Source of the DNA: an uncultured Blautia sp.
GTDB lineage: Bacteria > Bacillota > Clostridia > Lachnospirales > Lachnospiraceae
Direction of reading: 5' to 3'
Assembly: GCA_946557785.1 (NCBI GenBank)
Contig: CAMNTH010000002.1
Span: 186,001-250,000, forward strand
Length of the DNA: 64,000 bases
The position numbers and the translations under genes are program-made. The notes beneath the pieces are model-generated. The model was not told where the DNA came from. It did no database searches and saw only the letters and a list, made by a program, of their open reading frames with translations. The first letter of the stretch is position 1. The number at the start of each line of letters is the position of its first letter. This document shows, in pieces, positions 1-64,000 of the stretch.

Positions 1-283
1 TTTCTAGCATTACCTCCGTCAGCGCAGGCTTCTTGGGCTGCATGGCAATACGGATCAAAGCTTCATAATATTCTTTTTTGGTGCACATCTGGTAAGAATT
101 CTCCAGCTCAATAATCTGGATTCCCCTATCTTCCTCCTGATATCGTTCCATCATATGTCCAAGGATTTTCCGGGTAGTTTCCATATCCTGTCCTACAGCT
201 TTTGCAATCTGAGATAGCTCTACAGCTTCGCCCATAGTAAAAAGCACAGCTTCAATGGCTGCTTGCGTCCTTTTGATCTCCAC
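1..283 (-). CDS. scpB: Segregation and condensation protein B, N-terminal part (runs off window)
   Basis: The reverse strand reads about 94 codons with no stop, from a GTG at 283 (V-E-I-K-R-T-Q-A-A-I-E-A-V-L-F) to the window edge. The opening, with an acidic 'MGEAVEL' segment, a 'RYQEEDRGIQIIEL' stretch and 'YQMCTKKEYYE', is the first winged-helix region of ScpB. ScpB works with ScpA and SMC in the chromosome condensation complex. It lies 80 bases downstream of scpA on the same strand, the usual gene pair. A GAGG lies a few bases before the GTG. Only the N-terminal third is visible, so the C-terminal winged helix cannot be checked. The start codon is an inference; no ATG in frame is better placed. 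Confidence 0.85.
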   Translation of the reverse strand, partial: MEIKRTQAAIEAVLFTMGEAVELSQIAKAVGQDMETTRKILGHMMERYQEEDRGIQIIELENSYQMCTKKEYYEALIRIAMQPKKPALTEVMLE

Positions 284-363
284 GATATAACCTCATTCTT
301 ATTTCATTATTATCTGATGCCCAAACTCTATTTATTCGTCTGAAGATTCTGTTTATGTGAATC

Positions 364-1149
364 TTATTCATCTGCAAATTCCGTCAGATTCTTCCAGGCT
401 GAAGGATCTGTTACTACGCTTACCTGAATATCATCAAAAAGATGATCCTGTTCTACCTGAATATGACCCATCTTCATCAGTTCCAGAATAGACAGAAAAG
501 TAACGATCACCTGGACTCTGGAATCCTGGGCAGTGAGCAGCTGACGGAAGCTGAATTTCCTATGGTTTATGGCATATTCCTTCATCTGCAGCATTTTATC
601 CGAAAGACTGACCTCCTCTTTTTCTATCTTTCCGAATTTGCTTCGGATAGGGTCGATCTTATTCTCCTGCTTTTTAATAATGGATTTATAAATACTGTTA
701 AGCTTTTCGATTGTCAGACCCCGAAGAAGCTCCTCCGGATCTACCGGTTCTTTAAAAGCCAGTACCTCATAGGGGATCGTTGCCTTCTTAAAATACACCC
801 CTGCAGCGTTGTCCATCCGATCCTTTAATTCATAGGACATATATTTATACGTCTTGTATTCCAAAAGCCTTGCCACCAGCTGGGCTCTTGGGTCTTCCTC
901 TTCTCCCTCCTCATTTACTTCTCTTGGAAGGAGCATTCTGCATTTAATATCGATCAGAGTAGCGGCCATGACCATGAATTCGCTCATAATTCCCAGGTCT
1001 TCTTTTTCCATGGCATGAATGTATTCCATATACTGATCTGTAATCTCTACAATGGGGATATCATAAATGTCAATTTTATTTTTGTCGATCAAATGCAGCA
1101 GCAGGTCCAAAGGACCCTCAAACACATTTAATTTTACAGGAATTGCCAT
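364..1149 (-). CDS. scpA: Segregation and condensation protein A
   Basis: The 261-residue protein is the kleisin subunit of the SMC-ScpAB condensin, which compacts and segregates the nucleoid. The N-terminal 'VFEGPLDLLLHLIDKNKIDIYDIPI' region (split here by description, residues about 9-33) is the family signature. A central segment with 'LIDIKCRMLLP' follows, and the C-terminal winged helix contains 'VTFLSILELMKMGHI'. The length is normal. The ATG at 1149 is preceded by AAAGGGG. It is followed by scpB and preceded within 25 bases by the phosphoesterase gene, so all three are probably co-transcribed. Confidence 0.95.
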   Translation of the reverse strand: MAIPVKLNVFEGPLDLLLHLIDKNKIDIYDIPIVEITDQYMEYIHAMEKEDLGIMSEFMVMAATLIDIKCRMLLPREVNEEGEEEDPRAQLVARLLEYKTYKYMSYELKDRMDNAAGVYFKKATIPYEVLAFKEPVDPEELLRGLTIEKLNSIYKSIIKKQENKIDPIRSKFGKIEKEEVSLSDKMLQMKEYAINHRKFSFRQLLTAQDSRVQVIVTFLSILELMKMGHIQVEQDHLFDDIQVSVVTDPSAWKNLTEFADE

Positions 1150-1173
1150 ATATTGTCCCCTTTCCGTTGTTCT

Positions 1174-1980
1174 TTACTCTTTTTCATTTTCCGGTTTTAT
1201 TACCACCATCAAAAGCTCCCGGGGATTATGGATACGGAGGGGGAGGGTGTGCTCTCCAAGCCCCGCGCTGACAAACATGTGGGTTCCTCCCTTGTGAAAA
1301 TCACCGCAGCAGTACTGGGGGAACAAAAGATACTGAGGACATGCCAGTCCAACATGCTCTGAAAAGCGAAGAATCCCACCATGATAATGTCCGGAAAAAA
1401 TCAGGTCTGCCCCCCATGAAAAGTAGGTGTTGCCGTATTTGGGATTATGAGCCAGAAGCACATGAATTCCATCCATATGAGGAACACCAATGAGACTTTC
1501 CATTTCTGTCAGGGAAAGAACCGGGGATTTTGGCTTTTTATAAAATTTCATGGGAAGCTCAAGCCCGTAAAATACAAAATCCGACCCCTGTATCTCCATA
1601 CAGGTATGTTCGTTATGAAGAAAACAGACACCTGCGTTGGTGAGGCTGCGCTCATACGCAAGATAGCTTTCCCGATATTCTTCTCTTTCCAGCAGATTAA
1701 ATTCATGATTTCCCAAAGCATAATATACGGGCAGATCTTTTGCAGCATTTGAAAGAAGCCTTTCCGCTGCCGCCATAGTGAAAGGCTGGGAACGCACAAA
1801 CATATCGCCCAGAACCAGAACTACATCAGGCTCTTCTCTTCTGACCGCATCCAAAAGCTCCCGATTCTGATCTCCAAATTCCAAGCCGTGGAGATCTGTC
1901 AGTACTGCAAGCCTGACTTCATTGTTTCCTTTTAATTTTCCTGTTTGGATTTCGTAAGTTTTTGTTCTGAATGTATTCAT
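1174..1980 (-). CDS. Calcineurin-like metallophosphoesterase
   Basis: The 268-residue protein has the ordered metal-binding motifs of calcineurin-like phosphoesterases: D-L-H near residue 30, G-D near 59 ('LGDMF'), G-N-H-E near 92, a histidine in 'LAHNP' and the G-H-x-H-G-G block ('FSGHYHGG') near 197. It resembles YkuE/YaeI-type enzymes that act on phosphodiesters or lipid-linked substrates, but there is no clear N-terminal membrane anchor here. The substrate cannot be told from sequence. The gene sits just upstream of scpA on the same strand with a short gap. Confidence 0.85.
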   Translation of the reverse strand: MNTFRTKTYEIQTGKLKGNNEVRLAVLTDLHGLEFGDQNRELLDAVRREEPDVVLVLGDMFVRSQPFTMAAAERLLSNAAKDLPVYYALGNHEFNLLEREEYRESYLAYERSLTNAGVCFLHNEHTCMEIQGSDFVFYGLELPMKFYKKPKSPVLSLTEMESLIGVPHMDGIHVLLAHNPKYGNTYFSWGADLIFSGHYHGGILRFSEHVGLACPQYLLFPQYCCGDFHKGGTHMFVSAGLGEHTLPLRIHNPRELLMVVIKPENEKE

Positions 1981-2036
1981 GAATATCCCTTAATCACCTT
2001 CCAAAATTCCATGCAAAATAAAGTTTCATACAAAAT

Positions 2037-3785
2037 TTATAATCCCGCCCTGCAAAGCCGGGCATATACCCCATTCTTCTCCAAAAGTTCCTGGTGAGTT
2101 CCTTCTTCGGCAACTCCTTCTTCTGTAAGTACCAGGATCCGTCTGGCATTTCGGATGGTAGAGAGGCGATGGGCGATCACAAATGTGGTCCGATCCTTAG
2201 AAAGCTTTTCCAAGGATTCCTGCACTACTTTCTCGCTTTCATTATCAAGGGCAGAGGTTGCCTCATCAAAGATCAGGATAGGCGGATTTTTCAAAAATGC
2301 CCTGGCAATGGAAAGGCGCTGTTTCTGTCCCCCGGACAGCTTCACGCCTCTCTGTCCGATATCAGTATCATAATCCTCAGGCATTTCCATAATAAACCCA
2401 TGGGCATTGGCTGCCTTGGCCGCCCTTATCACCTCTTCATCCGCAGCTCCGGGCTTGCCGTAACGGATATTTTCCATAATGCTTCCTGCAAACAGGTAGA
2501 CGTCCTGCTGTACGATTCCGATCTGCCTGCGCAGATCTTTCAGTTTAATCTTACGAATATCCTTTCCGTCCAGATAAATGCTTCCGCCGGAAACGTCATA
2601 AAACCTGGGAATCAAGCTGCACAACGTTGTCTTTCCTGCTCCCGAAGTACCTACAAGGGCTACATATTCCCCTGGCTTTACTTCCAGATTCACATGAGAA
2701 AGCACTTCCTCCTGATTGTCCCCATAGTGGAAGGATACCTCCTGGAAACGGATATCCCCTTTTACATGGTCCAAAGATACGGCATCCCATGCGTCTTCAA
2801 TATCAGGTGCAATGGACATCATCTCCAGGAAACGGTCATATCCGCTGTATCCGTTCTGGAACTGCTCTGTAAAGTTTACAAGCTTTGTAACCGGTTCTGT
2901 AAAACTGCTGATGTAAAGAAGAAATGTTACCAGGTCTGTTGTATCCAGGGAACCTTTTGTCAAAAAGTATGCGCCGGAGATTAACGCAGCAACTGTGATC
3001 AAAGTGGTAAAAGCGTCCATTCCCGCATGATATCCGGCCATGTAACGGTAGGTTCTCCGTTTTGAAGACACAAAACGCTCATTTCCCTGGTGAAACTTTT
3101 CCATTTCCTTTTTTTCATTTCCAAAAGATTTTACCACGCGGATTCCTGCCAGGCTGTCTTCAATCTGGCTGTTGATATCTGCGATCCTTGCCCTGTTTTC
3201 CTTAAAGGCTGTTTTCATCCTTTTGTTAAATACCAGGGCATAACCCAGCATGATCAGAACTACCCCAAGACAAATCAGGGTCATTTTCCCGTTGATCTGG
3301 CAGAGGATGATCAGGGCGCCTGTCAGCTTGATGACAGAGATGATAATATCCTCCGGCCCATGATGAAGCAGTTCGCTGATTTCAAACAGGTCGCTGGTAA
3401 TTCTTGACAAAAGATGGCCTACCTTTTGATTGTCATAAAACGCAAAGGACAGTTTTTGATAATGGCTGAAAATTTCATCCCTCATATCCCTTTCAATGTA
3501 GGTTCCCATCAGATGCCCGTAATATGTGATAAAATACCGGCTGGCAAGCTGAATAAGAATCAGCCCCGCCATGACCAACCCGATCTTAAAAATAATGGCG
3601 TTTGCCTGGGATACTGGCAGACTTCCCACTGTGTTCATAATATATCGAACCAGCAACGGAAGCACTAAAGTTACGGCAGCGCCAAGAATCGCAAAGAACA
3701 GATCCCAGAAAAACAAAGCTTTGTACGGTTTATAATAACCGAAAAGTAATTTTATCCTGCTTTTTTCATTCTTTTGTTGTTCCAT
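2037..3785 (-). CDS. ABC transporter, fused permease and ATP-binding subunits (exporter type)
   Basis: A 582-residue half-transporter of the MsbA/LmrA exporter group. About residues 20-310 form a six-helix transmembrane domain ('FFWDLFFAILGAAVTLVLPLL' start of the first helix). The nucleotide-binding domain has Walker A 'GTSGAGKTT' near 375, the ABC signature 'LSGGQKQR' near 483, Walker B 'ILIFDEATSALD' and the H-loop 'IAHRLSTI'. All catalytic motifs are intact. It is probably a homodimer that exports lipid or drug; the substrate is unknown. The ATG at 3785 follows a GGAGGA site at short spacing. It stands alone between two genes on the same strand, without a partner half-transporter. Confidence 0.9.
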   Translation of the reverse strand: MEQQKNEKSRIKLLFGYYKPYKALFFWDLFFAILGAAVTLVLPLLVRYIMNTVGSLPVSQANAIIFKIGLVMAGLILIQLASRYFITYYGHLMGTYIERDMRDEIFSHYQKLSFAFYDNQKVGHLLSRITSDLFEISELLHHGPEDIIISVIKLTGALIILCQINGKMTLICLGVVLIMLGYALVFNKRMKTAFKENRARIADINSQIEDSLAGIRVVKSFGNEKKEMEKFHQGNERFVSSKRRTYRYMAGYHAGMDAFTTLITVAALISGAYFLTKGSLDTTDLVTFLLYISSFTEPVTKLVNFTEQFQNGYSGYDRFLEMMSIAPDIEDAWDAVSLDHVKGDIRFQEVSFHYGDNQEEVLSHVNLEVKPGEYVALVGTSGAGKTTLCSLIPRFYDVSGGSIYLDGKDIRKIKLKDLRRQIGIVQQDVYLFAGSIMENIRYGKPGAADEEVIRAAKAANAHGFIMEMPEDYDTDIGQRGVKLSGGQKQRLSIARAFLKNPPILIFDEATSALDNESEKVVQESLEKLSKDRTTFVIAHRLSTIRNARRILVLTEEGVAEEGTHQELLEKNGVYARLCRAGL

Positions 3786-3880
3786 ACTTCCTCCGCCTTA
3801 TCTCTTCTCATTTATTCATACAGAGTTTATTATACCTCTCTCCGCCTCTATTTGTCAAAAGAATATACGAGATTTCCTGG

Positions 3881-5092
3881 TTATAAAAGCACCGCCTCCC
3901 ACATCTTTTTCAGGCAGTGTACATATGTGGCTTTTTTAATGGTTTTTCCATACAAAATACCAATTCTGCCGATTTCCGTTCCACCTGCAGAATAGATAAG
4001 CTCTCCGGCCTTTTCGCCCTTTTTCACAGGCGCTTTTACTTTTTTGGGCAGCTCGATTTTCTTTTGGATTTCAGAAACAGTGCTTCCATCTGTACTTAAA
4101 TACTGAAACTGCTCTTCATAAACAAGAGGAACGCTTTCTTCCACGCCGCTTTTTACTGGAAGGTCTTTTAGTTTACCCGGATTTTCGTCCACATAGAGAC
4201 TGCATTTGGAAAAGCCATAATTCAGCATAGCAGCTGCATCTTTCACCCTTCCTTTGGAATCCGGCGCAGCCATTACAACGGAGATCAATGTAATGCCGTT
4301 CCTCTGTGCCACAGCAGACAGGCAGAATTTTGCCAGGCTGGTGCTTCCTGTTTTTAAACCTACGCAGCCATCATAGGCTCTAAGCAGTTTGTTTGTATTA
4401 GTCAGTCCGAATTCTTTGCTTCCCTGCCGTGTGACATGGGTGATGGTGTCCATCCAGATGGATGAGTATTCCAGAATCTTTGGATATTGATTGATAAGCT
4501 CCCTGCTCATGATGGCAATATCACGGGGCGTTGTATAATGCTCCGGAGAATCCGTAAGTCCGCAGCAATCAACAAAATGTGTGTTTTTCATGCCAAGTCC
4601 TTCTGCCCTCTTGTTCATCTGCCGCACAAATTCTTCTTCACTTCCGCCGATATGTTCTGCCATTGCCACGCTAGCATCATTTCCGGAAGCAATGACAATG
4701 CACTTGATCATGGTTTCTACATCCTGGGTTTCCCCTTCCTCCAGAAACACCTGGGAGCCTCCCATGGACTTTGCATGTGCGCTTGTGGTAACTGTATCCT
4801 CCATTTTTAAGCTGCCACTTTTTAGTGCGTCAAAGATTAGAAGAAGTGTCATGATCTTTGTAATACTGGCAGGGCTCCTTTTGGTATCCCCATCCTTTTC
4901 AAAGATCACAGTACCCGTCTTCGCCTCCATCAAAATCCCCGCTGGCGCTGCAATGAGTGCCTGGGAAGAATCCTCTTCCTGCACGATTTCTTCTTCAAAG
5001 CGTATGTACGTCTGCGCAGATGCTGCCCGGGGCATAAGCATGCAGGCAGCCAGTATACATGAGCATACCTTGCGTCTCCATTTTCTGCTCAT
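3881..5092 (-). CDS. dacF: D-alanyl-D-alanine carboxypeptidase (penicillin-binding protein 5/DacF type)
   Basis: A secreted S11-family serine peptidase that trims the terminal D-Ala from peptidoglycan stem peptides. A signal peptide with a hydrophobic core (CILAACMLM) ends in an A-S-A type cleavage site. The active-site motifs are S-x-x-K in 'SPASITKIM', S-G-N in 'SGNDASV' and K-T-G in 'LKTGST'. A C-terminal PBP5-C-like domain follows. The start chosen is the ATG at 5092, because GGGGAG lies about seven bases upstream; an upstream in-frame ATG at 5107 overlaps that site and is less likely. The symbol is by family resemblance. Confidence 0.88.
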   Translation of the reverse strand: MSRKWRRKVCSCILAACMLMPRAASAQTYIRFEEEIVQEEDSSQALIAAPAGILMEAKTGTVIFEKDGDTKRSPASITKIMTLLLIFDALKSGSLKMEDTVTTSAHAKSMGGSQVFLEEGETQDVETMIKCIVIASGNDASVAMAEHIGGSEEEFVRQMNKRAEGLGMKNTHFVDCCGLTDSPEHYTTPRDIAIMSRELINQYPKILEYSSIWMDTITHVTRQGSKEFGLTNTNKLLRAYDGCVGLKTGSTSLAKFCLSAVAQRNGITLISVVMAAPDSKGRVKDAAAMLNYGFSKCSLYVDENPGKLKDLPVKSGVEESVPLVYEEQFQYLSTDGSTVSEIQKKIELPKKVKAPVKKGEKAGELIYSAGGTEIGRIGILYGKTIKKATYVHCLKKMWEAVLL

Positions 5093-5152
5093 AAAAGCTC
5101 TCCCCATATTTTGTTCTATTCTATTTTAAAAGGATATCTTCAAAAATATGTC

Positions 5153-5180
5153 ACAAAAAAAATCCTGCAGTGCAGGATTC
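5153..5180 (-). terminator. Rho-independent terminator after cardiolipin synthase
   Basis: On the minus strand a perfect inverted repeat, AATCCTGCA and its complement, is followed by a run of eight T. It lies just after the cls stop codon. Confidence 0.85.
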
Positions 5181-5190
5181 ATTTTGTAAT

Positions 5191-6753
5191 TTAAAGCATT
5201 GGGGCCAGAAGCCTCATCACGCTTTGAATGGCTCTTATCATGATATTTCTGCTTTTGCAGAAACTGATGTCAATAGGCTGGCAGTATTCCAGCGTCTCAG
5301 CAAAATCTTCAAGGATATCATGGATTACCTGGTTCCGATACATCCACACCCCATCCTCAAAATGCAGGTAAAGGCTTCTGTAATCAAGATTGATGGTGCC
5401 TACCACAGCAATTTCATCATCGCATACAAATGACTTCGCATGAAGGAAACCAGGCTGGTATTCATAAATCTGAACCCCTGCTTCCAGAAGCTGTTCATAA
5501 TAAGACTGGGTGAGCAAAAAGACCATTTTTTTATCTGGTACTCCCGGCGTCATGATCTTTACGTCTACGCCGCTTTTTGCAGCAAGGCACAGGGCTGTCA
5601 TCATTTCATTGTCAATGATCAGATATGGCGTACAAATATAAACATAATGCTTTGCCCTGTTAATGATATTTAAATAAACATTTTCGCCTACGACCTCTTT
5701 ATCAAGAGGGGTATCACAGAAAGGCTGCACAAATCCGTTGCTTTCAAAAGCCTCAGGATGATATCTGTGAGGAAAGTAATCTTCAAAATGCCACAGTTCC
5801 TTCGACCCGGTAATCACCGTCCACATGTCCAGGAACATCGCCGTCATATTCCAGACAGCCTCTCCCTTTAGCATAATGGCCGTATCCTTCCAGTGGCCGA
5901 AACGTTCCTTCTGGTTAATATATTCGTCCGCAAGATTAATACCGCCTGTAAAGCCTGTATGTCCGTCGATCACGCAGATTTTCCGATGGTCACGGTTATT
6001 CTGGATAATATTTAAAATGGGGCGGAACCGGTTAAAGACCTTACACTGGATTCCTTTTGCCTTTAAAACATCTTCATACTTATGGGGCAGTGTGGTAAGA
6101 CATCCAAAAGCGTCATAAATCAGCCTGACATCAATTCCCTGTGCTGCCTTGCGTTCCAGAATCTCCAGGATAGTCTGCCACATCACCCCGTCGTTGATGA
6201 TGAAATATTCAATATAAATATAATGCCTGGCCTCTTCCAGTTCCCGCACGAGAACCGGGAACATGTCGTCCCCTACCTGAAAATATTCCGCCGTGGTGTT
6301 TTCGTGAAGAGGAAAGCCGGAAAAACGGCGGATATATTCGGACTGATTGGCTGCCGATGAATCTTCCTGACGGAGCCTGTCCATTGTTTCCGCATTCTGC
6401 ACCATATATCCTGAACTCTCATTTAAAATCTGCTCATAGCGTTTCTGGAAAAGTGCAGCGATCCTGGAGTTTCCAAACAAAAGATACAAAGCAAGACCAA
6501 AAACCGGAATGACAATAATAAGCAGTGTCCAGCCTAGCTTGTAGGAGGGGTTGATTTTCTGATTTGCGATCCATATTACCACCAGGATACTGATAATCTC
6601 AAGGGCAATTGTAAAATATGCGGAATATCCTGCCAGTTTCCAGAACATGATCAAAAACCAGCCCAGCTGTATCAGCAAGGCAACCACCACATAAAATATT
6701 CGGTTGAACAGCAGCTTTACTAATTTTTTCAGTAACATTAAAATTGAGTTCAT
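5191..6753 (-). CDS. cls: Cardiolipin synthase (phospholipase D family)
   Basis: The enzyme condenses phosphatidylglycerol to cardiolipin at the membrane. Two N-terminal hydrophobic helices are followed by a short third one (the PLDc_N region 'LIIVIPVFGLALYLLFGN'). Two phospholipase D H-K-D motifs follow, 'HRKICVIDG' and 'HAKSFVCDDE', each with a downstream G-G-I-N or G-T-I-N-L-D block. The ATG at 6753 (M-N-S-I-L-M) is chosen; the open frame extends to 6819, but that extension lies inside the rpsU terminator. The protein is then about 520 residues, normal for the family. pgsA, which supplies the substrate pathway, is at 19.5 kb. Confidence 0.92.
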   Translation of the reverse strand: MNSILMLLKKLVKLLFNRIFYVVVALLIQLGWFLIMFWKLAGYSAYFTIALEIISILVVIWIANQKINPSYKLGWTLLIIVIPVFGLALYLLFGNSRIAALFQKRYEQILNESSGYMVQNAETMDRLRQEDSSAANQSEYIRRFSGFPLHENTTAEYFQVGDDMFPVLVRELEEARHYIYIEYFIINDGVMWQTILEILERKAAQGIDVRLIYDAFGCLTTLPHKYEDVLKAKGIQCKVFNRFRPILNIIQNNRDHRKICVIDGHTGFTGGINLADEYINQKERFGHWKDTAIMLKGEAVWNMTAMFLDMWTVITGSKELWHFEDYFPHRYHPEAFESNGFVQPFCDTPLDKEVVGENVYLNIINRAKHYVYICTPYLIIDNEMMTALCLAAKSGVDVKIMTPGVPDKKMVFLLTQSYYEQLLEAGVQIYEYQPGFLHAKSFVCDDEIAVVGTINLDYRSLYLHFEDGVWMYRNQVIHDILEDFAETLEYCQPIDISFCKSRNIMIRAIQSVMRLLAPML

Positions 6754-6780
6754 ACTTTTTTCTCTTTCAGGATAATTGAT

Positions 6781-6806
6781 AAAAATCCCTGACGGTTTCG
6801 TCAGGG
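6781..6806 (-). terminator. Rho-independent terminator of rpsU
   Basis: On the minus strand ATCCCTGACG, a four-base loop, then CGTCAGGGAT and TTTTTA. It begins 16 bases after the rpsU stop and excludes a longer start for cls. Confidence 0.9.
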
Positions 6807-6821
6807 ATTTTCTGCGCACAA

Positions 6822-6998
6822 TTAATTATATTTACGTTTTCTTGCGGCTTCAGATTTTTTCTTACGACGAACGCTTGGCTTCTCGTAATGCTCTCTCTTG
6901 CGGATTTCCTGCTGGATACCTGCTTTAGCACAGCTTCTCTTGAATCTGCGAAGAGCGCTATCTAAAGTCTCGTTCTCTTTTACGATTACATTTGACAT
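6822..6998 (-). CDS. rpsU: 30S ribosomal protein S21
   Basis: A 58-residue, strongly basic protein of the small ribosomal subunit with the S21 pattern: '[10 protein letters not shown]', then '[14 protein letters not shown]' and an Arg/Lys-rich tail ending 'RKRKYN'. The frame is open further upstream to 7106, but homology begins at the ATG at 6998. That ATG is preceded by AGGTG, and a stronger GGAGGGAGG lies further out. The gene has its own promoter and terminator. A stem-loop lies immediately before the Shine-Dalgarno region and is listed separately. Confidence 0.97.
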
Positions 6999-7020
6999 AG
7001 ACTCACACCTAACCTCCCTC

Positions 7021-7050
7021 CAGTTGTAGATTGTGCTTAAATACAACTGT
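7021..7050 (-). other. Stem-loop in the rpsU 5' leader
   Basis: In the rpsU transcript ACAGTTGTA pairs with TACAACTG(T-side base) around a 13-base loop, and the 3' arm abuts GGAGGGAGG upstream of the start. The fold is seen in sequence. A regulatory role, such as feedback by S21, is only inference. Confidence 0.5.
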
Positions 7051-7076
7051 CTGGGTATTTTTCTTGCACGACTGTT

Positions 7077-7106
7077 ATTATATAACATTGACAGGCTATT
7101 CGTCAA
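7077..7106 (-). promoter_or_regulatory. Promoter of rpsU
   Basis: On the minus strand a -35 TTGACG (7101-7106) and -10 TATAAT (7077-7082) are separated by 18 bases, a strong vegetative promoter about 80 bases before the start codon. Confidence 0.8.
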
Positions 7107-7169
7107 TAACTTTTGGGTATTTTTAGAAAATATTTTCGCTTTTTATTTTCTGTTTCTCGGCCGGATAAT

Positions 7170-9809
7170 TCACTTTAACTGACCTTCCAAAATACCTGCT
7201 GCCGCATCAATGGCATCCTGTGCGTTTTCCGGTTTTTTACCGCCTGCCTGAGCCATATTGGGACGTCCGCCGCCGCCGCCGCCAACAATGGCTGCCGCTG
7301 CTTTGATGAGATTTCCTGCATGGGCGCCTGCTTTTTGTGCTGCTTCGGTTGCCATGGCAAGAAGGTTTACCCTTCCTTCATTTACGGCGGCAAGTACAAC
7401 AACGCCCTCTCCGATCTTAGCTTTTAACTGATCCCCAAGATCACGAAGGCCGTTCATATCTATACCTTCTACTTTAGCCGCAAGGAGCTTCACCCCTTTA
7501 ACATCAACTACTTTATCCATGACGTCTCCAAGAGCACCTTTTGCAAGCTTGCTTTTCAGGGATTCATTTTCACTTTGAAGAGCTTTTGCTTCTCCCTGAA
7601 GATGGGCGATCTTATCCAGAAGCTCTGCAGGATTGGCTTTCAGTGCCTTTGCAGCTGCATGAAGGGCTGCTTCCTGTTTTTTGTAATACTCAATAACAGC
7701 GCTGCCTGTCAGTGCTTCTATACGGCGTACCCCTGCTGCGATACCGGATTCGGAAACGATCTTAAAAAGCATAATGGAACCGGTGTTGTCTACGTGGGTA
7801 CCGCCGCAAAGTTCCCTGGAGAATTCTCCCATAGAAACCACACGTACCTTTTCGGAATATTTTTCCCCAAACAGAGCCATGGCACCTGTCTTTTTAGCGT
7901 CCTCAATATTCATGATATCTGTGCACACATCCAGTCCGGCCTGAATCTGGGCATTTACCATATTCTCTGTTTCAGCCAATTCTTCCTCAGTCATTGCCTG
8001 GAAATGGGCAAAGTCAAAGCGAAGTCTGTCCGGAGTAACCAGGGAGCCCTTCTGTTCTACATGAGAGCCGAGCACTGTCTTCAGCGCTTTTTGAAGAAGG
8101 TGGGTAGCACTGTGGTTTTTCTCTGTGTTCTTACGTCCTGATACGTTTACTTTCAAAGATACTATTTCGCCCTGGGAGATCATGCCGGATTCCATATATC
8201 CTACATGACCGAATTTGCCGCCGCGAAGCTTAATGGTAGACTCTACCACAAACTTCCCATTGGCAGTTTCAATAATGCCGGTATCACCTTCCTGACCGCC
8301 CATAGTGGCATAAAACGGAGTCTGCTCTACAAAAACAGTTCCCTTTTGTCCTTCCATAAGAGAGACAGACAGCTCCTTTTCTGTTGTGAGAACCGTTACT
8401 TTGGAATCAAATGCCAGATGATCATATCCCACAAATTCTGTTGTAATGGAAGTGTCGATCTCATCATATACCGTAGCGTCAGCACCCATATAGTTTGTCA
8501 CTTCACGGGCTTCGCGAGCCTTTGTACGCTGTTCCTCCATAGCCTTCTGGAAACCTGCTTCATCAATATCGTATCCTTTTTCCTCCAGGATCTCCTTAGT
8601 CAGATCCAGGGGGAATCCATAGGTATCGTATAATTTAAATACATTTTCGCCTGAAAGAGTCTTTGCACCTGCAGCTTTCATAGTCTCTTCCATATCTGAA
8701 AGAATCCTTAAGCCCTGGTCAATGGTCTTATTAAACTGGTTCTCTTCGTTGGTGATTACTTTGAAAATAAATTCCTTCTTCTCTTCCAGCTCCGGATATC
8801 CGTCCTTGGAGCCGCTTATCACTTCTGCGCTTAATTTTGCAAGGAAGGTTCCCTCGATTCCAAGAAGACGTCCATGTCTTGCAGCACGGCGGATAAGGCG
8901 GCGAAGCACATATCCTCTGCCTTCATTGGTAGGCATGATTCCATCAGAAATCATAAATGTTGCAGAACGGATATGGTCTGTGATCAAGCGGATGGATACG
9001 TCATGGCTGTATGTTTTGCCGTATTCCTTGCCGGAAATCTCACACACAAGGTTTCTTAAGGAGCAAATGGTATCTACGTCAAAAATGGAATCCACATCCT
9101 GAACTACCACTGCCAGACGTTCCAGTCCCATACCTGTATCAATATTCTTCTGAGTCAGCTCTGTATAATTGCCGTTTCCATCATTCTCAAACTGTGTAAA
9201 TACATCATTCCATACTTCCATATAACGGTCGCATTCACAGCCAACTGTACAGCCTGGCTTTCCGCAGCCGTATTTTTCGCCCCTGTCATAATAAATCTCT
9301 GAACAGGGACCGCAAGGACCTGCTCCGTGCTCCCAGAAATTATCTTCCTTGCCGAAACGGAAGATGCGTTCTGCCGGAATTCCAATATCCTTATTCCATA
9401 TTTCAAATGCTTCATCATCCTCCAGGTAAACAGAAGGATACAGTCTTTCTGGGTCAAGGCCTACAACATCCGTAAGGAATTCCCAGGACCAGTGAAGCGC
9501 TTCTTTTTTAAAGTAATCTCCAAAAGAGAAGTTGCCAAGCATTTCAAAAAATGTACCATGGCGCGCAGTCTTTCCAACATTCTCAATATCTCCTGTACGG
9601 ATACACTTCTGGCAGGTGGATACCCTTGTTCTTGGGGGAATCTCTGCACCTGTGAAGTAAGGCTTTAAGGGGGTCATTCCTGCATTGATCAAAAGTACGC
9701 TCTTATCTCCCTGGGGAACAAGGGGAAAGCTTTTCATGATCAAATGCCCTTTGCTTTCCATGAAGTCCAGAAACATCTGGCGAAGTTCGTTCACTCCATA
9801 TTTTTTCAT
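7170..9809 (-). CDS. alaS: Alanyl-tRNA synthetase
   Basis: The 879-residue enzyme charges tRNA-Ala and edits mischarged Ser/Gly. The class II catalytic core is at the N-terminus ('RQMFLDFMESKGH', 'MTPLKPYFTG', 'FFEMLGNFSFGDYFK'). The editing domain has the zinc ligands H-x-x-x-H in 'HSATHLL' and C-x-x-x-H in 'CGGTHV'. The C-terminal C-Ala domain includes a Gly-rich 'GGGGGGRPNMAQAGG' stretch. The length is standard. The ATG follows AGGAGG. It lies 24 bases downstream of tyrS on the same strand, so some transcripts may read through from the tyrS T-box; no terminator is seen between them. Confidence 0.98.
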   Translation of the reverse strand: MKKYGVNELRQMFLDFMESKGHLIMKSFPLVPQGDKSVLLINAGMTPLKPYFTGAEIPPRTRVSTCQKCIRTGDIENVGKTARHGTFFEMLGNFSFGDYFKKEALHWSWEFLTDVVGLDPERLYPSVYLEDDEAFEIWNKDIGIPAERIFRFGKEDNFWEHGAGPCGPCSEIYYDRGEKYGCGKPGCTVGCECDRYMEVWNDVFTQFENDGNGNYTELTQKNIDTGMGLERLAVVVQDVDSIFDVDTICSLRNLVCEISGKEYGKTYSHDVSIRLITDHIRSATFMISDGIMPTNEGRGYVLRRLIRRAARHGRLLGIEGTFLAKLSAEVISGSKDGYPELEEKKEFIFKVITNEENQFNKTIDQGLRILSDMEETMKAAGAKTLSGENVFKLYDTYGFPLDLTKEILEEKGYDIDEAGFQKAMEEQRTKAREAREVTNYMGADATVYDEIDTSITTEFVGYDHLAFDSKVTVLTTEKELSVSLMEGQKGTVFVEQTPFYATMGGQEGDTGIIETANGKFVVESTIKLRGGKFGHVGYMESGMISQGEIVSLKVNVSGRKNTEKNHSATHLLQKALKTVLGSHVEQKGSLVTPDRLRFDFAHFQAMTEEELAETENMVNAQIQAGLDVCTDIMNIEDAKKTGAMALFGEKYSEKVRVVSMGEFSRELCGGTHVDNTGSIMLFKIVSESGIAAGVRRIEALTGSAVIEYYKKQEAALHAAAKALKANPAELLDKIAHLQGEAKALQSENESLKSKLAKGALGDVMDKVVDVKGVKLLAAKVEGIDMNGLRDLGDQLKAKIGEGVVVLAAVNEGRVNLLAMATEAAQKAGAHAGNLIKAAAAIVGGGGGGRPNMAQAGGKKPENAQDAIDAAAGILEGQLK

Positions 9810-9833
9810 TGTTTTTTCCTCCTGGTATCTGTA

Positions 9834-11060
9834 TTATTTCACGTAAATACGATTGAATTTTTTCTTTCCTCGTTTCAGCACAATGCCGTTGCCCAAGAGC
9901 TTCTCTTTTACAACTACAAATTTTATATCTGTAATCTTTTCTCCATCCATGGATACTCCGCCCTGTTCAATAGCGCGGCGTCCTTCGGATCGTGTAGGCA
10001 CAAGCTCCGCTTTTACAAGAAGAGAGATAAGGTCAATGGAGCCTTCCTGGAAATCCTCTTCCGTAAGCTCTGTGGCAGGCATATTGGCTGTGTCGGCACC
10101 GCCTGCAAACAATGCTCTTGCACCTTCCTGAGCCTTCTTCGCTTCTTCCTCGCCATGTACCAGATTGGTCAGTTCATATGCAAGGATTTCTTTGGCTTTG
10201 TTTAACTGGCTGCCTTCCCATTTCGCCATAGCCTCGATTTCTTCCAGGGGAAGGAAAGTGAGAAGACGCATACACTTGATCACATCTGCATCATCCACAT
10301 TTCTCCAGTACTGGTAAAAGTCAAACGGAGAGGTTTTATTCGGATCCAGCCATACAGCGCCGGCCTGGGTCTTGCCCATTTTCTTGCCTTCGGAGTTCAA
10401 AAGAAGGGTGATGGTCATTGCATAAGCATCCTTCCCCAGCTTTCGGCGGATCAGTTCTGTGCCTCCTAACATATTGCTCCATTGGTCATCCCCGCCGAAC
10501 TGCATGTTGCAGCCGTATTTCTGGTATAACATATAAAAGTCATAGCTCTGCATGATCATGTAGTTAAATTCCAGGAAGCTTAAGCCTTTTTCCATACGCT
10601 GCTTATAGCATTCTGCCGTAAGCATGCGATTTACAGAGAAATGAGCGCCTACTTCTCTTAAAACCTCTACATAATTCAATCCCATCAGCCAGTCTGCATT
10701 ATTTACCATCATGGCCTTTCCATCTGAAAAATCAATGAAGCGTTCCATCTGCTTCTTAAAGCAGTCAATATTATGCTGGATGGTTTCTTCAGTCATCATC
10801 TGACGCATATCGCTTCTGCCGGAAGGATCCCCGATCATTCCGGTACCCCCGCCTAAAAGGGCGATAGGCTTATTGCCTGCCATCTGAAGCCGCTTCATCA
10901 AGCAAAGAGCCATAAAATGTCCTACATGAAGACTGTCTGCAGTAGGATCGAACCCAATATAAAAGGTTGCCTTACCATTATTGATCATTTCCTTAATTTC
11001 TTCTTCGTCTGTTACCTGGGCAATCAGGCCTCTCGCCTTCAGCTCTTCCCAAACTGTCAT
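9834..11060 (-). CDS. tyrS: Tyrosyl-tRNA synthetase
   Basis: A class I synthetase that charges tRNA-Tyr. The H-I-G-H-type motif is 'HVGH' near residue 48, and the K-M-S-K-S-type loop is 'KMGKT'. A C-terminal S4 RNA-binding domain is visible in '[17 protein letters not shown]'. The start used is the ATG at 11060 (M-T-V-W-E-E-L), which has AAGGAGG at ideal spacing; the frame stays open upstream only through the T-box terminator. Expression is controlled by the T-box leader upstream. The resulting 408-residue length fits the family. Confidence 0.97.
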
Positions 11061-11081
11061 GTTTCTTTCCTCCTTAATATA

Positions 11082-11398
11082 AAAAAGCCCGGTTCCTGTC
11101 CCTTTTAGGACGAGAACCGGGTCCCGCGATACCACCTAAATTCACAAAGGACTCGCATCCCTCGCCTCTGTAAGTGACGGATTCCCTCATTTCATACCAC
11201 GTACGAACCCCTCACTTTTGGCAGGATAACGGATGCCGTTCCGGCGCAGCCTACTATCCTGGGAATTCGGTGCGCAGCTCCGGGATGTATTCAAATAAGT
11301 TCCGCATGCGCCTCTCACCGCCCGGCTGCTCTCTGTCTGCTTTCCTTACCCTACTTCTTCCCTTCTATGCCTTTTCCATATAAAGCATTATGCTTTCA
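11082..11398 (-). promoter_or_regulatory. T-box riboswitch leader of tyrS (Tyr specifier TAC)
   Basis: The minus strand carries the T-box core AGGTGGTATCGCGGG (11122-11137), which senses uncharged tRNA. It is followed by a long terminator hairpin and T run (11082-11123). In stem I the specifier is TAC followed by A (complement at 11287-11289), which matches tyrosine and therefore the gene downstream. The antiterminator/terminator choice is established for the T-box family; here both elements are directly visible. Confidence 0.93.
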
Positions 11399-11406
11399 AT
11401 AAACAA

Positions 11407-11435
11407 AGTATACAAACAGGTATTCTATTTGTCAA
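11407..11435 (-). promoter_or_regulatory. Promoter of tyrS leader
   Basis: TTGACA (11430-11435), a 17-base spacer and TATACT (11407-11412) on the minus strand, just before the T-box leader. Confidence 0.85.
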
Positions 11436-11480
11436 GAAATTTCCCTTGTTTTTTAACAACTTAAAGCGGTAACGCAATAA

Positions 11481-13211
11481 TTACATTCCAATCCCTTTTT
11501 CTTCGCATAAAGGATAGGAATTCCATACTCCTGTACGTTCAAAAGTTTCTGCTGCATCCCTGGCATCTTTTACGATCGTTTTATCATAACCCAGCATTTC
11601 CAGAAGGCGGATAGCATTCCTGGAGGAAGCGCGCCCTTTCTTTAGCAGGTAATTAAATACTACTTCATGCTTTCGTACTTCTTCTTCAAAATGATAGTTT
11701 GTATAAAAGTGCTCCAGGATATAGGACAGTTCAATATCATGTGTTGCAGCCACGCTAAGCATCCATGGGGCCGTAAGCTCTGAAAGAATCCTTGCAGAAG
11801 CAGAAATCCGTTCAATAGTATTGGTTCCTCTTAAAACCTCGTCAATGATGCACAGCATAGGCTCTTTTTTCCTGCTCTCGTCTAAAATGCGCTTCAAAGA
11901 TTTGATCTCTACAATAAAATAGCTCTCACCGCCTTTTAAGTCATCCCGCAAAGCCATAGAAGTCATTACTTTCAGAAAAGGCGCCTGGTATGCCGCTGCA
12001 GTACAGGTTATAAGTGTCTGGGCAAGAATAGAATTCATGGCCAGATTTTTTAAGAAAGTAGATTTTCCGGATGCATTGGATCCGGTTACCAACGTGCCGC
12101 CTTTTAGCAGGATACTGTTGGCAACCGCTTCTTCTATCAGGGGGTGATACAGATCTTCCCCTTGCATTTGGATTTGCCCGCCTGTATATTCTGTCCATTC
12201 CGGCTTGCACTTCAGAGGAAGGACGGCACGGAAGGAAGCGATGGAAATCGCTGCGTCCAGCTCTCCTATGTGATCCACAAGGCTCATGATGGCACCGGTT
12301 TTATTCTGCACTTCTTTTAATGTGGCATTATAGGTCAGGATATCCACATGGAAAACCATACGAATATAATCCATGATGAGCTGCAGTGGATCACCGCTTC
12401 CGGTATCTTTGCTGGTAAGAAAAAGGGAACGCCTCCGGAACTTTGTAAAAGCTTTCTTCCCTTTTCGGATGCCATCCATCTGTTCCTGTACTTCAGGCCA
12501 GTCCACCACTTCCATATGATCCGCTGCTCCCAGCATGCGAAGAAGACTGGAAAAGCAGTCCAGATAAGCCTCAACCAGTTTTCGGTCCTTTCCCCCATAA
12601 TAGAAGGTAATGTTAATGATGCTTAAAATAAACACCAGGAAGAAGCCGTGCACAGGAAACAGAGGAAAAATAACACAAATCGAAATAAGAAGTACTGCCA
12701 GCATCCCCCAGTGGGCTGCAGTGGAGACCTTGGGCGCATCCTCCAGGGCAAGGATTGTTTCTGTTAAGGAGCCGAGCCGGCTCTTTCCTATTTCTGCAAG
12801 AAAAAGCTGCATTTGTTCCCGCTCTTTCTCATGCTCTGAAAAAAACATAACCAAACGATCCCGTTTTTCTATTTCTTCTTTTGAAAAAAGCGGGGTACGC
12901 ATCATTGCATAAAGAACATCCTCCCCAGGAGAGGACATGGTCTGGTTCACCAGCATATAGACGCGATCCATATCCAGATCATTCCAGGTAATCTCATCGA
13001 TAATAAATCGTCCGTCTGTTCTTCTGCGGAAATATCTGGAGATCTGTTCCAGGTCTCCTGCTTCGTATTCTCTTTCAGGAACTTTGCCGTAAATGCGCCG
13101 TATTTTCTTCAGGATCATTTTCTTACGCTTACGGTTGTCTCTCCAAATAAGAAAAATAATAAAGGCAACACTCATTGCTGTCCAAAAAAGCGCCGATACA
13201 TATGGATTCAT
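11481..13211 (-). CDS. Membrane-anchored MutS-like ATPase
   Basis: About 576 residues with the MutS C-terminal ATPase domain only: Walker A 'GSNASGKSTFLKN' near 390, Walker B 'LCIIDEVLRGTN' near 465 and a Thr-His switch 'VAATHDIEL'. It lacks the mismatch-recognition domain of MutS1. An N-terminal hydrophobic helix (SALFWTAMSVAFIIFLIW) and a second hydrophobic pair near 190-225 suggest membrane anchoring. Such 'MutS domain V' proteins are common in Clostridia and have no established role. The ATG at 13211 is preceded by AAAGGAG; the longer frame begins with TTG and is rejected. Confidence 0.85.
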   Translation of the reverse strand: MNPYVSALFWTAMSVAFIIFLIWRDNRKRKKMILKKIRRIYGKVPEREYEAGDLEQISRYFRRRTDGRFIIDEITWNDLDMDRVYMLVNQTMSSPGEDVLYAMMRTPLFSKEEIEKRDRLVMFFSEHEKEREQMQLFLAEIGKSRLGSLTETILALEDAPKVSTAAHWGMLAVLLISICVIFPLFPVHGFFLVFILSIINITFYYGGKDRKLVEAYLDCFSSLLRMLGAADHMEVVDWPEVQEQMDGIRKGKKAFTKFRRRSLFLTSKDTGSGDPLQLIMDYIRMVFHVDILTYNATLKEVQNKTGAIMSLVDHIGELDAAISIASFRAVLPLKCKPEWTEYTGGQIQMQGEDLYHPLIEEAVANSILLKGGTLVTGSNASGKSTFLKNLAMNSILAQTLITCTAAAYQAPFLKVMTSMALRDDLKGGESYFIVEIKSLKRILDESRKKEPMLCIIDEVLRGTNTIERISASARILSELTAPWMLSVAATHDIELSYILEHFYTNYHFEEEVRKHEVVFNYLLKKGRASSRNAIRLLEMLGYDKTIVKDARDAAETFERTGVWNSYPLCEEKGIGM

Positions 13212-13299
13212 AACTGCTCCTTTCAAACCGCCCTCGTTGTTCCAACCATCATATCACAACCTTTTTCTTTTTCCAAGGAATATATCATAAAGAAAATGT

Positions 13300-13343
13300 A
13301 AAAAAGATGCCCTGAAAGTCTTTTTCTGGCTTCCAGGACACCG
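13300..13343 (-). terminator. Terminator after the lysine transporter gene
   Basis: On the minus strand GGTGTCCTG pairs with CAGGGCATC (one G-U pair) and is followed by TTTTTT. A T run also follows in the other direction, so it may act both ways. Confidence 0.65.
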
Positions 13344-13373
13344 TTTTTTTATAGATCGCAAATCATATTTATT

Positions 13374-15008
13374 TTATTCTTTGGAGTTCTTGCCGCACAT
13401 TTTGATCACAACAAGTGTTCCAACCATAAGCAAAATGCCCACAGCGAGACTGATCACTGCTACCATTACAGCACCCATAAAATTCTGCAGGATACCCGCC
13501 AGAATATAGGTTATACAGGAAACAACCGCTACCGTAATAGCATAAGGAAGCTGGGTTGTTACGTGATTTACATGATCGCACTGTGCCCCTGCCGACGCCA
13601 TAATGGTGGTATCGGAAATAGGAGAACAATGGTCACCGCATACAGCACCTGCCATACAGGATGAAATTGCAATAATCATCATTGTTTCATTGTTTCCTGC
13701 AAATACTGCAACAACGATGGGAATCAAAATACCGAAGGTTCCCCATGAGGTACCGGTTGCAAATGCAAGGAAGCAGGCTACCAGGAAGATAATCGCAGGA
13801 AGCAGGCTTAAGAAGCCTCCTGTGGACTGTTTTACCACTTCTGCAACAAATTCCTTAGCTCCAAGACTGTCTGTCATAACTTTCAGTGTCCATGCAAAAG
13901 TAAGGATCAAAATCGCAGGAACCATGGCCTTAAAGCCTTCCGGAATACAGGACATGGAATCGGTGAATTTCAGCACCCTGCGTACTGCATAAAATACAAT
14001 GGTAATCACAAAAGCAAAGAAGCTTCCAAGCATCAGGCCAACAGAAGCATCACTACCTGAAAACGCCTCTACAAATCCTGTTCCACTGAAAAATCCGCCT
14101 GTATAGATCATGCCGATAACGCAGCAAACGATCAGGGAAACCACAGGGAAAATCAAATCAATAACTCCTCCCTTGCTTCCATCCACAGATTCTTCCGCAT
14201 TAGCATAAGGACGGTCAGCGGTGGTATAAATATCTCCAGCAATGGCATTTTTTTCATGAAGCTTCATTGGACCGAAATCCATCTTCAGCAGGATGATCGT
14301 TACCATCATTACAATGGTGAGAATAGCATAATAGTTAAAGGGGATTGCACGGATGAAAATGGAAAAACCGTCCTCTCCTTCTACAAATCCTGTAACGGCA
14401 GCTGCCCATGAGGAAATAGGGGCAATGATACATATCGGCGCTGCAGTGGCATCGATCAGGTAGGAAAGCTTTGCCCTTGATACATTATGCTTATCAGTTA
14501 CAGGACGCATAACACTTCCTACTGTTAAACAGTTAAAATAGTCGTCAATAAAAATCAGCACGCCTAATAATACAGTTGCAAGCTGTGCTCCAATGCGGCT
14601 TTTGATATGTATGCTTGCCCAGCGTCCGAACGCCGCAGAACCGCCTGCTTTATTCATCATACATACCATTATGCCAAGGATTACCAGGAATACCAGGATT
14701 CCCATGTTGTAGCTGTCTGTAAGAGAGCCTACGATACCATCCTGGAATACATGAAGAATAGTCCCTTCGAAGGAAAATCCTGAATAGAAAATTCCGCCGA
14801 TCAGAATTCCGATAAATAAAGAGCTGTATACTTCCTTTGTAATAAGGGCCAGTACGATGGCCACTACCGGGGGTACCAGTGACCAGAAGGTTGCATATAC
14901 CTTCGGTACGTATTCAGCAGCTTCTTCTGCTGCAAATACCGTTGTGCTGCCAAGCATCAGAAAACATAAAAGCAGCATTCCTAAAATGACTTTTTTCTTT
15001 CCTTTCAT
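13374..15008 (-). CDS. lysW: NhaC-family transporter under a lysine riboswitch (probable lysine transporter LysW)
   Basis: A 544-residue polytopic membrane protein of the NhaC Na+/H+ antiporter family. It has a signal-like N-terminus ending A-E-E and about twelve hydrophobic segments. Family landmarks include 'GILIGGIFYSG', 'FIDDYFNCLTVGSVMRP', 'SSWAAAVTGFVEG' and 'GDHCSPISDTTI'. By fold alone it would be called a Na+/H+ antiporter. The leader, however, is a clear lysine riboswitch, and NhaC-type genes under that control are assigned as lysine transporters (LysW). That functional call comes from the regulation, not from the protein itself. Confidence 0.8.
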   Translation of the reverse strand: MKGKKKVILGMLLLCFLMLGSTTVFAAEEAAEYVPKVYATFWSLVPPVVAIVLALITKEVYSSLFIGILIGGIFYSGFSFEGTILHVFQDGIVGSLTDSYNMGILVFLVILGIMVCMMNKAGGSAAFGRWASIHIKSRIGAQLATVLLGVLIFIDDYFNCLTVGSVMRPVTDKHNVSRAKLSYLIDATAAPICIIAPISSWAAAVTGFVEGEDGFSIFIRAIPFNYYAILTIVMMVTIILLKMDFGPMKLHEKNAIAGDIYTTADRPYANAEESVDGSKGGVIDLIFPVVSLIVCCVIGMIYTGGFFSGTGFVEAFSGSDASVGLMLGSFFAFVITIVFYAVRRVLKFTDSMSCIPEGFKAMVPAILILTFAWTLKVMTDSLGAKEFVAEVVKQSTGGFLSLLPAIIFLVACFLAFATGTSWGTFGILIPIVVAVFAGNNETMMIIAISSCMAGAVCGDHCSPISDTTIMASAGAQCDHVNHVTTQLPYAITVAVVSCITYILAGILQNFMGAVMVAVISLAVGILLMVGTLVVIKMCGKNSKE

Positions 15009-15042
15009 CTTTTTGTATCCTTTCCTATGATTGATATAAAAA

Positions 15043-15077
15043 ATGCCATGAACAACACCGGGGCGCGCTCATGGCAT
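15043..15077 (-). terminator. Expression-platform terminator of the lysine riboswitch
   Basis: On the minus strand ATGCCATGA pairs with TCATGGCAT, followed by TTTTTATA, between the aptamer and the start codon. Confidence 0.85.
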
Positions 15078-15112
15078 ACAGATATCTTTTATGAAACAGA
15101 TAGGATATATAC

Positions 15113-15272
15113 TCCGATAGCGCTCCACCATTGTGACAGTCTGCAGCATATTCTGCTGCAGCCCAGAAATGACCCCGGGAAAATCATTTCTTCGGCAGAT
15201 TCCCCTTTCCATACAGGCAGTCCCCCGACTATCGCCTGAACATACTGATGAAATCTGCGCCTCTACCAGGAT
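15113..15272 (-). promoter_or_regulatory. Lysine riboswitch (L-box) aptamer
   Basis: The minus strand reads GGTAGAGGCGCAGATTTCAT, later AAAGGGGAATCTGCCGAAG, then a TTTCTGGG block, CTGTCACAATGG and finally TGGAGCGCTATC. These conserved segments occur in the order of the lysine riboswitch consensus, with closing helix GATAG/CTATC-type ends. With lysine bound, the downstream terminator should form. Confidence 0.95.
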
Positions 15273-15291
15273 TTGTTATTCATTTATTACA

Positions 15292-15320
15292 TTTTTATCA
15301 CACTTAAAGAAGATTGTCAA
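15292..15320 (-). promoter_or_regulatory. Promoter of the lysine-riboswitch transcript
   Basis: TTGACA (15315-15320), 17 bases and a weak TAAAAA-type -10 (15292-15297) on the minus strand. Confidence 0.6.
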
Positions 15321-15336
15321 TAAAGAATCTTTCTTT

Positions 15337-16728
15337 TTATCCGGAAATCCAATCCACAAAGAATACATGATCCTTGTATTTTACATAGTCTACTTTATCA
15401 AAATCCAGACCCTGATTCCAGAAATAAGATTCCATCATGAAATACATGTAATCGAAGTCGCCTTTAAAGCCCTTTACCTTCCTTGCAGTGCCCTTTGTCT
15501 TATAGTTGTTAAAAACTTTAAGAGCAGCGTCCGCCGCTTTATAAGCATTTGCCTTATTGGAAAACTTGTTGTCTTTGATTCGCTTAAGGAAGGCGCCGTC
15601 TTTAATAACGGAATACTGTGCCAGGGAGCTTCCCTGATGAAGGGCTTCATAAATGACCATACGAAGCTGTGACGGGAATTCCTTATCCTTTTTAATGGTA
15701 CGGTTCAGGACACAAAGGGCAACTGCTTCCATTCCCTCAAGCCCCTGGTTTCCTGCCTCAGAGTCGCAAAGGGCGGCCAGAAGATCTCTGTCGGATAATT
15801 CCCCATTTGCAATACCCGGGTGGGTAATATACTCCTTTGCCATATAGTAATACCGATTATTCTTAGAATCGTACACTTTCACATTATTGTTGGTAATAAT
15901 ATAAGAACTTTCGGTGGCAACACCTTTGGAATCAAATGAGTATGTTTTACCGCTGATCGTTGCAGTGGTATTGACAAACATCACGCCCGTGCTGCTGAAA
16001 TAATATTTCTTGCCGCTTATAGTCAGCCAGCCGGTTTTTGCTTTTCCGTTTGTTTTATTAAAATAGTATTTCTTGCCGCTTATGGTCAGCCAGCCTTTTT
16101 GATACCGGTATCCTGTGCTCTTATCCAGGTAACAATAGTAATTTCCCACTTTCTGAAGTCCGGTCAGCATCACACCGTTGGTCTTGTGAAAATATCGGTA
16201 ATTACTGCCGGATTTCCCCCAGCCTGTAAGCATCCGTCCTGTAGTTTTATTGAAATAGCGCTTCTGTTTCTTGCTGTCCGTCATCCAGCCCTTGGCCATT
16301 ACGCCGGCACCCTTGGTAAAATAGTACTTATAGCCGGATGAGTCTGTCATCCAGCCTCTTACCATCAAACCTGTCTTTGGATCAAAATAACGGGTATTTC
16401 CTGCACTGTCCGTAAGGAAGCCCGTGACCATACAGCCTTTGCCACTGGTAAAGTAACGGATCTTCTGCCCCTTACCGTCCTTCATCCAGCCCTTTAGCTG
16501 CACACCGGTCGTCTTGTTAAAATAGTATTTCTTCCCATTCAAAGTCAAAAAGCCTTTAGCCTTCTGCCCATTGGATTTTATGTAATACGTTTTCCCCCCT
16601 ACAGTTTTGAATCCCGCTTTGGCTGCATGGGTTTCCTGTGCTGTCCAGGGAAGCAGCACACACATCCCCAAAAGGAGCAAAGCCAGAAAACATACCCTGA
16701 AATGATTCTTTCGCATTTTTCTTTCCAT
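15337..16728 (-). CDS. Secreted cell-wall hydrolase: glucan/choline-binding-type repeats plus SleB-like domain
   Basis: The 463-residue protein opens with a signal peptide (VCFLALLLLGMCVLLP, then A-A-like cleavage near H-A-A-K). Residues about 40-280 are some eleven tandem ~20-residue units of the 'GWxxxxGxxYYFxxxxGxx' type, as in choline- and glucan-binding domains. Two adjacent copies contain an identical 'GWLTISGKKYYF'. The C-terminal part ('DLLAALCDSEAGNQG', 'EAVALCVLNR') matches the SleB/Hydrolase_2 wall-hydrolase fold, with a candidate catalytic Glu in S-E-A-G. It is predicted to bind the envelope and cut peptidoglycan. The target sugar is unknown. Confidence 0.85.
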   Translation of the reverse strand: MERKMRKNHFRVCFLALLLLGMCVLLPWTAQETHAAKAGFKTVGGKTYYIKSNGQKAKGFLTLNGKKYYFNKTTGVQLKGWMKDGKGQKIRYFTSGKGCMVTGFLTDSAGNTRYFDPKTGLMVRGWMTDSSGYKYYFTKGAGVMAKGWMTDSKKQKRYFNKTTGRMLTGWGKSGSNYRYFHKTNGVMLTGLQKVGNYYCYLDKSTGYRYQKGWLTISGKKYYFNKTNGKAKTGWLTISGKKYYFSSTGVMFVNTTATISGKTYSFDSKGVATESSYIITNNNVKVYDSKNNRYYYMAKEYITHPGIANGELSDRDLLAALCDSEAGNQGLEGMEAVALCVLNRTIKKDKEFPSQLRMVIYEALHQGSSLAQYSVIKDGAFLKRIKDNKFSNKANAYKAADAALKVFNNYKTKGTARKVKGFKGDFDYMYFMMESYFWNQGLDFDKVDYVKYKDHVFFVDWISG

Positions 16729-16810
16729 ATTTTTCCCTCATTTCCCCATAATGACCCTTAGAATATTTCAAAAGAATTTCATAGGTTACAACTTTGTTAC
16801 ATTTCTGTTT

Positions 16811-16839
16811 ATTATAAATGATATTTAAATAATTGTCAA
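16811..16839 (-). promoter_or_regulatory. Promoter of the wall-hydrolase gene
   Basis: A consensus pair on the minus strand: TTGACA (16834-16839), 17-base spacer, TATAAT (16811-16816). Confidence 0.88.
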
Positions 16840-16911
16840 GAACTTCCATGTAACCACCTGCCTGTCCCCTACATAGTATGGAGTGTACAACAAATTTTGG
16901 AGGATTTATCA

Positions 16912-17205
16912 ATGAGTGATTTAGCTGCAACAAACTGCGGATGTGCTGAGGAAAGATGTGGATGCGGATGTGACAATGGCTGCGGCAATAACTGCCAGAA
17001 TAACTGCGGATGCGGTTTCGGTTTTGGAAACTTCGGCGGAAACAATTCCTGCAGCTGCATTCTCTGGATCATCATTCTCTTTGCCCTGTGCGGCAACAAC
17101 GGCTGCGGAAATAATGGCTGCGGTTTTGGAAACGGTGGAGACTGCTGCTGGATTATCATTGTCCTGCTTCTTCTGTGCGGCAATGGATGTGGCTGCGGCT
17201 GCTAA
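16912..17205 (+). CDS. Small Cys/Gly/Asn-rich protein ('chorion class high-cysteine' type)
   Basis: A 97-residue protein with about twenty cysteines in C-G, C-G-C and N-G-C-G units. These are interrupted by two short hydrophobic segments, 'CILWIIILFAL' and 'CCWIIIVLLLLC'. The ATG at 16912 follows GGAGG at good spacing, and a terminator follows the stop, so it is a real transcription unit. Lachnospiraceae carry similar proteins annotated as 'chorion class high-cysteine HCB protein', without a known role. Coat or spore-surface material, or a membrane-associated Cys-rich peptide, are possible and unproven. The antisense frames here are shadows of the repeats. Confidence 0.8.
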   Translation: MSDLAATNCGCAEERCGCGCDNGCGNNCQNNCGCGFGFGNFGGNNSCSCILWIIILFALCGNNGCGNNGCGFGNGGDCCWIIIVLLLLCGNGCGCGC

Positions 17206-17221
17206 TAAGCTTCCCGGTGAT

Positions 17222-17250
17222 AAGGCAGAGGTTATCCCCTCTGCCTTTTT
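17222..17250 (+). terminator. Terminator after the Cys-rich protein gene
   Basis: AAGGCAGAGG, a short loop, CCCTCTGCC and TTTTT on the plus strand. The complement ends the small opposite-strand gene within the loop. Confidence 0.88.
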
Positions 17251-17375
17251 CCCTGCCTGTTTTGAACCCTCTCCTTCTCTTTGCGGGCCGCTTCTTTTTT
17301 TCGTAAGCATTCCAGATCAAGTTCATACAAAGAATTCCCATCTATCACAAGCCTCTCTTTTTTTTCATCTATCAT
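17232..17375 (-). CDS. Small charged protein of unknown function (47 aa)
   Basis: The minus strand reads M-I-D-E-K-K-E-R-L-V-I-D-G-N-S-L-Y-E-L-D-L and a Lys/Arg/Glu-rich tail, ending R-Q-R-G. The ATG at 17375 is preceded by GGAGG. It has the look of a real small gene: an acidic start, a compact 'VIDGNSLYELDLECL' core and a basic helix. Its stop codon lies inside the loop of the terminator of the convergent Cys-rich gene. I do not recognise a characterised family. Confidence 0.6.
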   Translation of the reverse strand: MIDEKKERLVIDGNSLYELDLECLRKKEAARKEKERVQNRQGKRQRG

Positions 17376-17483
17376 AAATTAAATTTCCTCCATAAAGTTT
17401 TCATTTGTTATTATATGGCAGGACTGGCATAACCGTCATACATTATGGATAGAAAACATAAAATTTGAAAGAAGGAGGCACCC

Positions 17484-17840
17484 ATGAATTCATCTGAAAA
17501 TATCTCGGGGGAACAGAATTCTATTAGTCAGACTGCGCTGGATCAGATGGTAAACAGCGACCGCTGCCAGTTTATGAAAGCCGCTATCCCCTATCTGCCC
17601 CCATCCGGGCGCCAGATTGTTTCGCTTTATACAAAAACCCAGGAGCTTTTTAATGCCGCAAGGCTTTTTTCACCGGAAAATCAAAGTATGGAAATGTGTG
17701 CAGCTTCTGTTCCAGCTACGGATCCCCTTTCCATGCTGCAGGATATCCGCAGGTTCTGTTATGGAGAAAGCCGCAGGAAACTGGATGAAATGATAAATAT
17801 GATGGCAGTTGTCCAGATGATGCAGATGATGCGCAACTAA
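17484..17840 (+). CDS. Conserved-looking hypothetical protein (118 aa)
   Basis: Starts at an ATG with GAAGGAGG upstream. The middle reads 'MKAAIPYLPPSGRQIVSLYTK', short of a known motif, and the C-terminus is Met-rich ('MMAVVQMMQMMRN'). No signal peptide or membrane segment. It is 34 bases upstream of another small plus-strand gene with a similar Met-rich helical end, so the two are probably co-transcribed and may be partners. I do not recognise the family. Confidence 0.65.
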   Translation: MNSSENISGEQNSISQTALDQMVNSDRCQFMKAAIPYLPPSGRQIVSLYTKTQELFNAARLFSPENQSMEMCAASVPATDPLSMLQDIRRFCYGESRRKLDEMINMMAVVQMMQMMRN

Positions 17841-17874
17841 TGGAAAAGCAAATTAAAGAAAGAGGGAAAATAAA

Positions 17875-18156
17875 ATGAGTGATAACAGCCAGGACTGGAA
17901 AGATAACCCAAAACTCAACGGAATGGATAAAAGTAAGCTGGATATGCTCCAAAGCCTTGCCCAGCAAGGAAATGGAAAAAGCGCATCTGATATGCTGCCC
18001 TTCCTTATGAACGCAGCTTCCCAGGGAAGAAGCAGCGGCCTTAAATTTTCTTCCCAGGAAATCTCTACGATCATTGAGGTGCTGAAAATGGGCAAATCTC
18101 CACAAGAAGCTGCAAAATTGGATCATATTGTAAATCTGATGAAAATGATAAGATGA
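17875..18156 (+). CDS. Hypothetical protein (93 aa), downstream partner of the 118-aa protein
   Basis: A soluble, mostly helical protein starting M-S-D-N-S-Q-D-W and ending 'HIVNLMKMIR'. A 'SQEISTIIEVLKMGKSPQEAA' region resembles a short helical bundle. GAGGGAAAATAAA precedes the ATG. It follows the 118-aa gene closely on the plus strand and converges on cinA across a shared hairpin. No function can be assigned. Confidence 0.6.
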   Translation: MSDNSQDWKDNPKLNGMDKSKLDMLQSLAQQGNGKSASDMLPFLMNAASQGRSSGLKFSSQEISTIIEVLKMGKSPQEAAKLDHIVNLMKMIR

Positions 18157-18159
18157 CGC

Positions 18160-18209
18160 AAAAAGGGCTGCAGCCAGGTACCGGGCAAACCGGGCAAGGC
18201 TGCAGCCCT
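18160..18209. terminator. Terminator between the small genes and cinA
   Basis: GGGCTGCAGCC and GGCTGCAGCCC form an 11-base-pair stem. On the minus strand it is followed by TTTTTGCG, so it mainly ends the cinA operon. Confidence 0.75.
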
Positions 18210-18217
18210 CTCCCATC

Positions 18218-19486
18218 TCATTCTTTTTTGCTGACGCCTTCCAGCATGCATTCCCTTAAAAATGAAAGGGCATGTGCAGTAGATTGCTGACGAATCTTTT
18301 CACGATTTCCTGTAAAGTGGAATTCCCTTACGATTACTTTTTCATTATAACAGCAGCCCATAAATACAGTTCCAACAGGTGTTTCTTCCGTACCGCCTGT
18401 TGGGCCTGCAAGTCCTGTTATAGACAGGCAAATATCGGATTTTGCAGCAACGCATCCGCCCTTAGCCATTTCTTTGGCACATTTTTCGGACACGGCGCCA
18501 TGGAGCTTCAGAGTTGCTTTTTTTACCCCGAGGAATTTCCGTTTGGCGCGGTTGCTGTAGGTCACAAAGCCATGACCGAATACCTGGGATGCTCCCGGCA
18601 CATTTACGATCCTGGAAGCAATTTCTCCTCCCGTGCAGGATTCTGCCAACGCCAATGTAAGCCCCTGGTCTTTGAGCATGTCAACAACAGCCTCTTCCAG
18701 TGTTTTCTGCTCATCTACTGCAAAAATATTTTTTCCGAAACGGGCTTTCAGCTCTCTGACGATGGGCTTAATAAGCTTGCGGCATTCCTTTTCATTTTCT
18801 CCCTTTGCAGTAATGCGAAGATGTACTTCCCCTGTTTTGGCATAAGGGGCAATGGTAGGATTCTCCTGTTTTGCGATAAGATCCTTGATCTCATCTGCCA
18901 CCTGGCTTTCTCCAATGCTGCATATTTTTACCATCTGGGAGATGATCATTTCCGGCTGCATCCTGCGAAGATATGGGAATACTGCTTCCTCAAACATAGG
19001 CTTCATTTCCATAGGAGGCCCCGGAAGCAGCACTGCAATCTTTCCATCCTTTTCCATAATAAGGCCCGGAGCTGTTCCGTTATGATTATCAAGCACCAGT
19101 GCACCCTTAGGAACCATAGCCTGTTTATAGTTATTGGCAGTAATTCTCCTTTGGGAATTGTTTTTTTCATATTGCCTCATATAAGCTTCCAGAAGGTCTC
19201 TGGAATGGAGATCTTCTACAAGGGGAAATCCCATTACTTCCGCAGTGATTTCCTTTGTAAGGTCATCTTCTGTAGGTCCTAAGCCGCCTGTGAGGATCAC
19301 AACGTCTGATCTGTCAAGGGCAGTTCCAATAGTCTCTTTCATACGTGCCGGATTATCCCCTACCACTGTCTGATAGTAAACAGACAATCCAAGCTGTGCA
19401 CATTTTTCGGAAAGATATGCGCTGTTGGTATTTACAATATTCCCCAAGAGTATTTCTGTTCCTACGGAAACTAATTCTGTAATCAT
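18218..19486 (-). CDS. cinA: CinA: competence/damage-inducible protein, molybdopterin-binding plus NMN deamidase-type domain
   Basis: The 422-residue protein has an N-terminal MoCF-like domain ('SVGTEILLGNIVNTN', 'LTGGLGPTEDDLT', 'LLPGPPMEM') and a C-terminal PncC/CinA domain ('LALAESCTGGEIASRI', 'GLAGPTGGTEETPVGTV'). The family hydrolyses ADP-ribose-type nucleotides and deamidates NMN in pyridine nucleotide salvage. It is the last gene of the operon that begins with yicC and follows pgsA closely, the usual order. The ATG has AGGAAGGA upstream. Confidence 0.93.
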   Translation of the reverse strand: MITELVSVGTEILLGNIVNTNSAYLSEKCAQLGLSVYYQTVVGDNPARMKETIGTALDRSDVVILTGGLGPTEDDLTKEITAEVMGFPLVEDLHSRDLLEAYMRQYEKNNSQRRITANNYKQAMVPKGALVLDNHNGTAPGLIMEKDGKIAVLLPGPPMEMKPMFEEAVFPYLRRMQPEMIISQMVKICSIGESQVADEIKDLIAKQENPTIAPYAKTGEVHLRITAKGENEKECRKLIKPIVRELKARFGKNIFAVDEQKTLEEAVVDMLKDQGLTLALAESCTGGEIASRIVNVPGASQVFGHGFVTYSNRAKRKFLGVKKATLKLHGAVSEKCAKEMAKGGCVAAKSDICLSITGLAGPTGGTEETPVGTVFMGCCYNEKVIVREFHFTGNREKIRQQSTAHALSFLRECMLEGVSKKE

Positions 19487-19512
19487 GTAACTTCCTTCCT
19501 TTCTGATGCAGG

Positions 19513-20052
19513 CTATTCCTGCATGTAGAGAACCTTCCTGTTCTGTAATATATAAGTCAAAAGAGAAATGATCGTCAGTGCAAGGGAAAGCATGATAAAC
19601 ACCTTCTCCAGGATATCAAAAGAGCCGCCGAAATTCAAAATCAGTAAAATGATCATGATCATCTGGGATACCGTTTTAAATTTCCCCCAGTAATTGGCTG
19701 CAATAACTATGCCATTCTCCACAGCGATCAGGCGGAAACCGCTGATGATAAATTCTCTTGCAATAATAATGATCACGATCCATGCTTCCAGCATTTCCAT
19801 TTCCACGAGGCAGATCAAAGCAGAACAAACCAGAAGCTTATCCGCCAAAGGATCCATAAACTTGCCAAAATTGGTTACCAAATTATTTCTTCTTGCCAGA
19901 TATCCATCAAACCAATCTGTAATACTGGCAATGATAAAAATGGCGGCGGATATGTAGGAATTTGCTTCCCCACCCCATTCCGTCAGCATGAAGATCACAA
20001 GAAACGGAACCAGAATCATTCTTGCTATCGTTAATTTATTCGGTGTATTCAT
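19513..20052 (-). CDS. pgsA: CDP-diacylglycerol-glycerol-3-phosphate 3-phosphatidyltransferase
   Basis: A 179-residue integral membrane enzyme that makes phosphatidylglycerol phosphate. The CDP-alcohol phosphatidyltransferase motif D-G-x2-A-R-x8-G-x3-D-x3-D is complete, running from 'DGYLARR' to 'DPLAD' near residues 48-70. Several hydrophobic helices follow. Its start overlaps the end of rimO by 17 bases, so translation is probably coupled. Confidence 0.95.
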   Translation of the reverse strand: MNTPNKLTIARMILVPFLVIFMLTEWGGEANSYISAAIFIIASITDWFDGYLARRNNLVTNFGKFMDPLADKLLVCSALICLVEMEMLEAWIVIIIIAREFIISGFRLIAVENGIVIAANYWGKFKTVSQMIMIILLILNFGGSFDILEKVFIMLSLALTIISLLTYILQNRKVLYMQE

Positions 20053-21373
20053 CGCTTAACACTCCTATCAGATCATATTCCAGCGCACCTGTTACTTTTA
20101 CCCGGGCAAAATCGCCTGTCATAAGCAATTCTCCTGTCTGTACAAAAATATAACCATCCACTTTCGGCGCATCCCCATAAGTACGGCCGATATAGGCATT
20201 TTCGCCGGATACTTTTCCTTCGATCATGACCAGCAGCTCCTGGCCGATGCGGTCATTCCCTTTATCCAGGGAAATTTCCTGCTGAAGCTCCATAAGCTCA
20301 TCCCGCCGTTCTTCCTTTACTTCCTCCGGAATCTGATCCGGCATGGAAGCTGCCGGTGTATCCTCCTCCGGGGAGTATGTAAAGACCCCGAGACGGTCAA
20401 ATTCCATTTCATTTACAAACTCCATTAATTCTTTATGTTCTTCCTTGGTTTCTCCGGGAAATCCTGTGATCAGTGTGGTGCGAAGAATGATATCCGGAAT
20501 TTCTTCCCGTAGCCTGGAGACAATTTCCTCCAGCTCTGCTTTTGTTGTACGCCGACCCATGCGTTTCAGGATCCTGTCGCTGGCATGCTGGATGGGTAGA
20601 TCCAGATAATGGCAGACCTTTTTTTCTTCTTTAATTACCTGGATCAGTTCATCGTAAATCTCTTCCGGATAGCAATAAAGCACGCGAATCCAACGGATGC
20701 CGGAAATCCTGCACAATTCTTTCAAAAGGAGATGCAGGGATTTCTTTCCGTAAAGATCCTTGCCATATAAGGTAGTTTCCTGGGCAACCAGAATCAGCTC
20801 CTTAACCCCTTTTTCTGCCATATCCTTCGCCTGGGAAAGAAGACGTTCCATGGGAACGCTGCGGAATCTGCCCCGGAGGCTTGGAATAATACAATAAGTA
20901 CAATGCTTATTGCAGCCTTCTGCTATTTTCAGGTAACCAAAATGTCCGCCTGTTGTGAGAATGCGGCTGCCGCTTCCTTCCGGCAGATAATCAATATCCT
21001 TAAACTCCTGATATCTTCTGCCTGCTTCTCCTTCTTCCAATGCTTTTACAATTTCCTCATAAGAGGTTGTACCAAGGATGGCGTCCACCTCCCCAATCTC
21101 GTTCAGGATTTCCTCCTTGTACCGCTGAGCCATGCAGCCTGTTACGATCAGAACACGGCAGCTTCCGGATTTACGGTATTCTGCCATTTCCAGGATGGTT
21201 TCTACACTTTCTTCCTTTGCATCATTAATAAAGCAGCATGTATTTATGATGATGGCGTCAGCCTTATCTTCCTCATCAATGATCTCATGCCCTTTTTTTG
21301 TAAGAAAGCCAAGCATTTCTTCGGAATCTGACAGGTTTTTGTCACATCCCAGGGAAACAAAAAATATTTTCAT
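20036..21373 (-). CDS. rimO: Ribosomal protein S12 methylthiotransferase
   Basis: A radical-SAM enzyme that methylthiolates an Asp of ribosomal protein S12. It has an N-terminal UPF0004 domain ('VSLGCDKNLSDSEEMLG', with Cys ligands at 'INTCCF' and 'VTGCMAQ'). The radical-SAM motif C-x3-C-x2-C is in 'GCNKHCTYCIIPSLRGRFRS', and the C-terminus is a TRAM domain. The C-D-K-N-L-S-D start separates it from MiaB. The length of 445 is normal. Confidence 0.95.
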   Translation of the reverse strand: MKIFFVSLGCDKNLSDSEEMLGFLTKKGHEIIDEEDKADAIIINTCCFINDAKEESVETILEMAEYRKSGSCRVLIVTGCMAQRYKEEILNEIGEVDAILGTTSYEEIVKALEEGEAGRRYQEFKDIDYLPEGSGSRILTTGGHFGYLKIAEGCNKHCTYCIIPSLRGRFRSVPMERLLSQAKDMAEKGVKELILVAQETTLYGKDLYGKKSLHLLLKELCRISGIRWIRVLYCYPEEIYDELIQVIKEEKKVCHYLDLPIQHASDRILKRMGRRTTKAELEEIVSRLREEIPDIILRTTLITGFPGETKEEHKELMEFVNEMEFDRLGVFTYSPEEDTPAASMPDQIPEEVKEERRDELMELQQEISLDKGNDRIGQELLVMIEGKVSGENAYIGRTYGDAPKVDGYIFVQTGELLMTGDFARVKVTGALEYDLIGVLSDEYTE

Positions 21374-21388
21374 AAATTCTCCTAATGC

Positions 21389-21416
21389 TCATAAAGGCTG
21401 CCAGAGCAGCCTTTGT
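21389..21416. other. Inverted repeat between rpoZ and rimO
   Basis: AAAGGCTGC and GCAGCCTTT around a four-base loop directly after the rpoZ stop. The T run is on the plus-strand side, so for the operon it is more likely an attenuating or RNA-stabilising hairpin than a full terminator. Confidence 0.5.
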
Positions 21417-21419
21417 TTT

Positions 21420-21752
21420 TTATTCTTCTGTTATAACCATCTCACTGGCAGCAGCTTCTTCTGTGTTTTCAGCGACCGCAGCAGTTTCTTCCATAACATC
21501 TGTTTTTTCTTCTTCGGGAGCCTTGGCAATAATTTTTACCTTGCCTTTATAAAACTCGTCAATTGCTGTAGAAAGCGCTTTTTTACCTGCGGACCCTTCT
21601 ACCAAAGGATCTGCCCCGCCGATGATCTGGCGCGCACGCTTGCTGGTAGCAAGCACCAGGGAGTAACGGCTGTTCAGCATAATGGTATTGTCATCTTCCT
21701 CGCTGTTTGTATTAATTGCCTGAATTAATTCAGAATAAGATGGATGTATCAT
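21420..21752 (-). CDS. rpoZ: DNA-directed RNA polymerase omega subunit
   Basis: About 110 residues, with the omega core 'MIHPSYSELI', 'LNSRYSLVLATSKRARQII' in two parts and an acidic Glu/Ala-rich tail. The ATG at 21752 is chosen because AAAGGAG lies about ten bases before it; an ATG nine bases upstream is too close to that site. It follows gmk in the usual order and helps assemble RNA polymerase. Confidence 0.9.
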   Translation of the reverse strand: MIHPSYSELIQAINTNSEEDDNTIMLNSRYSLVLATSKRARQIIGGADPLVEGSAGKKALSTAIDEFYKGKVKIIAKAPEEEKTDVMEETAAVAENTEEAAASEMVITEE

Positions 21753-21828
21753 GTGAATCATTCTCCTTTCTGCGGTCAAAAGAACCGTACACTTTATAAT
21801 TTTTTCAGCGGGCATTCCTTTTGTTCTT

Positions 21829-22458
21829 TCAGGAACGTTTCAATGCCCTGGATTCCTCTTTAATCTTCTGCACAAATGCAGCGTTTCTGTCCATGCGGAA
21901 ATGTTCGCTTAAAATGATCTGGTGCATTCTTTCCACACATTCTTCCAGATCGTCGTTCACCAGAATGTAGTCGTAGGCTTCCATGCCCTCCGCTTCTTCA
22001 GCAGCACGGCTCATTCTGGATTCGATAACCTCTGCCGTCTCCGTGCCTCTTCCTACAAGACGGTTTCTAAGCTCTTCCACGTTTGGGGGTGTAACGAAGA
22101 CCAGCAGAGCCTCCGGAATTTTCTCTTTAATTTTCATGGCGCCCTGAATTTCAATTTCCAGGATCACATCCTTTCCCATGGAAAGCTGCTGTTCTACATA
22201 GGAACGGGGAGTTCCGTAATAGTTATCTACATACCGGGCATATTCGATCAGGGCGTCCTCCCCGATCAGACGTTTAAACTCTTCCTTTGTGCGGAAAAAG
22301 TACTCCCTGCCATCTTCTTCACCTGGTCTTGGATTTCTGGTGGTAACAGAAACAGACAGTGCATAGTTTTCATATCTTTTAAGAAGTTCTTTCATAACCG
22401 TGCCTTTTCCGGCTCCGGAAAAGCCGGAAACAACTACCAGGATTCCTTTTTTATTCAT
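21829..22458 (-). CDS. gmk: Guanylate kinase
   Basis: Phosphorylates GMP to GDP. The P-loop is 'SGFSGAGKGTV' near residue 10, followed by the GMP-binding 'SVTTRNPRPGEEDGREYFF' region and 'LEIEIQGAMKIKE'. The ATG at 22458 with GGGGAGAAGG upstream gives 209 residues, the usual size; the frame is open further but the extension lies in remA. The start overlaps the end of remA by eight bases. Confidence 0.96.
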   Translation of the reverse strand: MNKKGILVVVSGFSGAGKGTVMKELLKRYENYALSVSVTTRNPRPGEEDGREYFFRTKEEFKRLIGEDALIEYARYVDNYYGTPRSYVEQQLSMGKDVILEIEIQGAMKIKEKIPEALLVFVTPPNVEELRNRLVGRGTETAEVIESRMSRAAEEAEGMEAYDYILVNDDLEECVERMHQIILSEHFRMDRNAAFVQKIKEESRALKRS

Positions 22459-22723
22459 GTCCTTCTCCCCTGTCTTCGAAATCATATACTTCTGCAAATC
22501 GTTTTGCAATTGTTTCTGGCTGCAGTGCCGAAAGAACCAGGAAATCATCAGACGTGACGATCACCGCCTTCGTCTTACGCCCCTGGGTGGCATCCACAAG
22601 AGAGGCCGTTCCCTTGACACTCTGTACCATACGCTTTACCGGAGCAGCGTCCGGACTGACCACTGCTACGATCTTATCTGAATTGACAACATTTCCAAAA
22701 CCGATATTAATGAGCTTTGCCAT
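22451..22723 (-). CDS. remA: RemA-like regulatory protein (DUF370)
   Basis: A 90-residue protein of the RemA/DUF370 family: 'LINIGFGNVV', 'KIVAVVSPDAAPVKRM' and 'DATQGRKTKAVIVTSDD'. In Bacillus subtilis RemA is a DNA-binding activator of matrix and osmoprotection genes. The place between yicC and gmk is typical. The role in this organism is inferred from family only. Confidence 0.92.
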   Translation of the reverse strand: MAKLINIGFGNVVNSDKIVAVVSPDAAPVKRMVQSVKGTASLVDATQGRKTKAVIVTSDDFLVLSALQPETIAKRFAEVYDFEDRGEGHE

Positions 22724-22740
22724 ATATACCTCTTCCTTTG

Positions 22741-23619
22741 CTATTCAATATTCTGGATCTGCTCCCGTATTTTTTCGATTTCTGTTTTCAGATCAATGGC
22801 AATATTAGATATAGTAAGATCATTGGATTTTGACAAAATGGTGTTTGCCTCCCGGTTCATTTCCTGAGCCATAAAGTCCAGCTTTCTTCCCACACCTTCG
22901 CCTTCATCCAAAATTTTCTCCATACCCTTGATATGGCTGCGAAGACGCACCGTCTCTTCATCATTGCAGATTTTGTCCGAGTAAATAACCACTTCCGCAG
23001 CAATACGGCTGTCATCAATCTGAGAATCCTCCAGAAGCTCATGGACCTTGGCCTCCAGCTTCTCCCTGTAGGCCTGTACCACCTCCGGGGAACGCTCCAC
23101 TACCAGGCATACCTTTTCGTCCAGTCCGTGAAGCTTCTCCATCAAATCCTTTTTCAGGTTCTCGCCCTCACGGGTCCTGGTTTCCACAAATTTCCTGCAT
23201 GCCTCCCTAAGAGGAACCTCAAGGCTGCTCCAAAGCTGCTCTTCATCTACAGACTGCTCTTCCATAGTGAAAACATCCGGATAACGGGAAAGGGAAGATA
23301 CACGGATATCATTTTCAAGTCCGAAGGTTTCTGCCATATCCTTCAGATAGCCTAAATATTCTCCTGCAAGCTTCTGATTATATTTCAGCGCCGCACCGTT
23401 CAGGGTATAATCCTCACATGTAATAAAAACATCTACCTTGCCCCGCTGCATGTATTCCTTCATCAGGCTGCGGATATTGCCTTCCAAAAAGCTGAGTTTT
23501 TTCGGCATCTTGATATTCAGGTCCAGATATCTGTGGTTAACGGATTTTAATTCTACGGAAATCTTCCGTTCAGGGGTTACGGTTTCGGCGCGTCCGAACC
23601 CTGTCATACTTTTTATCAT
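22741..23619 (-). CDS. YicC/YloC-family endoribonuclease
   Basis: Starts M-I-K-S-M-T-G-F-G-R-A-E, the family hallmark, followed by 'VELKSVNHRYLDLNIKMP'. The C-terminal DUF1732 region reads 'ETVRLRSHIKGM', 'GRKLDFMAQEMNREANTI' and 'IEKIREQIQNIE'. YicC proteins are reported RNases. The ATG at 23619 is the best start; the open frame extends to 23670, beyond the promoter -10. It is the first gene of the operon to cinA. Confidence 0.92.
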   Translation of the reverse strand: MIKSMTGFGRAETVTPERKISVELKSVNHRYLDLNIKMPKKLSFLEGNIRSLMKEYMQRGKVDVFITCEDYTLNGAALKYNQKLAGEYLGYLKDMAETFGLENDIRVSSLSRYPDVFTMEEQSVDEEQLWSSLEVPLREACRKFVETRTREGENLKKDLMEKLHGLDEKVCLVVERSPEVVQAYREKLEAKVHELLEDSQIDDSRIAAEVVIYSDKICNDEETVRLRSHIKGMEKILDEGEGVGRKLDFMAQEMNREANTILSKSNDLTISNIAIDLKTEIEKIREQIQNIE

Positions 23620-23658
23620 GGTGTTTATCTCTCTTTTATCATTTTTACATACAGATTT

Positions 23659-23687
23659 ATTATAGTTCATTCTAAAACCCTAGTCAA
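23659..23687 (-). promoter_or_regulatory. Promoter of the yicC-remA-gmk-rpoZ-rimO-pgsA-cinA operon
   Basis: TTGACT (23682-23687), 17-base spacer, TATAAT (23659-23664) on the minus strand. It overlaps the divergent rqcH promoter. Confidence 0.85.
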
Positions 23688-23701
23688 ACCCTTTTTTTAT
23701 A

Positions 23702-23710
23702 TGTTATACT
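23702..23710 (+). promoter_or_regulatory. Extended -10 promoter of rqcH
   Basis: TGT-TATACT at 23702-23710 on the plus strand, an extended -10 with no good -35; its -35 region coincides with that of the divergent operon. Confidence 0.55.
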
Positions 23711-23784
23711 AAACAGGAAAACAAATCCGAAACAGATCCTATAAAAAATTCAGGACATTTTCACATAAAAAGGAGACAGAACAT

Positions 23785-25533
23785 ATGGCATTTGACGGAA
23801 TAACCATTGCAGCAATGGTTCAGGAATTAAATAGATATCTGGAAGGCGGACGTTTTAATAAGATCGCCCAGCCGGAAGCGGACGAGCTTCTCATTACAGG
23901 AAAGGGGCCTAACGGGCAGAGAAGGCTTCTCATGTCCGCAAGCGCATCCCTTCCCCTTATTTATTTTACGGAAAAAAATAAAGTCAGCCCTCTTACGGCT
24001 CCCAATTTCTGTATGCTTCTGCGGAAGCATATCGGCAGCGCCCGGATTTCCAGGATAATCCAGCCAGGCCTTGAGCGAATTGTAGAATTTGAATTGGAAC
24101 ACCTCAACGAGCTGGGAGATCCGTGTAAAAAGATTCTGATTATGGAGCTGATGGGCAAACACAGCAATATTATTTTCTGCGATGAAAACAGGATGATCCT
24201 GGACAGCATCAAGCATGTTTCCTCCCACATGAGTTCCGTGCGGGAGGTGCTTCCGGGAAGAGAATATTTCATACCAAAAACCCAGGATAAGCTTGATCCC
24301 CTTAGTGTTACTGAAGAAGAATTTTTGGATGCAGTCTTAAAAAAGCCCTGCAATATTTCCAGGGCTCTTTACTCTTCTCTTACAGGCTTAAGCCCTGTGA
24401 TTGCAGAGGAAATTTGTTACCGTGCTTCCATTGACGGCATCGAGGCGGCACAGTCTCTTGACAAAACAGCAGGCGTGCATCTCTACCACACCTTCCACAG
24501 GCTGATGGAACAGGTTTCGGAAGGAGATTTTACCCCTTCCATCATTTACAGGGAGGACGAGCCTGCAGAATATTCCGTTGTTCCCCTTACACAATACGGC
24601 AGCGAATATGAAACCCGGACATTTGACAGTGTTTCTGCCATGCTGGAGTCTTATTATGCATCCAAAAACACCATTACCCGCATTCGCCAGAAATCCTCTG
24701 ATCTTCGCAGGATTGTCCAGACAGCCCTGGAGCGTAACCGCAAGAAGCTTTTTCTTCAGGAAAAGCAAATGAAGGACACTGCAAAAAAAGACAAATATAA
24801 GATTTACGGTGAATTGATCAATACTTATGGATATGGTCTTGAGGAAGGCTGCAGATCCTTCCAGGCCTTAAATTATTATACCAATGAGGAGATCGCCATC
24901 CCTCTGGATCCTACTTTAACGCCTTCCGAAAATGCCAAAAAGTACTTTGACCGCTACGGAAAGCTGAAGCGTACGGAAGAGGCTTTGACAGAGCAGATGA
25001 AAGATACCCAAAGTGAAATCGAACATCTGGAGTCCATTTCCAATTCCCTTGACATTGCCCTGGCAGAAAGCGACCTGTCCCAGATTAAGGAGGAGCTGAC
25101 GGAATACGGTTATATCAAGAAGCACTTTACAGGCAAAAAAGGACAGAAAATGCAGGCAAAATCTAGGCCCTTCCACTATATTTCCAGCGATGGATTTGAT
25201 ATTTACGTAGGAAAAAACAATTATCAGAATGATGAACTGACCTTTAAATTTGCCACAGGGAATGACTGGTGGTTCCACGCAAAAAAAATGGCCGGCTCTC
25301 ATGTAGTTGTTCGGACAAAAGACGGAGAGCTTCCTGATAAGACCTTCGAAGAGGCTGGCCGGCTGGCAGCCCATTACTCTAAGGGGCGCACTGCCCCTAA
25401 GGTGGAAATTGATTACATTCAGAAGAAACATGTGAAAAAACCGGGAGGAGCTAAACCGGGATTTGTAGTTTATTATACCAACTATTCTCTCATGGCTTCA
25501 CCGGATATTGACGGAATAAAAGAAGTACAGTAG
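23785..25533 (+). CDS. rqcH: RqcH/NFACT-family protein (ribosome quality control; 'fibronectin-binding protein')
   Basis: The 582-residue protein has the NFACT-N domain ('MAFDGITIAAMVQELN', 'GGRFNKIAQPEADELLI', 'FCMLLRKHIGSARI'), a long coiled coil in the middle (about 300-440) and the NFACT-R domain ('DIYVGKNNYQNDELTFKFA', 'WWFHAKKMAGSHVVV'). RqcH binds obstructed 50S subunits and adds Ala tails to stalled chains. The acidic-basic pair of NFACT-N reads E-R ('LERIVEF') where D-R is also seen in the family. The ATG follows AAAAGGAGA. Confidence 0.9.
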   Translation: MAFDGITIAAMVQELNRYLEGGRFNKIAQPEADELLITGKGPNGQRRLLMSASASLPLIYFTEKNKVSPLTAPNFCMLLRKHIGSARISRIIQPGLERIVEFELEHLNELGDPCKKILIMELMGKHSNIIFCDENRMILDSIKHVSSHMSSVREVLPGREYFIPKTQDKLDPLSVTEEEFLDAVLKKPCNISRALYSSLTGLSPVIAEEICYRASIDGIEAAQSLDKTAGVHLYHTFHRLMEQVSEGDFTPSIIYREDEPAEYSVVPLTQYGSEYETRTFDSVSAMLESYYASKNTITRIRQKSSDLRRIVQTALERNRKKLFLQEKQMKDTAKKDKYKIYGELINTYGYGLEEGCRSFQALNYYTNEEIAIPLDPTLTPSENAKKYFDRYGKLKRTEEALTEQMKDTQSEIEHLESISNSLDIALAESDLSQIKEELTEYGYIKKHFTGKKGQKMQAKSRPFHYISSDGFDIYVGKNNYQNDELTFKFATGNDWWFHAKKMAGSHVVVRTKDGELPDKTFEEAGRLAAHYSKGRTAPKVEIDYIQKKHVKKPGGAKPGFVVYYTNYSLMASPDIDGIKEVQ

Positions 25534-25588
25534 CTAAAAAACCTTACTTTCTTTTTGGGAGATTCTTTTTTCTATCTCATAATAGGCA

Positions 25589-25617
25589 TTGCCATTCCCT
25601 GTGATTTCATGTAAAAT
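25589..25617 (+). promoter_or_regulatory. Promoter of the ABC-F gene
   Basis: TTGCCA (25589-25594), 17 bases, TAAAAT (25612-25617). Confidence 0.65.
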
Positions 25618-25663
25618 GGGATGAAACGGCTAAAAAGGCCCAAAAATTAAGAGGAGTCTATTC

Positions 25664-27220
25664 ATGAGTATTTTAAATGTTGAACATTTGACCCATGGTT
25701 TCGGGGACAGAGCCATTTTTAATGATGTTTCCTTCCGCCTCCTTAAAGGCGAGCATATCGGCCTTGTAGGTGCAAACGGCGAGGGAAAATCCACGTTCTT
25801 AAACATCGTTACAGACAAGCTAATGCCTGATGAAGGAAAAATTGAATGGGCAAAGAATGTCCGGGTTGGATATCTGGATCAGCACACAGTGCTTACCCAG
25901 GGCATGACTATCCGGGATGTACTAAAATCCGCTTTTGCCTATTTATTTGAACTGGAAGACAAAATGAACCAGATCTGCGATTCTCTTGGCGCTGCATCGG
26001 AAGCGGAAATGATGGAGCTTATGGAGGAGCTTGGGACCATCCAGGATACGCTCACTATGCACGATTTTTATATCATTGATGCCAAAGTGGAAGAAATCGC
26101 CCGTGCACTGGGACTTCTGGACATCGGTCTTGACCGTGATGTAACAGACTTAAGCGGCGGCCAGCGTACCAAGGTGCTTCTTGGCAAGCTTCTATTGGAA
26201 AAGCCGGATATCCTTCTCCTGGACGAACCTACTAACTACCTGGACGAGGAGCATATTGCATGGCTTAAGCGATATTTGATCGAATATGAAAATGCCTTTG
26301 TGCTGATCTCCCATGATATCCCATTCCTAAACGATGTTATTAATCTTGTATATCATATGGAAAACCAGGAACTGAACCGCTATGTAGGAAATTACGATCA
26401 CTTCCAGGAGGTCTATGCTGTAAAAAAGTCTCAGCTTGAGGCTGCTTACCGACGTCAGCAGCAGGAAATCAGCGAACTAAAGGATTTCGTTGCAAGAAAT
26501 AAGGCACGGGTTTCTACCAGGAATATGGCCATGTCACGTCAGAAAAAGCTGGACAAAATGGACGTCATTGAGCTTGCTGCCGAAAGGCCGAAGCCGGAAT
26601 TCCATTTTAAACAGGGACGTACCCCAGGCAAATACATTTTTGAAACAAAGGATCTGGTCATCGGTTATTCAGAGCCCCTTTCCAGGCCGCTCACCCTCTC
26701 AATGGAGCGCGGGCATAAGATTGCCCTTGTGGGCGCTAACGGAATTGGAAAGACTACGCTTCTTCGCAGTATCCTTGGACTGATCCCTTCCTTAAAAGGT
26801 TCCAGTGAGCTTGGGGATAACCTGCAGATCGGCTATTTTGAACAGGAAGTAAAGGGAGACAACAAAACCACCTGTATAGATGAAATATGGGCGGAATTCC
26901 CATCCTTTACCCAATATGAGGTTCGCTCCGCTCTTGCCAAATGCGGCCTTACCACCAAGCATATTGAAAGCCAGGTGCGTGTTTTAAGCGGAGGCGAACA
27001 GGCAAAGGTTCGTTTATGTAAGCTGGTAAATAAAGAAACCAATGTGCTCCTTTTAGACGAGCCCACCAACCACCTGGACGTGGATGCCAAGGATGCCTTA
27101 AAGCAGGCACTGAAGGAATACAGAGGAAGTATCCTTCTTATCTGCCATGAACCGGAATTTTATCAGGACATTGTATCCGATGTGTGGGACTGCAGCAAAT
27201 GGACCACAAAGATTTTATGA
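25664..27220 (+). CDS. ABC-F family ATP-binding protein
   Basis: A 518-residue soluble protein with two nucleotide-binding domains and no membrane helices. Walker A motifs are 'GANGEGKST' and 'GANGIGKTT', signatures 'LSGGQRTKV' and 'LSGGEQAKV', Walker B 'ILLLDEPTNYLD' and 'VLLLDEPTNHLD'. The linker between them is charged and helical, as in ribosome-associated ABC-F factors that rescue stalled ribosomes or give antibiotic resistance. The exact subgroup cannot be decided by eye. It stands downstream of rqcH with its own promoter. Confidence 0.9.
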   Translation: MSILNVEHLTHGFGDRAIFNDVSFRLLKGEHIGLVGANGEGKSTFLNIVTDKLMPDEGKIEWAKNVRVGYLDQHTVLTQGMTIRDVLKSAFAYLFELEDKMNQICDSLGAASEAEMMELMEELGTIQDTLTMHDFYIIDAKVEEIARALGLLDIGLDRDVTDLSGGQRTKVLLGKLLLEKPDILLLDEPTNYLDEEHIAWLKRYLIEYENAFVLISHDIPFLNDVINLVYHMENQELNRYVGNYDHFQEVYAVKKSQLEAAYRRQQQEISELKDFVARNKARVSTRNMAMSRQKKLDKMDVIELAAERPKPEFHFKQGRTPGKYIFETKDLVIGYSEPLSRPLTLSMERGHKIALVGANGIGKTTLLRSILGLIPSLKGSSELGDNLQIGYFEQEVKGDNKTTCIDEIWAEFPSFTQYEVRSALAKCGLTTKHIESQVRVLSGGEQAKVRLCKLVNKETNVLLLDEPTNHLDVDAKDALKQALKEYRGSILLICHEPEFYQDIVSDVWDCSKWTTKIL

Positions 27221-27233
27221 CTTTAATTTTCAA

Positions 27234-27260
27234 GAGCGGTGCTGACCTGCACCGCTTTTT
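27234..27260 (+). terminator. Terminator of the ABC-F gene
   Basis: AGCGGTGC, a short loop, GCACCGCT and TTTTT on the plus strand. Confidence 0.9.
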
Positions 27261-27275
27261 GCATAATATTTTATT

Positions 27276-28562
27276 TCAATCCAGCGTATGAACCGTTCCC
27301 ATAAAGATAGGAAATCCGTATTCCCGATCAACAAGGAAATATACAAAGGGGCGATTCAGATGGACGAGCTTCACGGGCTCCTCCACCATGGCACATTCTT
27401 TAACCATTTCCACTGCTGTTGCCGCTGCGGCATCCGTTCCTTTTTCATTTACATCTATAAAGGCTTTATGCAGTACCCTGCCAATATAGGTATTCCCGCC
27501 TTCATAAACGCACATCTTGGAAAAGTCCCCGTCATCGGCAGAAAAGGCGTCCTTCATGCCAAGACTTTTTAAGGAATCAGAAAGCTCTGCAGAATATTCT
27601 GCTTGAAAGCGGGGAAGCGCCGCATCAACGGATTCATAAAGTACATTGGACAATACGCCATAAAGCCGTTCTCCTGTAAGGTTCTTCACATATTCTTTCA
27701 CAGTGGTTCCCTCATTTGGAAGAAGGACTCCAAAAGCATATTTTCCGCCCTTATAGTTTTTGAGGAATCCAACTGCGCCTTCATCTTCCAGATATTCGGA
27801 TTCCATGGAATACATCAGATCCCCTTCCTGGACACTTCCGTCTTCTCTGGTAAAGAATTCACTCTTAATCGCTCCTTCCAGGTACTCCTCCTCCCAGCTT
27901 CCATGGAAAGCCAGGGCATTTATAAGATACAGCACTGCATCATCCGGAATCTTATTCAGGATTTCCGGAATCATGCCGTCCGTTTTTTCATTTACCCAGC
28001 CATTGATTCTCTGCAAGGTGGTTTCATCCATGGGAACTGCTTCTGCTTCTGCGCCGTACCACTCCTTCGCTTCCTCAATAAACTCCTGGCTGACATGAAG
28101 GGCATCGTCCTCTTTTATCCAAAGGGAATTGGCGGATAAAAGTGACTTTTCTTCATCAGAAGCAATGTCCTGTTCCATAGCATAAATAGAATCTTTCAGT
28201 TCCTGTGCAGAAACCCCCAGAACCTCTTCCATCTGGGCCAGTGTATTTCCAGCAGCTCCGTTTGCAGACATAGAAAGAGCAGTTATGATGGAATAAGGGG
28301 AAATCAGTGTATTCTTACCCTCTTCCGCATCCTCCATTGTTTGCTGAAAGAGCCTTACAGAAAAATCCGCCGCCTGCTCATGAAAGATGCGCTTCTCAAC
28401 TTCCGCTGAGGGACGTTCTGAATAGCAGCTCTCTACCATACTTACTTCAGCCAGCTCTGCTCCATATGCTACCGCCTTCGTCAAACCGCTTCCCATGAAA
28501 ACGGCGGCTCCCAGAGCCAGAGAAATATACTGAATCAAAAAGTCCCGTCTCTTTTTACCCAT
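27276..28562 (-). CDS. Secreted serpin (serine protease inhibitor)
   Basis: About 428 residues. A signal or anchor segment near the N-terminus ('IQYISLALGAAVFMGSGL') is followed by the complete serpin fold: 'NTLISPYSIITALSMSANGA', 'INALAFHGSWEEEY' and 'NRPFVYFLVDREYGFPIFMG'. The reactive-loop hinge 'NEKGTDAAAATAVEM' is the small-residue pattern of inhibitory serpins. The scissile P1 should be in the K-E-C-A-M stretch; the loop is about five residues longer than in antitrypsin, so P1 is uncertain. The ATG at 28562 is chosen over a GTG nine bases upstream. It faces no protease gene locally. Confidence 0.9.
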   Translation of the reverse strand: MGKKRRDFLIQYISLALGAAVFMGSGLTKAVAYGAELAEVSMVESCYSERPSAEVEKRIFHEQAADFSVRLFQQTMEDAEEGKNTLISPYSIITALSMSANGAAGNTLAQMEEVLGVSAQELKDSIYAMEQDIASDEEKSLLSANSLWIKEDDALHVSQEFIEEAKEWYGAEAEAVPMDETTLQRINGWVNEKTDGMIPEILNKIPDDAVLYLINALAFHGSWEEEYLEGAIKSEFFTREDGSVQEGDLMYSMESEYLEDEGAVGFLKNYKGGKYAFGVLLPNEGTTVKEYVKNLTGERLYGVLSNVLYESVDAALPRFQAEYSAELSDSLKSLGMKDAFSADDGDFSKMCVYEGGNTYIGRVLHKAFIDVNEKGTDAAAATAVEMVKECAMVEEPVKLVHLNRPFVYFLVDREYGFPIFMGTVHTLD

Positions 28563-28655
28563 AGCATTCACCCTTTCATTCTTTTTGCCTTTTGTTTAGT
28601 TTAGTCTAGCACAGAACGCTTATGTACCTGTATTTCTATCTTTCTGTCCGGAATA

Positions 28656-28690
28656 GAAAAAGACGCAGGTCATGTTTCATTACCTGCGCC
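28656..28690 (-). terminator. Terminator of leuS
   Basis: On the minus strand GCGCAGGT, a loop, ACCTGCGTC and TTTTTC, 15 bases after the leuS stop. Confidence 0.85.
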
Positions 28691-28704
28691 TTTTCTATTC
28701 TCAA

Positions 28705-31122
28705 TTATTTTTGAACGATATTTATAATCTTCTTTGGAACGTAAATTTCCTTGAGGATATTTCCGGTAAGCTTATCTGCAATCGCTTCCTTTCCTCTTGC
28801 AATGGCTTCTTCCTTGGAGCAGTCTGCAGGAATGCTGATAACTGCACGGGTTTTGCCATTGATCTGTACAGGAACTTCGATCTCATCATCCTTCATTGCT
28901 TCCTCATCATGAGCAGGCCACTGGGTATGGAATACGGAATCCGTATGTCCAAGCATTTCCCAGAGTTCCTCTGTAATATGGGGAGCAAAAGGAGCAAGAA
29001 GAATCACTGCTGTCTCAATGGTTTCTTTGTCTACTGCACCGCCGGATTTCTTGGCAAGCTCAATGAGCTTATTGTTATATTCCATGAAACCGGAGATTAC
29101 AGTGTTCAGGCTGAAGGATTCCAGACGCTGGGTAATCTCATAAACCATCTTATGGCGAACTTTGACCATTTCTTTTGTTGCAGGGACATCTTTTTCAATG
29201 CTGTCAAGAGCCAATCCCCAGAAACGCTTCAGGAAACGGGAAACGCCATCGATTCCACGGTCATCCCACTCTGCATCCAATTCCGGCGGTCCCACAAACA
29301 GTTCATACATTCTCAAAGAGTCGCATCCGTAATCACGTACCAGATCATCCGGTGAAACTACATTTCCCTTGGATTTGCTCATCTTGATGCCGTTTTTACC
29401 GGTGATCATTCCCTGGTTAAACAGCTTGGTAAACGGCTCGTCAAAATCAATTGCTCCGATATCGTACAGGAATTTGGTGTAGAATCTGGAATACAGAAGA
29501 TGAAGCACTGCATGCTCCACACCGCCGATGTACATATCTACAGGCAGATATTTGTCTGCTTTTTCTTTAGAAACAAGTTCCTGATTGTTCTTGCTGTCTA
29601 CATAGCGCAGGAAATACCAGGAGGAGCCTGCCCACTGAGGCATGGTATTTGTCTCACGTTTGGAAGGAGCACCGCAGCACGGGCAGGTAGTGTTTACCCA
29701 CTCATCGATTGCTGCCAGAGGGGATTCTCCGGTTCCTGTCGGCTGGTAGCTTTCTACCTCAGGAAGGGTTAATGGAAGCTGTTCTTCCGGTACCGGTACT
29801 GCGCCGCACTTCGGACAGTGTACGACTGGAATAGGCTCGCCCCAGTAACGCTGGCGTGAAAATACCCAGTCACGAAGCTTATAGTTCACTGTCTTTCGGC
29901 CAAGCCCCATCTCTTCAATCATGATAGGAGCTTCTTTTTTCAGTACAGCAGACTCCATACCGTTCCACTCTCCGGAATTAATCATGGTTCCGGATGCTTC
30001 AGTATATGCTTCTGTCATATTTTCGATTTCTTTTCCATCCTTTGCAATAACCTGAATAATGGGAATATTGAATTTTGTTGCAAATTCAAAGTCACGGTCA
30101 TCATGTGCAGGCACGCACATGATTGCTCCTGTACCATAGTCAGCCAGTACATAATCAGAAAGCCAAATAGGAACTTTTGCCCCATTTAATGGGTTAATTG
30201 CATAGGTTCCTGTAAATACACCGGTTTTTTCTTTATCCTGAAGACGGTCTACATTTGACTTCATGGATGCGTCAAAAATATATTTCTCTACCGCTTCCCT
30301 TGTATCGTCAGTTGCCAGGGATTTTGCCATGGCATGCTCCGGAGCAAGTACCATAAAGGTAGCACCGTGCAGGGTATCCGGTCTTGTAGTATAAACAGTG
30401 ATCTTTTCGTCTCTTCCTTCTACAGGGAATTCTACCTCTGCTCCGTAGGATTTTCCGATCCAGTCTGTCTGCATTTTCTTAACCTTTTCCGGCCAGTCAA
30501 GCTTATCCAGGTCATTTAAAAGGCGGTCCGCATATTTGGTAATGCGCAGCATCCACTGGCGAAGGTTCTTCTTGGTCACGGTTGCGCCGCAGCGTTCGCA
30601 GCAGCCGTTTACAACCTCTTCGTTGGCAAGGCCTGTCTTACAGGACGGACACCAGTTGATGGGGAATTCCTTCTCGTATGCAAGACCTTCTTTGAACATT
30701 TTTACAAAAATCCACTGTGTCCATTTATAGAATTCAGGATCTGTGGTATTTACTTCCATATCCCAGTCATAAATAGCAGCAATGTCGTTAATTTGTTTTT
30801 TAATATTCTTTACATTCTCGGCTGTGGAAATGGCAGGATGTACGCCCATTTTAATTGCATAGTTTTCTGCAGGAAGGCCGAATGCATCCCATCCCATAGG
30901 ATGGATCAGGTAATAGCCCTGGAGCATTTTGTAACGGCTCCATACATCAGAGATTACATAGCCTCTCCAGTGTCCTACATGAAGGCCGTTTCCTGACGGA
31001 TATGGAAACATATCCAAGCAGTAATATTTAGGTTTCTTTCCATCGTTCACATTCACGGGATTTTTTTCCCAGTTGGTACGCCATTTCGCTTCAATGGCTT
31101 TATGGTTGTAAGGTGCAGCCAT
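28705..31122 (-). CDS. leuS: Leucyl-tRNA synthetase
   Basis: An 805-residue class I synthetase with the H-I-G-H-type motif in 'PYPSGNGLHVGH' near 40, a zinc-binding 'NWCPSCKTGL...CCERCG' segment, the CP1 editing domain ('YTTRPDTLHGATFM', 'CVPAHDDRDFEFA'), K-M-S-K-S in 'KMSKSKGN' and an anticodon-binding C-terminus. The ATG follows TAGGAGG. Transcription is controlled by the T-box leader upstream. Confidence 0.98.
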   Translation of the reverse strand: MAAPYNHKAIEAKWRTNWEKNPVNVNDGKKPKYYCLDMFPYPSGNGLHVGHWRGYVISDVWSRYKMLQGYYLIHPMGWDAFGLPAENYAIKMGVHPAISTAENVKNIKKQINDIAAIYDWDMEVNTTDPEFYKWTQWIFVKMFKEGLAYEKEFPINWCPSCKTGLANEEVVNGCCERCGATVTKKNLRQWMLRITKYADRLLNDLDKLDWPEKVKKMQTDWIGKSYGAEVEFPVEGRDEKITVYTTRPDTLHGATFMVLAPEHAMAKSLATDDTREAVEKYIFDASMKSNVDRLQDKEKTGVFTGTYAINPLNGAKVPIWLSDYVLADYGTGAIMCVPAHDDRDFEFATKFNIPIIQVIAKDGKEIENMTEAYTEASGTMINSGEWNGMESAVLKKEAPIMIEEMGLGRKTVNYKLRDWVFSRQRYWGEPIPVVHCPKCGAVPVPEEQLPLTLPEVESYQPTGTGESPLAAIDEWVNTTCPCCGAPSKRETNTMPQWAGSSWYFLRYVDSKNNQELVSKEKADKYLPVDMYIGGVEHAVLHLLYSRFYTKFLYDIGAIDFDEPFTKLFNQGMITGKNGIKMSKSKGNVVSPDDLVRDYGCDSLRMYELFVGPPELDAEWDDRGIDGVSRFLKRFWGLALDSIEKDVPATKEMVKVRHKMVYEITQRLESFSLNTVISGFMEYNNKLIELAKKSGGAVDKETIETAVILLAPFAPHITEELWEMLGHTDSVFHTQWPAHDEEAMKDDEIEVPVQINGKTRAVISIPADCSKEEAIARGKEAIADKLTGNILKEIYVPKKIINIVQK

Positions 31123-31167
31123 AATTTATTCCTCCTAAAAATGATCTTTTTGAAAGTACCATGGAAC

Positions 31168-31432
31168 AAAAAAGTAACCCCGTCTCTAAATAGAGACGGG
31201 GCAGCCGTGGTACCACTCTAATTCACCGGATAGCTCCGATGCACTCTTTATCCTGTAACGGGGATGACCGTCCGGAACTACTGCGGTATGGATCAAAAGA
31301 ATCCCTCGTTCACTCCGGCAACTCCAAGGCGAGTTCAGAATTATCACATCACTGCCTCACACCAGCCGGCAGCTCTCTGAACATATGACATTTCCTACTA
31401 TTCCTCTTCCAAGTCTTTGCTTATTTCGCTAC
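31168..31432 (-). promoter_or_regulatory. T-box riboswitch leader of leuS (Leu specifier CTC)
   Basis: The minus strand carries AGAGTGGTACCACGG (31205-31219), the T-box core, followed by a perfect terminator stem CCCCGTCTCTA/TAGAGACGGGG and TTTTTT (31168-31203). The specifier is CTC in the context GAACTCGCC (complement at 31331-31333), a leucine codon that fits the gene. Confidence 0.93.
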
Positions 31433-31437
31433 TTGAC

Positions 31438-31466
31438 ATTCTAACCAGTAACAAAGCATTTGTCAA
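31438..31466 (-). promoter_or_regulatory. Promoter of the leuS leader
   Basis: TTGACA (31461-31466), 17 bases, TAGAAT (31438-31443) on the minus strand. Confidence 0.82.
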
Positions 31467-31521
31467 GAACGAATTCCCTTCTCGGAATGAAGTTTTTATT
31501 CAGGAAGTTTTTTCAGGAAAA

Positions 31522-33612
31522 TCAGTCTTCACTTCCGTCAGCACTGTTTGCTCTTGCTTCAATCTCTTTTGCCTGGATATCGCTTGGAGCCTGCTCATAA
31601 CGTGCGAAGGTATAGGAGAAGTCTCCGCTTCCGCCCGTCATGGAACGAAGGTCTGTGGAGTATCCGTAAATCTCAAGCATAGGCACATCTGCTTCGATGA
31701 TCGTATTACCTGAATGATCCGGGTTCATTCCAAGTACACGGCCGCGGCGCTTGTTCAGATCACCCATTGCGTCACCTGTGAATTTATCCGGAACAGTTAC
31801 CTTCATAGATACGATCGGCTCAAGGAGAACCGGAGAAGCATCCATAAAGCCCTTCTTGAAGGCAAGGATGGTAGCCATCTTAAATGCCATTTCTGAAGAG
31901 TCTACCGGATGATAGGATCCATCGTACAGAGTTGCCTTTACACCAACTACCGGATATGCAGCCAGCGGCCCCTTCTGAACACATTCCTGCAGGCCTTTTT
32001 CAACTGCAGGGAAGTAGTTCTTAGGAACAGCGCCGCCAACAACTACCTGCTCAAATTCAAATGCAGATTCCAGGTCACCGGACGGAGCAAAACGCATTTT
32101 TACATGGCCGTACTGTCCATGACCGCCGGACTGTTTCTTATGCTTGCCTTCTACATCTGAGTTTTTGCGAATAGTCTCCCGGAACGGAACCTTAGGCTTA
32201 GAAAGCTCAATATCTACTTTATAGCGTTCTTTCAGTTTATTTACAACAATGTCCAGATGCTGGTCGCCCATTCCGTAAAGCAATGTCTGGCGGTTTGCAG
32301 AATCGTTTACTGCCTTAAGGGTCTTATCTTCACTCATCATTCTGGAAAGAGCCTGGGAAATCTTATCCTCATCCCCTTTCTTGACAGCCTTATATCTCTT
32401 ATAGGTATAAGGTGTGGAGATAACGGTCTTCGGATAAAGGATCGGGTTTGCCTTAGTGCCAAGGCTGTCGCCTGTCTGTACGCTGTTTAATTTAGCAATG
32501 GCGCCAATATCCCCTGCATGAAGTTCTGATACTTCGATAGGCTTGGAGCCTTCCAGCACATACAGCTTGTTCAGACGTTCTTCTTCTCCCTTCTCAACAT
32601 TCACAAGAGTATCATCGGATTTGATAACGCCTGAGCAAACTTTAATAAGAGAATATTTGCCAAGGAACGGGTCTACGATGGTCTTCCATACATAAGCAGA
32701 TTTTGCCTTTGCAAAGTCGTAGTTTGCTTCATAGATTTCATTGGTCTTCTGTGCAATACCATTGCAGTGACGTTTATCCGGGCTTGGGAAATAGCCGCAG
32801 ATATCATCCAGCAGATTGGATACGCCCCGAAGGTTTACAGGGGATCCCATACATACGGGAACAATGCTTGCTTCCTGTACGTTGGTCGCCAACGCAGCGG
32901 AAACCTCTGTTACGGAGAACTCATCTCCTTCAAAGTAACGATCCATAAATTCCTCACTGGTCTCTGCTACGGATTCCATCAGGATTTCATGATATTTTTC
33001 AAGATATTCGTTCAGATATTCCGGAATATCACATTGTTCCTTTTTGCCTTTATCAATATATTTACGTCCGGCTTGTTTTACAACGTTTACATAGCCCACG
33101 AATTTTCCGTCTTCACGAATCGGGAAATGCAGCGGAGCGATCTTCTTGCCGTAAAGGTCTGTCAATTCTTCTACAACCTTTCGGTAGCTGACATCGTCCA
33201 CATCCATATCTGTTACAAAAATCATGCGCGGAAGTTTGTATTTTTCACAAAGAGCCCATGCCTTCTGAGTTCCAACCTGCACACCTGCCTTACCGGAAAC
33301 AACAATAATTGCGGCATCTGCTGCACCAACAGCTTCTTCAACTTCCCCTACGAAATCGAAATACCCAGGAGTATCAAGAACATTGACTTTCATCTTGTTC
33401 CAAGGTACCGGGATCAGTGTGGTGGAGATTGAAAAATGCCTTTTGATTTCTTCTTTGTCAAAATCGCTGACTGTATTTCCATCCTCAACTCTGCCGAGGC
33501 GGTTTGTCATTCCTGCCAAATAAGCCATTGCCTCTGCCAAAGTAGTTTTACCAGCACCGCCATGACCTAATAGGACTACATTTCTAATTCGGTCAGTTCT
33601 AAAAACGTCCAT
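31522..33612 (-). CDS. Elongation factor G-like GTPase (EF-G paralogue)
   Basis: A 696-residue translation GTPase with all five EF-G domains. The G1 loop is 'GHGGAGKTT'. The G3 motif reads D-T-P-G-Y-F-D-F, with Tyr where canonical EF-G has the catalytic His. The G4 position reads T-D-M-D instead of N-K-M-D. The domain IV tip contains 'GGHGQYGHVKMRF', and domain V 'RRGRVLGMNPDHSG'. These departures place it in the EF-G-like (FusA2) group of unsettled function rather than the housekeeping factor. It follows GGGAGG and precedes the leuS leader on the same strand. Confidence 0.85.
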   Translation of the reverse strand: MDVFRTDRIRNVVLLGHGGAGKTTLAEAMAYLAGMTNRLGRVEDGNTVSDFDKEEIKRHFSISTTLIPVPWNKMKVNVLDTPGYFDFVGEVEEAVGAADAAIIVVSGKAGVQVGTQKAWALCEKYKLPRMIFVTDMDVDDVSYRKVVEELTDLYGKKIAPLHFPIREDGKFVGYVNVVKQAGRKYIDKGKKEQCDIPEYLNEYLEKYHEILMESVAETSEEFMDRYFEGDEFSVTEVSAALATNVQEASIVPVCMGSPVNLRGVSNLLDDICGYFPSPDKRHCNGIAQKTNEIYEANYDFAKAKSAYVWKTIVDPFLGKYSLIKVCSGVIKSDDTLVNVEKGEEERLNKLYVLEGSKPIEVSELHAGDIGAIAKLNSVQTGDSLGTKANPILYPKTVISTPYTYKRYKAVKKGDEDKISQALSRMMSEDKTLKAVNDSANRQTLLYGMGDQHLDIVVNKLKERYKVDIELSKPKVPFRETIRKNSDVEGKHKKQSGGHGQYGHVKMRFAPSGDLESAFEFEQVVVGGAVPKNYFPAVEKGLQECVQKGPLAAYPVVGVKATLYDGSYHPVDSSEMAFKMATILAFKKGFMDASPVLLEPIVSMKVTVPDKFTGDAMGDLNKRRGRVLGMNPDHSGNTIIEADVPMLEIYGYSTDLRSMTGGSGDFSYTFARYEQAPSDIQAKEIEARANSADGSED

Positions 33613-33744
33613 ATGTAATACCTCCCTGTTTGTCTAATATGTTCATATTCTACTAAAAATCAGAACAACTTTCAAGCATTTTATATCTTTTTAACAAGTT
33701 TTTTTGTGCTTTTCTTGTAAAATCATTGGTAATTTCACCGACAA

Positions 33745-33795
33745 TTGACTTTTTTCGCTGTTTCTCTTACAATAAACAGAGACTTTCACTATAAT
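33745..33795 (+). promoter_or_regulatory. Tandem candidate promoters of tyrA
   Basis: Plus strand: TTGACT (33745-33750) and TACAAT (33768-33773), 17-base spacer. A second TATAAT lies at 33790-33795 with a weaker TTACAA 17 bases before it. Confidence 0.65.
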
Positions 33796-33873
33796 ATAGT
33801 ATAATTGCGTCAGCTCTATGACAAAAAGCTGGCGGCCAAACGATTTTGATATCGGAAAGGATGCATATTTACC

Positions 33874-34965
33874 ATGAAAACCATAGCTTTTATCGGTCTT
33901 GGACTGATCGGCGGTTCCATTGCCAAGGCAATCCGCAGGGCACACCCGGATTACCGCCTTCTGGCTTATGCCAGACATAAAGAAACTTTGGCTGCAGCAT
34001 TAAGCAGCAATACCATTGATGCCGTTTTGGAGGAGCAGGACGAGCGTTACTGCACCTGTGATTACATTTTTCTGTGCGCTCCCGTTGAACATAACCTGAA
34101 GTATCTGAAATATTTAAAAGAAATCATTTCAGACCGCTGCATTATTACTGATGTAGGCAGTGTAAAAGGAATCATCCATCAGTATGTGGAAGCACTTGGC
34201 ATGGAAAGGAATTTTATCGGCGGGCATCCTATGGCAGGTTCGGAGCGAAGCGGATTTGCTAATTCCAGTGAACGCCTTCTGGAAAATGCCTACTATATCA
34301 TCACCCCAGGCGGAGAGGTGGAGCTGGAATATTTGACAGACTTTACGGAACTGGTGTCATCCCTTGGGGCCATTCCCATGGTCCTTACTGCCCAGGAGCA
34401 TGATTATATTACTGCAGGGGTAAGCCATCTTCCCCACATTATTGCTTCTGCCCTGGTGAATCTTGTAAATGCTCTTGACAATGACCAGGAATATATGAAA
34501 ACCATTGCTGCAGGCGGCTTTCGGGATATTACAAGAATTGCTTCCTCTTCTCCTGTGATGTGGCAGCAGATTTGCATGGAAAATACGAAAAATATTTCTT
34601 CCGTGCTGGATGAATATATCCGCATGCTCATTCAGATTCGCTGTACCATTGACAATCAGGAAGCAGACAACCTGTATCAGATGTTTGCAAGCTCCAAGGA
34701 TTATCGTGACTCCATTGATATGACCTCCAGCGGCCTTATCAGCAAGCTGCATGTTCTGTATTTGGATATTGCCGATGAGGCAGGAGGAATCGCTACCATT
34801 GCCACCATTCTTGCCATGGATAATATTAACATCAAAAATATGGGGATCATTCACAACAGAGAATTTGAACAGGGTGTTCTGAAAATTGAATTTTATGAGG
34901 AAGATGCTCTAAAACGGGCAGTAGCCCTTCTGAAAAAGCGCAATTATATTGTATATGAACGGTAG
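33874..34965 (+). CDS. tyrA: Prephenate dehydrogenase with C-terminal ACT domain
   Basis: Converts prephenate to 4-hydroxyphenylpyruvate in tyrosine synthesis. The Rossmann motif is 'GLGLIGGSIAKAI' at the N-terminus, then 'VGSVKG', 'GGHPMAGSERSGF' and the helical dimer domain ('GVSHLPHIIASAL'). Residues about 295-363 form an ACT domain ('GIATIATILAMDNINIKN'), which suggests allosteric control by an amino acid, probably tyrosine. The stop is ten bases before the aroA start, so the two are an operon. Confidence 0.93.
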   Translation: MKTIAFIGLGLIGGSIAKAIRRAHPDYRLLAYARHKETLAAALSSNTIDAVLEEQDERYCTCDYIFLCAPVEHNLKYLKYLKEIISDRCIITDVGSVKGIIHQYVEALGMERNFIGGHPMAGSERSGFANSSERLLENAYYIITPGGEVELEYLTDFTELVSSLGAIPMVLTAQEHDYITAGVSHLPHIIASALVNLVNALDNDQEYMKTIAAGGFRDITRIASSSPVMWQQICMENTKNISSVLDEYIRMLIQIRCTIDNQEADNLYQMFASSKDYRDSIDMTSSGLISKLHVLYLDIADEAGGIATIATILAMDNINIKNMGIIHNREFEQGVLKIEFYEEDALKRAVALLKKRNYIVYER

Positions 34966-34975
34966 GTATAGAATT

Positions 34976-36253
34976 ATGGAAATAAAGAAACAAACTTCGT
35001 TAAAAGGGGAAATCGCTGTTCCGGGTGACAAATCCATTTCCCACAGGGCAGTCATGTTTGGAGCCCTTGCAGACGGTACTACAAGAATTACCCATTTTTT
35101 AAAAGGTGCGGACTGCCTTTCCACTATCTCCTGTTTCCGAAAAATGGGAATTTTGATTGAGGAAAAGGATGATGAAGTTCTGGTTCATGGAAAGGGGCTT
35201 TACGGTCTTCAAGCCCCAAAGAGCGTCCTTGACGTAGGAAACAGCGGCACTACTACCAGACTGATTTCCGGTATTTTGGCAGGCCAGAATTTCATCTCGG
35301 AATTAAACGGAGACGCCTCCATCCAGTCCCGCCCTATGAAGCGTATTATAACCCCTCTGCTCTCCATGGGAGCGGATATCACCAGCATCAAAGGAAATGG
35401 CTGTGCTCCCCTTCGGATCAGCGGACATCCTCTTTCGGCCGTTTCTTACAACTCCCCTGTCTCATCTGCGCAGGTCAAATCCTGCATTTTACTTGCAGGA
35501 ATGTATGCAGATGATGTCACAAGAGTAACCGAGCCTGTTCTGTCCAGAAATCATACAGAAATCATGCTTCGTTATTTCGGCGCTGATATTACTTCAACAG
35601 GAACCACTGCTTCCATTTCCCCCGCACCCGTACTAAAAGCCAGGGATATTCCTGTTCCAGGAGACATTTCCTCTGCAGCTTATTTTATTGCAGCAGGGCT
35701 TTTGACACCTAACAGCGAGATCCTGATAAGAAACGTTGGGGTCAATCACACGCGCGACGGCATTCTCCGTGTATGCAGGGACATGGGCGCCCGCATTACA
35801 CTGGTGAATGTCCGCCAAGAGGGCGAGCCTACGGCCGATCTTCTGGTTCAATCCAGTCATCTGCATGGCACCACTATCGGAGGCAGCATCATCCCGGCAT
35901 TGATTGATGAAATTCCTATGCTTGCAGTTATGGCCGCTTTTGCAGAAGGAACTACTATAATTAAAGATGCACAGGAGTTGAAGGTAAAAGAATCCAACCG
36001 CATTGATGTTATGGTAAATAACCTGAAACGCATGGGCGCAGATATTGAAGCTGCAGACGATGGAATGATCATTCATGGGGGTGCGCCTCTTCACGGGGCT
36101 TTGATCGACTCCTGCATGGATCATCGTGTAGCTATGTCCTTTGCAGTAGCCGGAACAATCTGTAACGGAACTATGGAAATAAAAGGTGCAGAATGTGTCA
36201 ATATTTCCTATCCCAGTTTTTATGAGGATTTATATTCCCTTGGCGGAAAATAG
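34976..36253 (+). CDS. aroA: 3-phosphoshikimate 1-carboxyvinyltransferase (EPSP synthase)
   Basis: Joins phosphoenolpyruvate to shikimate 3-phosphate in the shikimate pathway. Signature segments are 'GDKSISHRAVM', 'GNSGTTTRLI', 'GDASIQSRPM' and 'KVKESNRI', ending in 'DHRVAMSFAVAG'. The ATG at 34976 (M-E-I-K-K-Q) is chosen because homology starts here and an AGG lies nine bases upstream, within the tyrA stop; the longer frame overlaps tyrA. About 425 residues, normal length. Confidence 0.95.
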   Translation: MEIKKQTSLKGEIAVPGDKSISHRAVMFGALADGTTRITHFLKGADCLSTISCFRKMGILIEEKDDEVLVHGKGLYGLQAPKSVLDVGNSGTTTRLISGILAGQNFISELNGDASIQSRPMKRIITPLLSMGADITSIKGNGCAPLRISGHPLSAVSYNSPVSSAQVKSCILLAGMYADDVTRVTEPVLSRNHTEIMLRYFGADITSTGTTASISPAPVLKARDIPVPGDISSAAYFIAAGLLTPNSEILIRNVGVNHTRDGILRVCRDMGARITLVNVRQEGEPTADLLVQSSHLHGTTIGGSIIPALIDEIPMLAVMAAFAEGTTIIKDAQELKVKESNRIDVMVNNLKRMGADIEAADDGMIIHGGAPLHGALIDSCMDHRVAMSFAVAGTICNGTMEIKGAECVNISYPSFYEDLYSLGGK

Positions 36254-36261
36254 CATATTTT

Positions 36262-36310
36262 AAAAGAGCTCACCCATGGCGGCCTATTCCGTCACAGGAG
36301 AGCTTTTTTA
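36262..36310. terminator. Terminator between aroA and the barstar gene
   Basis: AAAAGAGCTC and GAGCTTTTTT form a stem with T runs on both strands, so it can end both convergent genes. The loop is long. Confidence 0.55.
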
Positions 36311-36322
36311 ATGCTTTTATTA

Positions 36323-36592
36323 TTACTCAATGATGATTTCCAAATAATCGTTTTCTGCAGCAGCATCGGTCGCAACCTCTGCCATCCGTTCCAGAAACTC
36401 GATCATTCCGTCATCCTCTGCATCGGAAAGATTAAGAACAATTCTGGTATCTTCATTTAAATCTGTCAGAACATCATACAATGCAGATAAATTTTTTCCG
36501 TAATAGTCCGGAAAATCCAGGGTGTCCTTTAAAAACTCATGCACTTCTTCTGCCGTTTCAAAATCCCTTCCGTTAATAAAAACTTCCTGCAT
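36323..36592 (-). CDS. Barstar-family protein (ribonuclease inhibitor)
   Basis: An 89-residue acidic protein with the barstar pattern 'VFINGRDFETAEEVHEFLKD', 'FPDYYGKNLSALYDVLTD' and an acidic C-terminus. Barstar inhibits secreted barnase-type RNases. Neither an RNase nor a polymorphic toxin is encoded nearby, so it is an orphan immunity gene or has another partner elsewhere. The ATG follows AGGAGG; transcription is divergent from the dehydrogenase gene. Confidence 0.88.
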   Translation of the reverse strand: MQEVFINGRDFETAEEVHEFLKDTLDFPDYYGKNLSALYDVLTDLNEDTRIVLNLSDAEDDGMIEFLERMAEVATDAAAENDYLEIIIE

Positions 36593-36713
36593 ACTTTTTT
36601 CCTCCTTCCGTATAATTTGTACATTGCAGGATACCTTATCAATGTGATACTATATTGTTTGTAAAACAGTTTAGCACAGTTTTGAGTATTATTCCAGAGA
36701 GGAGCATGTATTT

Positions 36714-37703
36714 ATGAAAATTCTATTTTACGGTGCAAAAAATTATGACGAGCAGTTTTTCCAGAAGCTTTTTCCCCAGTATCCAGGAATGGAGTTTACG
36801 TTCATTGAAGCAAACATTTACCCGGAAACGGCATCCCTTGCCCAGGGCTACGATGGAATCTGCGCCTTTGTAAACGCCGATCTTGGGACTGCAGTGATCG
36901 AAAAGCTTCATGAATACGGAATCCGTCTGATTCTTATGCGCTGTGCAGGCTACAATAATGTCGATCTGGAAACAGCAAAAAAATACGGCATCAAGATTCT
37001 CCGCGTTCCCGGCTACTCCCCTGAGGCAGTGGCAGAACATGCCATGGCTCTGGTTCTCACAGCGAACCGCCATACGCATAAAGCCTATATCAAATGCCGT
37101 GAAAACAATTTTGCACTGAGCGGGCTTATGGGAGTCAATCTCTACCAGAAAACTGCCGGTATTATCGGTACCGGGAAAATCGGACTTGCCATGGCGCGTA
37201 TTTGTAAAGGATTTGGTATGAATGTCATTGCTTATGACCTTTATCCCAACAAAGAGCTGGACTTCCTGAAATATGTATCCCTGGATGAGCTTCTTTCCTC
37301 CAGTGATCTCATCAGCCTTCACTGTCCTCTTACAGAAGAAACAAAGCACATTATCCGGGAAGAAACCATTGCCAAAATGAAGGACGGAGTAATTCTGGTG
37401 AATACGTCCAGGGGCGGTCTGATCAAAACAGACGACCTGATCAGCGGTATCCGTGATCATAAATTCTTCGCAGTAGGACTGGATGTGTATGAAGAAGAGA
37501 CCGATTTTGTTTATGAAGATATGTCAGAACGGATTCTGCAAAGTTCTACCATTCAAAGACTGCTTTCTTTCCCAAATGTCACAATGACTTCCCACCAGGG
37601 ATTTTTTACGGAAGAAGCCTTAACCAATATTGCAGAAACAACTCTGCAGAACGCCCGGGCATTTATGAATGGGGAAGAATTAAAAAATGAAGTCCTTTCC
37701 TAA
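36714..37703 (+). CDS. D-2-hydroxyacid dehydrogenase (D-lactate dehydrogenase type)
   Basis: A 329-residue NAD-dependent enzyme. The nucleotide-binding motif is 'GTGKIGLAMARI' near 150. The catalytic set is Arg in 'NTSRGGLI', Glu in 'LDVYEEE' and His in 'TSHQGFF'. The N-terminal substrate domain ('CAGYNNVDLETAKKYGI') and length match D-lactate dehydrogenases (LdhA) that reduce pyruvate during fermentation. Closely related 2-oxoacid reductases cannot be excluded. GAGAGGAG precedes the ATG. Confidence 0.88.
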   Translation: MKILFYGAKNYDEQFFQKLFPQYPGMEFTFIEANIYPETASLAQGYDGICAFVNADLGTAVIEKLHEYGIRLILMRCAGYNNVDLETAKKYGIKILRVPGYSPEAVAEHAMALVLTANRHTHKAYIKCRENNFALSGLMGVNLYQKTAGIIGTGKIGLAMARICKGFGMNVIAYDLYPNKELDFLKYVSLDELLSSSDLISLHCPLTEETKHIIREETIAKMKDGVILVNTSRGGLIKTDDLISGIRDHKFFAVGLDVYEEETDFVYEDMSERILQSSTIQRLLSFPNVTMTSHQGFFTEEALTNIAETTLQNARAFMNGEELKNEVLS

Positions 37704-37725
37704 ATAACTCTGCGCACCACCTGCA

Positions 37726-37762
37726 AAAGAGAACCGGTCTTCTGGACAGACCGGTTCTCTCA
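37726..37762 (+). terminator. Terminator of the dehydrogenase gene
   Basis: AGAGAACCGGTCT pairs with AGACCGGTTCTCT around a five-base loop, then TCATTATA. A strong stem with a weak T tail. Confidence 0.7.
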
Positions 37763-37786
37763 TTATACTATTAAGATTTCAAACCA

Positions 37787-38344
37787 TCAGGAGTTCATAT
37801 CATCAAGAAATCCATCCACAAGCTCTTTCCAGAAATTCAGCTCATTCGCTCCCACAACCGTATCAAGAAGCATTCCCTTCTCATTTAGGAAAAAGGTAGT
37901 GGGAACTGCAGCTGCATCCTTTCCAAACGCATTATATAAAGATTCATTCAAAAGCAAATGAGGATAATCCGCACCTGTTTTGTCAATCAGACCTGTCACC
38001 AGGTCAAGCTTTTCCTGGTCATCGCCTTCCATGACATCGCTGACCACGCCGATGATCTGGAAATCTTTCTTTTCATATTCCTGTGCAAGCTCACCCAAGT
38101 CCGGCATTTCATTCAAACAAGGACTGCAGAATGTAGCCCACACATTTACCATAGTTAATTTAGATTCTGAAAAAACAGCAGATGTAACTTCATTGCCCTT
38201 TGTATCCTGCCCTTCAAAAAATACCGGAAGAGGCAAAGCTTCCTGACCTGTCTTTATTTTAGCGCCTTCCTTATCTGGTTTGGAGCATCCGCATAAGATC
38301 ACCAATACGCAGGCCAACGCCAATACGATTCCTTTACACTTCAT
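37787..38344 (-). CDS. TlpA-like thioredoxin-fold lipoprotein
   Basis: A 185-residue lipoprotein: signal 'VLALACVLVILCGC' with a lipobox Cys, then an AhpC/TlpA-type thioredoxin domain with the redox pair C-x-x-C in 'TFCSPCLNEMPDL' and the cis-Pro segment 'AAVPTTFFLN'. It probably acts outside the membrane as a disulfide or peroxide reductase. Its ATG overlaps the Hpt gene stop (ATGA), so it is translated with a signalling operon, which is an unusual companion. Confidence 0.87.
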   Translation of the reverse strand: MKCKGIVLALACVLVILCGCSKPDKEGAKIKTGQEALPLPVFFEGQDTKGNEVTSAVFSESKLTMVNVWATFCSPCLNEMPDLGELAQEYEKKDFQIIGVVSDVMEGDDQEKLDLVTGLIDKTGADYPHLLLNESLYNAFGKDAAAVPTTFFLNEKGMLLDTVVGANELNFWKELVDGFLDDMNS

Positions 38345-38697
38345 ACGCTGGCCTTCAGCTCTCTGATTCCTGAAGCTGTTTTTTCATAATCAGCTTTTAC
38401 CTGTTCCAAAAGCACCTGGTAGTTTTCGCTTTTCTCTTCACGGAGAGCCTCTGTCAGGCGGCTGCTGGAATCGCAAAGTCTGCTGAAGCTTAAATTCTGA
38501 CATACTCCCTTGATCGTATGTGCAGCACGGAAAGCTTCCTTGTAATCTTTTTCATCCATTGAACGAATCAGATTATCAAAGCTTGGATCATCCAAAAACT
38601 TAAATACAAACTTCTGTACAATACGTTCATTCATCAAACGCTTCAAAGCATCCTGATAATCTCCTCCAATAGCGCTGTAACATTCCTGCAAATTCAT
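38341..38697 (-). CDS. Histidine phosphotransfer (Hpt) domain protein
   Basis: A 118-residue stand-alone Hpt protein. The phospho-accepting His is in 'AAHTIKGVCQNL' near residue 60, within a four-helix bundle. It relays phosphate between a hybrid kinase and response regulators. No kinase is encoded in the window; the response regulator gene lies 25 bases upstream and is its likely partner. AGGAGG precedes the ATG. Confidence 0.88.
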   Translation of the reverse strand: MNLQECYSAIGGDYQDALKRLMNERIVQKFVFKFLDDPSFDNLIRSMDEKDYKEAFRAAHTIKGVCQNLSFSRLCDSSSRLTEALREEKSENYQVLLEQVKADYEKTASGIRELKASV

Positions 38698-38722
38698 TAT
38701 TCCATCCTCCTATATTGGCATT

Positions 38723-40795
38723 TTATAAACTTGTTTCATCAATAGGCGAAAGTTCCGAAACAGAATTTTCCATAGAACTGTCATAAAAGCGTAATTGTCC
38801 TTTGCCGCTGTTTTTCGCAGCCTGCAATGCCTGCTTCGCCATATGGAAAAGCTTCTCGTAGCTATCGGTTTCTTTCTCTGTTTTTGCAACTCCCATACAG
38901 ACAGAAACGGAATAAATCGCATTTTCCTCACCTAATACAGCAAAAATACGGTTCACAGCCTTTTCAATTTCTGATTCACATTCCATAAAGATCAGGATTT
39001 CATCCCCACCCGCCCGCGATGCAATATCTTTTCTCCGAATCCTTCGGCAGACTCTTTCTGCCATATGCAGCAGCAGACAATCGCCAAAAGAATGTCCGTA
39101 TTTCTCATTGGCATTCTCCAGCCCATCAATATCAATGACTGCAAGAATATACTGCTCATTCTTTTTATTGGCCAGGATTCTCTGTATCCGTTTCTTAGAT
39201 GCCTCATAGTTCCAGAGACCGGTTAATGCATCCTGCTGCGAAAAATCTTCAAGGAAATTGGATCCGGTTTCCTCGTCAATCTGTACAAACTTACCCATGG
39301 CTCCGGAAAATTTTGCGTTGTCGTCCGGAGACCACACTGACCTGCAAACAATCCGCACATACTCCTTGTTCCCATTGCAGTTCACTTCGCAATCGTACTG
39401 TATAACCGGCTGATCCGGCGTTGTATTACGAAGCATGTTTGAAAGTGCCAAGATATCTTTCCGGTTAATAATAGATCCAAGCTCTTCACTTTCCATAGGG
39501 TTCATTATATATTCTTTAATTCCTAACTTCTCTGCACCATAACCGGAAAATGTAATCATTGCAGGCGCTTCCGTATATTCAAACCAGACCTCATTAGACA
39601 CTGTAGAAAAGAAATTACTCTTCATCCGCTCATATTTAAGCATATTCAGCGTCCGTTCTGATGCGGAAAATTCTCCATGCTGAAGCATTTCATCTGTTAC
39701 ATTGATCATTTCTTTCTTTAGTATGTAATCGGATGCATCCGTTTTTGATTCTTTTTCCAGATCATCTGCAACACTTTTAAAGCATTCCAGCACCACAGGA
39801 TTAAATGTACCGCATTCTCCATTCAATATCATATTTACGGCAGTTTCATGGGAAAATGCATTCTTATAAACCCTTTTGCTGGTGAGTGCATCATAAACAT
39901 CCGCCAAAGCAACCATCTGTGCTGAAATTGGAATCTCCTCTTCTTTTAGTCCGTCAGGATAGCCCCTCCCGTCATAACGCTCGTGATGCCATCGGCAGAT
40001 TTCGTAGGCGACTTTTACCAACGGTTCATTTTCATATACGGAAAGCTCGCTCAGCATAGCTGCACCTACAGAAGAATGGGTCTTCATAATTTCAAACTCT
40101 TCTGTTGTCAGGCGTCCCGGCTTATTCAGAATTTCATCAGAAATAGATATCTTTCCAATGTCATGGAGCGCAGATGCTTTTGCGATCAGGGAAATATCAT
40201 CATTAGTAAGCTTGTACTTATCTGTGATCTCCACCAGATGTCTGAGCATGATTTCTGTATATGCCTGTACATGAAGCACATGAAGCCCGCTCTCTCCATT
40301 TCTAAACTCCACGATATGGCTTAAAATGGTTACCATCAGGCTGCTGTTCTTCTCTTTTTCATATATTTGCTCTGCAACCATAGCCTCAAGCTCTTTTTGC
40401 TTTGCATAAAGAAGAATAGTATTTACCACACGCCTGCGTACGATCAATGCGTCAAAGGGTCTGCTGATAAAGTCTGTCACACCTAACTCATATGCACGGT
40501 CAATAATAGCAGTTGAGGATTCAGAGGAAATCATAATAACCGGAACATCCGAAATCCAATTATTACTGTTCATCACACTCAGGACTTCATAGCCGTCCAT
40601 CACCGGCATTACAATATCCAGCAACACCAGAGATATCTCTGCATTTTTCTGCTGAAGAATCGCTATGGCCTCTTCCCCATTTTCAGCCTCAATAATCTCA
40701 TATTCATTTCCAAGCATTTCTGACAGGATATCTCTGTTCATCTCAGAATCATCTACAATAAGAATTTTCTGCACAAATCTATTTCTGCTATTCAT
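38723..40795 (-). CDS. Response regulator with HD-GYP, PAS-like and GGDEF domains
   Basis: The 690-residue protein has, in order: a receiver domain ('ILIVDDSEMNRDIL', phospho-Asp in 'LLDIVMP'); an HD-GYP phosphodiesterase ('ALHDIGKI', 'HHERYDGRGYPDG', 'ADVYDALTSKR'); a PAS-like sensor (about 390-520); and a GGDEF cyclase ('AGGDEI'). An inhibitory-site R-R-K-D lies five residues before the GGDE. Both c-di-GMP-making and c-di-GMP-breaking motifs look intact, apart from Ile in place of the final Phe. It heads an operon with Hpt and a TlpA-like lipoprotein. Confidence 0.92.
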   Translation of the reverse strand: MNSRNRFVQKILIVDDSEMNRDILSEMLGNEYEIIEAENGEEAIAILQQKNAEISLVLLDIVMPVMDGYEVLSVMNSNNWISDVPVIMISSESSTAIIDRAYELGVTDFISRPFDALIVRRRVVNTILLYAKQKELEAMVAEQIYEKEKNSSLMVTILSHIVEFRNGESGLHVLHVQAYTEIMLRHLVEITDKYKLTNDDISLIAKASALHDIGKISISDEILNKPGRLTTEEFEIMKTHSSVGAAMLSELSVYENEPLVKVAYEICRWHHERYDGRGYPDGLKEEEIPISAQMVALADVYDALTSKRVYKNAFSHETAVNMILNGECGTFNPVVLECFKSVADDLEKESKTDASDYILKKEMINVTDEMLQHGEFSASERTLNMLKYERMKSNFFSTVSNEVWFEYTEAPAMITFSGYGAEKLGIKEYIMNPMESEELGSIINRKDILALSNMLRNTTPDQPVIQYDCEVNCNGNKEYVRIVCRSVWSPDDNAKFSGAMGKFVQIDEETGSNFLEDFSQQDALTGLWNYEASKKRIQRILANKKNEQYILAVIDIDGLENANEKYGHSFGDCLLLHMAERVCRRIRRKDIASRAGGDEILIFMECESEIEKAVNRIFAVLGEENAIYSVSVCMGVAKTEKETDSYEKLFHMAKQALQAAKNSGKGQLRFYDSSMENSVSELSPIDETSL

Positions 40796-40835
40796 ATCCT
40801 ATATGTCCTTTCTTACAGACGTATAATCCAAGAAT

Positions 40836-40864
40836 ATTATATAAAAAAGTTATGTTTATGTCAA
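40836..40864 (-). promoter_or_regulatory. Promoter of the response-regulator operon
   Basis: TTGACA (40859-40864), 17 bases, TATAAT (40836-40841) on the minus strand, a perfect consensus pair. Confidence 0.88.
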
Positions 40865-40927
40865 TATTAGAGAAGACATCCCAAGGTGTTTCTGCTCCAC
40901 CCTGTCGTTTCTTTTATGCGTATTTTC

Positions 40928-41100
40928 TTACAGAAGATCCTTGTATTTTCGTAGGATATAGGTCGGCGTACAGCTCCCGGAAAGTATCTGCACCTGCATG
41001 GATCATGCCTCCCCAATAAGTCTTTATGTGAAACAGAGCCTGCCCTGCTTTGCCCATTCATCCCACAGGTTCAAAAGCGCCCCAGGTCAGCGCCACAAAA
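40928..41100 (-). pseudogene. Remnant of a glycoside hydrolase (alpha-L-rhamnosidase/GH78-like C-terminus)
   Basis: Three frames on the minus strand, read in turn, give 'LLNLWDEWAKQGRL', then 'ALFHIKTYWGGMIHAGADTF', then 'GSCTPTYILRKYKDLL' and a stop. The Y-W-G-G-M-I...G-A-D-T-F and S-C-T-P-T-Y-I-L-R-K-Y blocks are those near the end of GH78-type alpha-rhamnosidases. The two frame changes and a missing stretch between blocks show decay. It lies after the fructuronate reductase-like gene on the same strand, so it may be the relic of a sugar-use operon. Family call by eye only. Confidence 0.55.
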
Positions 41101-41101
41101 A

Positions 41102-41206
41102 TCACATATACCGCCAGCTTGGTGCGTATCTTAGAATTCCTGAATTTCTTCCATATTTACAGCGCATACAATTGCAATTTAGGCATTTTATATTCAGCTC
41201 ATACAT
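41102..41206 (-). CDS. Possible 34-aa Cys-rich peptide
   Basis: The ORF overlaps the end of the reductase gene and contains 'KCLNCNCMRCKYGR', a metal-binding-like C-x2-C-x-C-x2-C cluster. No good ribosome site is visible, so this may be a relic of a longer gene or chance. Reported because the Cys spacing is unusual. Confidence 0.25.
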   Translation of the reverse strand: MYELNIKCLNCNCMRCKYGRNSGILRYAPSWRYM

Positions 41207-42812
41207 ACTTGTGTATCGCTGCTTTTACACAGCCGGGGCCGACGATCATTTCGCGGAACATGGTTTCAATCTTTTCTCCAACACCGGCTTTGTAAAGGTC
41301 AGTGAAGAACAAACGCTCATTAGAGAGAATTGGTTTGAGCTGATCCGTAAAGGTTTCCGGGCATCCAACAACAATATCATGCAGCTGTTCCTGCAATTCT
41401 TCTTTCATAGGATCCGGCGCAAGCTCATACCGATTCCCTTCATCATCCACAGCCAGCATATATCGAAGCCATCCTGCAATTCCAAGAGGAATCGCTGTAA
41501 GTTTTGAAGCATCTCCGTATTTCTCCACATATGCTTTCACAGTCTCCCCGAAGCGGATTCCAACCATCTGAGACACATCCACAGCCAAACGGAGGTTGGT
41601 ATCACCCAGATATTCATTGGGAAAACGATCCTGAAAAAGTTCATCTACAAATGCCTGGGGGGAAAGAATTCCAGGATCAGGCACAACAGGGAGGCCTTCA
41701 TCATAGGCGATCATACGAGCCATTTTCATCATATCTTCATTAGTATTTAACATATGGGCAAACAATTCATATCCCAGTACCACCCCAAGGGGGCCGGCAG
41801 CAGAATGTACCGGATTTAAGCATACCGTTACTTTCATACGCTCAGACAGGTTGACTGTATTTCTGTCTGTCATATACACGCCGAACCCTTTTTCCAAGGC
41901 CGGGCGTCCATTGGGGAAATGATCTTCAATCACAAGATACTGGGGCTTTTCCGCATTAACAAAGGGCGCAATATAGGTCTGCTTTCCGGTAATAACCGGC
42001 TGCATATTTTCAACACCCATTTTCTCCAGGTCTTCCGCAATTTGTTCACTTGGGCGAGGTGTGATCTTATCAATCATGGTCCAAGGAAAAGCAATCACGT
42101 CTTCATTGCTTATATAGCTGATAAAATCATGGTTCACAAATCCTGCCTTTTTCCATTCTTCCGCCATTGTCAGCACAGATTTGCGGAGTTTAGAACCATT
42201 CTGGGAACAATTATCCATAGATACCAGCGCCAGAGGATATTTACCGGCCCGATACCTTTCATGGAGCATTGCAACTAACACTGCAATAGCCCCAACCGCA
42301 TAATCCGGTCCCTTTTGGATATCAGACTGCACATATGGAAGCCATGTGCCATCCGCACGGTGCAGTGCATAACCCTTTTCCGTAATTGTAAAAGAAACCA
42401 TTTGCAGGGACGGGATGGAAAAGATTTCTTTTAAACGGTTCCACTGTACCGGATCAGAAGACTGAGCTTTTACTGCTTCCGCCAAAGATCCAAGTACCTT
42501 ATATTCCCGTGTGCCATCCCCATGCAAAATAACGTTTAATCCCAGATTGTCATATGGCTCATAGATTTTATCTACTACTTCATAATCAAAAGTTTCAACA
42601 CAGGTAATGCCCCGATCCAGCATTCCTTCCTCCAAAAGCCCGTCTGAAATGCCGCCGATAAACATGCGGAAAATATTACCGATTCCAAAATGAACCCATA
42701 CCGGCTCTTTCTTAGCTTTTTCGGATACTGCCTCCACATCATAACCCGGAAGAAAGATCCCTGCCTGTTCCCATAATTTTCTCTCTTTTAGTCCGCACTT
42801 TGATAATTTCAT
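41199..42812 (-). CDS. Mannitol dehydrogenase-family oxidoreductase (fructuronate reductase-like)
   Basis: About 537 residues of the polyol-specific long-chain dehydrogenase family, with an N-terminal NAD domain ('VHFGIGNIFRMFIGGISD') and a C-terminal catalytic domain ('KVTVCLNPVHSAAGPLGVVLGYELFAHM'). The family includes mannitol dehydrogenase, fructuronate reductase (UxuB) and tagaturonate reductase; the long N-terminus and 'SMDNCSQNGSKL' fit the Clostridial fructuronate reductase group, but the substrate is not certain. The ATG at 42812 is preferred, as GGAGG directly abuts the ATG at 42818. Confidence 0.78.
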   Translation of the reverse strand: MKLSKCGLKERKLWEQAGIFLPGYDVEAVSEKAKKEPVWVHFGIGNIFRMFIGGISDGLLEEGMLDRGITCVETFDYEVVDKIYEPYDNLGLNVILHGDGTREYKVLGSLAEAVKAQSSDPVQWNRLKEIFSIPSLQMVSFTITEKGYALHRADGTWLPYVQSDIQKGPDYAVGAIAVLVAMLHERYRAGKYPLALVSMDNCSQNGSKLRKSVLTMAEEWKKAGFVNHDFISYISNEDVIAFPWTMIDKITPRPSEQIAEDLEKMGVENMQPVITGKQTYIAPFVNAEKPQYLVIEDHFPNGRPALEKGFGVYMTDRNTVNLSERMKVTVCLNPVHSAAGPLGVVLGYELFAHMLNTNEDMMKMARMIAYDEGLPVVPDPGILSPQAFVDELFQDRFPNEYLGDTNLRLAVDVSQMVGIRFGETVKAYVEKYGDASKLTAIPLGIAGWLRYMLAVDDEGNRYELAPDPMKEELQEQLHDIVVGCPETFTDQLKPILSNERLFFTDLYKAGVGEKIETMFREMIVGPGCVKAAIHKYV

Positions 42813-42854
42813 TTTCATGCCTCCAATTTTTGTTTTTTATCGTACTGACTTAAG

Positions 42855-43085
42855 TTACATTTCTAACCACAAACTATTATATAGATATCCATTCAAAAAA
42901 GCAATCATTGCATTTTCGTATAAAAACGGTTTCGATTCTCCATCTTCCCCGAAATTATAATAATTTAGCAATAATGAATTGAACTGCTCCATATATTTAT
43001 CTGTGATTGTCAGAATCCCTGCACCAGCAGAAATTAGGATCTTATTTGCGTGCATTGGATGGCGGAGCTGACGATTATTTGGATA
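42855..43085 (-). pseudogene. Gene fragment of uncertain family (weakly Fic-like C-terminus)
   Basis: An open frame of about 80 codons without a good start, containing 'NKILISAGAGILTITDKYME' and 'PFLYENAMIAFLNGYLYNS'. The arrangement slightly recalls the helices after the motif of Fic proteins, but the H-P-F-x-x-G-N-G-R motif itself is absent. It lies between the permease and the reductase and is probably a truncated relic. Confidence 0.3.
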
Positions 43086-43100
43086 GATTGCTTCGCCGCT

Positions 43101-43733
43101 TCAATTTTTTTTGCTATATCCAACGGTACTTACTACTAAAGAAATTCCAAAAATCAAGATTGCAGCAATAGTAGCAACTATCATATATGAGTAAGCAGAG
43201 TTCAACATTGCAGATATTCCCGGTCCATCTTCAAAATATTTCACAAAGTAGAACATCGGAATCACCACAATTAACCCCATAATTTGTGCGGAACGAAATC
43301 CAAACCAATAGGTCAGGGGTAAACAAATTCCCGTCCATATCAATGGGACAATAACGGCTGTTGCGATTGAAAATAGCCAGATAAGAATGTGGAAGTTTTG
43401 GAAAATTATACTGGATATTGCATTAAAAATAATACTGCACAAAAGGCTAACTGCAACAGTATATATAACGGATATATATTTGCTCACTACAACAATGAAG
43501 CTGCTTACAGGCATTGCTAATTGGTATTTCTTCCAACTTGCTTTCTCATCACTTGCAAAACTCATAATGTTTTGCATACCGATTGTCATAGCAAGCATGA
43601 CAGAAGCAAATAAACCGGCATAAATTCCAGCATTAAAAATAGGTATAACAATAGCTGCTGCTGCAATCAGAATAAGTTTCTTATCAATACTCTTGAAGAA
43701 AATGGATACGTCTTTATAAATCAATCCTCGCAT
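43101..43733 (-). CDS. ABC-2 type transporter permease
   Basis: A 210-residue membrane protein with about six hydrophobic helices ('LILIAAAAIVIPIFNAGIYA', 'MIVATIAAILIFGISLVV'). It is the partner of the ATP-binding protein, whose gene it overlaps by 13 bases. The 'MSFASDEKASWKKYQLAMPVS' loop is typical of ABC-2 permeases of the YtrF/BcrB-like type. Substrate unknown; such systems often confer self-protection or stress export. Confidence 0.85.
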   Translation of the reverse strand: MRGLIYKDVSIFFKSIDKKLILIAAAAIVIPIFNAGIYAGLFASVMLAMTIGMQNIMSFASDEKASWKKYQLAMPVSSFIVVVSKYISVIYTVAVSLLCSIIFNAISSIIFQNFHILIWLFSIATAVIVPLIWTGICLPLTYWFGFRSAQIMGLIVVIPMFYFVKYFEDGPGISAMLNSAYSYMIVATIAAILIFGISLVVSTVGYSKKN

Positions 43734-44584
43734 GATATTCCTCCTTTAACATAGAAAAGCATAATATCTTCTAATGTGGCATTATCCACAATAACGTTCT
43801 TGTATTTCCGCTTGAACGCTTCTTTATCACGAACAAGACACTCCATACTCAAATTTGTAGTGCGGTGTATAATATAATCATCAGGGGAAAGCAATGCAAA
43901 TTTTTCTTTTCCGCATTTAGCTACTCCATAATTGTAAACAAGAGTATCTTTCTGTTCTTCAAAAATAATTTTACCCTGATGAATTAAAATCACATAGTCT
44001 GCAATCTTCTGTATATCCGAAGTAATGTGCGATGAAAAAAAGATAGAGCAAGCTTCGTCTTGCATAAATTCTAAAAATAGGTCTAACACTTCATCACGCA
44101 CAACTGGATCAAGACCTGTTGTTGCTTCGTCCAAAATTAAGAGTTTAGGTCTATGTGCCATAGCACAGATAATAGAGAACTTCATTTTCATTCCTTTTGA
44201 AAATACGCCAATCGTTTTCTTAGTCGGGATTTTGAATTTTTTCAAGTATTGCGAAAAAAGGTTACTATCCCATGTCTTATAAACACCTTTCAAAATTTTT
44301 TCAATATCTGTTGCTGTAAACACATCATGAAAATTACATTCGTCAAAAACAACACCGATATTTTCTTTGACAGTTGGAATTGTATGGTCTATTCCCAAAA
44401 CCTGTACCTGCCCGCTATCCTTCTTTAATTCATTTAGTATCAGATTGATAGTAGTGCTTTTTCCTGCACCATTCTCGCCAATAAAGCCTACAATCCTACC
44501 TTTAGGGACTTTGAACGAAACATTGTCCAAAGAAAAATCCTCAAATTGCCTGCATAAATTCTGCACTAAAACGTTGTTGTCCAT
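43721..44584 (-). CDS. ABC transporter ATP-binding protein
   Basis: A 287-residue nucleotide-binding subunit: Walker A 'GENGAGKST' near 35, an atypical signature 'FSKGMKMKF' (S-K-G in place of S-G-G, common in YtrB/antibiotic-efflux members), Walker B 'LLILDEATTGLD' and the switch 'FFSSHITSD'. It lies between a GntR regulator and an ABC-2 permease. The AT-rich base use differs from the flanking core genes and suggests transfer. Confidence 0.88.
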   Translation of the reverse strand: MDNNVLVQNLCRQFEDFSLDNVSFKVPKGRIVGFIGENGAGKSTTINLILNELKKDSGQVQVLGIDHTIPTVKENIGVVFDECNFHDVFTATDIEKILKGVYKTWDSNLFSQYLKKFKIPTKKTIGVFSKGMKMKFSIICAMAHRPKLLILDEATTGLDPVVRDEVLDLFLEFMQDEACSIFFSSHITSDIQKIADYVILIHQGKIIFEEQKDTLVYNYGVAKCGKEKFALLSPDDYIIHRTTNLSMECLVRDKEAFKRKYKNVIVDNATLEDIMLFYVKGGISCED

Positions 44585-44599
44585 ACTTGTTACCTCCCA

Positions 44600-44971
44600 T
44601 TATTCCTCGTAAAATAGTTTTAAGATATTCGTCATTTGCTCAAAACTAATGCCATGCGCTCGACCAATTTCTGCGACTTTTTGCAAGAGTTCTTCTGCAA
44701 TTCGCAACTGTTCCTCTTGAATAAATTCTCTGTTCTGTGATGCTACAAAGCTACCCTTCCCAGATACAGTTTCAATAAAACCATCTCTCGTCAAATCCTC
44801 GTATGCCCTTTGAACGGTAATAACACTTATATGCAAATCTTTTGCTAAAGCTCTCATAGAAGGGAGGGCTTCGCCAGCAGATAATGTGCCATCCATAATA
44901 AGACTTTTTACTTGCATACAGATTTGTTCGTAGATAGGCTTATCACTTCTATTGCTTATGATAATCTCCAT
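44600..44971 (-). CDS. GntR-family regulator (YtrA type)
   Basis: A 123-residue YtrA-subfamily regulator with a winged helix ('KPIYEQICMQVKSLIMDG', 'LPSMRALAKDLHISVITVQR', 'GSFVAS') and only a short C-terminal dimer helix. YtrA regulators repress the ABC operon that follows and respond to envelope stress or antibiotics. The ABC gene begins 15 bases downstream. The effector is unknown. Confidence 0.88.
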   Translation of the reverse strand: MEIIISNRSDKPIYEQICMQVKSLIMDGTLSAGEALPSMRALAKDLHISVITVQRAYEDLTRDGFIETVSGKGSFVASQNREFIQEEQLRIAEELLQKVAEIGRAHGISFEQMTNILKLFYEE

Positions 44972-45026
44972 TCAGTCACCTCACCATGCGTACTCTCTGT
45001 AATAATCGTACATATTCAACAAGTAC

Positions 45027-45055
45027 AGTATAGACGTTTATAATAGAAATGTCAA
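45027..45055 (-). promoter_or_regulatory. Promoter of the GntR-ABC operon
   Basis: TTGACA (45050-45055), 17 bases, TATACT (45027-45032) on the minus strand. Immediately downstream, GTAC-N11-GTAC forms a possible operator for the YtrA-type regulator. Confidence 0.8.
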
Positions 45056-45078
45056 TACGATTTTTTGACATTTTAGTT

Positions 45079-45744
45079 TTAACTTCCAATGATTTTTCCA
45101 CTCAAACATCCAGGTAATACGGAAGACTCTTTATTTGATTTTGGGAAAATATACAGAACTTCTGATTTCATTCTGGCCCACATGCTTTCGCAGCGGACAT
45201 TATCATGACATCTTCCACCTGCGCTGTTCATGCTTTGCCGGATGCCATATTCATGGATTGCATCCCGGTAAAGCTGACTGGTGTACTGGTTTCCCCTGTC
45301 ACTGTGAATAATTGCCCCACGGATGCCTGGATACGCTTCCGCCGCATTTTTCAGTGTCTGCGCACATAACGGGGCTTTCCTGTTGGTATCCATCGCCAGG
45401 CCGATCACGCTGGAATCGAAGCAGTCAAAAACAGCGGAAACATATAGCTTTCCATCGCTGGCTTTGATCTCTGTTATGTCTGTTATGCACTTGGTCAGCG
45501 GCTCCTCTGACATGAAATCACATTTTAACAGATTTTCTGATTTACAGGCTTCCCTATCCGCTTTCGTAATTCCGTTTGGCTTGCGCCTGGGATGATGGCT
45601 GATGCCAATATCTTCCATAACACGGTAAACGGTACGTTCGCTGGGAATATCCACATTTTCGGGCTGTTTTAACATTAATGCCTGATACATACGGATAAGT
45701 CCGTAAGTGTCATTACAGTTATCTTCCGCAAGTATCTCCATCAT
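45079..45744 (-). pseudogene. Truncated IS3-family transposase (OrfB, DDE)
   Basis: The 221-codon frame holds the rve catalytic core: 'KCITDITEIK' (first Asp), 'IHSDRGNQYTS' (second Asp) and 'NVRCESMWARMKSE' (Glu). The region after the Glu should continue for about 40 residues to the family's C-terminus, but here it ends in an unrelated 'LPGCLSGKIIGS'. The N-terminal H-T-H_21-like part is also interrupted, because a TGA lies about 14 codons upstream of the ATG. Neither terminal inverted repeat could be identified. The element is dead. Confidence 0.8.
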
Positions 45745-46011
45745 AGCAGCTTGTCCGATATATGTATCCTTTGCCCTTATACGTAATCAGGCATTGAAAT
45801 ATTTTGTTATGTAAAAGCGGTCTGTCCGCTTGTTACCAGGTTTATCCGGCTCCTATCTGGTAGCCTTGGGAGAAGGGGAAATCTGACGGTTTCCTTCTAC
45901 TTCCTACCGAGAAATTCAACCCCTCGTATTCCTCATTTTACTCAGGATTTCCGATGTTCCCAGGACACCAGGTGTCTGGGAAAAGAGCGTAAAAAGCCCC
46001 GAAAAAGCAAT
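45745..46011. other. Non-coding stretch between the IS3 fragment and the operon terminator
   Basis: About 270 bases with no credible gene. It may include decayed upstream sequence of the IS element, but no frame is open. It holds a near-palindrome (45957-45982), listed separately. Confidence 0.5.
45957..45982. repeat. Imperfect palindrome with GGACACC/GGTGT core
   Basis: TTCCCAG-g-ACACC-a-GGTGT-CTGGGAA, 12-base arms with one bulged base. It shares the GACAC/GTGTC core with the palindrome at 46080. Confidence 0.7.
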
Positions 46012-46062
46012 AAAAAAAGCCTCTCTGCAGGACTTCTGTTTACGAAGTCCCACAGAGAGACT
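46012..46062 (-). terminator. Terminator of the restriction-modification operon
   Basis: On the minus strand CTCTCTGTGGGACTTC pairs with GAAGTCCTGCAGAGAG around a seven-base loop (one internal mismatch), then GCTTTTTTTATT. Confidence 0.88.
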
Positions 46063-46079
46063 CTGCGGCATATATTTTT

Positions 46080-46100
46080 ACCGGACACAGTGTGTCCGGT
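46080..46100. repeat. Perfect palindrome ACCGGACACA-g-TGTGTCCGGT
   Basis: Ten-base arms around a single G, just after the last gene of the operon and before its terminator. Candidate protein-binding site or folded 3' end. Confidence 0.75.
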
Positions 46101-46118
46101 AAGGCTCAAAAAATATTT

Positions 46119-48020
46119 TTATTCTGCGTCCGTATCCACGGCAAGGGGATCAAGCCCTTCTGCTACAAGAAAAGCATTGCAGTCCCTTACGGAGTACATG
46201 AAGAACTTATTGATAAAGGCGTTATATAAGATATGTGCGTCATTTTCCGCAAAACGGAAGCCGAAACCCGATTTGCTTATCATGGCTCGGCTTACTTCCG
46301 GCGGAAGATGCATGCCGATACATAAGGCGACCACGCTCTCTATGTCCTTGGGATAATCCGCGCGGTTTCTCATCCTCTGTATTTTCTTTCCGTTAATCAG
46401 TGATTCTTCAGATAGCTTTTCCTCTGTAATATCAACCCAGGTCATAAGATAAGTCAAGGCGTCTTTGAAAGTCATCGGCTCAATGGTGCGAAGAACCTCG
46501 GTAATCTCCTTGTTCTGATTCAGAATGGCATCCGCCTCCGCCATAATGTTTCCGTTGATATCCTTGGAAAAGGAAGTCATGAACTCCATCCCAGAATTGA
46601 CATCGCGGAACAGGACGCATTCCTTATAGAATTCTTCGCCGTACTTGTTTTTCGCCTTTACCGACAAATCGAATGCAAGACAGCATTCATCGACATGGAG
46701 TCTGCCATACTCCGTCATGCGCACGCCGCCATCATCTTGCCTTGTGACATACTTGGGCTTATTCAGGCAGATGTGGGAATCGACAAAAACATAAGCGCCC
46801 CGACTAATCTGTTCAGCCAATTCTGCATTGCTGAAATCGATGATAGCCGCATCTTCCACGCTTATGCTAAAGGTTTGATTCTTTGCGATAGAGCCTTTTC
46901 TGAATGCATGGGGAGGAACATACCGTCTGTCAATGAATGTAAAAGCACCGATTGCTTCTTCGTACCCCGCATCGACCATTCTGATTTTAGCCGCTTGCCT
47001 GGATACGCAAAAGAATATTGCAAGAGCATCGATCACGGGCTCCATCACATCCACAAGCTCAAAGGTGCCTCTTTCTTTGCGAAACTGTTTAATATATTCG
47101 AATGCCTTGATCTTAAAAGTCCCAAGAGACATCTGTATCCTTGGTGCGAGGGTGTTGGCTTGCCACTCCATCCAGTCGTTCGCAGATCGAACAGTAGAAT
47201 CCTTGACGCCGCCGACAACAAGGCAGCGTATCTGGGATGCTTCAGAGTTATAGAGTTACTCCAGCTTGAACGCTTTTCTGTGCCTGTCCCAATGCACACA
47301 TTCATGGACAATAGTGTTATTTACAGCGCCAAGGTTACGGAGATAATATGCTTTCGGATCAACAAGAATCGTTTTCGCACCAAAATGCTCTGTAACGGTT
47401 TCTCCTGTCTCTTCATCGAATACTTCGATGTCGCAAGCCTCAAAGCATATCTGACCGAACACAGAAAAATCCGAAATAATAGAACGCTGTTTGATAGTCA
47501 TCCCCATTTCTCTTGCCAACTCCGAAACGTCCAAAGCCATCGGAGTTTTCAGTGCTTTCGGATAATTCTTTCTCAAAAAGGCTGTGGCCGCCTCTTCAAC
47601 CTGGTCTTTATATAAAATCGGAACCAGAGAATCAGACAGGGGACGGTTATGCTTGGATTTCTGGTTGTATGTGGCAACATTCAGAATTTCAAAATCTGCG
47701 AGTTTCTTGTCCAGATCGCCGGTGCAACGAATATCAAACCACTGCGTTACAAGATCTGATTCATCGTAATGCCGAGTTGTTTCTGACACTTCAATCTCAG
47801 CTTCGACAACCACGTCAAATAGAATCCGCATTTCCGGCTGATCTTCAACCCCTACCATTTTGACATCAATGTCGGATAATTCGGCGGCATCAATATTTGA
47901 CACGACTCTTGAATACAGATCGAGCCTATCGGAGTTTGCTTCTATTTATTCCTTAACAGCGGCAAACAGATCATCATAAAAATGATTTGCCACATATTCC
48001 TTAAATGATCTGTCTGCCAT
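46119..48020 (-). pseudogene. ImmA/IrrE-like metallopeptidase with C-terminal XRE-like domain, interrupted by two in-frame TAA codons
   Basis: One reading frame runs from an ATG at 48020 (M-A-D-R-S-F-K-E-Y) to a TAG/TAA at 46119, 634 codons, broken only by TAA at 47946-47948 and 47256-47258. The middle holds a zinc motif H-E-C-V-H ('TIVHECVHWDRH'). The conserved 'EWQANTLAPRIQM' that belongs to the ImmA/IrrE fold lies just after the second stop. The last ~110 residues align with the helix-turn-helix protein encoded upstream ('MTWVDITEEKLSEES', 'VVALCIGMHLPP'). The ATG is seven bases after the upstream gene. It is probably a nonsense-inactivated gene; suppression is not excluded. Confidence 0.75.
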
Positions 48021-48027
48021 AAAACAC

Positions 48028-48944
48028 CTACTCTCTGTTCTTATTCAAAATGGGCAACCCCATCTTCTTTAGGAAGTCATTTGCATCAAATATGGTAATT
48101 GAATATGCCACGCCAAGAATGAGCTTGAATGCTCTGTCCGCCTTTTTCCCTCCGAGGCTGTATCCTGCAATGATCACAAGCTGTTCTGCTATGAACGGAT
48201 CTAAGGAAAGCCCGATGCAGATTGCTATCACGGTAGGGAGGGACGGCTTATTCTCTCCGCTACGCAGCCGGGATATTGTCTTCTCAGACAAACCGGACGT
48301 TTCTGCAAGCTGCTCGACGGTAATCTCTCCTTCTTCCATCAGCAGTTTCAGGGCATCCCCAAAATCATATGGAAGATTACCGCCACCTCCAGTCGTAATC
48401 AGCCTTGTCCAGTCTTTGACGGACATCTCTGAAAACTTTCCGGCATTCTTGATTTCAACAGTGCCCCCCCCGACCGACGTATGCTGTAGCGAACATGTGG
48501 GTTTCTCCTGGGTACTACACCAGTACGATATTTTCGGGAACGCTCAGTATGGATGCAGTAATCATCCAGCTTACTGCGAATACTGTCTTTTATGGAGATT
48601 CTTCCTGCAGCTACTTCTATACAATCCGGTGACCGCAGTACCATGCGCCCTTCCGCAAACACATATCTCCCTGTGTCCACGCATTTGCGGAACTCGACCG
48701 ATTCAGCATACCTATCCAGAAGTTGAACGGGAGAGTATTGTGGTATTCCAACCCTTATTCTGACTGCTGGATGTGGAGCAGTTTTTCCAACAACGATTTT
48801 TACTCCGGGTACTTTGCTCACTTCAACAGTATCCACGGTCTTTACAGCTACTCTGCCTCTTGATGCCTTCGATGTCTTTCTCTTCGCAGATCCTTTTGAC
48901 GGAGGTACAATCTTATATCTGCTGCTTTTTCTGCTCTTAGCCAT
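48028..48944 (-). pseudogene. XRE-type helix-turn-helix protein split by a G8 tract (two frames)
   Basis: Frame A starts at an ATG at 48944 (GGAGGTGATGAAT upstream). It has a basic Lys/Arg/Ser-rich N-terminus and a body 'VRIRVGIPQYSPVQLLDRYA' to 'VRYSIRRSGG', then turns into unrelated residues after eight G (complement 48464-48471). Frame B continues smoothly across the same tract: 'GGGTVEIKNAGKFSEMSVKD', then the HTH 'ITVEQLAETSGLSEKTISRL' and 'VIAICIGLSLDP'. With nine G the two would be one ~305-residue protein. As written, frame A ends at 48399 and frame B has its own ATG at 48426. The N-terminal half is of unknown family. Confidence 0.7.
48464..48471 (-). repeat. G8 homopolymer inside the XRE gene
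   Basis: Eight consecutive C on the plus strand, G8 in the sense strand, exactly where the two halves of the XRE protein change frame. It is the longest G/C run I noticed in the window. Confidence 0.85.
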
Positions 48945-49008
48945 ATTCATCACCTCCGTCAAGAATCAACCATTCTAAAAACAGTAAAGACGGGATTGAT
49001 TCTGTTTC

Positions 49009-50220
49009 TTAATAATTGAACTCAATTCCTGTTACTACGGAATTAAAATCGCAAGATGGCAGTGCCTCAAAATAATCCGTTCTAAGACCCACATCCAAAA
49101 CGAACATAAACGCAGCAAAGTCATAAATGACCGGCTCGCCCTTGTTTGCCATGATGTTCTTTCGTATACTTTCGGTTTTGGCAATGAGGCAAGTATACTG
49201 ATACTGCTTATCAATAACCTGCGTATTTCCGTTCGGGTGCGCCTTTTGTAAATGCTGTCCGCTGGTCAGCGCAATAAGATTCTCAATGTAGTCGGCAATC
49301 TCCGCAAATTCATTCTGTGGGAAGATGTGATGCATATGCGTCGCTTTCTCTCCAACCGAGAAGCGATCCAGAACTTCTGACAGCCCTTCACGGTGGTCAT
49401 CATTAAACTTACGGAGATACTTCATCGCCCTACTTATACGGTACTGATACATCTGCTCAGTCTTCGGCTGCGGATTGAAATCACCACGAGCAACATTCTT
49501 ATCCTTGCCTACGGCATCATCCCTCCAGTTGGTCTGATTATACATGATCTTGTCATAGGTAATCATAGCTCTGGAAAGATGTCCCTTCTCAGCACCCTTC
49601 TTGTGCAGTTTGCAGGCAATCGGATTCAGTACCTTGATAAAGATGCGGTTTGCCTCCACCGCTGTGTTGATAGGCGTATATCTGATGCAGAAATCAGAGA
49701 ACCTGGTCTTTAGCTCCTGCAGAGACTCTTTTGTCTGTAACTCAAAAAAGGTCTCAAAGCTGTCCCACAGGCCGCTGTCTTTCAGCGTTTTTTCTATGTA
49801 AAGGCAGAGGAACTCGAATGAGTTACGCTCACGAAGGGCAATGTACTCCAACACATCCATGTTTTCTACGCTGAACTGAATGGTGTTATGTACCACACCG
49901 TCCTCACGCAACACTCCGGCGGCCGCCAGCATCTTCATCGGTTGCCGGAAGAACTTGTTATATTCATCAAGCGTTGTTCTTATGGTCGGATCCGGCTTGC
50001 CGAACAGATGTTGTACGTTTTCTATTGCATATTCGGAGTGCCAAATATCCGGCGACTGGAACGGCTGCTGACCACCATTCTGAATGTAATCCACGATACA
50101 GTCTGCCACAAAGCAGACCGCATCCAAGGCACACTTCTGGTCAATCCAGCGACCATTCCCGGTTTTGCGGACGTCATAGTCATGTTCGTCCAAAAATCTC
50201 TGTAAAATGTTACTCGTCAT
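49009..50220 (-). CDS. HNH endonuclease, predicted restriction enzyme of the operon
   Basis: A 403-residue protein. The C-terminal third has an HNH (beta-beta-alpha-metal) motif, 'ATHMHHIFPQ', then 15 residues to Asn ('IENLIAL') and 8 more to His ('SGQH'). This spacing closely matches the active-site pattern H-H-x14-N-x8-H of the Type IIS enzyme MnlI. The N-terminal two thirds have no recognised motif and may recognise DNA. The start ATG overlaps the methyltransferase stop by 11 bases, so translation is coupled. Restriction activity is inferred from this pairing. Confidence 0.75.
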   Translation of the reverse strand: MTSNILQRFLDEHDYDVRKTGNGRWIDQKCALDAVCFVADCIVDYIQNGGQQPFQSPDIWHSEYAIENVQHLFGKPDPTIRTTLDEYNKFFRQPMKMLAAAGVLREDGVVHNTIQFSVENMDVLEYIALRERNSFEFLCLYIEKTLKDSGLWDSFETFFELQTKESLQELKTRFSDFCIRYTPINTAVEANRIFIKVLNPIACKLHKKGAEKGHLSRAMITYDKIMYNQTNWRDDAVGKDKNVARGDFNPQPKTEQMYQYRISRAMKYLRKFNDDHREGLSEVLDRFSVGEKATHMHHIFPQNEFAEIADYIENLIALTSGQHLQKAHPNGNTQVIDKQYQYTCLIAKTESIRKNIMANKGEPVIYDFAAFMFVLDVGLRTDYFEALPSCDFNSVVTGIEFNY

Positions 50221-52735
50221 CTTCTTTTAACACCCCGTAAAAATATACACTTGTCTTATCCACATTAATGGACTGCGTTGACAGATTTCTTGCAATTCCG
50301 TAGAACCGCCTATATTCATCCGTGGAGAAATACGCTCTTTGTCTCCTGGTAAGCCGGAGCGGTTTCTTCGGAATCAAAACAGCAACTGAACCGTCCGGGA
50401 TAGTTCCTGGAAGATTCTCAATGACTCGCGGATTATAGGTCATGTTCGGCGTGAGGTAAACACTGTCATCGTTCACATACCGATAAGCGGAAAGCCCGAC
50501 AGCTTTCTCCTCCGGCAGATATACATCATAGTCCGAGATATGTGTGACGCCTTGGCCGTCATCGTCAATATTACGCGCCTTAATTACCCACAAAGAAGGG
50601 TTTTTCTGCTCCTGGCTTGTAATCGACTTTGTGATCTGTCTGTCTCGGAATACAGAGAAAACATCAAACAGTAACTTATCCGCTACCACATCAAACTCCT
50701 CATCCCGGTAAATGATGAAGTATGGGAACTTCTCATCCGTCAGGTAAGACTGCTCTCGGACAGACTTGCGATTGAATTTCATGCTGTAAACGGTTGTTTC
50801 TTTCGGCTTCATCTTCGGATATACAATGAGGCACATGGTTTCAATCGACACCCCGGTAAAGCCGTACCGCCCAAAATCGATGATGGTTTCAATTCTCATC
50901 TGACGCAGAAGATTTCTCGTGTCCTCAAATTCATCTGTACTGAGAAGTGTCTTATTCAGCACCAAGGCAACACAGTCGCTACAGCGGATACATTTTTCCA
51001 AGAACATCTCAGAGAGATTATTTGTAATCCTGTTTGCGTTTGCTGCAAGAGCAAGGTCGATTTCCGGCGTTCTTCCTTTCAACTTTGAGAAAGGCGGATT
51101 TCCAACGGCAAGGTCATACCGGACCGTTTCTTGGTAGGTAAGAAAATCATGGCATACTCTGTTGATGGTAAAGTTTTGCGGAACATCAAGCTTTCCCAAA
51201 ATTATATCGAGTGTTTCAATGCTATCTGGATCGATATCTACCACATCAAGTATGACATGGGGAACATCCTCGTATCTCTTAAATAAGAACGGGATGAAGC
51301 TGCCTGCTCCTACAGACGGCTCTAATATCCGAATTTCGTCCTTGCTGAACGTCGGCAGACTGCCCATGATCTCGTTCACGATAAACTTATTGGTGTAAAA
51401 AGCAGCATTCTTTTCCCTGCGGGCATTGCAAAGTTCCGTGATTCGCATAAGAGATGCAACATCCAGAGCCAAAGGATTATCCCTTAAAAAAGAACACAGA
51501 TTTTCCCTTTCATCCAGATGATAATCCGCAATAATCCTGTTGATCTCAATGGATTCACATCTTTTCTGCTCCAGTCTGCTGCGAATTGCCACTGCAAGCT
51601 GTCGCATGATTTCAGTCGGCACAGCCTCACCCAGACACTGTCGGATGTTTATTTCGTGGTTTTTATAGATATCCTGCTTTTCTCTTTCCGAGAGCGCATT
51701 CAGTTCCTCAAGGCTCATATCCACCCATCGGAAATCATCAGGGATAGTCATCATCGCCATTAACTCCCTGATGCTATATACCCTGTCTTGCTCTGGGTGG
51801 ACTGTATTCTGCGCAGCTAATTGATCATTGCGGGTGTGGACACACTGAACGAAGCGATCCCAAGGCTGCCTCGTATATTTATCTCTGTTTTTCCTGATGT
51901 TCTCTACTATCTTTCCATCCACCACTCTATGTGGACGTTTTGCGGGATTAGCATTGTCAAACGCTGACTCGCCCTCTTTTAAATCATGAATCCACTCTCG
52001 CATTTCAGGCTTATATGTGCGGAATGCATGGTAAAAGTCATCTGCACATATTTCACCCCACTCAAGCCTTGGATAACCATAGATTACATCCCGCAGTGTC
52101 TTTTCTGTCCTGAACTCAGGATATATGTCATAGGGTGTAATGTTGTTCCTATATGCTTTATCCACGCCGATCATTAAGGTTCTCGTCCTGGATGAGTTAG
52201 AACCATAATTCATAAAATTTAAGATTCGCCCGGAAATGATGTAGTCTTTTCCAAGCACCTCGCGGACATACTCTCCAATAGGAACGATCCTTTCATCCGG
52301 AGTAATGCACAGCGTCTTTTGAAACGCCATCACATTCTCAAGAATGAAAAAGCGCGGCTTAATTCTATGAATAATTTCTACAGACTCAACCACAAGGCTG
52401 TTTCTGTTGATTTCCTTATCGTTCTTTTTGTGATTGATAACGCTGATACCCTGACAGGGAGGAGTAGCAATGATTACATCTACACGATCATTGCCCTTTT
52501 TCTCCCACATATGGATTTCATCGTAAATCCGCTGTTTAATATCCTCAGACGTAATATCGCCGGCAATATAGCCGGAGTCATATTCACATTTATGATTGTA
52601 ACGCTGCACCTGCATACGACGTTCGATGATCTCGTTTGTTGCAATGCAGTGGTATCCTTCCATCTGGAAACCATGACAGCCAACACCCGCAGAGCTAAAC
52701 AGCGTCACATACGTCAAGCTCTTATCTTTTAACAT
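50210..52735 (-). CDS. Bifunctional DNA methyltransferase: C5-cytosine MTase fused to N6-adenine MTase
   Basis: An 841-residue fusion. Residues about 8-395 are a C5-cytosine methyltransferase: motif I 'TLFSSAGVGCHGF', motif IV P-C-Q ('ATPPCQGIS') with the catalytic Cys, motif VI E-N-V, motif VIII 'SRTRT' and motif X 'RQCLGEAVPTEIM'. Residues about 440-830 are an adenine-N6 enzyme: 'AAFYTNKFIVNEIM', motif I 'EPSVGAGSFIPFL' and motif IV N-P-P-F ('AVGNPPFSKLKGR'). Both active sites look intact. Two activities in one chain suit a target whose strands differ, one modified at C and the other at A. GGAGG precedes the ATG; the XRE regulator gene lies 18 bases upstream. Confidence 0.9.
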   Translation of the reverse strand: MLKDKSLTYVTLFSSAGVGCHGFQMEGYHCIATNEIIERRMQVQRYNHKCEYDSGYIAGDITSEDIKQRIYDEIHMWEKKGNDRVDVIIATPPCQGISVINHKKNDKEINRNSLVVESVEIIHRIKPRFFILENVMAFQKTLCITPDERIVPIGEYVREVLGKDYIISGRILNFMNYGSNSSRTRTLMIGVDKAYRNNITPYDIYPEFRTEKTLRDVIYGYPRLEWGEICADDFYHAFRTYKPEMREWIHDLKEGESAFDNANPAKRPHRVVDGKIVENIRKNRDKYTRQPWDRFVQCVHTRNDQLAAQNTVHPEQDRVYSIRELMAMMTIPDDFRWVDMSLEELNALSEREKQDIYKNHEINIRQCLGEAVPTEIMRQLAVAIRSRLEQKRCESIEINRIIADYHLDERENLCSFLRDNPLALDVASLMRITELCNARREKNAAFYTNKFIVNEIMGSLPTFSKDEIRILEPSVGAGSFIPFLFKRYEDVPHVILDVVDIDPDSIETLDIILGKLDVPQNFTINRVCHDFLTYQETVRYDLAVGNPPFSKLKGRTPEIDLALAANANRITNNLSEMFLEKCIRCSDCVALVLNKTLLSTDEFEDTRNLLRQMRIETIIDFGRYGFTGVSIETMCLIVYPKMKPKETTVYSMKFNRKSVREQSYLTDEKFPYFIIYRDEEFDVVADKLLFDVFSVFRDRQITKSITSQEQKNPSLWVIKARNIDDDGQGVTHISDYDVYLPEEKAVGLSAYRYVNDDSVYLTPNMTYNPRVIENLPGTIPDGSVAVLIPKKPLRLTRRQRAYFSTDEYRRFYGIARNLSTQSINVDKTSVYFYGVLKEDDE

Positions 52736-52753
52736 GAGTGACCTCCGTTTTCG

Positions 52754-52954
52754 CTATTTTTTATATTCCACAATGTCCCCGAAATCGACATCCAATGCTT
52801 CGCAAATCTTCTCCAACACGGTCATTGTCACTTCCTGGTCTTTTTTCATTCGGGTGACGGTGTTAGGTGCAATTTCAGCAGCTCTGCGCATTTCGGCAAC
52901 GCTCATATTCTTATCTATCAATAACTTCCATAATCTGTTGTATGAGATTGACAT
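52754..52954 (-). CDS. Small XRE-family regulator (controller-protein-like)
   Basis: A 66-residue helix-turn-helix protein: 'YNRLWKLLIDKNMSVAEMRR', 'IAPNTVTRMKKDQEV' and 'LEKICEALDVDFGDIVEY'. This size and position, immediately before a methyltransferase gene and under the same promoter, suit a controller protein that times restriction and modification. The start at 52954 is chosen since GGAGG abuts the ATG at 52960. A generic YozG-like XRE repressor is the alternative. Confidence 0.85.
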   Translation of the reverse strand: MSISYNRLWKLLIDKNMSVAEMRRAAEIAPNTVTRMKKDQEVTMTVLEKICEALDVDFGDIVEYKK

Positions 52955-53027
52955 TTTCATCCTCCAATGTCATCAAGCCCAAGGATGCACATAGCCTCAC
53001 CTTGGCAGTGTAAAATGTATCAAGTAT

Positions 53028-53056
53028 ATTATAGCACAGAATTTGTCTTAGTACAA
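53028..53056 (-). promoter_or_regulatory. Promoter of the restriction-modification operon
   Basis: TTGTAC (53051-53056), 17 bases, TATAAT (53028-53033) on the minus strand, about 75 bases before the XRE start. Confidence 0.82.
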
Positions 53057-53103
53057 GAGTTTTTCGCATATAGTTGCGAAATTTTATTTATACCACAACA
53101 GAA

Positions 53104-53130
53104 AAGCCCCGCTTTATATCAAAGCAGGGC
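53104..53130 (-). terminator. Terminator upstream of the restriction-modification operon
   Basis: On the minus strand GCCCTGCTTT, a five-base loop, AAAGCGGGGC and TTTTC. It insulates the operon from the mosaic of fragments upstream. Confidence 0.75.
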
Positions 53131-53219
53131 AATATAGGCAGTATAGTCCTCACATTATACCAATGGGTATATAAAAAATCACTTGCATAGCAAGTATGCG
53201 GATTATCCACTCATTCTTA

Positions 53220-53405
53220 TCAGTACCGGCTGTAATCAGAACCAAGTTCTTGCAAATTTGCTATTCGATCATCACTGTGGGGATGAGTAGCATACAATGC
53301 TTTCAAAAGTCCGTTTTCTGGTGCAGTACACATGTGCCGATCTAAAACACTTGCGAGAATAGAACCGTAGCCAAGATCAAAAGCATACTTGTCCGCTACG
53401 TACTC
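53220..53405 (-). pseudogene. C-terminal fragment of an M48-type metallopeptidase
   Basis: The frame reads 'NEYVADKYAFDLGYG', 'LLKALYATHPHSDDRIANL' and a stop at 53220-53222. E-x3-A-D and T-H-P-x3-x-R-I are the pattern after the H-E-x-x-H of M48 (HtpX-like) peptidases; the catalytic part is missing. It joins another gene fragment near 53405. Confidence 0.65.
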
Positions 53406-53491
53406 ATTTTCTCTGACGGCAATATCTGCTCTCTTTGCAGGTTTGAATCTACCATAATTATAATGGCTTCATCATCTGTCAAGTTACGGAC
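53405..53491 (-). pseudogene. ParB-like gene fragment
   Basis: About 27 residues, 'RNLTDDEAIIIMVDSNLQRE' and on to 'ILPSEK', the conserved core of ParB partition proteins. It is sandwiched in one open frame between helicase sequence and the M48 fragment, so the frame is a chimera and not a functional gene. Confidence 0.65.
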
Positions 53492-53503
53492 AATGCAGAC
53501 GCT

Positions 53504-54275
53504 GAATGTCCCGTCATTCTTTGGCGTGGACAAATCGCAGAACAATAACTGTGTTAATTTCTGCTCCTTCCCCTCCTCCCAAAATTGGTAGACTTCGTTG
53601 ACGCAGGCATTGACTTTGCTCTCCGGCTCGTCCGGCAGCATTTCATTCGTAAGCCGCTGGTCTAACGCCAGCTTGCGCCCGTCATTGGTAATCAAGAGCA
53701 TATTGTCCTGCATGGGGTTCACCATGCCGTTTCGCACACGCTCCGCCCGTTCCCCTAGTGTCTGTACCATATCCTTTTGTATCTCGCTGGGTTTTACCGC
53801 CACCACCTTGTATTCCGCTTCCGGCACGGGCAGGTTCAGCATATCGGCGGTCTGGCGGCAGGGTAGAGCTGGAGCCACTCGGCGGCAAACTGCTCTATGA
53901 TGTGGTTTGGAACCACAATCATGGATTTGTTGCAGAGTCCCAACCGCTTGCACTCCATCGCCGCCGCAACCATCGTATAAGTTTTCCCGGCTCCCACCAC
54001 ATAGGCAAGCAGGCTGTTCCCCCCGTAAATGATGCGGGCAGCCCCGTTTTTCTGGTGCTGCCTTAACTTAATTTCCGGGTTCATGCCATAGAAATTCAAA
54101 TGGCTCCCGTCATATTCCCTCGGCCGGATGGCGTTGAAATTCTCATTGTAATAGGCCGTCAATCTCTGCCTGCGCTCCGGGTTCTGCCAGATCCAGTCCT
54201 GGAACGCCTGCTTGATTAAGTCCTGCTTTCCCTGCGCTATGGCGGTTTCCTCTTTGTTTAGGACTGCCTTTTTCT
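53504..54275 (-). pseudogene. Conjugative-element helicase (LtrC/SNF2-like) fragments with an internal deletion
   Basis: The upstream part reads 'VLNKEETAIAQGKQDLIKQA', 'IRPREYDGSHLNFYGMNPEI' and a helicase motif I 'VVGAGKTYTMVAAAMECKRL', to 'EWLQLYPA'. A frame change near 53855 leads to a later part of the same family, 'ADMLNLPVPEAEYKVV', 'NMLLITNDGRKLALDQRL' and 'LLFCDLSTPKNDGTF'. The middle of a protein that normally exceeds 2000 residues is gone, and both ends are cut. These large methylase-helicase proteins belong to Tn916/Tn1549-like elements. Confidence 0.75.
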
Positions 54276-54799
54276 TGCCGGAGCCGGAACCGCCAATCAC
54301 AAGGATATTTTTATTCCTTGCATACTTCGGCTGTTTCGGTCTGCCTGACATCATAAGCCTCTCTGTCTGTGTCAGCAGGATATTGTTCTCGAATACAGAA
54401 TCCATGTAAGGCTCTATGTCTTTTGCGTTGCCCCACCTTGCGGAAACCGTACTCCACACCCTGCCGGAACTTCTTGGCATTCTTGGCTTTGAAATATACC
54501 ATAAGCCTTAAAGCGATACCGCAGCACACCCCAATCAACAAATCCTTTGGGTGGAAACTTGGTAACGGGTTGGAAAATAAGTCCTCCATCCCCGCCATGA
54601 CCGCCATCATCTTTGCGGAAGCGTCCTGCCCCGGCGACACCCGCCACAGATACATCACTTTGTCACAGAAATATCCTGCAAGCACATAAGGCAGGTTCAT
54701 AAGGATAAGTTTCTTTTTGTCAATATTCCCGGTCTTTTCCTTGAGCTTTTTGGGGATTGATTTTAAGTCTTTGGCAATGCCGTTTATTATATTACTCAT
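54272..54799 (-). pseudogene. Type IV coupling protein (VirD4/TraG) N-terminal fragment, frameshifted
   Basis: Starts M-S-N-I-I-N-G-I-A-K-D-L and has two membrane helices, then 'KKFRQGVEYG'. A single extra T (A run at 54444-54446, plus strand) shifts the frame; the next frame continues 'SARWGNAKDIEPYMDSVFEN' to the Walker A 'VIGGSGSGK'. There the sequence switches to helicase. Coupling proteins bring DNA to the conjugation channel; this one lacks its ATPase body. Confidence 0.78.
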
Positions 54800-55086
54800 A
54801 GGCTCTGCCCCCTGTCCTTGTTCTTCTCCCGGCTCCGCTCCCGGTTTTTGTCCTGTGATACTGCGTCTTTGAAATGCTTCAGCTTCTCTCTCAGGGAAAC
54901 CCTGCCTTTCTTTTTCTCATTGCCATAAACAAATTCTTTGAATGCCTGTGCGATTGCGTCAGCATCCCTGCCCTTGAAAAGCACCACATATTTTGGCGGC
55001 ACGGTTGTCTTGTCTTTCTTTATGGCAAAATCAACATTGTACTTTTTTGCCACACGCTCAAAAGGGCTTTGCTTGGCGCTCTCATT
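54796..55086 (-). pseudogene. PcfB/DUF3801-like conjugation protein, N-terminus missing
   Basis: The C-terminal region 'FERVAKKYNVDFAIKKDK', 'VVLFKGRDADAIAQAFKEF' and a Lys/Arg-rich tail belongs to the PcfB (DUF3801) family that precedes the coupling-protein gene in conjugative elements. Order and spacing (a four-base overlap with the coupling protein) are preserved. Upstream of about 55086 the sequence belongs to an unrelated opposite-strand gene. Confidence 0.65.
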
Positions 55087-55094
55087 TACAAAAA

Positions 55095-55503
55095 GCCTGT
55101 GCCGATTCAGTCTGTCGATGAGCTGCCCGACGGGTTTGGCGCTCTTTACGACAACGAGCAAAAGGCTATTTTTGTCTGCCGCGGAATGGAGGCAAACAAT
55201 CTGTTCTGCGAGGTATCAAAGGCGCTGGCACAAGCGGAGCTTGCACAGACAAGCGAGGAATACGACCCGCAAAATGCCGGCTTTAAGGCGCATTGCGTTT
55301 CGTATATTCTCGGCAAAGAGTTCGGCGCTGATGTGAGCGATTACAGTTTTGAGAATCCCACTGATTTTCTCCGCACCGACGACCCGCAGGAAATTCGCGC
55401 CGAGCTTTCCGAAATCCGAGATACCGCCTACGACATTTCCGCAAGAATGACAAGGGCGCTGGAAAAGAGCAAAGCGCCCCGCAATGCGGAACAGGAGCGC
55501 TGA
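55095..55503 (+). pseudogene. ArdC-like/DUF1738 antirestriction protein, C-terminal fragment
   Basis: Plus-strand frame 'LPDGFGALYDNEQKAIFVCR', 'EVSKALAQAELAQTSEEYDP' and 'CVSYILGKEFGADVSDYSFE', ending R-N-A-E-Q-E-R. This is the tail of ArdC-like proteins of Clostridial conjugative elements. The DNA-binding and zinc regions are missing on the left, where the junction with PcfB lies. Confidence 0.6.
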
Positions 55504-55505
55504 CT

Positions 55506-55700
55506 ATGGAGAAAACAGAAAAACGGGTATTGACCCTTGACCGTTACGAACACGGCGTTGTTATCAATGCCTTAAATGAAATGCGAAATGACCTGCTGGA
55601 AGAAGAACGCCCCACCGATATTGTTGACGAGGTTCTTTTAAAAGCAATCGACGCCCCTACAAAAAAGGTTAGGTGCAGGAACGATGAAGCGCGGGAATAA
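55506..55700 (+). CDS. Small conserved conjugative-element protein (64 aa)
   Basis: 'KRVLTLDRYEHGVVINALNE' followed by 'DIVDEVLLKAIDAPTKK'. Small proteins of this kind precede the VirD4 gene in Clostridial conjugative transposons and have no known role. It appears complete, starts three bases after the ArdC-like stop, and its end overlaps the next gene's start, so the local gene order of the original element is intact here. Confidence 0.65.
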   Translation: MEKTEKRVLTLDRYEHGVVINALNEMRNDLLEEERPTDIVDEVLLKAIDAPTKKVRCRNDEARE

Positions 55701-56548
55701 TCCTCTTGTCCTCTGCCTGTTCGGGATTCTCCCCGTTGTGTGGCTGGGGCTTTTAATCGCTCCCGCCGCCGGCGGAGGACTGCCCGAAATCCTTGCCCGG
55801 TTTCCTGCGGCAATGAACGACCCGTTTCATATAGAGCTTTGCGGGGACAGCGTAAAAACTGTCCTCGTTTTGCTTTGTGTGTACGGTCTTTCTATCGGCG
55901 TATTCCTATCTTCCCGCCGCAACTACCGCAGGGGCGAAGAACACGGATCGGCTAAATGGGGCAATGCAAGAACCGTCAACAAGAAATATCGGGCAATAAA
56001 GCCGGAGGACAACAAGATTTTTACGCAGAATGTCCGTGTAGGTCTGGACGGCCGAAAGCACCGCCGCAATCTCAATACAGTTGTCGTGGGAGGCAGCGGG
56101 GCGGGAAAAACAAGGTTCTATGCAAAACCGAATCTCTGTCAGGCAAATACGAGCTTCGTTGTGCTGGACCCGAAAGGCGAACTGCTGCGGGACACAGGGT
56201 ATTTACTGAAACAAAAAGGCTATGAGGTGCGGGTGCTTGATCTTCTGAATATGGAGAAAAGCCATTGCTACAATCCGTTTGTGTATCTCTGTGACGACAA
56301 CGATGTACAGAGGCTTGTAACAAACCTGTTCAAAAGCACGACGCCCAAAGGTTCACAGAGTAATGACCCGTTCTGGGACACGGCGGCAAGTATGCTGCTC
56401 TTGGCGCTCGTTTTCTATTTGAAGTATGAGGCACCGCCCGACGAACAGAATTTTCCGATGGTTATGGAAATGCTGCGTGCGGCTGATGTCAGAGAGGATA
56501 TGGACGAATACACTTCGCCGCTGGATGAACTCTTTGAACGGCTGTGCT
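55684..56548 (+). pseudogene. Second type IV coupling protein (VirD4/TraG), 3' truncated
   Basis: Two N-terminal membrane helices ('PLVLCLFGILPVVWLGLLIA', 'VLVLLCVYGLSIGVFLS'), then 'HGSAKWGNARTVNKKYRAIK', Walker A 'VVGGSGAGKTRFYAKPNL', 'VVLDPKGELLRDTGYLL' and 'FWDTAASMLLLALVFYL'. The protein should be about 600 residues; it stops matching at 'SPLDELFERL' and runs into a CHAP peptidase tail. It is clearly different from the minus-strand coupling protein at 54.3-54.8 kb, so two elements contributed. Confidence 0.8.
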
Positions 56549-56549
56549 T

Positions 56550-56887
56550 GCTTTGTTTCGTGGTGTGCCAACGAGTGCGGCTATATCGACGCAGGCGTTA
56601 TCCCAAAATTTGCAGGCTGTGTTTGGGGTGTCGAATGGTTCAGAGATCGCGGACTTTGGCAGGACAACAGCTACGAACCCCGTCCCGGTGATATTATCTT
56701 TTTCGATTGGGACAACAAAGGTTCGTCAGGCCCGCAGGACGGAGAATCCGACCATGTGGGAATCGTTGAAAAAGTCGAGAATGGAACAGTTTACACCGTG
56801 GAGGGCAATTCCGGCGATAGCTGCCGAGAAAATCACTATGCCGTTGGGTATTATGAGATATTGGGGTACGGTGTGCCGCAGTATTAA
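56550..56887 (+). pseudogene. CHAP-domain peptidoglycan hydrolase, C-terminal fragment
   Basis: The frame 'ACFVSWCANECGYIDAGVIP', 'EPRPGDIIFFDWDN', 'DHVGIVEKVENGTVYTVEGN' is a CHAP domain with the catalytic Cys (in 'WCACFVSW'-type context), the His of D-H-V-G and the Asn of E-G-N. It is the tail of the transfer hydrolases that open the wall during conjugation. The N-terminal lytic transglycosylase and signal are missing; it is fused to the truncated coupling protein. Confidence 0.7.
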
Positions 56888-56931
56888 AAGCAAAAGTCGC
56901 CTGCAAAAGCAGACGGCTTTATACATATCAT

Positions 56932-57807
56932 CTATTCTGTTTCCTGTAATTTCTGCAAGAACTTCTGTGCTGGTTTTGAAAATACCTGATACTTTTTCCA
57001 AATGATACCCATGTGTGCTTTAATCTTTGGTTTAAGCGGTCTGAAACACAAGTTGCTATCGCCTGAAACATTCACGAGCTTATCAAAACATATCGCATAT
57101 CCCAATCCCTCGTCTACCATTAGCGAACCATTAAAAAGCAGACTGTAAGTAGCTGCAATATTCAGCTTCTCCTGTTCTGTGTGGAAGAAATTTTTTAATT
57201 CTGAATTTTGAAAGGCCTGCCTTGAAATAATAAGAGGCTTATCCATTAAATCCTCTGCCGTTATAAATTCTTTCTTGGCAAGTTCCGCATCACGCCGCAT
57301 TAAAACGCCCCAAGTATCTTTATAGTCAATCGGTATTGAGTCATATTTTGCAGTATCTATATTTCCAAAAACGATTCCAAAGTCAATAGAGCCACGGTCA
57401 ATGGCTTCTGTAATCATCTCTTTATCGCCGCTTACAATGTGAAAATGCACAAGAGGATAGTCCTGTTGTATAGCGTTCATGGCTTTTATCAGGAAACGAT
57501 TTCCGTCCGTTTCACCTGCACCGATTGTTATATTTCCGGCAAGAGCATCGTCCGATGAAATAATTTCATCTTCTGTTTTTTTGACAAGCTCTGTAATTTC
57601 TTCCGCACGCTTGCGCAGTATCATACCCTCTTCTGTGAGGGTTATTTTTCTGTTACCTCTAATGAATAGCTGTTTACCAAGTTCATCTTCCAAATCTTTA
57701 AGTTGGCGTGACAAGGTGGGTTGTGAAAGGTGTAAAAATTCTGCTGCACCTGAAATGTTTTCCTCTCTTGCAACAGCTAAAAAGTATTGCAACACTCGAA
57801 ACTCCAT
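56932..57807 (-). CDS. LysR-family transcriptional regulator
   Basis: About 291 residues: N-terminal winged helix ('MEFRVLQYFLAVAREENISG', 'AAEFLHLSQPTLSRQLKDLE') and a periplasmic-binding-type effector domain. The ATG at 57807 has AAGGAGG at ideal spacing. It is divergent from the lipoprotein gene across about 150 bases and, following the usual LysR rule, should control it. That target is now truncated. The regulator itself looks intact. Confidence 0.9.
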   Translation of the reverse strand: MEFRVLQYFLAVAREENISGAAEFLHLSQPTLSRQLKDLEDELGKQLFIRGNRKITLTEEGMILRKRAEEITELVKKTEDEIISSDDALAGNITIGAGETDGNRFLIKAMNAIQQDYPLVHFHIVSGDKEMITEAIDRGSIDFGIVFGNIDTAKYDSIPIDYKDTWGVLMRRDAELAKKEFITAEDLMDKPLIISRQAFQNSELKNFFHTEQEKLNIAATYSLLFNGSLMVDEGLGYAICFDKLVNVSGDSNLCFRPLKPKIKAHMGIIWKKYQVFSKPAQKFLQKLQETE

Positions 57808-57888
57808 AAAGATACCTCCTTGTATGCTTATAGCATAGCACAAAACTAATATGTGTGTCAAGCATAGGAATGTATTTGATATAAGTAT

Positions 57889-57917
57889 TTGCTATTTTAA
57901 CTGACCGCAGATATAAT
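57889..57917 (+). promoter_or_regulatory. Promoter of the hydrolase lipoprotein gene
   Basis: TTGCTA (57889-57894), 17 bases, TATAAT (57912-57917) on the plus strand, in the LysR-lipoprotein divergent region. Confidence 0.7.
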
Positions 57918-57957
57918 AAAATTATCAGAAAAGCACTTAGCGTAAGGAGCGTTCACA

Positions 57958-58296
57958 ATGAAAAAGAAATTAACTATTTTACTGGCGGCGTTATTTTTGA
58001 TAACAGCCTTTGCTGGTTGCAGCAGTAAAAATGAAGAAACACCGTCTATCCACAATGGCAATCATGGGATATCCAACACGCCGGGAGAGGAACAAACAAA
58101 TGATATTGTTTTATCGGAAGAAATTACAGAATTGACGGACGGGTTGTCTGCTGTCAGATATACCGGGGATTATGGATTCGATGAATTTTTGGCTGGAGGC
58201 GGTGCTTCATCGGACGCCGAGGTCGTTTCATTCTTAATGGAAAGCGGAGTAGCGGATTTTGAAACTCTTTTGTTCGGCGGCAACCCCTTTGGATAA
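57958..58296 (+). pseudogene. Linear amide C-N hydrolase-like lipoprotein, cut off at the catalytic centre
   Basis: A lipoprotein signal 'ILLAALFLITAFAGC' is followed by an acidic linker and 'ITELTDGLSAVRYTGDYGFD', 'EFLAGGGASSDAEVVSFLME' and 'LLFGGNPFG', then a stop. In homologues of the choloylglycine-hydrolase-like family the next residue is the nucleophilic Cys (G-G-x-P-F-G-C). The sequence switches there to a recombinase fragment, so the enzyme has lost its whole catalytic domain. AAGGAG precedes the ATG. Confidence 0.7.
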
Positions 58297-58725
58297 TTTG
58301 ATTACTATGCGCGCAGACGGTGAAATATCCAAAGAGAAATTCAGAGAATTACGGCAAAAAGCAGAAAATGAGCTCGCCACTCTAAACGAAGAACTTGACA
58401 GACTAAATGCTGTTTCGGATGAACTCGCTGAATCTCTCGATATGAACGCTATCAAGGCCGCTCTTGACGAAATGATTGATTTTTCTAGACCTACAATCGA
58501 CGAAAACATCATTGAAAAGTTTGTTTCCCGAATTACTCCGATTGATAACGGGCACTACCGCTGGGATTTGAACTTTACGCAGAATAAAAAACAGGCGATT
58601 ATCGGTTCTGTTGAGGGACGAAAAGGCAAAGCAACTGCCGACATAAAAGAATACGGTGAGAATGACGAGCATTCTCACCGTACATATGATAAGTCTATTC
58701 AGTTTTCCTCTAACGGGACGATAGC
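58265..58725 (+). pseudogene. Large serine recombinase, C-terminal fragment
   Basis: 'LDNLITMRADGEISKEKFRE', a coiled-coil 'ELRQKAENELATLNEELDRL' and 'RPTIDENIIEKFVSRITPID', the zinc-ribbon/coiled-coil tail of TndX/Tn4451-like recombinases. The catalytic resolvase domain is missing. The frame runs into the antisense of the ppdK end, whose stop is at 58726-58728. The true C-terminus is uncertain. Confidence 0.7.
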
Positions 58726-61350
58726 CTATCTTTGTTTAATAGCAGCCTGTGCTGCTGCAAGTCTTGCAATCGGAACACGGAATGGAGAACAGGAAACGTA
58801 GTCCAAACCAATCTTATGGCAGAATTCCACGGATGTCGGGTCACCGCCGTGCTCACCGCAGATACCGATGTGCAGTTCTGGGTTAACCGGTTTTCCTAAT
58901 TTAATAGCCATTTCCATTAACTTACCAACACCGATCTGGTCAAGTTTTGCAAATGGATCATTCTCGAAGATCTTAGCGTCATAGTAAGCATTCAGGAACT
59001 TACCAGCATCATCACGGGAGAATCCGTAAGTCATCTGGGTAAGGTCGTTTGTACCGAAGCAGAAGAAGTCTGCTTCTTTTGCAATATCATCTGCAGTCAG
59101 AGCTGCTCTTGGGATTTCGATCATAGTACCAACTTCATATTTCAGATCGGAACCTGCTGCTGCGATTTCAGCATCTGCTGTCTCAACAACAAATTTCTTC
59201 ACATATTTCAGCTCTTTGATATCGCCAATAAGCGGGATCATAATCTCTGGTTTAATATTCCAGTCAGCATGAGCTTTCTTTACATTGATTGCTGCACGGA
59301 TAACTGCGGTTGTCTGCATCTTAGCAATTTCCGGATAGGTAACTGCAAGACGGCATCCACGATGACCCATCATCGGGTTGAATTCTACCAGAGACTCAAT
59401 AACTGCTTTGATATCTTCGACAGACTTGCCCTGTGCTTCTGCAAGTTTCTTGATATCTTCTTCTTCAGTCGGAACGAACTCATGAAGCGGCGGATCCAGG
59501 AAACGGATTGTAACAGGGTTGCCTTCCAATGCTTCAAAAAGGCCTTCGAAGTCTTCCTGCTGATATGGAAGAACCTTCTCAAGAGCTTTTTCTCTTTCTT
59601 CAGCAGTTGTAGAACAGATCATTTCACGGAATGCATCAATACGTCCCTCACCGAAGAACATATGCTCTGTACGGCAAAGACCAATACCTTCTGCACCAAG
59701 CTCAACAGCTTTCTTAGCGTCAGCTGGAGTGTCTGCGTTTGTACGAACTTTCAGAGTTCTGTATTTGTCAGCCCAAGCCATGATTCTGCCGAACTCGCCA
59801 GCGATGGTAGCATCAACAGTAGCGATGGTTCCTTCGTAGATATTACCTGTAGTACCATCAATGGAGATAAAGTCTCCTTCGTGGAACTCTTTGCCGCCTA
59901 ATGTGAATTTCTTATTCTCTTCATCCATAGCAATATCGCTGCAGCCGGATACACAGCACTCACCCATGCCACGAGCAACAACTGCTGCGTGAGAAGTCAT
60001 GCCACCACGAACAGTCAGGATACCCTGTGCGGATTTCATACCTGTAATATCTTCCGGAGAAGTTTCAAGACGTACAAGTACGACTTTTTCTCCTCTTTCT
60101 GCCCATTCTACAGCATCATCTGCTGTGAATACGATTTTACCGCATGCAGCTCCAGGAGAAGCGCCAAGGCCTTTTCCGATCGGAGTAGCCGCCTTTAATG
60201 CGGCAGCGTCAAACTGCGGATGCAGTAAGGTATCAAGGTTACGTGGGTCGATCATTGCAACTGCTTCTTCTTCAGTTCTCATTCCCTCGTCTACCAGGTC
60301 ACAAGCGATTTTCAAAGCAGCCTGAGCTGTTCTCTTACCATTACGTGTCTGAAGCATATACAGTTTGCCATGCTCTACGGTAAACTCCATATCCTGCATG
60401 TCTCTGTAGTGATCTTCCAAAGTCTTGCAAACGTTCTTAAACTGAACAAATGCTTCCGGGAATTTCTGTTCCATTTCGGAAATGTGCATAGGTGTACGAA
60501 CACCAGCAACTACGTCTTCACCCTGTGCATTGGTCAGGAACTCACCGAACAGACCGTTGTTTCCTGTAGCAGGGTCTCTGGTAAATGCAACACCGGTACC
60601 ACAGTCATCACCCATGTTACCAAATGCCATCATCTGTACGTTAACTGCAGTACCCCAGGAATATGGGATATCATTGTCACGACGATATACATTTGCACGT
60701 GGGTTGTCCCAGGAACGGAATACAGCTTTGATAGCGCCCATTAACTGTTCCTTCGGATCAGTTGGGAAATCAGCACCAATTTTTTCTTTATATTCAGCCT
60801 TAAACTGGTTAGCAAGCTCTTTCAAGTCGTCTGCTGTCAGTTCAACGTCCAGAGTAACGCCTCTTTCTGCTTTCATTTTGTCAATAAGCTCTTCAAAATA
60901 TTTCTTACCAACTTCCATAACAACATCAGAGTACATCTGGATAAATCTTCTGTAGCAGTCCCAAGCCCAGCGCGGGTTGCCGGATCCTGCAGCTAATACT
61001 TCAACAACTTCTTCATTTAAACCAAGATTCAGGATAGTATCCATCATGCCTGGCATAGAAGCTCTGGCACCAGAACGAACGGAAACAAGCAGAGGATTTT
61101 CTTTATCACCGAATTTTTTTCCGGTAACTCCTTCCATTTTGGTGATTGCTTCCATGATCTGACCCATGATCTCGTCATTGATCTGTCTTCCGTCTTCATA
61201 GTACTGCGTACAAGCTTCTGTTGTAATAGTGAAGCCCTGCGGTACAGGAAGACCAAGGTTTGTCATTTCAGCAAGGTTGGCACCTTTACCACCCAGAAGG
61301 TTTCTCATAGTAGCATTACCTTCTGTAAACATGTAAACCCATTTTGCCAT
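58726..61350 (-). CDS. ppdK: Pyruvate, phosphate dikinase
   Basis: The 874-residue enzyme interconverts pyruvate, ATP and phosphate with PEP, AMP and pyrophosphate, central to Clostridial glycolysis/gluconeogenesis. The ATP-grasp domain starts 'MAKWVYMFTEGNATMRNLLG'. The phospho-His is in 'GGMTSHAAVVARGMG', and the PEP-binding barrel has 'GLCRTEHMFF' and 'CGEHGGDPTSVEF' with the catalytic Cys. AGGAGG precedes the ATG. The 3' end is intact but abuts the recombinase fragment, and no terminator is visible. Confidence 0.97.
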   Translation of the reverse strand: MAKWVYMFTEGNATMRNLLGGKGANLAEMTNLGLPVPQGFTITTEACTQYYEDGRQINDEIMGQIMEAITKMEGVTGKKFGDKENPLLVSVRSGARASMPGMMDTILNLGLNEEVVEVLAAGSGNPRWAWDCYRRFIQMYSDVVMEVGKKYFEELIDKMKAERGVTLDVELTADDLKELANQFKAEYKEKIGADFPTDPKEQLMGAIKAVFRSWDNPRANVYRRDNDIPYSWGTAVNVQMMAFGNMGDDCGTGVAFTRDPATGNNGLFGEFLTNAQGEDVVAGVRTPMHISEMEQKFPEAFVQFKNVCKTLEDHYRDMQDMEFTVEHGKLYMLQTRNGKRTAQAALKIACDLVDEGMRTEEEAVAMIDPRNLDTLLHPQFDAAALKAATPIGKGLGASPGAACGKIVFTADDAVEWAERGEKVVLVRLETSPEDITGMKSAQGILTVRGGMTSHAAVVARGMGECCVSGCSDIAMDEENKKFTLGGKEFHEGDFISIDGTTGNIYEGTIATVDATIAGEFGRIMAWADKYRTLKVRTNADTPADAKKAVELGAEGIGLCRTEHMFFGEGRIDAFREMICSTTAEEREKALEKVLPYQQEDFEGLFEALEGNPVTIRFLDPPLHEFVPTEEEDIKKLAEAQGKSVEDIKAVIESLVEFNPMMGHRGCRLAVTYPEIAKMQTTAVIRAAINVKKAHADWNIKPEIMIPLIGDIKELKYVKKFVVETADAEIAAAGSDLKYEVGTMIEIPRAALTADDIAKEADFFCFGTNDLTQMTYGFSRDDAGKFLNAYYDAKIFENDPFAKLDQIGVGKLMEMAIKLGKPVNPELHIGICGEHGGDPTSVEFCHKIGLDYVSCSPFRVPIARLAAAQAAIKQR

Positions 61351-61414
61351 TTTACATTTTCCTCCTATTTTTTTGTTCTTTACTCATAAATATATGTTTT
61401 ATACGCACATAGTT

Positions 61415-61443
61415 ATTTTATAGACTTCTTTCCAAATAGTCAA
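61415..61443 (-). promoter_or_regulatory. Promoter of ppdK
   Basis: TTGACT (61438-61443), 17 bases, TAAAAT (61415-61420) on the minus strand. The -35 overlaps the stop codon of the upstream rluA-type gene. Confidence 0.82.
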
Positions 61444-62351
61444 GGTCTATCTGGTAAAAAAGGGGAAAAAATCTGTATACATATAGATTCTCCTGAGAAG
61501 GGCTGTCGAAGAACCACTTTTCCCGCATGAAGACAAAGACATTTTGCCCTGTCTTCCCAGCCGTAAAATGGATCTCCAATTATCGGATGCCCAAGACAAG
61601 CCATATGCACTCGGATCTGATGTGTGCGTCCTGTCTCCAAAGTACATTCCACAAGGGATATCTTCTCTGTATCCGTATCAAAAATATGTATTGTCCTGTA
61701 AAATGTAACCGCACTTACCCCTTTTCCTTGTTCTGCTGCCCTCATTCGATTCTTCTCACCGGGCACACGCTCCAGGGGAAATGTGATTTTTCCCTCACCA
61801 TTCTCTAAAATGCCGTGTATAAGAGCCATATAGGTCTTATGGAAGGTTCCCCTTTCCCTCTGCTTCCAAAGTCTCGCAGCCGCAGCCTGGTTCTTGGCAA
61901 AAACCACAGCACCTGACGTATCTTTATCCAGCCTCCCTACAAGCCGCAGAGCATTCTCTTCTCCTTTTGCCCTGAGATATGACACGGCCTGGGCGCCTAA
62001 GCTGTCATCAAAATGTCCTCTTCCCGGATGACAGCTTATCCCGGAAGGTTTATTCAGGATTAAAATATCTCTGTCTTCATAACAGATATGACTTTTCGGC
62101 AAATCCCTCCGAACTGCATAGTCTGTTTTCACGTCATCATCCAGCCTAAGGCAGATACGTTGTCCTTCCTTTAATATTTCTGTGCTTCGCATCTGCTTTC
62201 CGTCTACCTTTATTCCTTCCCGGCGGAATTTCAGGCGGCTGATTTCCTTTTTAGAAAAACCGGATTCCCTTAAAAATTTTTCCAGGGTTTTCCCCGAATC
62301 TTCTTTTACAGTTCGCTTTTCCCAGACCGTCATCTGTGAAACCGCTTCCAT
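61440..62351 (-). CDS. RluA-family pseudouridine synthase
   Basis: About 303 residues: an N-terminal S4 RNA-binding domain ('GKTLEKFLRESGFSKKEISR') and the RluA catalytic domain with Asp in 'LVGRLDKDTSGAVVF'. Further family markers are 'LILNKPSGISCHPGRGHFDD' and 'LETGRTHQIRVHMACLGHPI'. It modifies rRNA or tRNA uridine; the target is not evident. The ATG at 62351 follows GGAGG by eight bases; a longer frame uses TTG and is rejected. Confidence 0.92.
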   Translation of the reverse strand: MEAVSQMTVWEKRTVKEDSGKTLEKFLRESGFSKKEISRLKFRREGIKVDGKQMRSTEILKEGQRICLRLDDDVKTDYAVRRDLPKSHICYEDRDILILNKPSGISCHPGRGHFDDSLGAQAVSYLRAKGEENALRLVGRLDKDTSGAVVFAKNQAAAARLWKQRERGTFHKTYMALIHGILENGEGKITFPLERVPGEKNRMRAAEQGKGVSAVTFYRTIHIFDTDTEKISLVECTLETGRTHQIRVHMACLGHPIIGDPFYGWEDRAKCLCLHAGKVVLRQPFSGESICIQIFSPFLPDRP

Positions 62352-62363
62352 AAACATATCCTC

Positions 62364-62412
62364 CAAAAAACCGCCGCATCACGGATCAGTACTGATCCTG
62401 CAATGCAGCGGC
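62364..62412 (-). terminator. Terminator between the symporter and the pseudouridine synthase
   Basis: On the minus strand GCCGCTGCATTGCAGGATCAG pairs with a largely complementary CTGATCC...GCGGCGG arm (imperfect), followed by TTTTTT. It ends the symporter transcript 13 bases before the next gene. Confidence 0.8.
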
Positions 62413-62455
62413 ATTTCATATTTCTTTATCTGCTGTTTTTCTTTGTCTGCATCTT

Positions 62456-63838
62456 TTATTTATCTACAACCGGTATCTTCGTATCATCCTTTGCATCCAA
62501 ATTGTTAATATATTTCTTTGTTTCCTTAACAATAATCGGGGACAAAAGCAATACAGCGATCAAGTTAGGAATTGCCATAAGCGCATTCAGAATATCTGCG
62601 ATGGTCCACACCAGGTTCAGAGAAACAACCGGTGCGATTGCAGCAACCACAACATAAATGATACGATAAGGAATCAACCCCTTCCTTCCGGAAAAATATT
62701 CCACGCAGCGCTCTCCATAATAAGCCCATCCAAGAACTGTAGAATACGCAAAGGAAATAATGCCAACTACAAGAATCACAGGTCCTAAAACCGGAATCTG
62801 CTGGAAGGCCAGTGTCGTAAGAACACCGCCGTCAGAAACCGTACTCATGTCGATAGAAGGATTCTTCATGATGCTGGTAACCAGAACAAGACCTGTCATC
62901 AAACATACTACAACTGTATCCCAAAAAGTACCAGTACTGGATACCAAAGCCTGACGAACCGGATTTCTGGTCTGTGCTGCTGCGGCAGCGATAGGTGCAG
63001 AGCCCATACCGGATTCGTTGGAGAACAATCCTCTTGCAATACCATACTGCATTGCCATCATGATCCCGCGGCCAACAAGACCGCCTGCAGCTGCTCCTGG
63101 TGTAAAAGCAAGCTCGCAAATCTTCCGAATTGCAGGAATAATAAAGTCATAGTTAAGCCCAAGGATGATCACACAGCCTACCACATAGAAAAAGGCCATA
63201 AACGGAACAAGTTTCTCACATACATTAGCAATAGATTTGATTCCGCCGAAGATAACCAAAGCAGTCAGCGCTGCAACTGCAATACCGATCAGCACAGGTG
63301 CAATGTGCAGGTTTTCCTTGCATACGGTAGCAATGGCATTTACCTGGGTAGCACAGCCGATTCCAAAGGATGCAAACGCTCCAAAAAATGCAAAAACTAA
63401 GCCGAGCCATCTCATATTCAGCCCGCGCTCCAATGCATACATGGCGCCGCCCTGCATACGGCCGTCTTTTGTTTTTACACGATATTTCACGGCAATCAAA
63501 GATTCACTGTACTTAGTTGCAATCCCGAATACACCGGTAAGCCAGCACCAAAGAACTGCACCAGGTCCTCCGATAGCGATCGCTGTTCCGACACCGATGA
63601 TATTACCGGTTCCGATGGTAGATGCAAGAGCCGTTGTCAGCGCACCAAACTGGCTCACTTCCCCTTCTGCATCAGGATCCTTTGATACAGAGAGCCGAAT
63701 ACCTGTTCCAATCTTTCTCTGAATGAATCCGGTGCGGATCGTCATAAAAATGTGTGTTCCCAAAAGCAGGATGATCATCCACCAGTCCCAGACAAATTTG
63801 TCAATGCTGTTAATGACATTTGTAATAGTCTCTAACAT
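62456..63838 (-). CDS. Sodium:alanine/glycine symporter (AGCS family)
   Basis: A 460-residue polytopic symporter with the AGCS signature 'FGALTTALASTIGTGNIIGV', 'GGPGAVLWCWLTG' and 'RGLFSNESGMGSAPIAAAAA'. It imports alanine, glycine or possibly glutamine with Na+. The 160-base leader to the window edge holds no recognisable glycine riboswitch in the part visible. GGGGGAGG precedes the ATG. Confidence 0.92.
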   Translation of the reverse strand: MLETITNVINSIDKFVWDWWMIILLLGTHIFMTIRTGFIQRKIGTGIRLSVSKDPDAEGEVSQFGALTTALASTIGTGNIIGVGTAIAIGGPGAVLWCWLTGVFGIATKYSESLIAVKYRVKTKDGRMQGGAMYALERGLNMRWLGLVFAFFGAFASFGIGCATQVNAIATVCKENLHIAPVLIGIAVAALTALVIFGGIKSIANVCEKLVPFMAFFYVVGCVIILGLNYDFIIPAIRKICELAFTPGAAAGGLVGRGIMMAMQYGIARGLFSNESGMGSAPIAAAAAQTRNPVRQALVSSTGTFWDTVVVCLMTGLVLVTSIMKNPSIDMSTVSDGGVLTTLAFQQIPVLGPVILVVGIISFAYSTVLGWAYYGERCVEYFSGRKGLIPYRIIYVVVAAIAPVVSLNLVWTIADILNALMAIPNLIAVLLLSPIIVKETKKYINNLDAKDDTKIPVVDK

Positions 63839-64000
63839 ATTTTTCCTCCCCCATCTCTATAAAGATATCTTATGATGCTTGGGCAAAAGATATTTTATCC
63901 CTTACTGCCGAAAGAACAAATTCCTATGAAAAAAGAAAAGGCATACCGCGGCTGATGTCGCTGTACACCTTTGTACATATTTATCATCCCGTCCTGCAGC

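What the first reader, a model, noticed from the sequence alone, without database searches (positions are those of the whole stretch)
49009..52960. Restriction-modification operon with a fused C5-cytosine and N6-adenine methyltransferase and an HNH nuclease
The sequence shows one 841-residue protein with both a P-C-Q C5-MTase core and an N-P-P-F N6-MTase core. It overlaps a nuclease whose H-H-x15-N-x8-H spacing resembles the HNH site of MnlI. HphI and MnlI, both Type IIS with HNH nucleases, use one m5C and one m6A methyltransferase because their targets are asymmetric. Here the two activities sit in one chain. I infer an asymmetric recognition site with m5C on one strand and m6A on the other, and shifted cleavage. 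The small XRE gene in front would be the controller.
Basis: partly seen in the sequence, partly recalled or inferred. Interest (0 to 1): 0.78.

Follow-up and report, generated by a model that had tools for sequence, protein, structure and literature searches.

The report
HpyAV-type restriction operon, VanU-like switch
A gut bacterium carries a DNA-cutting immunity operon of a kind already known from Helicobacter pylori; the less expected part is its small switch gene, whose close relatives and matching DNA site stand in front of several other kinds of antiviral operon.

Summary
In detail: xre (68 aa), a fused m5C+m6A methyltransferase M (841 aa) and an HNH nuclease R (403 aa) form one minus-strand operon. 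The fused chain is not new. It is the layout of HpyAV (CCTTC 6/5), published in 2010, whose fused enzyme was later assigned both methyl marks. M and R match PADLOC Type II profiles nearly end to end, and the HpyAV catalytic H-H-N-H spacing is invariant in 22 of 22 aligned nucleases. MnlI/HphI were the wrong comparison; the recognition site is untested.

The less expected part is xre, which is VanU-like (VanUG is a known autorepressor). In 10 of 11 xre-bearing systems, window included, TCGCA-N6-TGCGA lies exactly 7 nt upstream of TTGNNN-17-TATRAT, although similarity around it is lost. Regulators with the same recognition helix and operator also precede Type I, IIG, AlwI-type and TIR operons; the wider family precedes BREX, Septu, CBASS and Type III genes, and a few non-defence genes. 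In five regions of four genomes, nearly identical promoter-xre cassettes precede four different cargoes. I read xre as an exchangeable autoregulatory head of defence operons; binding and repression are inferred, not shown.

The parts
53064..53079 (-). predicted operator TCGCA-N6-TGCGA of the Xre protein
   Evidence: exact in window and 9 of 10 xre-bearing loci, always 7 nt before the -35; protein binding not shown
53028..53056 (-). predicted sigma-70 promoter: -35 TTGTAC at 53051-53056, 17-nt spacer, -10 TATAAT at 53028-53033
52754..52960 (-). xre, 68-aa HTH_26 / VanU-like regulator
   Evidence: Pfam PF13443 E 1.6e-21; NCBIfam VanU NF000090 70.6 bits, below its cut-off of 150
50210..52735 (-). 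M, 841-aa fused C5-cytosine and N6-adenine methyltransferase
   Evidence: PADLOC PDLC03277 E 3.2e-263, residues 1-837
51725..52711 (-). C5-cytosine methyltransferase domain of M (residues 9-337)
   Evidence: Pfam PF00145
50726..51415 (-). N6-adenine methyltransferase domain of M (residues 441-670)
   Evidence: Pfam PF02384 and PF07669
50210..50220 (-). 11-bp overlap of the end of M with the start of R, suggesting translational coupling
   Evidence: sequence
49009..50220 (-). R, 403-aa HNH restriction nuclease
   Evidence: PADLOC PDLC03488 E 1.3e-132, full length
49252..49332 (-). HNH active site H297-H298-x15-N314-x8-H323 of R
   Evidence: invariant in 22 of 22 aligned R proteins; same spacing as HpyAV H294, H295, N311, H320

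Best explanation
The operon is a HpyAV-type Type IIS restriction-modification system under an autoregulatory VanU-like head. Shown from sequence: one chain with a C5-cytosine and an N6-adenine methyltransferase domain, and a downstream HNH nuclease gene whose start overlaps the end of M. Inferred from HpyAV: M marks the two strands of a short asymmetric site (CCTTC or close to it, m5C on one strand and m6A on the other), and R cuts unmethylated sites a few bases away with its H-H-N-H site. Inferred from comparison: Xre binds TCGCA-N6-TGCGA at about -59 to -44 of its own promoter and autoregulates xre-M-R, most likely as a repressor; in a naive host the promoter is free, M is translated before R, and the operon is then throttled. 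Operator, promoter and xre form a portable cassette that also heads other defence operons in Clostridia.
For: R-M: and the HpyAV literature. Three profiles that M matches are 823, 387 and 445 positions long, the lengths of M.HpyAV, M1.Hin4II and M2.Hin4II. Module: close relatives share about 49-53 kb of the window, the three genes. Regulator: exact operator in 10 of 11 xre-bearing systems with constant 7-nt and 17-nt spacing, all 11 exact occurrences in 432,210 bases then held being these sites or the window's own copy. Helix motif PNTx[TA][RK] goes with the operator in 16 of 17 regulators and 0 of 65 without it. Operator-plus-promoter searches gave 0 matches in the reversed control, and 4 of 6 sites found by DNA alone are followed by such a regulator. 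32 of 40 proteins behind 39 regulators match PADLOC against at most 11 of 50 controls. VanUG represses its own promoter through inverted repeats at -70 to -20.
Against: 12 of 22 HpyAV-type loci with the start of M covered lack xre, so it is not essential. The operator lies upstream of the core promoter, which also suits an activator; VanUG has two adjacent palindromes, the window one. L074, with 9 of 10 operator bases and the right spacing, precedes a fatty-acid kinase; L116 seems to precede a two-component system; 2 of 6 sites found by pattern have no xre. The bare palindrome is no more frequent in the host genome than its reversed control, 2 sites each. The helix motif was chosen after seeing the alignment.
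Confidence: 0.6

Rival explanations
1. Same R-M, but Xre works as an activator in the manner of C proteins: bound upstream of the -35 it recruits RNA polymerase, delaying full expression after entry into a new host.
For: Operator ends 7 nt before the -35 in 11 of the 15 exact-operator promoters, leaving the core promoter free; xre is the first gene of the operon.
Against: Nearest characterised relative VanUG is an autorepressor; -35 and -10 are near consensus without help; in L085 the operator overlaps the -35.
Confidence: 0.27
2. Same enzyme family, but the window's clade reads a site other than CCTTC.
For: R is only 44-55% identical between the window's clade and the more distant rows, and the Clostridia clades differ in the region after C5 motif VIII (WDRF.QCVHTRND against WDKVAPCIHTRND).
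Against: Isoschizomers HpyAV and Hin4II themselves share only 48% in R.
Confidence: 0.35
3. xre is a neighbour that rides along with the module and has nothing to do with M and R.
For: xre is missing from 12 of 22 HpyAV-type loci.
Against: Only 18 bp separate xre and M; DNA similarity ends at xre while the operator beyond it stays exact; the same pair stands before other defence genes.
Confidence: 0.07

Closest known systems
HpyAV R-M (HP0053/HP0054), Helicobacter pylori 26695 (PMC2816704, PMC3936762)
   Same: Fused C5+N6A methyltransferase (823 aa), R downstream in the same direction, HNH residues with the same spacing
   Different: The HpyAV description that I read mentions no regulator gene; sequence of HpyAV not compared here
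Hin4II R-M, Haemophilus influenzae RFL4 (in PMC2816704)
   Same: Homologous C5 and N6A methyltransferases and nuclease
   Different: M1 (387 aa) and M2 (445 aa) are separate; a Clostridia relative (L121) is split the same way
VanUG of the vanG operon (PMC4405338, passages)
   Same: Xre protein, first gene of its operon, binds inverted repeats upstream of and over the -35 of its own sigma-70 promoter with 17-bp spacing
   Different: Two adjacent imperfect 14-bp repeats; controls a vancomycin-resistance operon; window protein scores 70.6 bits against a cut-off of 150
RptR (PMC12255303, passages) and WYL regulators BrxR/CapW (PMC9122601, PMC9122588, listing and abstract starts)
   Same: Regulators found with defence operons; RptR represses its own defence-island promoter
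   Different: RptR has no close structural homologue in its paper, 6-bp TAGCTA sites, and is reported from Gammaproteobacteria with Type I R-M; WYL is another domain family
Controller (C) proteins of Type II R-M (recalled, and as described in PMC12255303)
   Same: Small HTH protein encoded ahead of R-M genes, expected to tune expression
   Different: No C-protein model was matched in NCBIfam; operator and regulator also serve other defence types

Membership tests
HpyAV-type Type IIS R-M | Single M chain with C5 and N6A methyltransferase domains, about 820 aa | tested here: met
   841 aa; Pfam and PADLOC
HpyAV-type Type IIS R-M | R gene directly downstream of M in the same direction | tested here: met
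   11-bp overlap
HpyAV-type Type IIS R-M | HNH residues spaced H-H-x15-N-x8-H | tested here: met
   H297 H298 N314 H323, invariant in 22 of 22; HpyAV residues
HpyAV-type Type IIS R-M | Sequence homology to HpyAV itself | tested here: inconclusive
HpyAV-type Type IIS R-M | CCTTC(6/5), m5C and m6A | not testable with these tools
   No methylome or enzyme assay
VanU equivalog (NF000090) | Score above the curated cut-off | tested here: not met
   70.6 bits against 150; so VanU-like, not VanU
VanU equivalog (NF000090) | Inverted repeat near the -35 of its own sigma-70 promoter | tested here: met
   VanUG sites
VanU equivalog (NF000090) | Represses its own operon | not testable with these tools
   Needs a reporter assay
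Type II R-M controller (C) proteins | Small HTH protein encoded ahead of the R-M genes in the same direction | tested here: met
Type II R-M controller (C) proteins | Match to a C-protein family model | tested here: not met
   NCBIfam at E up to 1 gave VanU, RamB and TrbA only
Type II R-M controller (C) proteins | Activates R expression at low level, represses at high level | not testable with these tools
   Needs a reporter assay
   Their sequences were not fetched

The most novel reading that the evidence does not exclude
A family of VanU-like Xre autoregulators with a matching operator-promoter forms an exchangeable head cassette used across Clostridia to run mechanistically unrelated antiviral operons (R-M types I, II, IIG and III, BREX, Septu, CBASS, TIR). 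Cargo is swapped behind a constant regulator, and operons in one cell that share an operator class could be cross-regulated as a defence regulon.
Probability: 0.5. Interest if true: 0.72.

Novelty: new variant of a known kind. Interest (0 to 1): 0.5.

Why it matters
The enzymes add a gut-bacterial member to a characterised family. The regulator matters more: how defence operons are kept in check is little known outside C proteins, WYL regulators and RptR. A predicted regulator-operator code (recognition helix with P-N-T, operator TCGCA-N6-TGCGA) shared by several defence types makes it directly testable whether unrelated operons are silenced or induced together, and gives a DNA pattern that leads to unnamed defence candidates. 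Five full-text searches listed RptR and WYL regulators as the nearest subjects, and no listed title or abstract start describes this family; most subscription papers and all bioRxiv preprints were outside the library.

Tried and rejected
Getting HpyAV's own sequence: the one genome-contig scan returned no Campylobacterota, the 14 control genomes did not ring for the nuclease profile, plasmids and phages gave 3 and 2 other relatives, and a viral-contig scan matched nothing.

Fold of R: the AlphaFold2 model has mean pLDDT 72.5 but much of the HNH region is below 50; Foldseek against PDB gave 186 matches, none with E at or below 0.001, so nothing is drawn from it. R has no real PDB sequence match (best E 0.28). 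The M model (pLDDT 70.1; residues 209-319 below 50) was not searched.

The bare palindrome as a genome-wide marker: rejected, 2 sites in the host genome and 2 for the reversed control; the second site lies in an ORF that reads as MarR-like.

A palindrome at the 7-nt position for regulators without the P-N-T helix: only a slight rise (mean 2.11 of 5 pairs, 1.07 to 1.87 at other offsets); not claimed.

Papers opened without use: PMC11134628 (passages, no CCTTC) and PMC7145662 (one reference-list hit).
Full report
OBSERVATION. The three ORFs are real and exact: xre 52754-52960, M 50210-52735 and R 49009-50220, all on the minus strand; M and R overlap by 11 bp. M carries a C5-cytosine methyltransferase domain (PF00145, E 1.7e-32, residues 9-337) and an N6-adenine domain (PF07669 E 1.4e-9, PF02384 E 4.7e-6, within residues 441-670); R has only a weak HNH match in Pfam. 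PADLOC puts M in a Type II methyltransferase profile (PDLC03277, E 3.2e-263, residues 1-837 of 841) and R in a Type II nuclease profile (PDLC03488, E 1.3e-132, residues 1-403).

WHAT IT IS. The arrangement is that of HpyAV. From PMC2816704 (I read parts 1 and 2 of 6 and passages): M.HpyAV (823 aa) is a fusion of a C5 and an N6A methyltransferase, the R gene lies downstream in the same direction, the nuclease is an HNH enzyme with H294, H295, N311 and H320, it recognises CCTTC and cuts 6/5; Hin4II is the isoschizomer with separate M1 (387 aa) and M2 (445 aa); ten further fused homologues were already listed in 2010. Three profiles matched by the window's M are 823, 387 and 445 positions long, which suggests that they were built on these proteins; that is an inference. 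The H. pylori methylome (PMC3936762, passages) assigns both m5C in CCTTC and m6A on the other strand to HP0054. The window's R has H297, H298, N314 and H323, the same spacing, invariant in 22 of 22 aligned R proteins; PPCQ and NPP are invariant in 21 of 21 aligned M proteins. For R I aligned 17 of the 24 loci (five near-copies, L002, L003, L004, L008 and L016, and the truncated L023 and L024 left out), the window, two plasmid and two phage-collection loci. So the fused chain is not new, and methylation of an asymmetric site by m5C and m6A is the expected function.

DISTRIBUTION. The nuclease finds 24 loci at 47-94% identity, in records labelled Clostridia and also Synergistes, Bacteroidales, Spirochaetia, Treponema, Chitinispirillales and Kiritimatiellae; many are metagenome bins, so labels are soft. 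In 41 related genomes, own included, 3 have a match to the nuclease profile. One (G005, same genus as the host) has a contig of 148240 bases, the length of the Blautia schinkii contig of L019, and gives the same match values, so the host is probably of that GTDB genus. Compared over window 40001-64000, DNA similarity with the close relatives covers about 48997-52970, the three genes; the one exception is L014, which also matches 58743-61122, a dikinase gene. The module thus moves as a unit.

THE REGULATOR. Of the 22 loci in which the start of M is covered, 10 have a homologue of xre in front (L001, L003, L004, L006, L007, L008, L010, L011, L015, L016) and 12 do not. Similarity detected by blastn ends at the xre start, yet upstream of it the window and 9 of these 10 have TCGCA-N6-TGCGA, each time exactly 7 nt before TTGNNN, 17 nt, TATRAT. 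In the 432,210 bases of loci then held the exact palindrome occurs nowhere else (11 occurrences, two being the window and its copy L025). L015, whose xre is 46% identical, has another palindrome there; L012 has only what reads as a remnant of xre and keeps the promoter with a damaged operator.

NOT ONLY R-M. Operator plus promoter in 391 Clostridia-class genomes gave 3 genomes with a match and 0 in the reversed control. The xre protein has 127 matches in 102 of the same 391 genomes at E at or below 1e-12, among them one beside each of the three operator sites. I fetched the 72 best-scoring of the 126 matches other than the window's own, with downstream DNA. 62 of 72 have a same-strand ORF of at least 60 aa starting within 500 bp, in 31 clusters. 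I scanned 40 proteins from 39 regions, at least one region from each cluster; for L071, L126 and L131 a later ORF was taken, for L073 two. 32 of 40 match PADLOC at E at or below 1e-10: Type I (L072, L079, L120, L139), IIG (L070, L108), Type II (L093, L094, L104, L105, L107, L137), Type III (L078, L109), BrxA and BrxC (L077, L131), Septu PtuA (L075), CBASS cyclase (L135) and others, several of them weak, generic helicase or methylase, or unproven candidate families. The 8 without a match are L071 (TIR by Pfam), two proteins of L073 (one with DUF4062), L074 (fatty-acid kinase), L097 (LuxR-type HTH), L115 (acetyltransferase), L138 (ATPase) (Pfam) and L116 (not scanned with Pfam; reads as a response regulator). 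So the family is not confined to defence. Control: 50 proteins (20 from arbitrary places in 20 of the same genomes, 30 from the window) gave 11 family-member matches, at most 11 of 50. The control is not matched for being next to a regulator.

REGULATOR-OPERATOR CODE. Of 82 regulators (window, 10 loci, and 71 of 72 regions; L080 dropped as a copy of L016), 17 have the helix motif PNTx[TA][RK]; 16 of these 17 have at least 9 of 10 operator bases upstream (15 exact), and 0 of 65 without the motif do; after removing identical proteins 15 of 16 and 0 of 56. The motif was chosen after seeing the alignment and rows are related, so the Fisher value is not used. Of the 15 exact operators, 11 lie 7 nt before a 17-spaced promoter (ten HpyAV-type and L070); L071 and L072 lie 8 and 6 nt before, L073 shows no such promoter, and in L085 the operator overlaps the -35. 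A check by DNA alone: operator plus a looser promoter in 392 and 398 drawn genomes (some shared between the draws and) gave 6 sites other than the window's and 0 in the reversed control; 4 of 6 are followed at once by a regulator, all four with P-N-T; L171 and L173 are not. Behind the four: Type I R-M (L168), IIG (L172), an ORF on the other strand that reads as HsdS-like and then DUF262-type and AbiE genes (L170), and a protein without PADLOC match (L169). Exact-operator regulators of other operons (TIR L071, IIG L070, Type I L072) fall among HpyAV-type ones in the tree, L071 with good support (99/97), but 68 columns resolve little. In L085 the regulator domain is fused to a D12 adenine methyltransferase, followed by a second one and an AlwI-type nuclease.

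SWAPPED CARGO. In five regions of four genomes (L081 and L095 from one, L082, L086, L093; another helix class without the TCGCA operator) promoter and xre are 89-97% identical in DNA. In 9 of 10 pairs the similarity ends between +193 and +281 of the xre match start, that is near the end of the gene; the tenth pair, with the same cargo, runs on. Cargoes: a Ppl-like ATPase (L081, clustered with L082), a HpyAV-like R-M (L086), a Type II methyltransferase (L093), a GajA-like fragment (L095). HpyAV-type genes follow regulators of several branches (window clade, L015, L086, L118, L121); in L121 M is split into 384 and 441 aa as in Hin4II.

HOW IT PROBABLY WORKS. The best characterised relative I found is VanUG: xre scores 70.6 bits against the VanU model (cut-off 150) and matches PDB 3tyr (E 1.1e-16; that 3tyr is VanUG is recalled, the tool says transcriptional regulator). 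VanUG represses its own sigma-70 promoter through inverted repeats at -70 to -20 (PMC4405338, passages). By analogy a Xre dimer at about -59 to -44 autoregulates xre-M-R, most likely negatively. That M is translated before R follows from gene order; the throttling is inferred, and an activator is not excluded.

LITERATURE. Five full-text searches for such a regulator family listed RptR (PMC12255303, passages) and WYL regulators (PMC9122601, PMC9122588; listings and abstract starts) as nearest. No listed title or abstract start describes this family; I did not open the other listed papers.

VERDICT. Observation confirmed. The enzymes are a new member of a known kind; the VanU-like head with its operator, shared with other defence operons, makes the operon a new variant worth testing.

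Noticed in passing
L085:356-4374 (G407:C8): The VanU-like regulator domain is fused to a D12 adenine methyltransferase ahead of a second one and an AlwI-type nuclease, with the exact operator overlapping the -35.
   Followed up: partly
L005, L017, L019, L024, directly before M (for example L024:3298-3492): Where xre is absent, four HpyAV-type loci have another small ORF that reads as a MerR/HTH_17-like DNA-binding protein in the same place (by eye; no profile run).
   Followed up: no
L005:7276-7803 and L015:7268-7825: A second C5-methyltransferase-like stretch (25-29% identity to M) directly behind R in two relatives.
   Followed up: no
L121 (G209:C8): HpyAV-type system with M split into 384 and 441 aa, as in Hin4II, behind a VanU-like xre of another helix class.
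   Followed up: partly
window 46119-48962: Four minus-strand ORFs behind R: 187, 132 (HTH_3), 215 and 350 aa; the 187-, 215- and 350-aa ones had no Pfam match.
   Followed up: no
window 53396-55161 and 45079-45744: Pieces that look like a decayed mobile element around the operon: DUF3801 (E 1.6e-22), a ResIII-like fragment and an rve integrase core.
   Followed up: no
L073 (G116:C23) and L071 (G353:C12): Operons behind the same regulator class and exact operator that PADLOC 2.0 does not name: a 677-aa protein plus a DUF4062/ATPase protein, and a TIR-Sel1 protein plus a 998-aa protein; candidate defence operons.
   Followed up: partly
L074 (G224:C2): A 9-of-10 operator with the standard spacing ahead of a VanU-like xre and a fatty-acid kinase gene: a non-defence neighbour that speaks against strict confinement to defence.
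   Followed up: no
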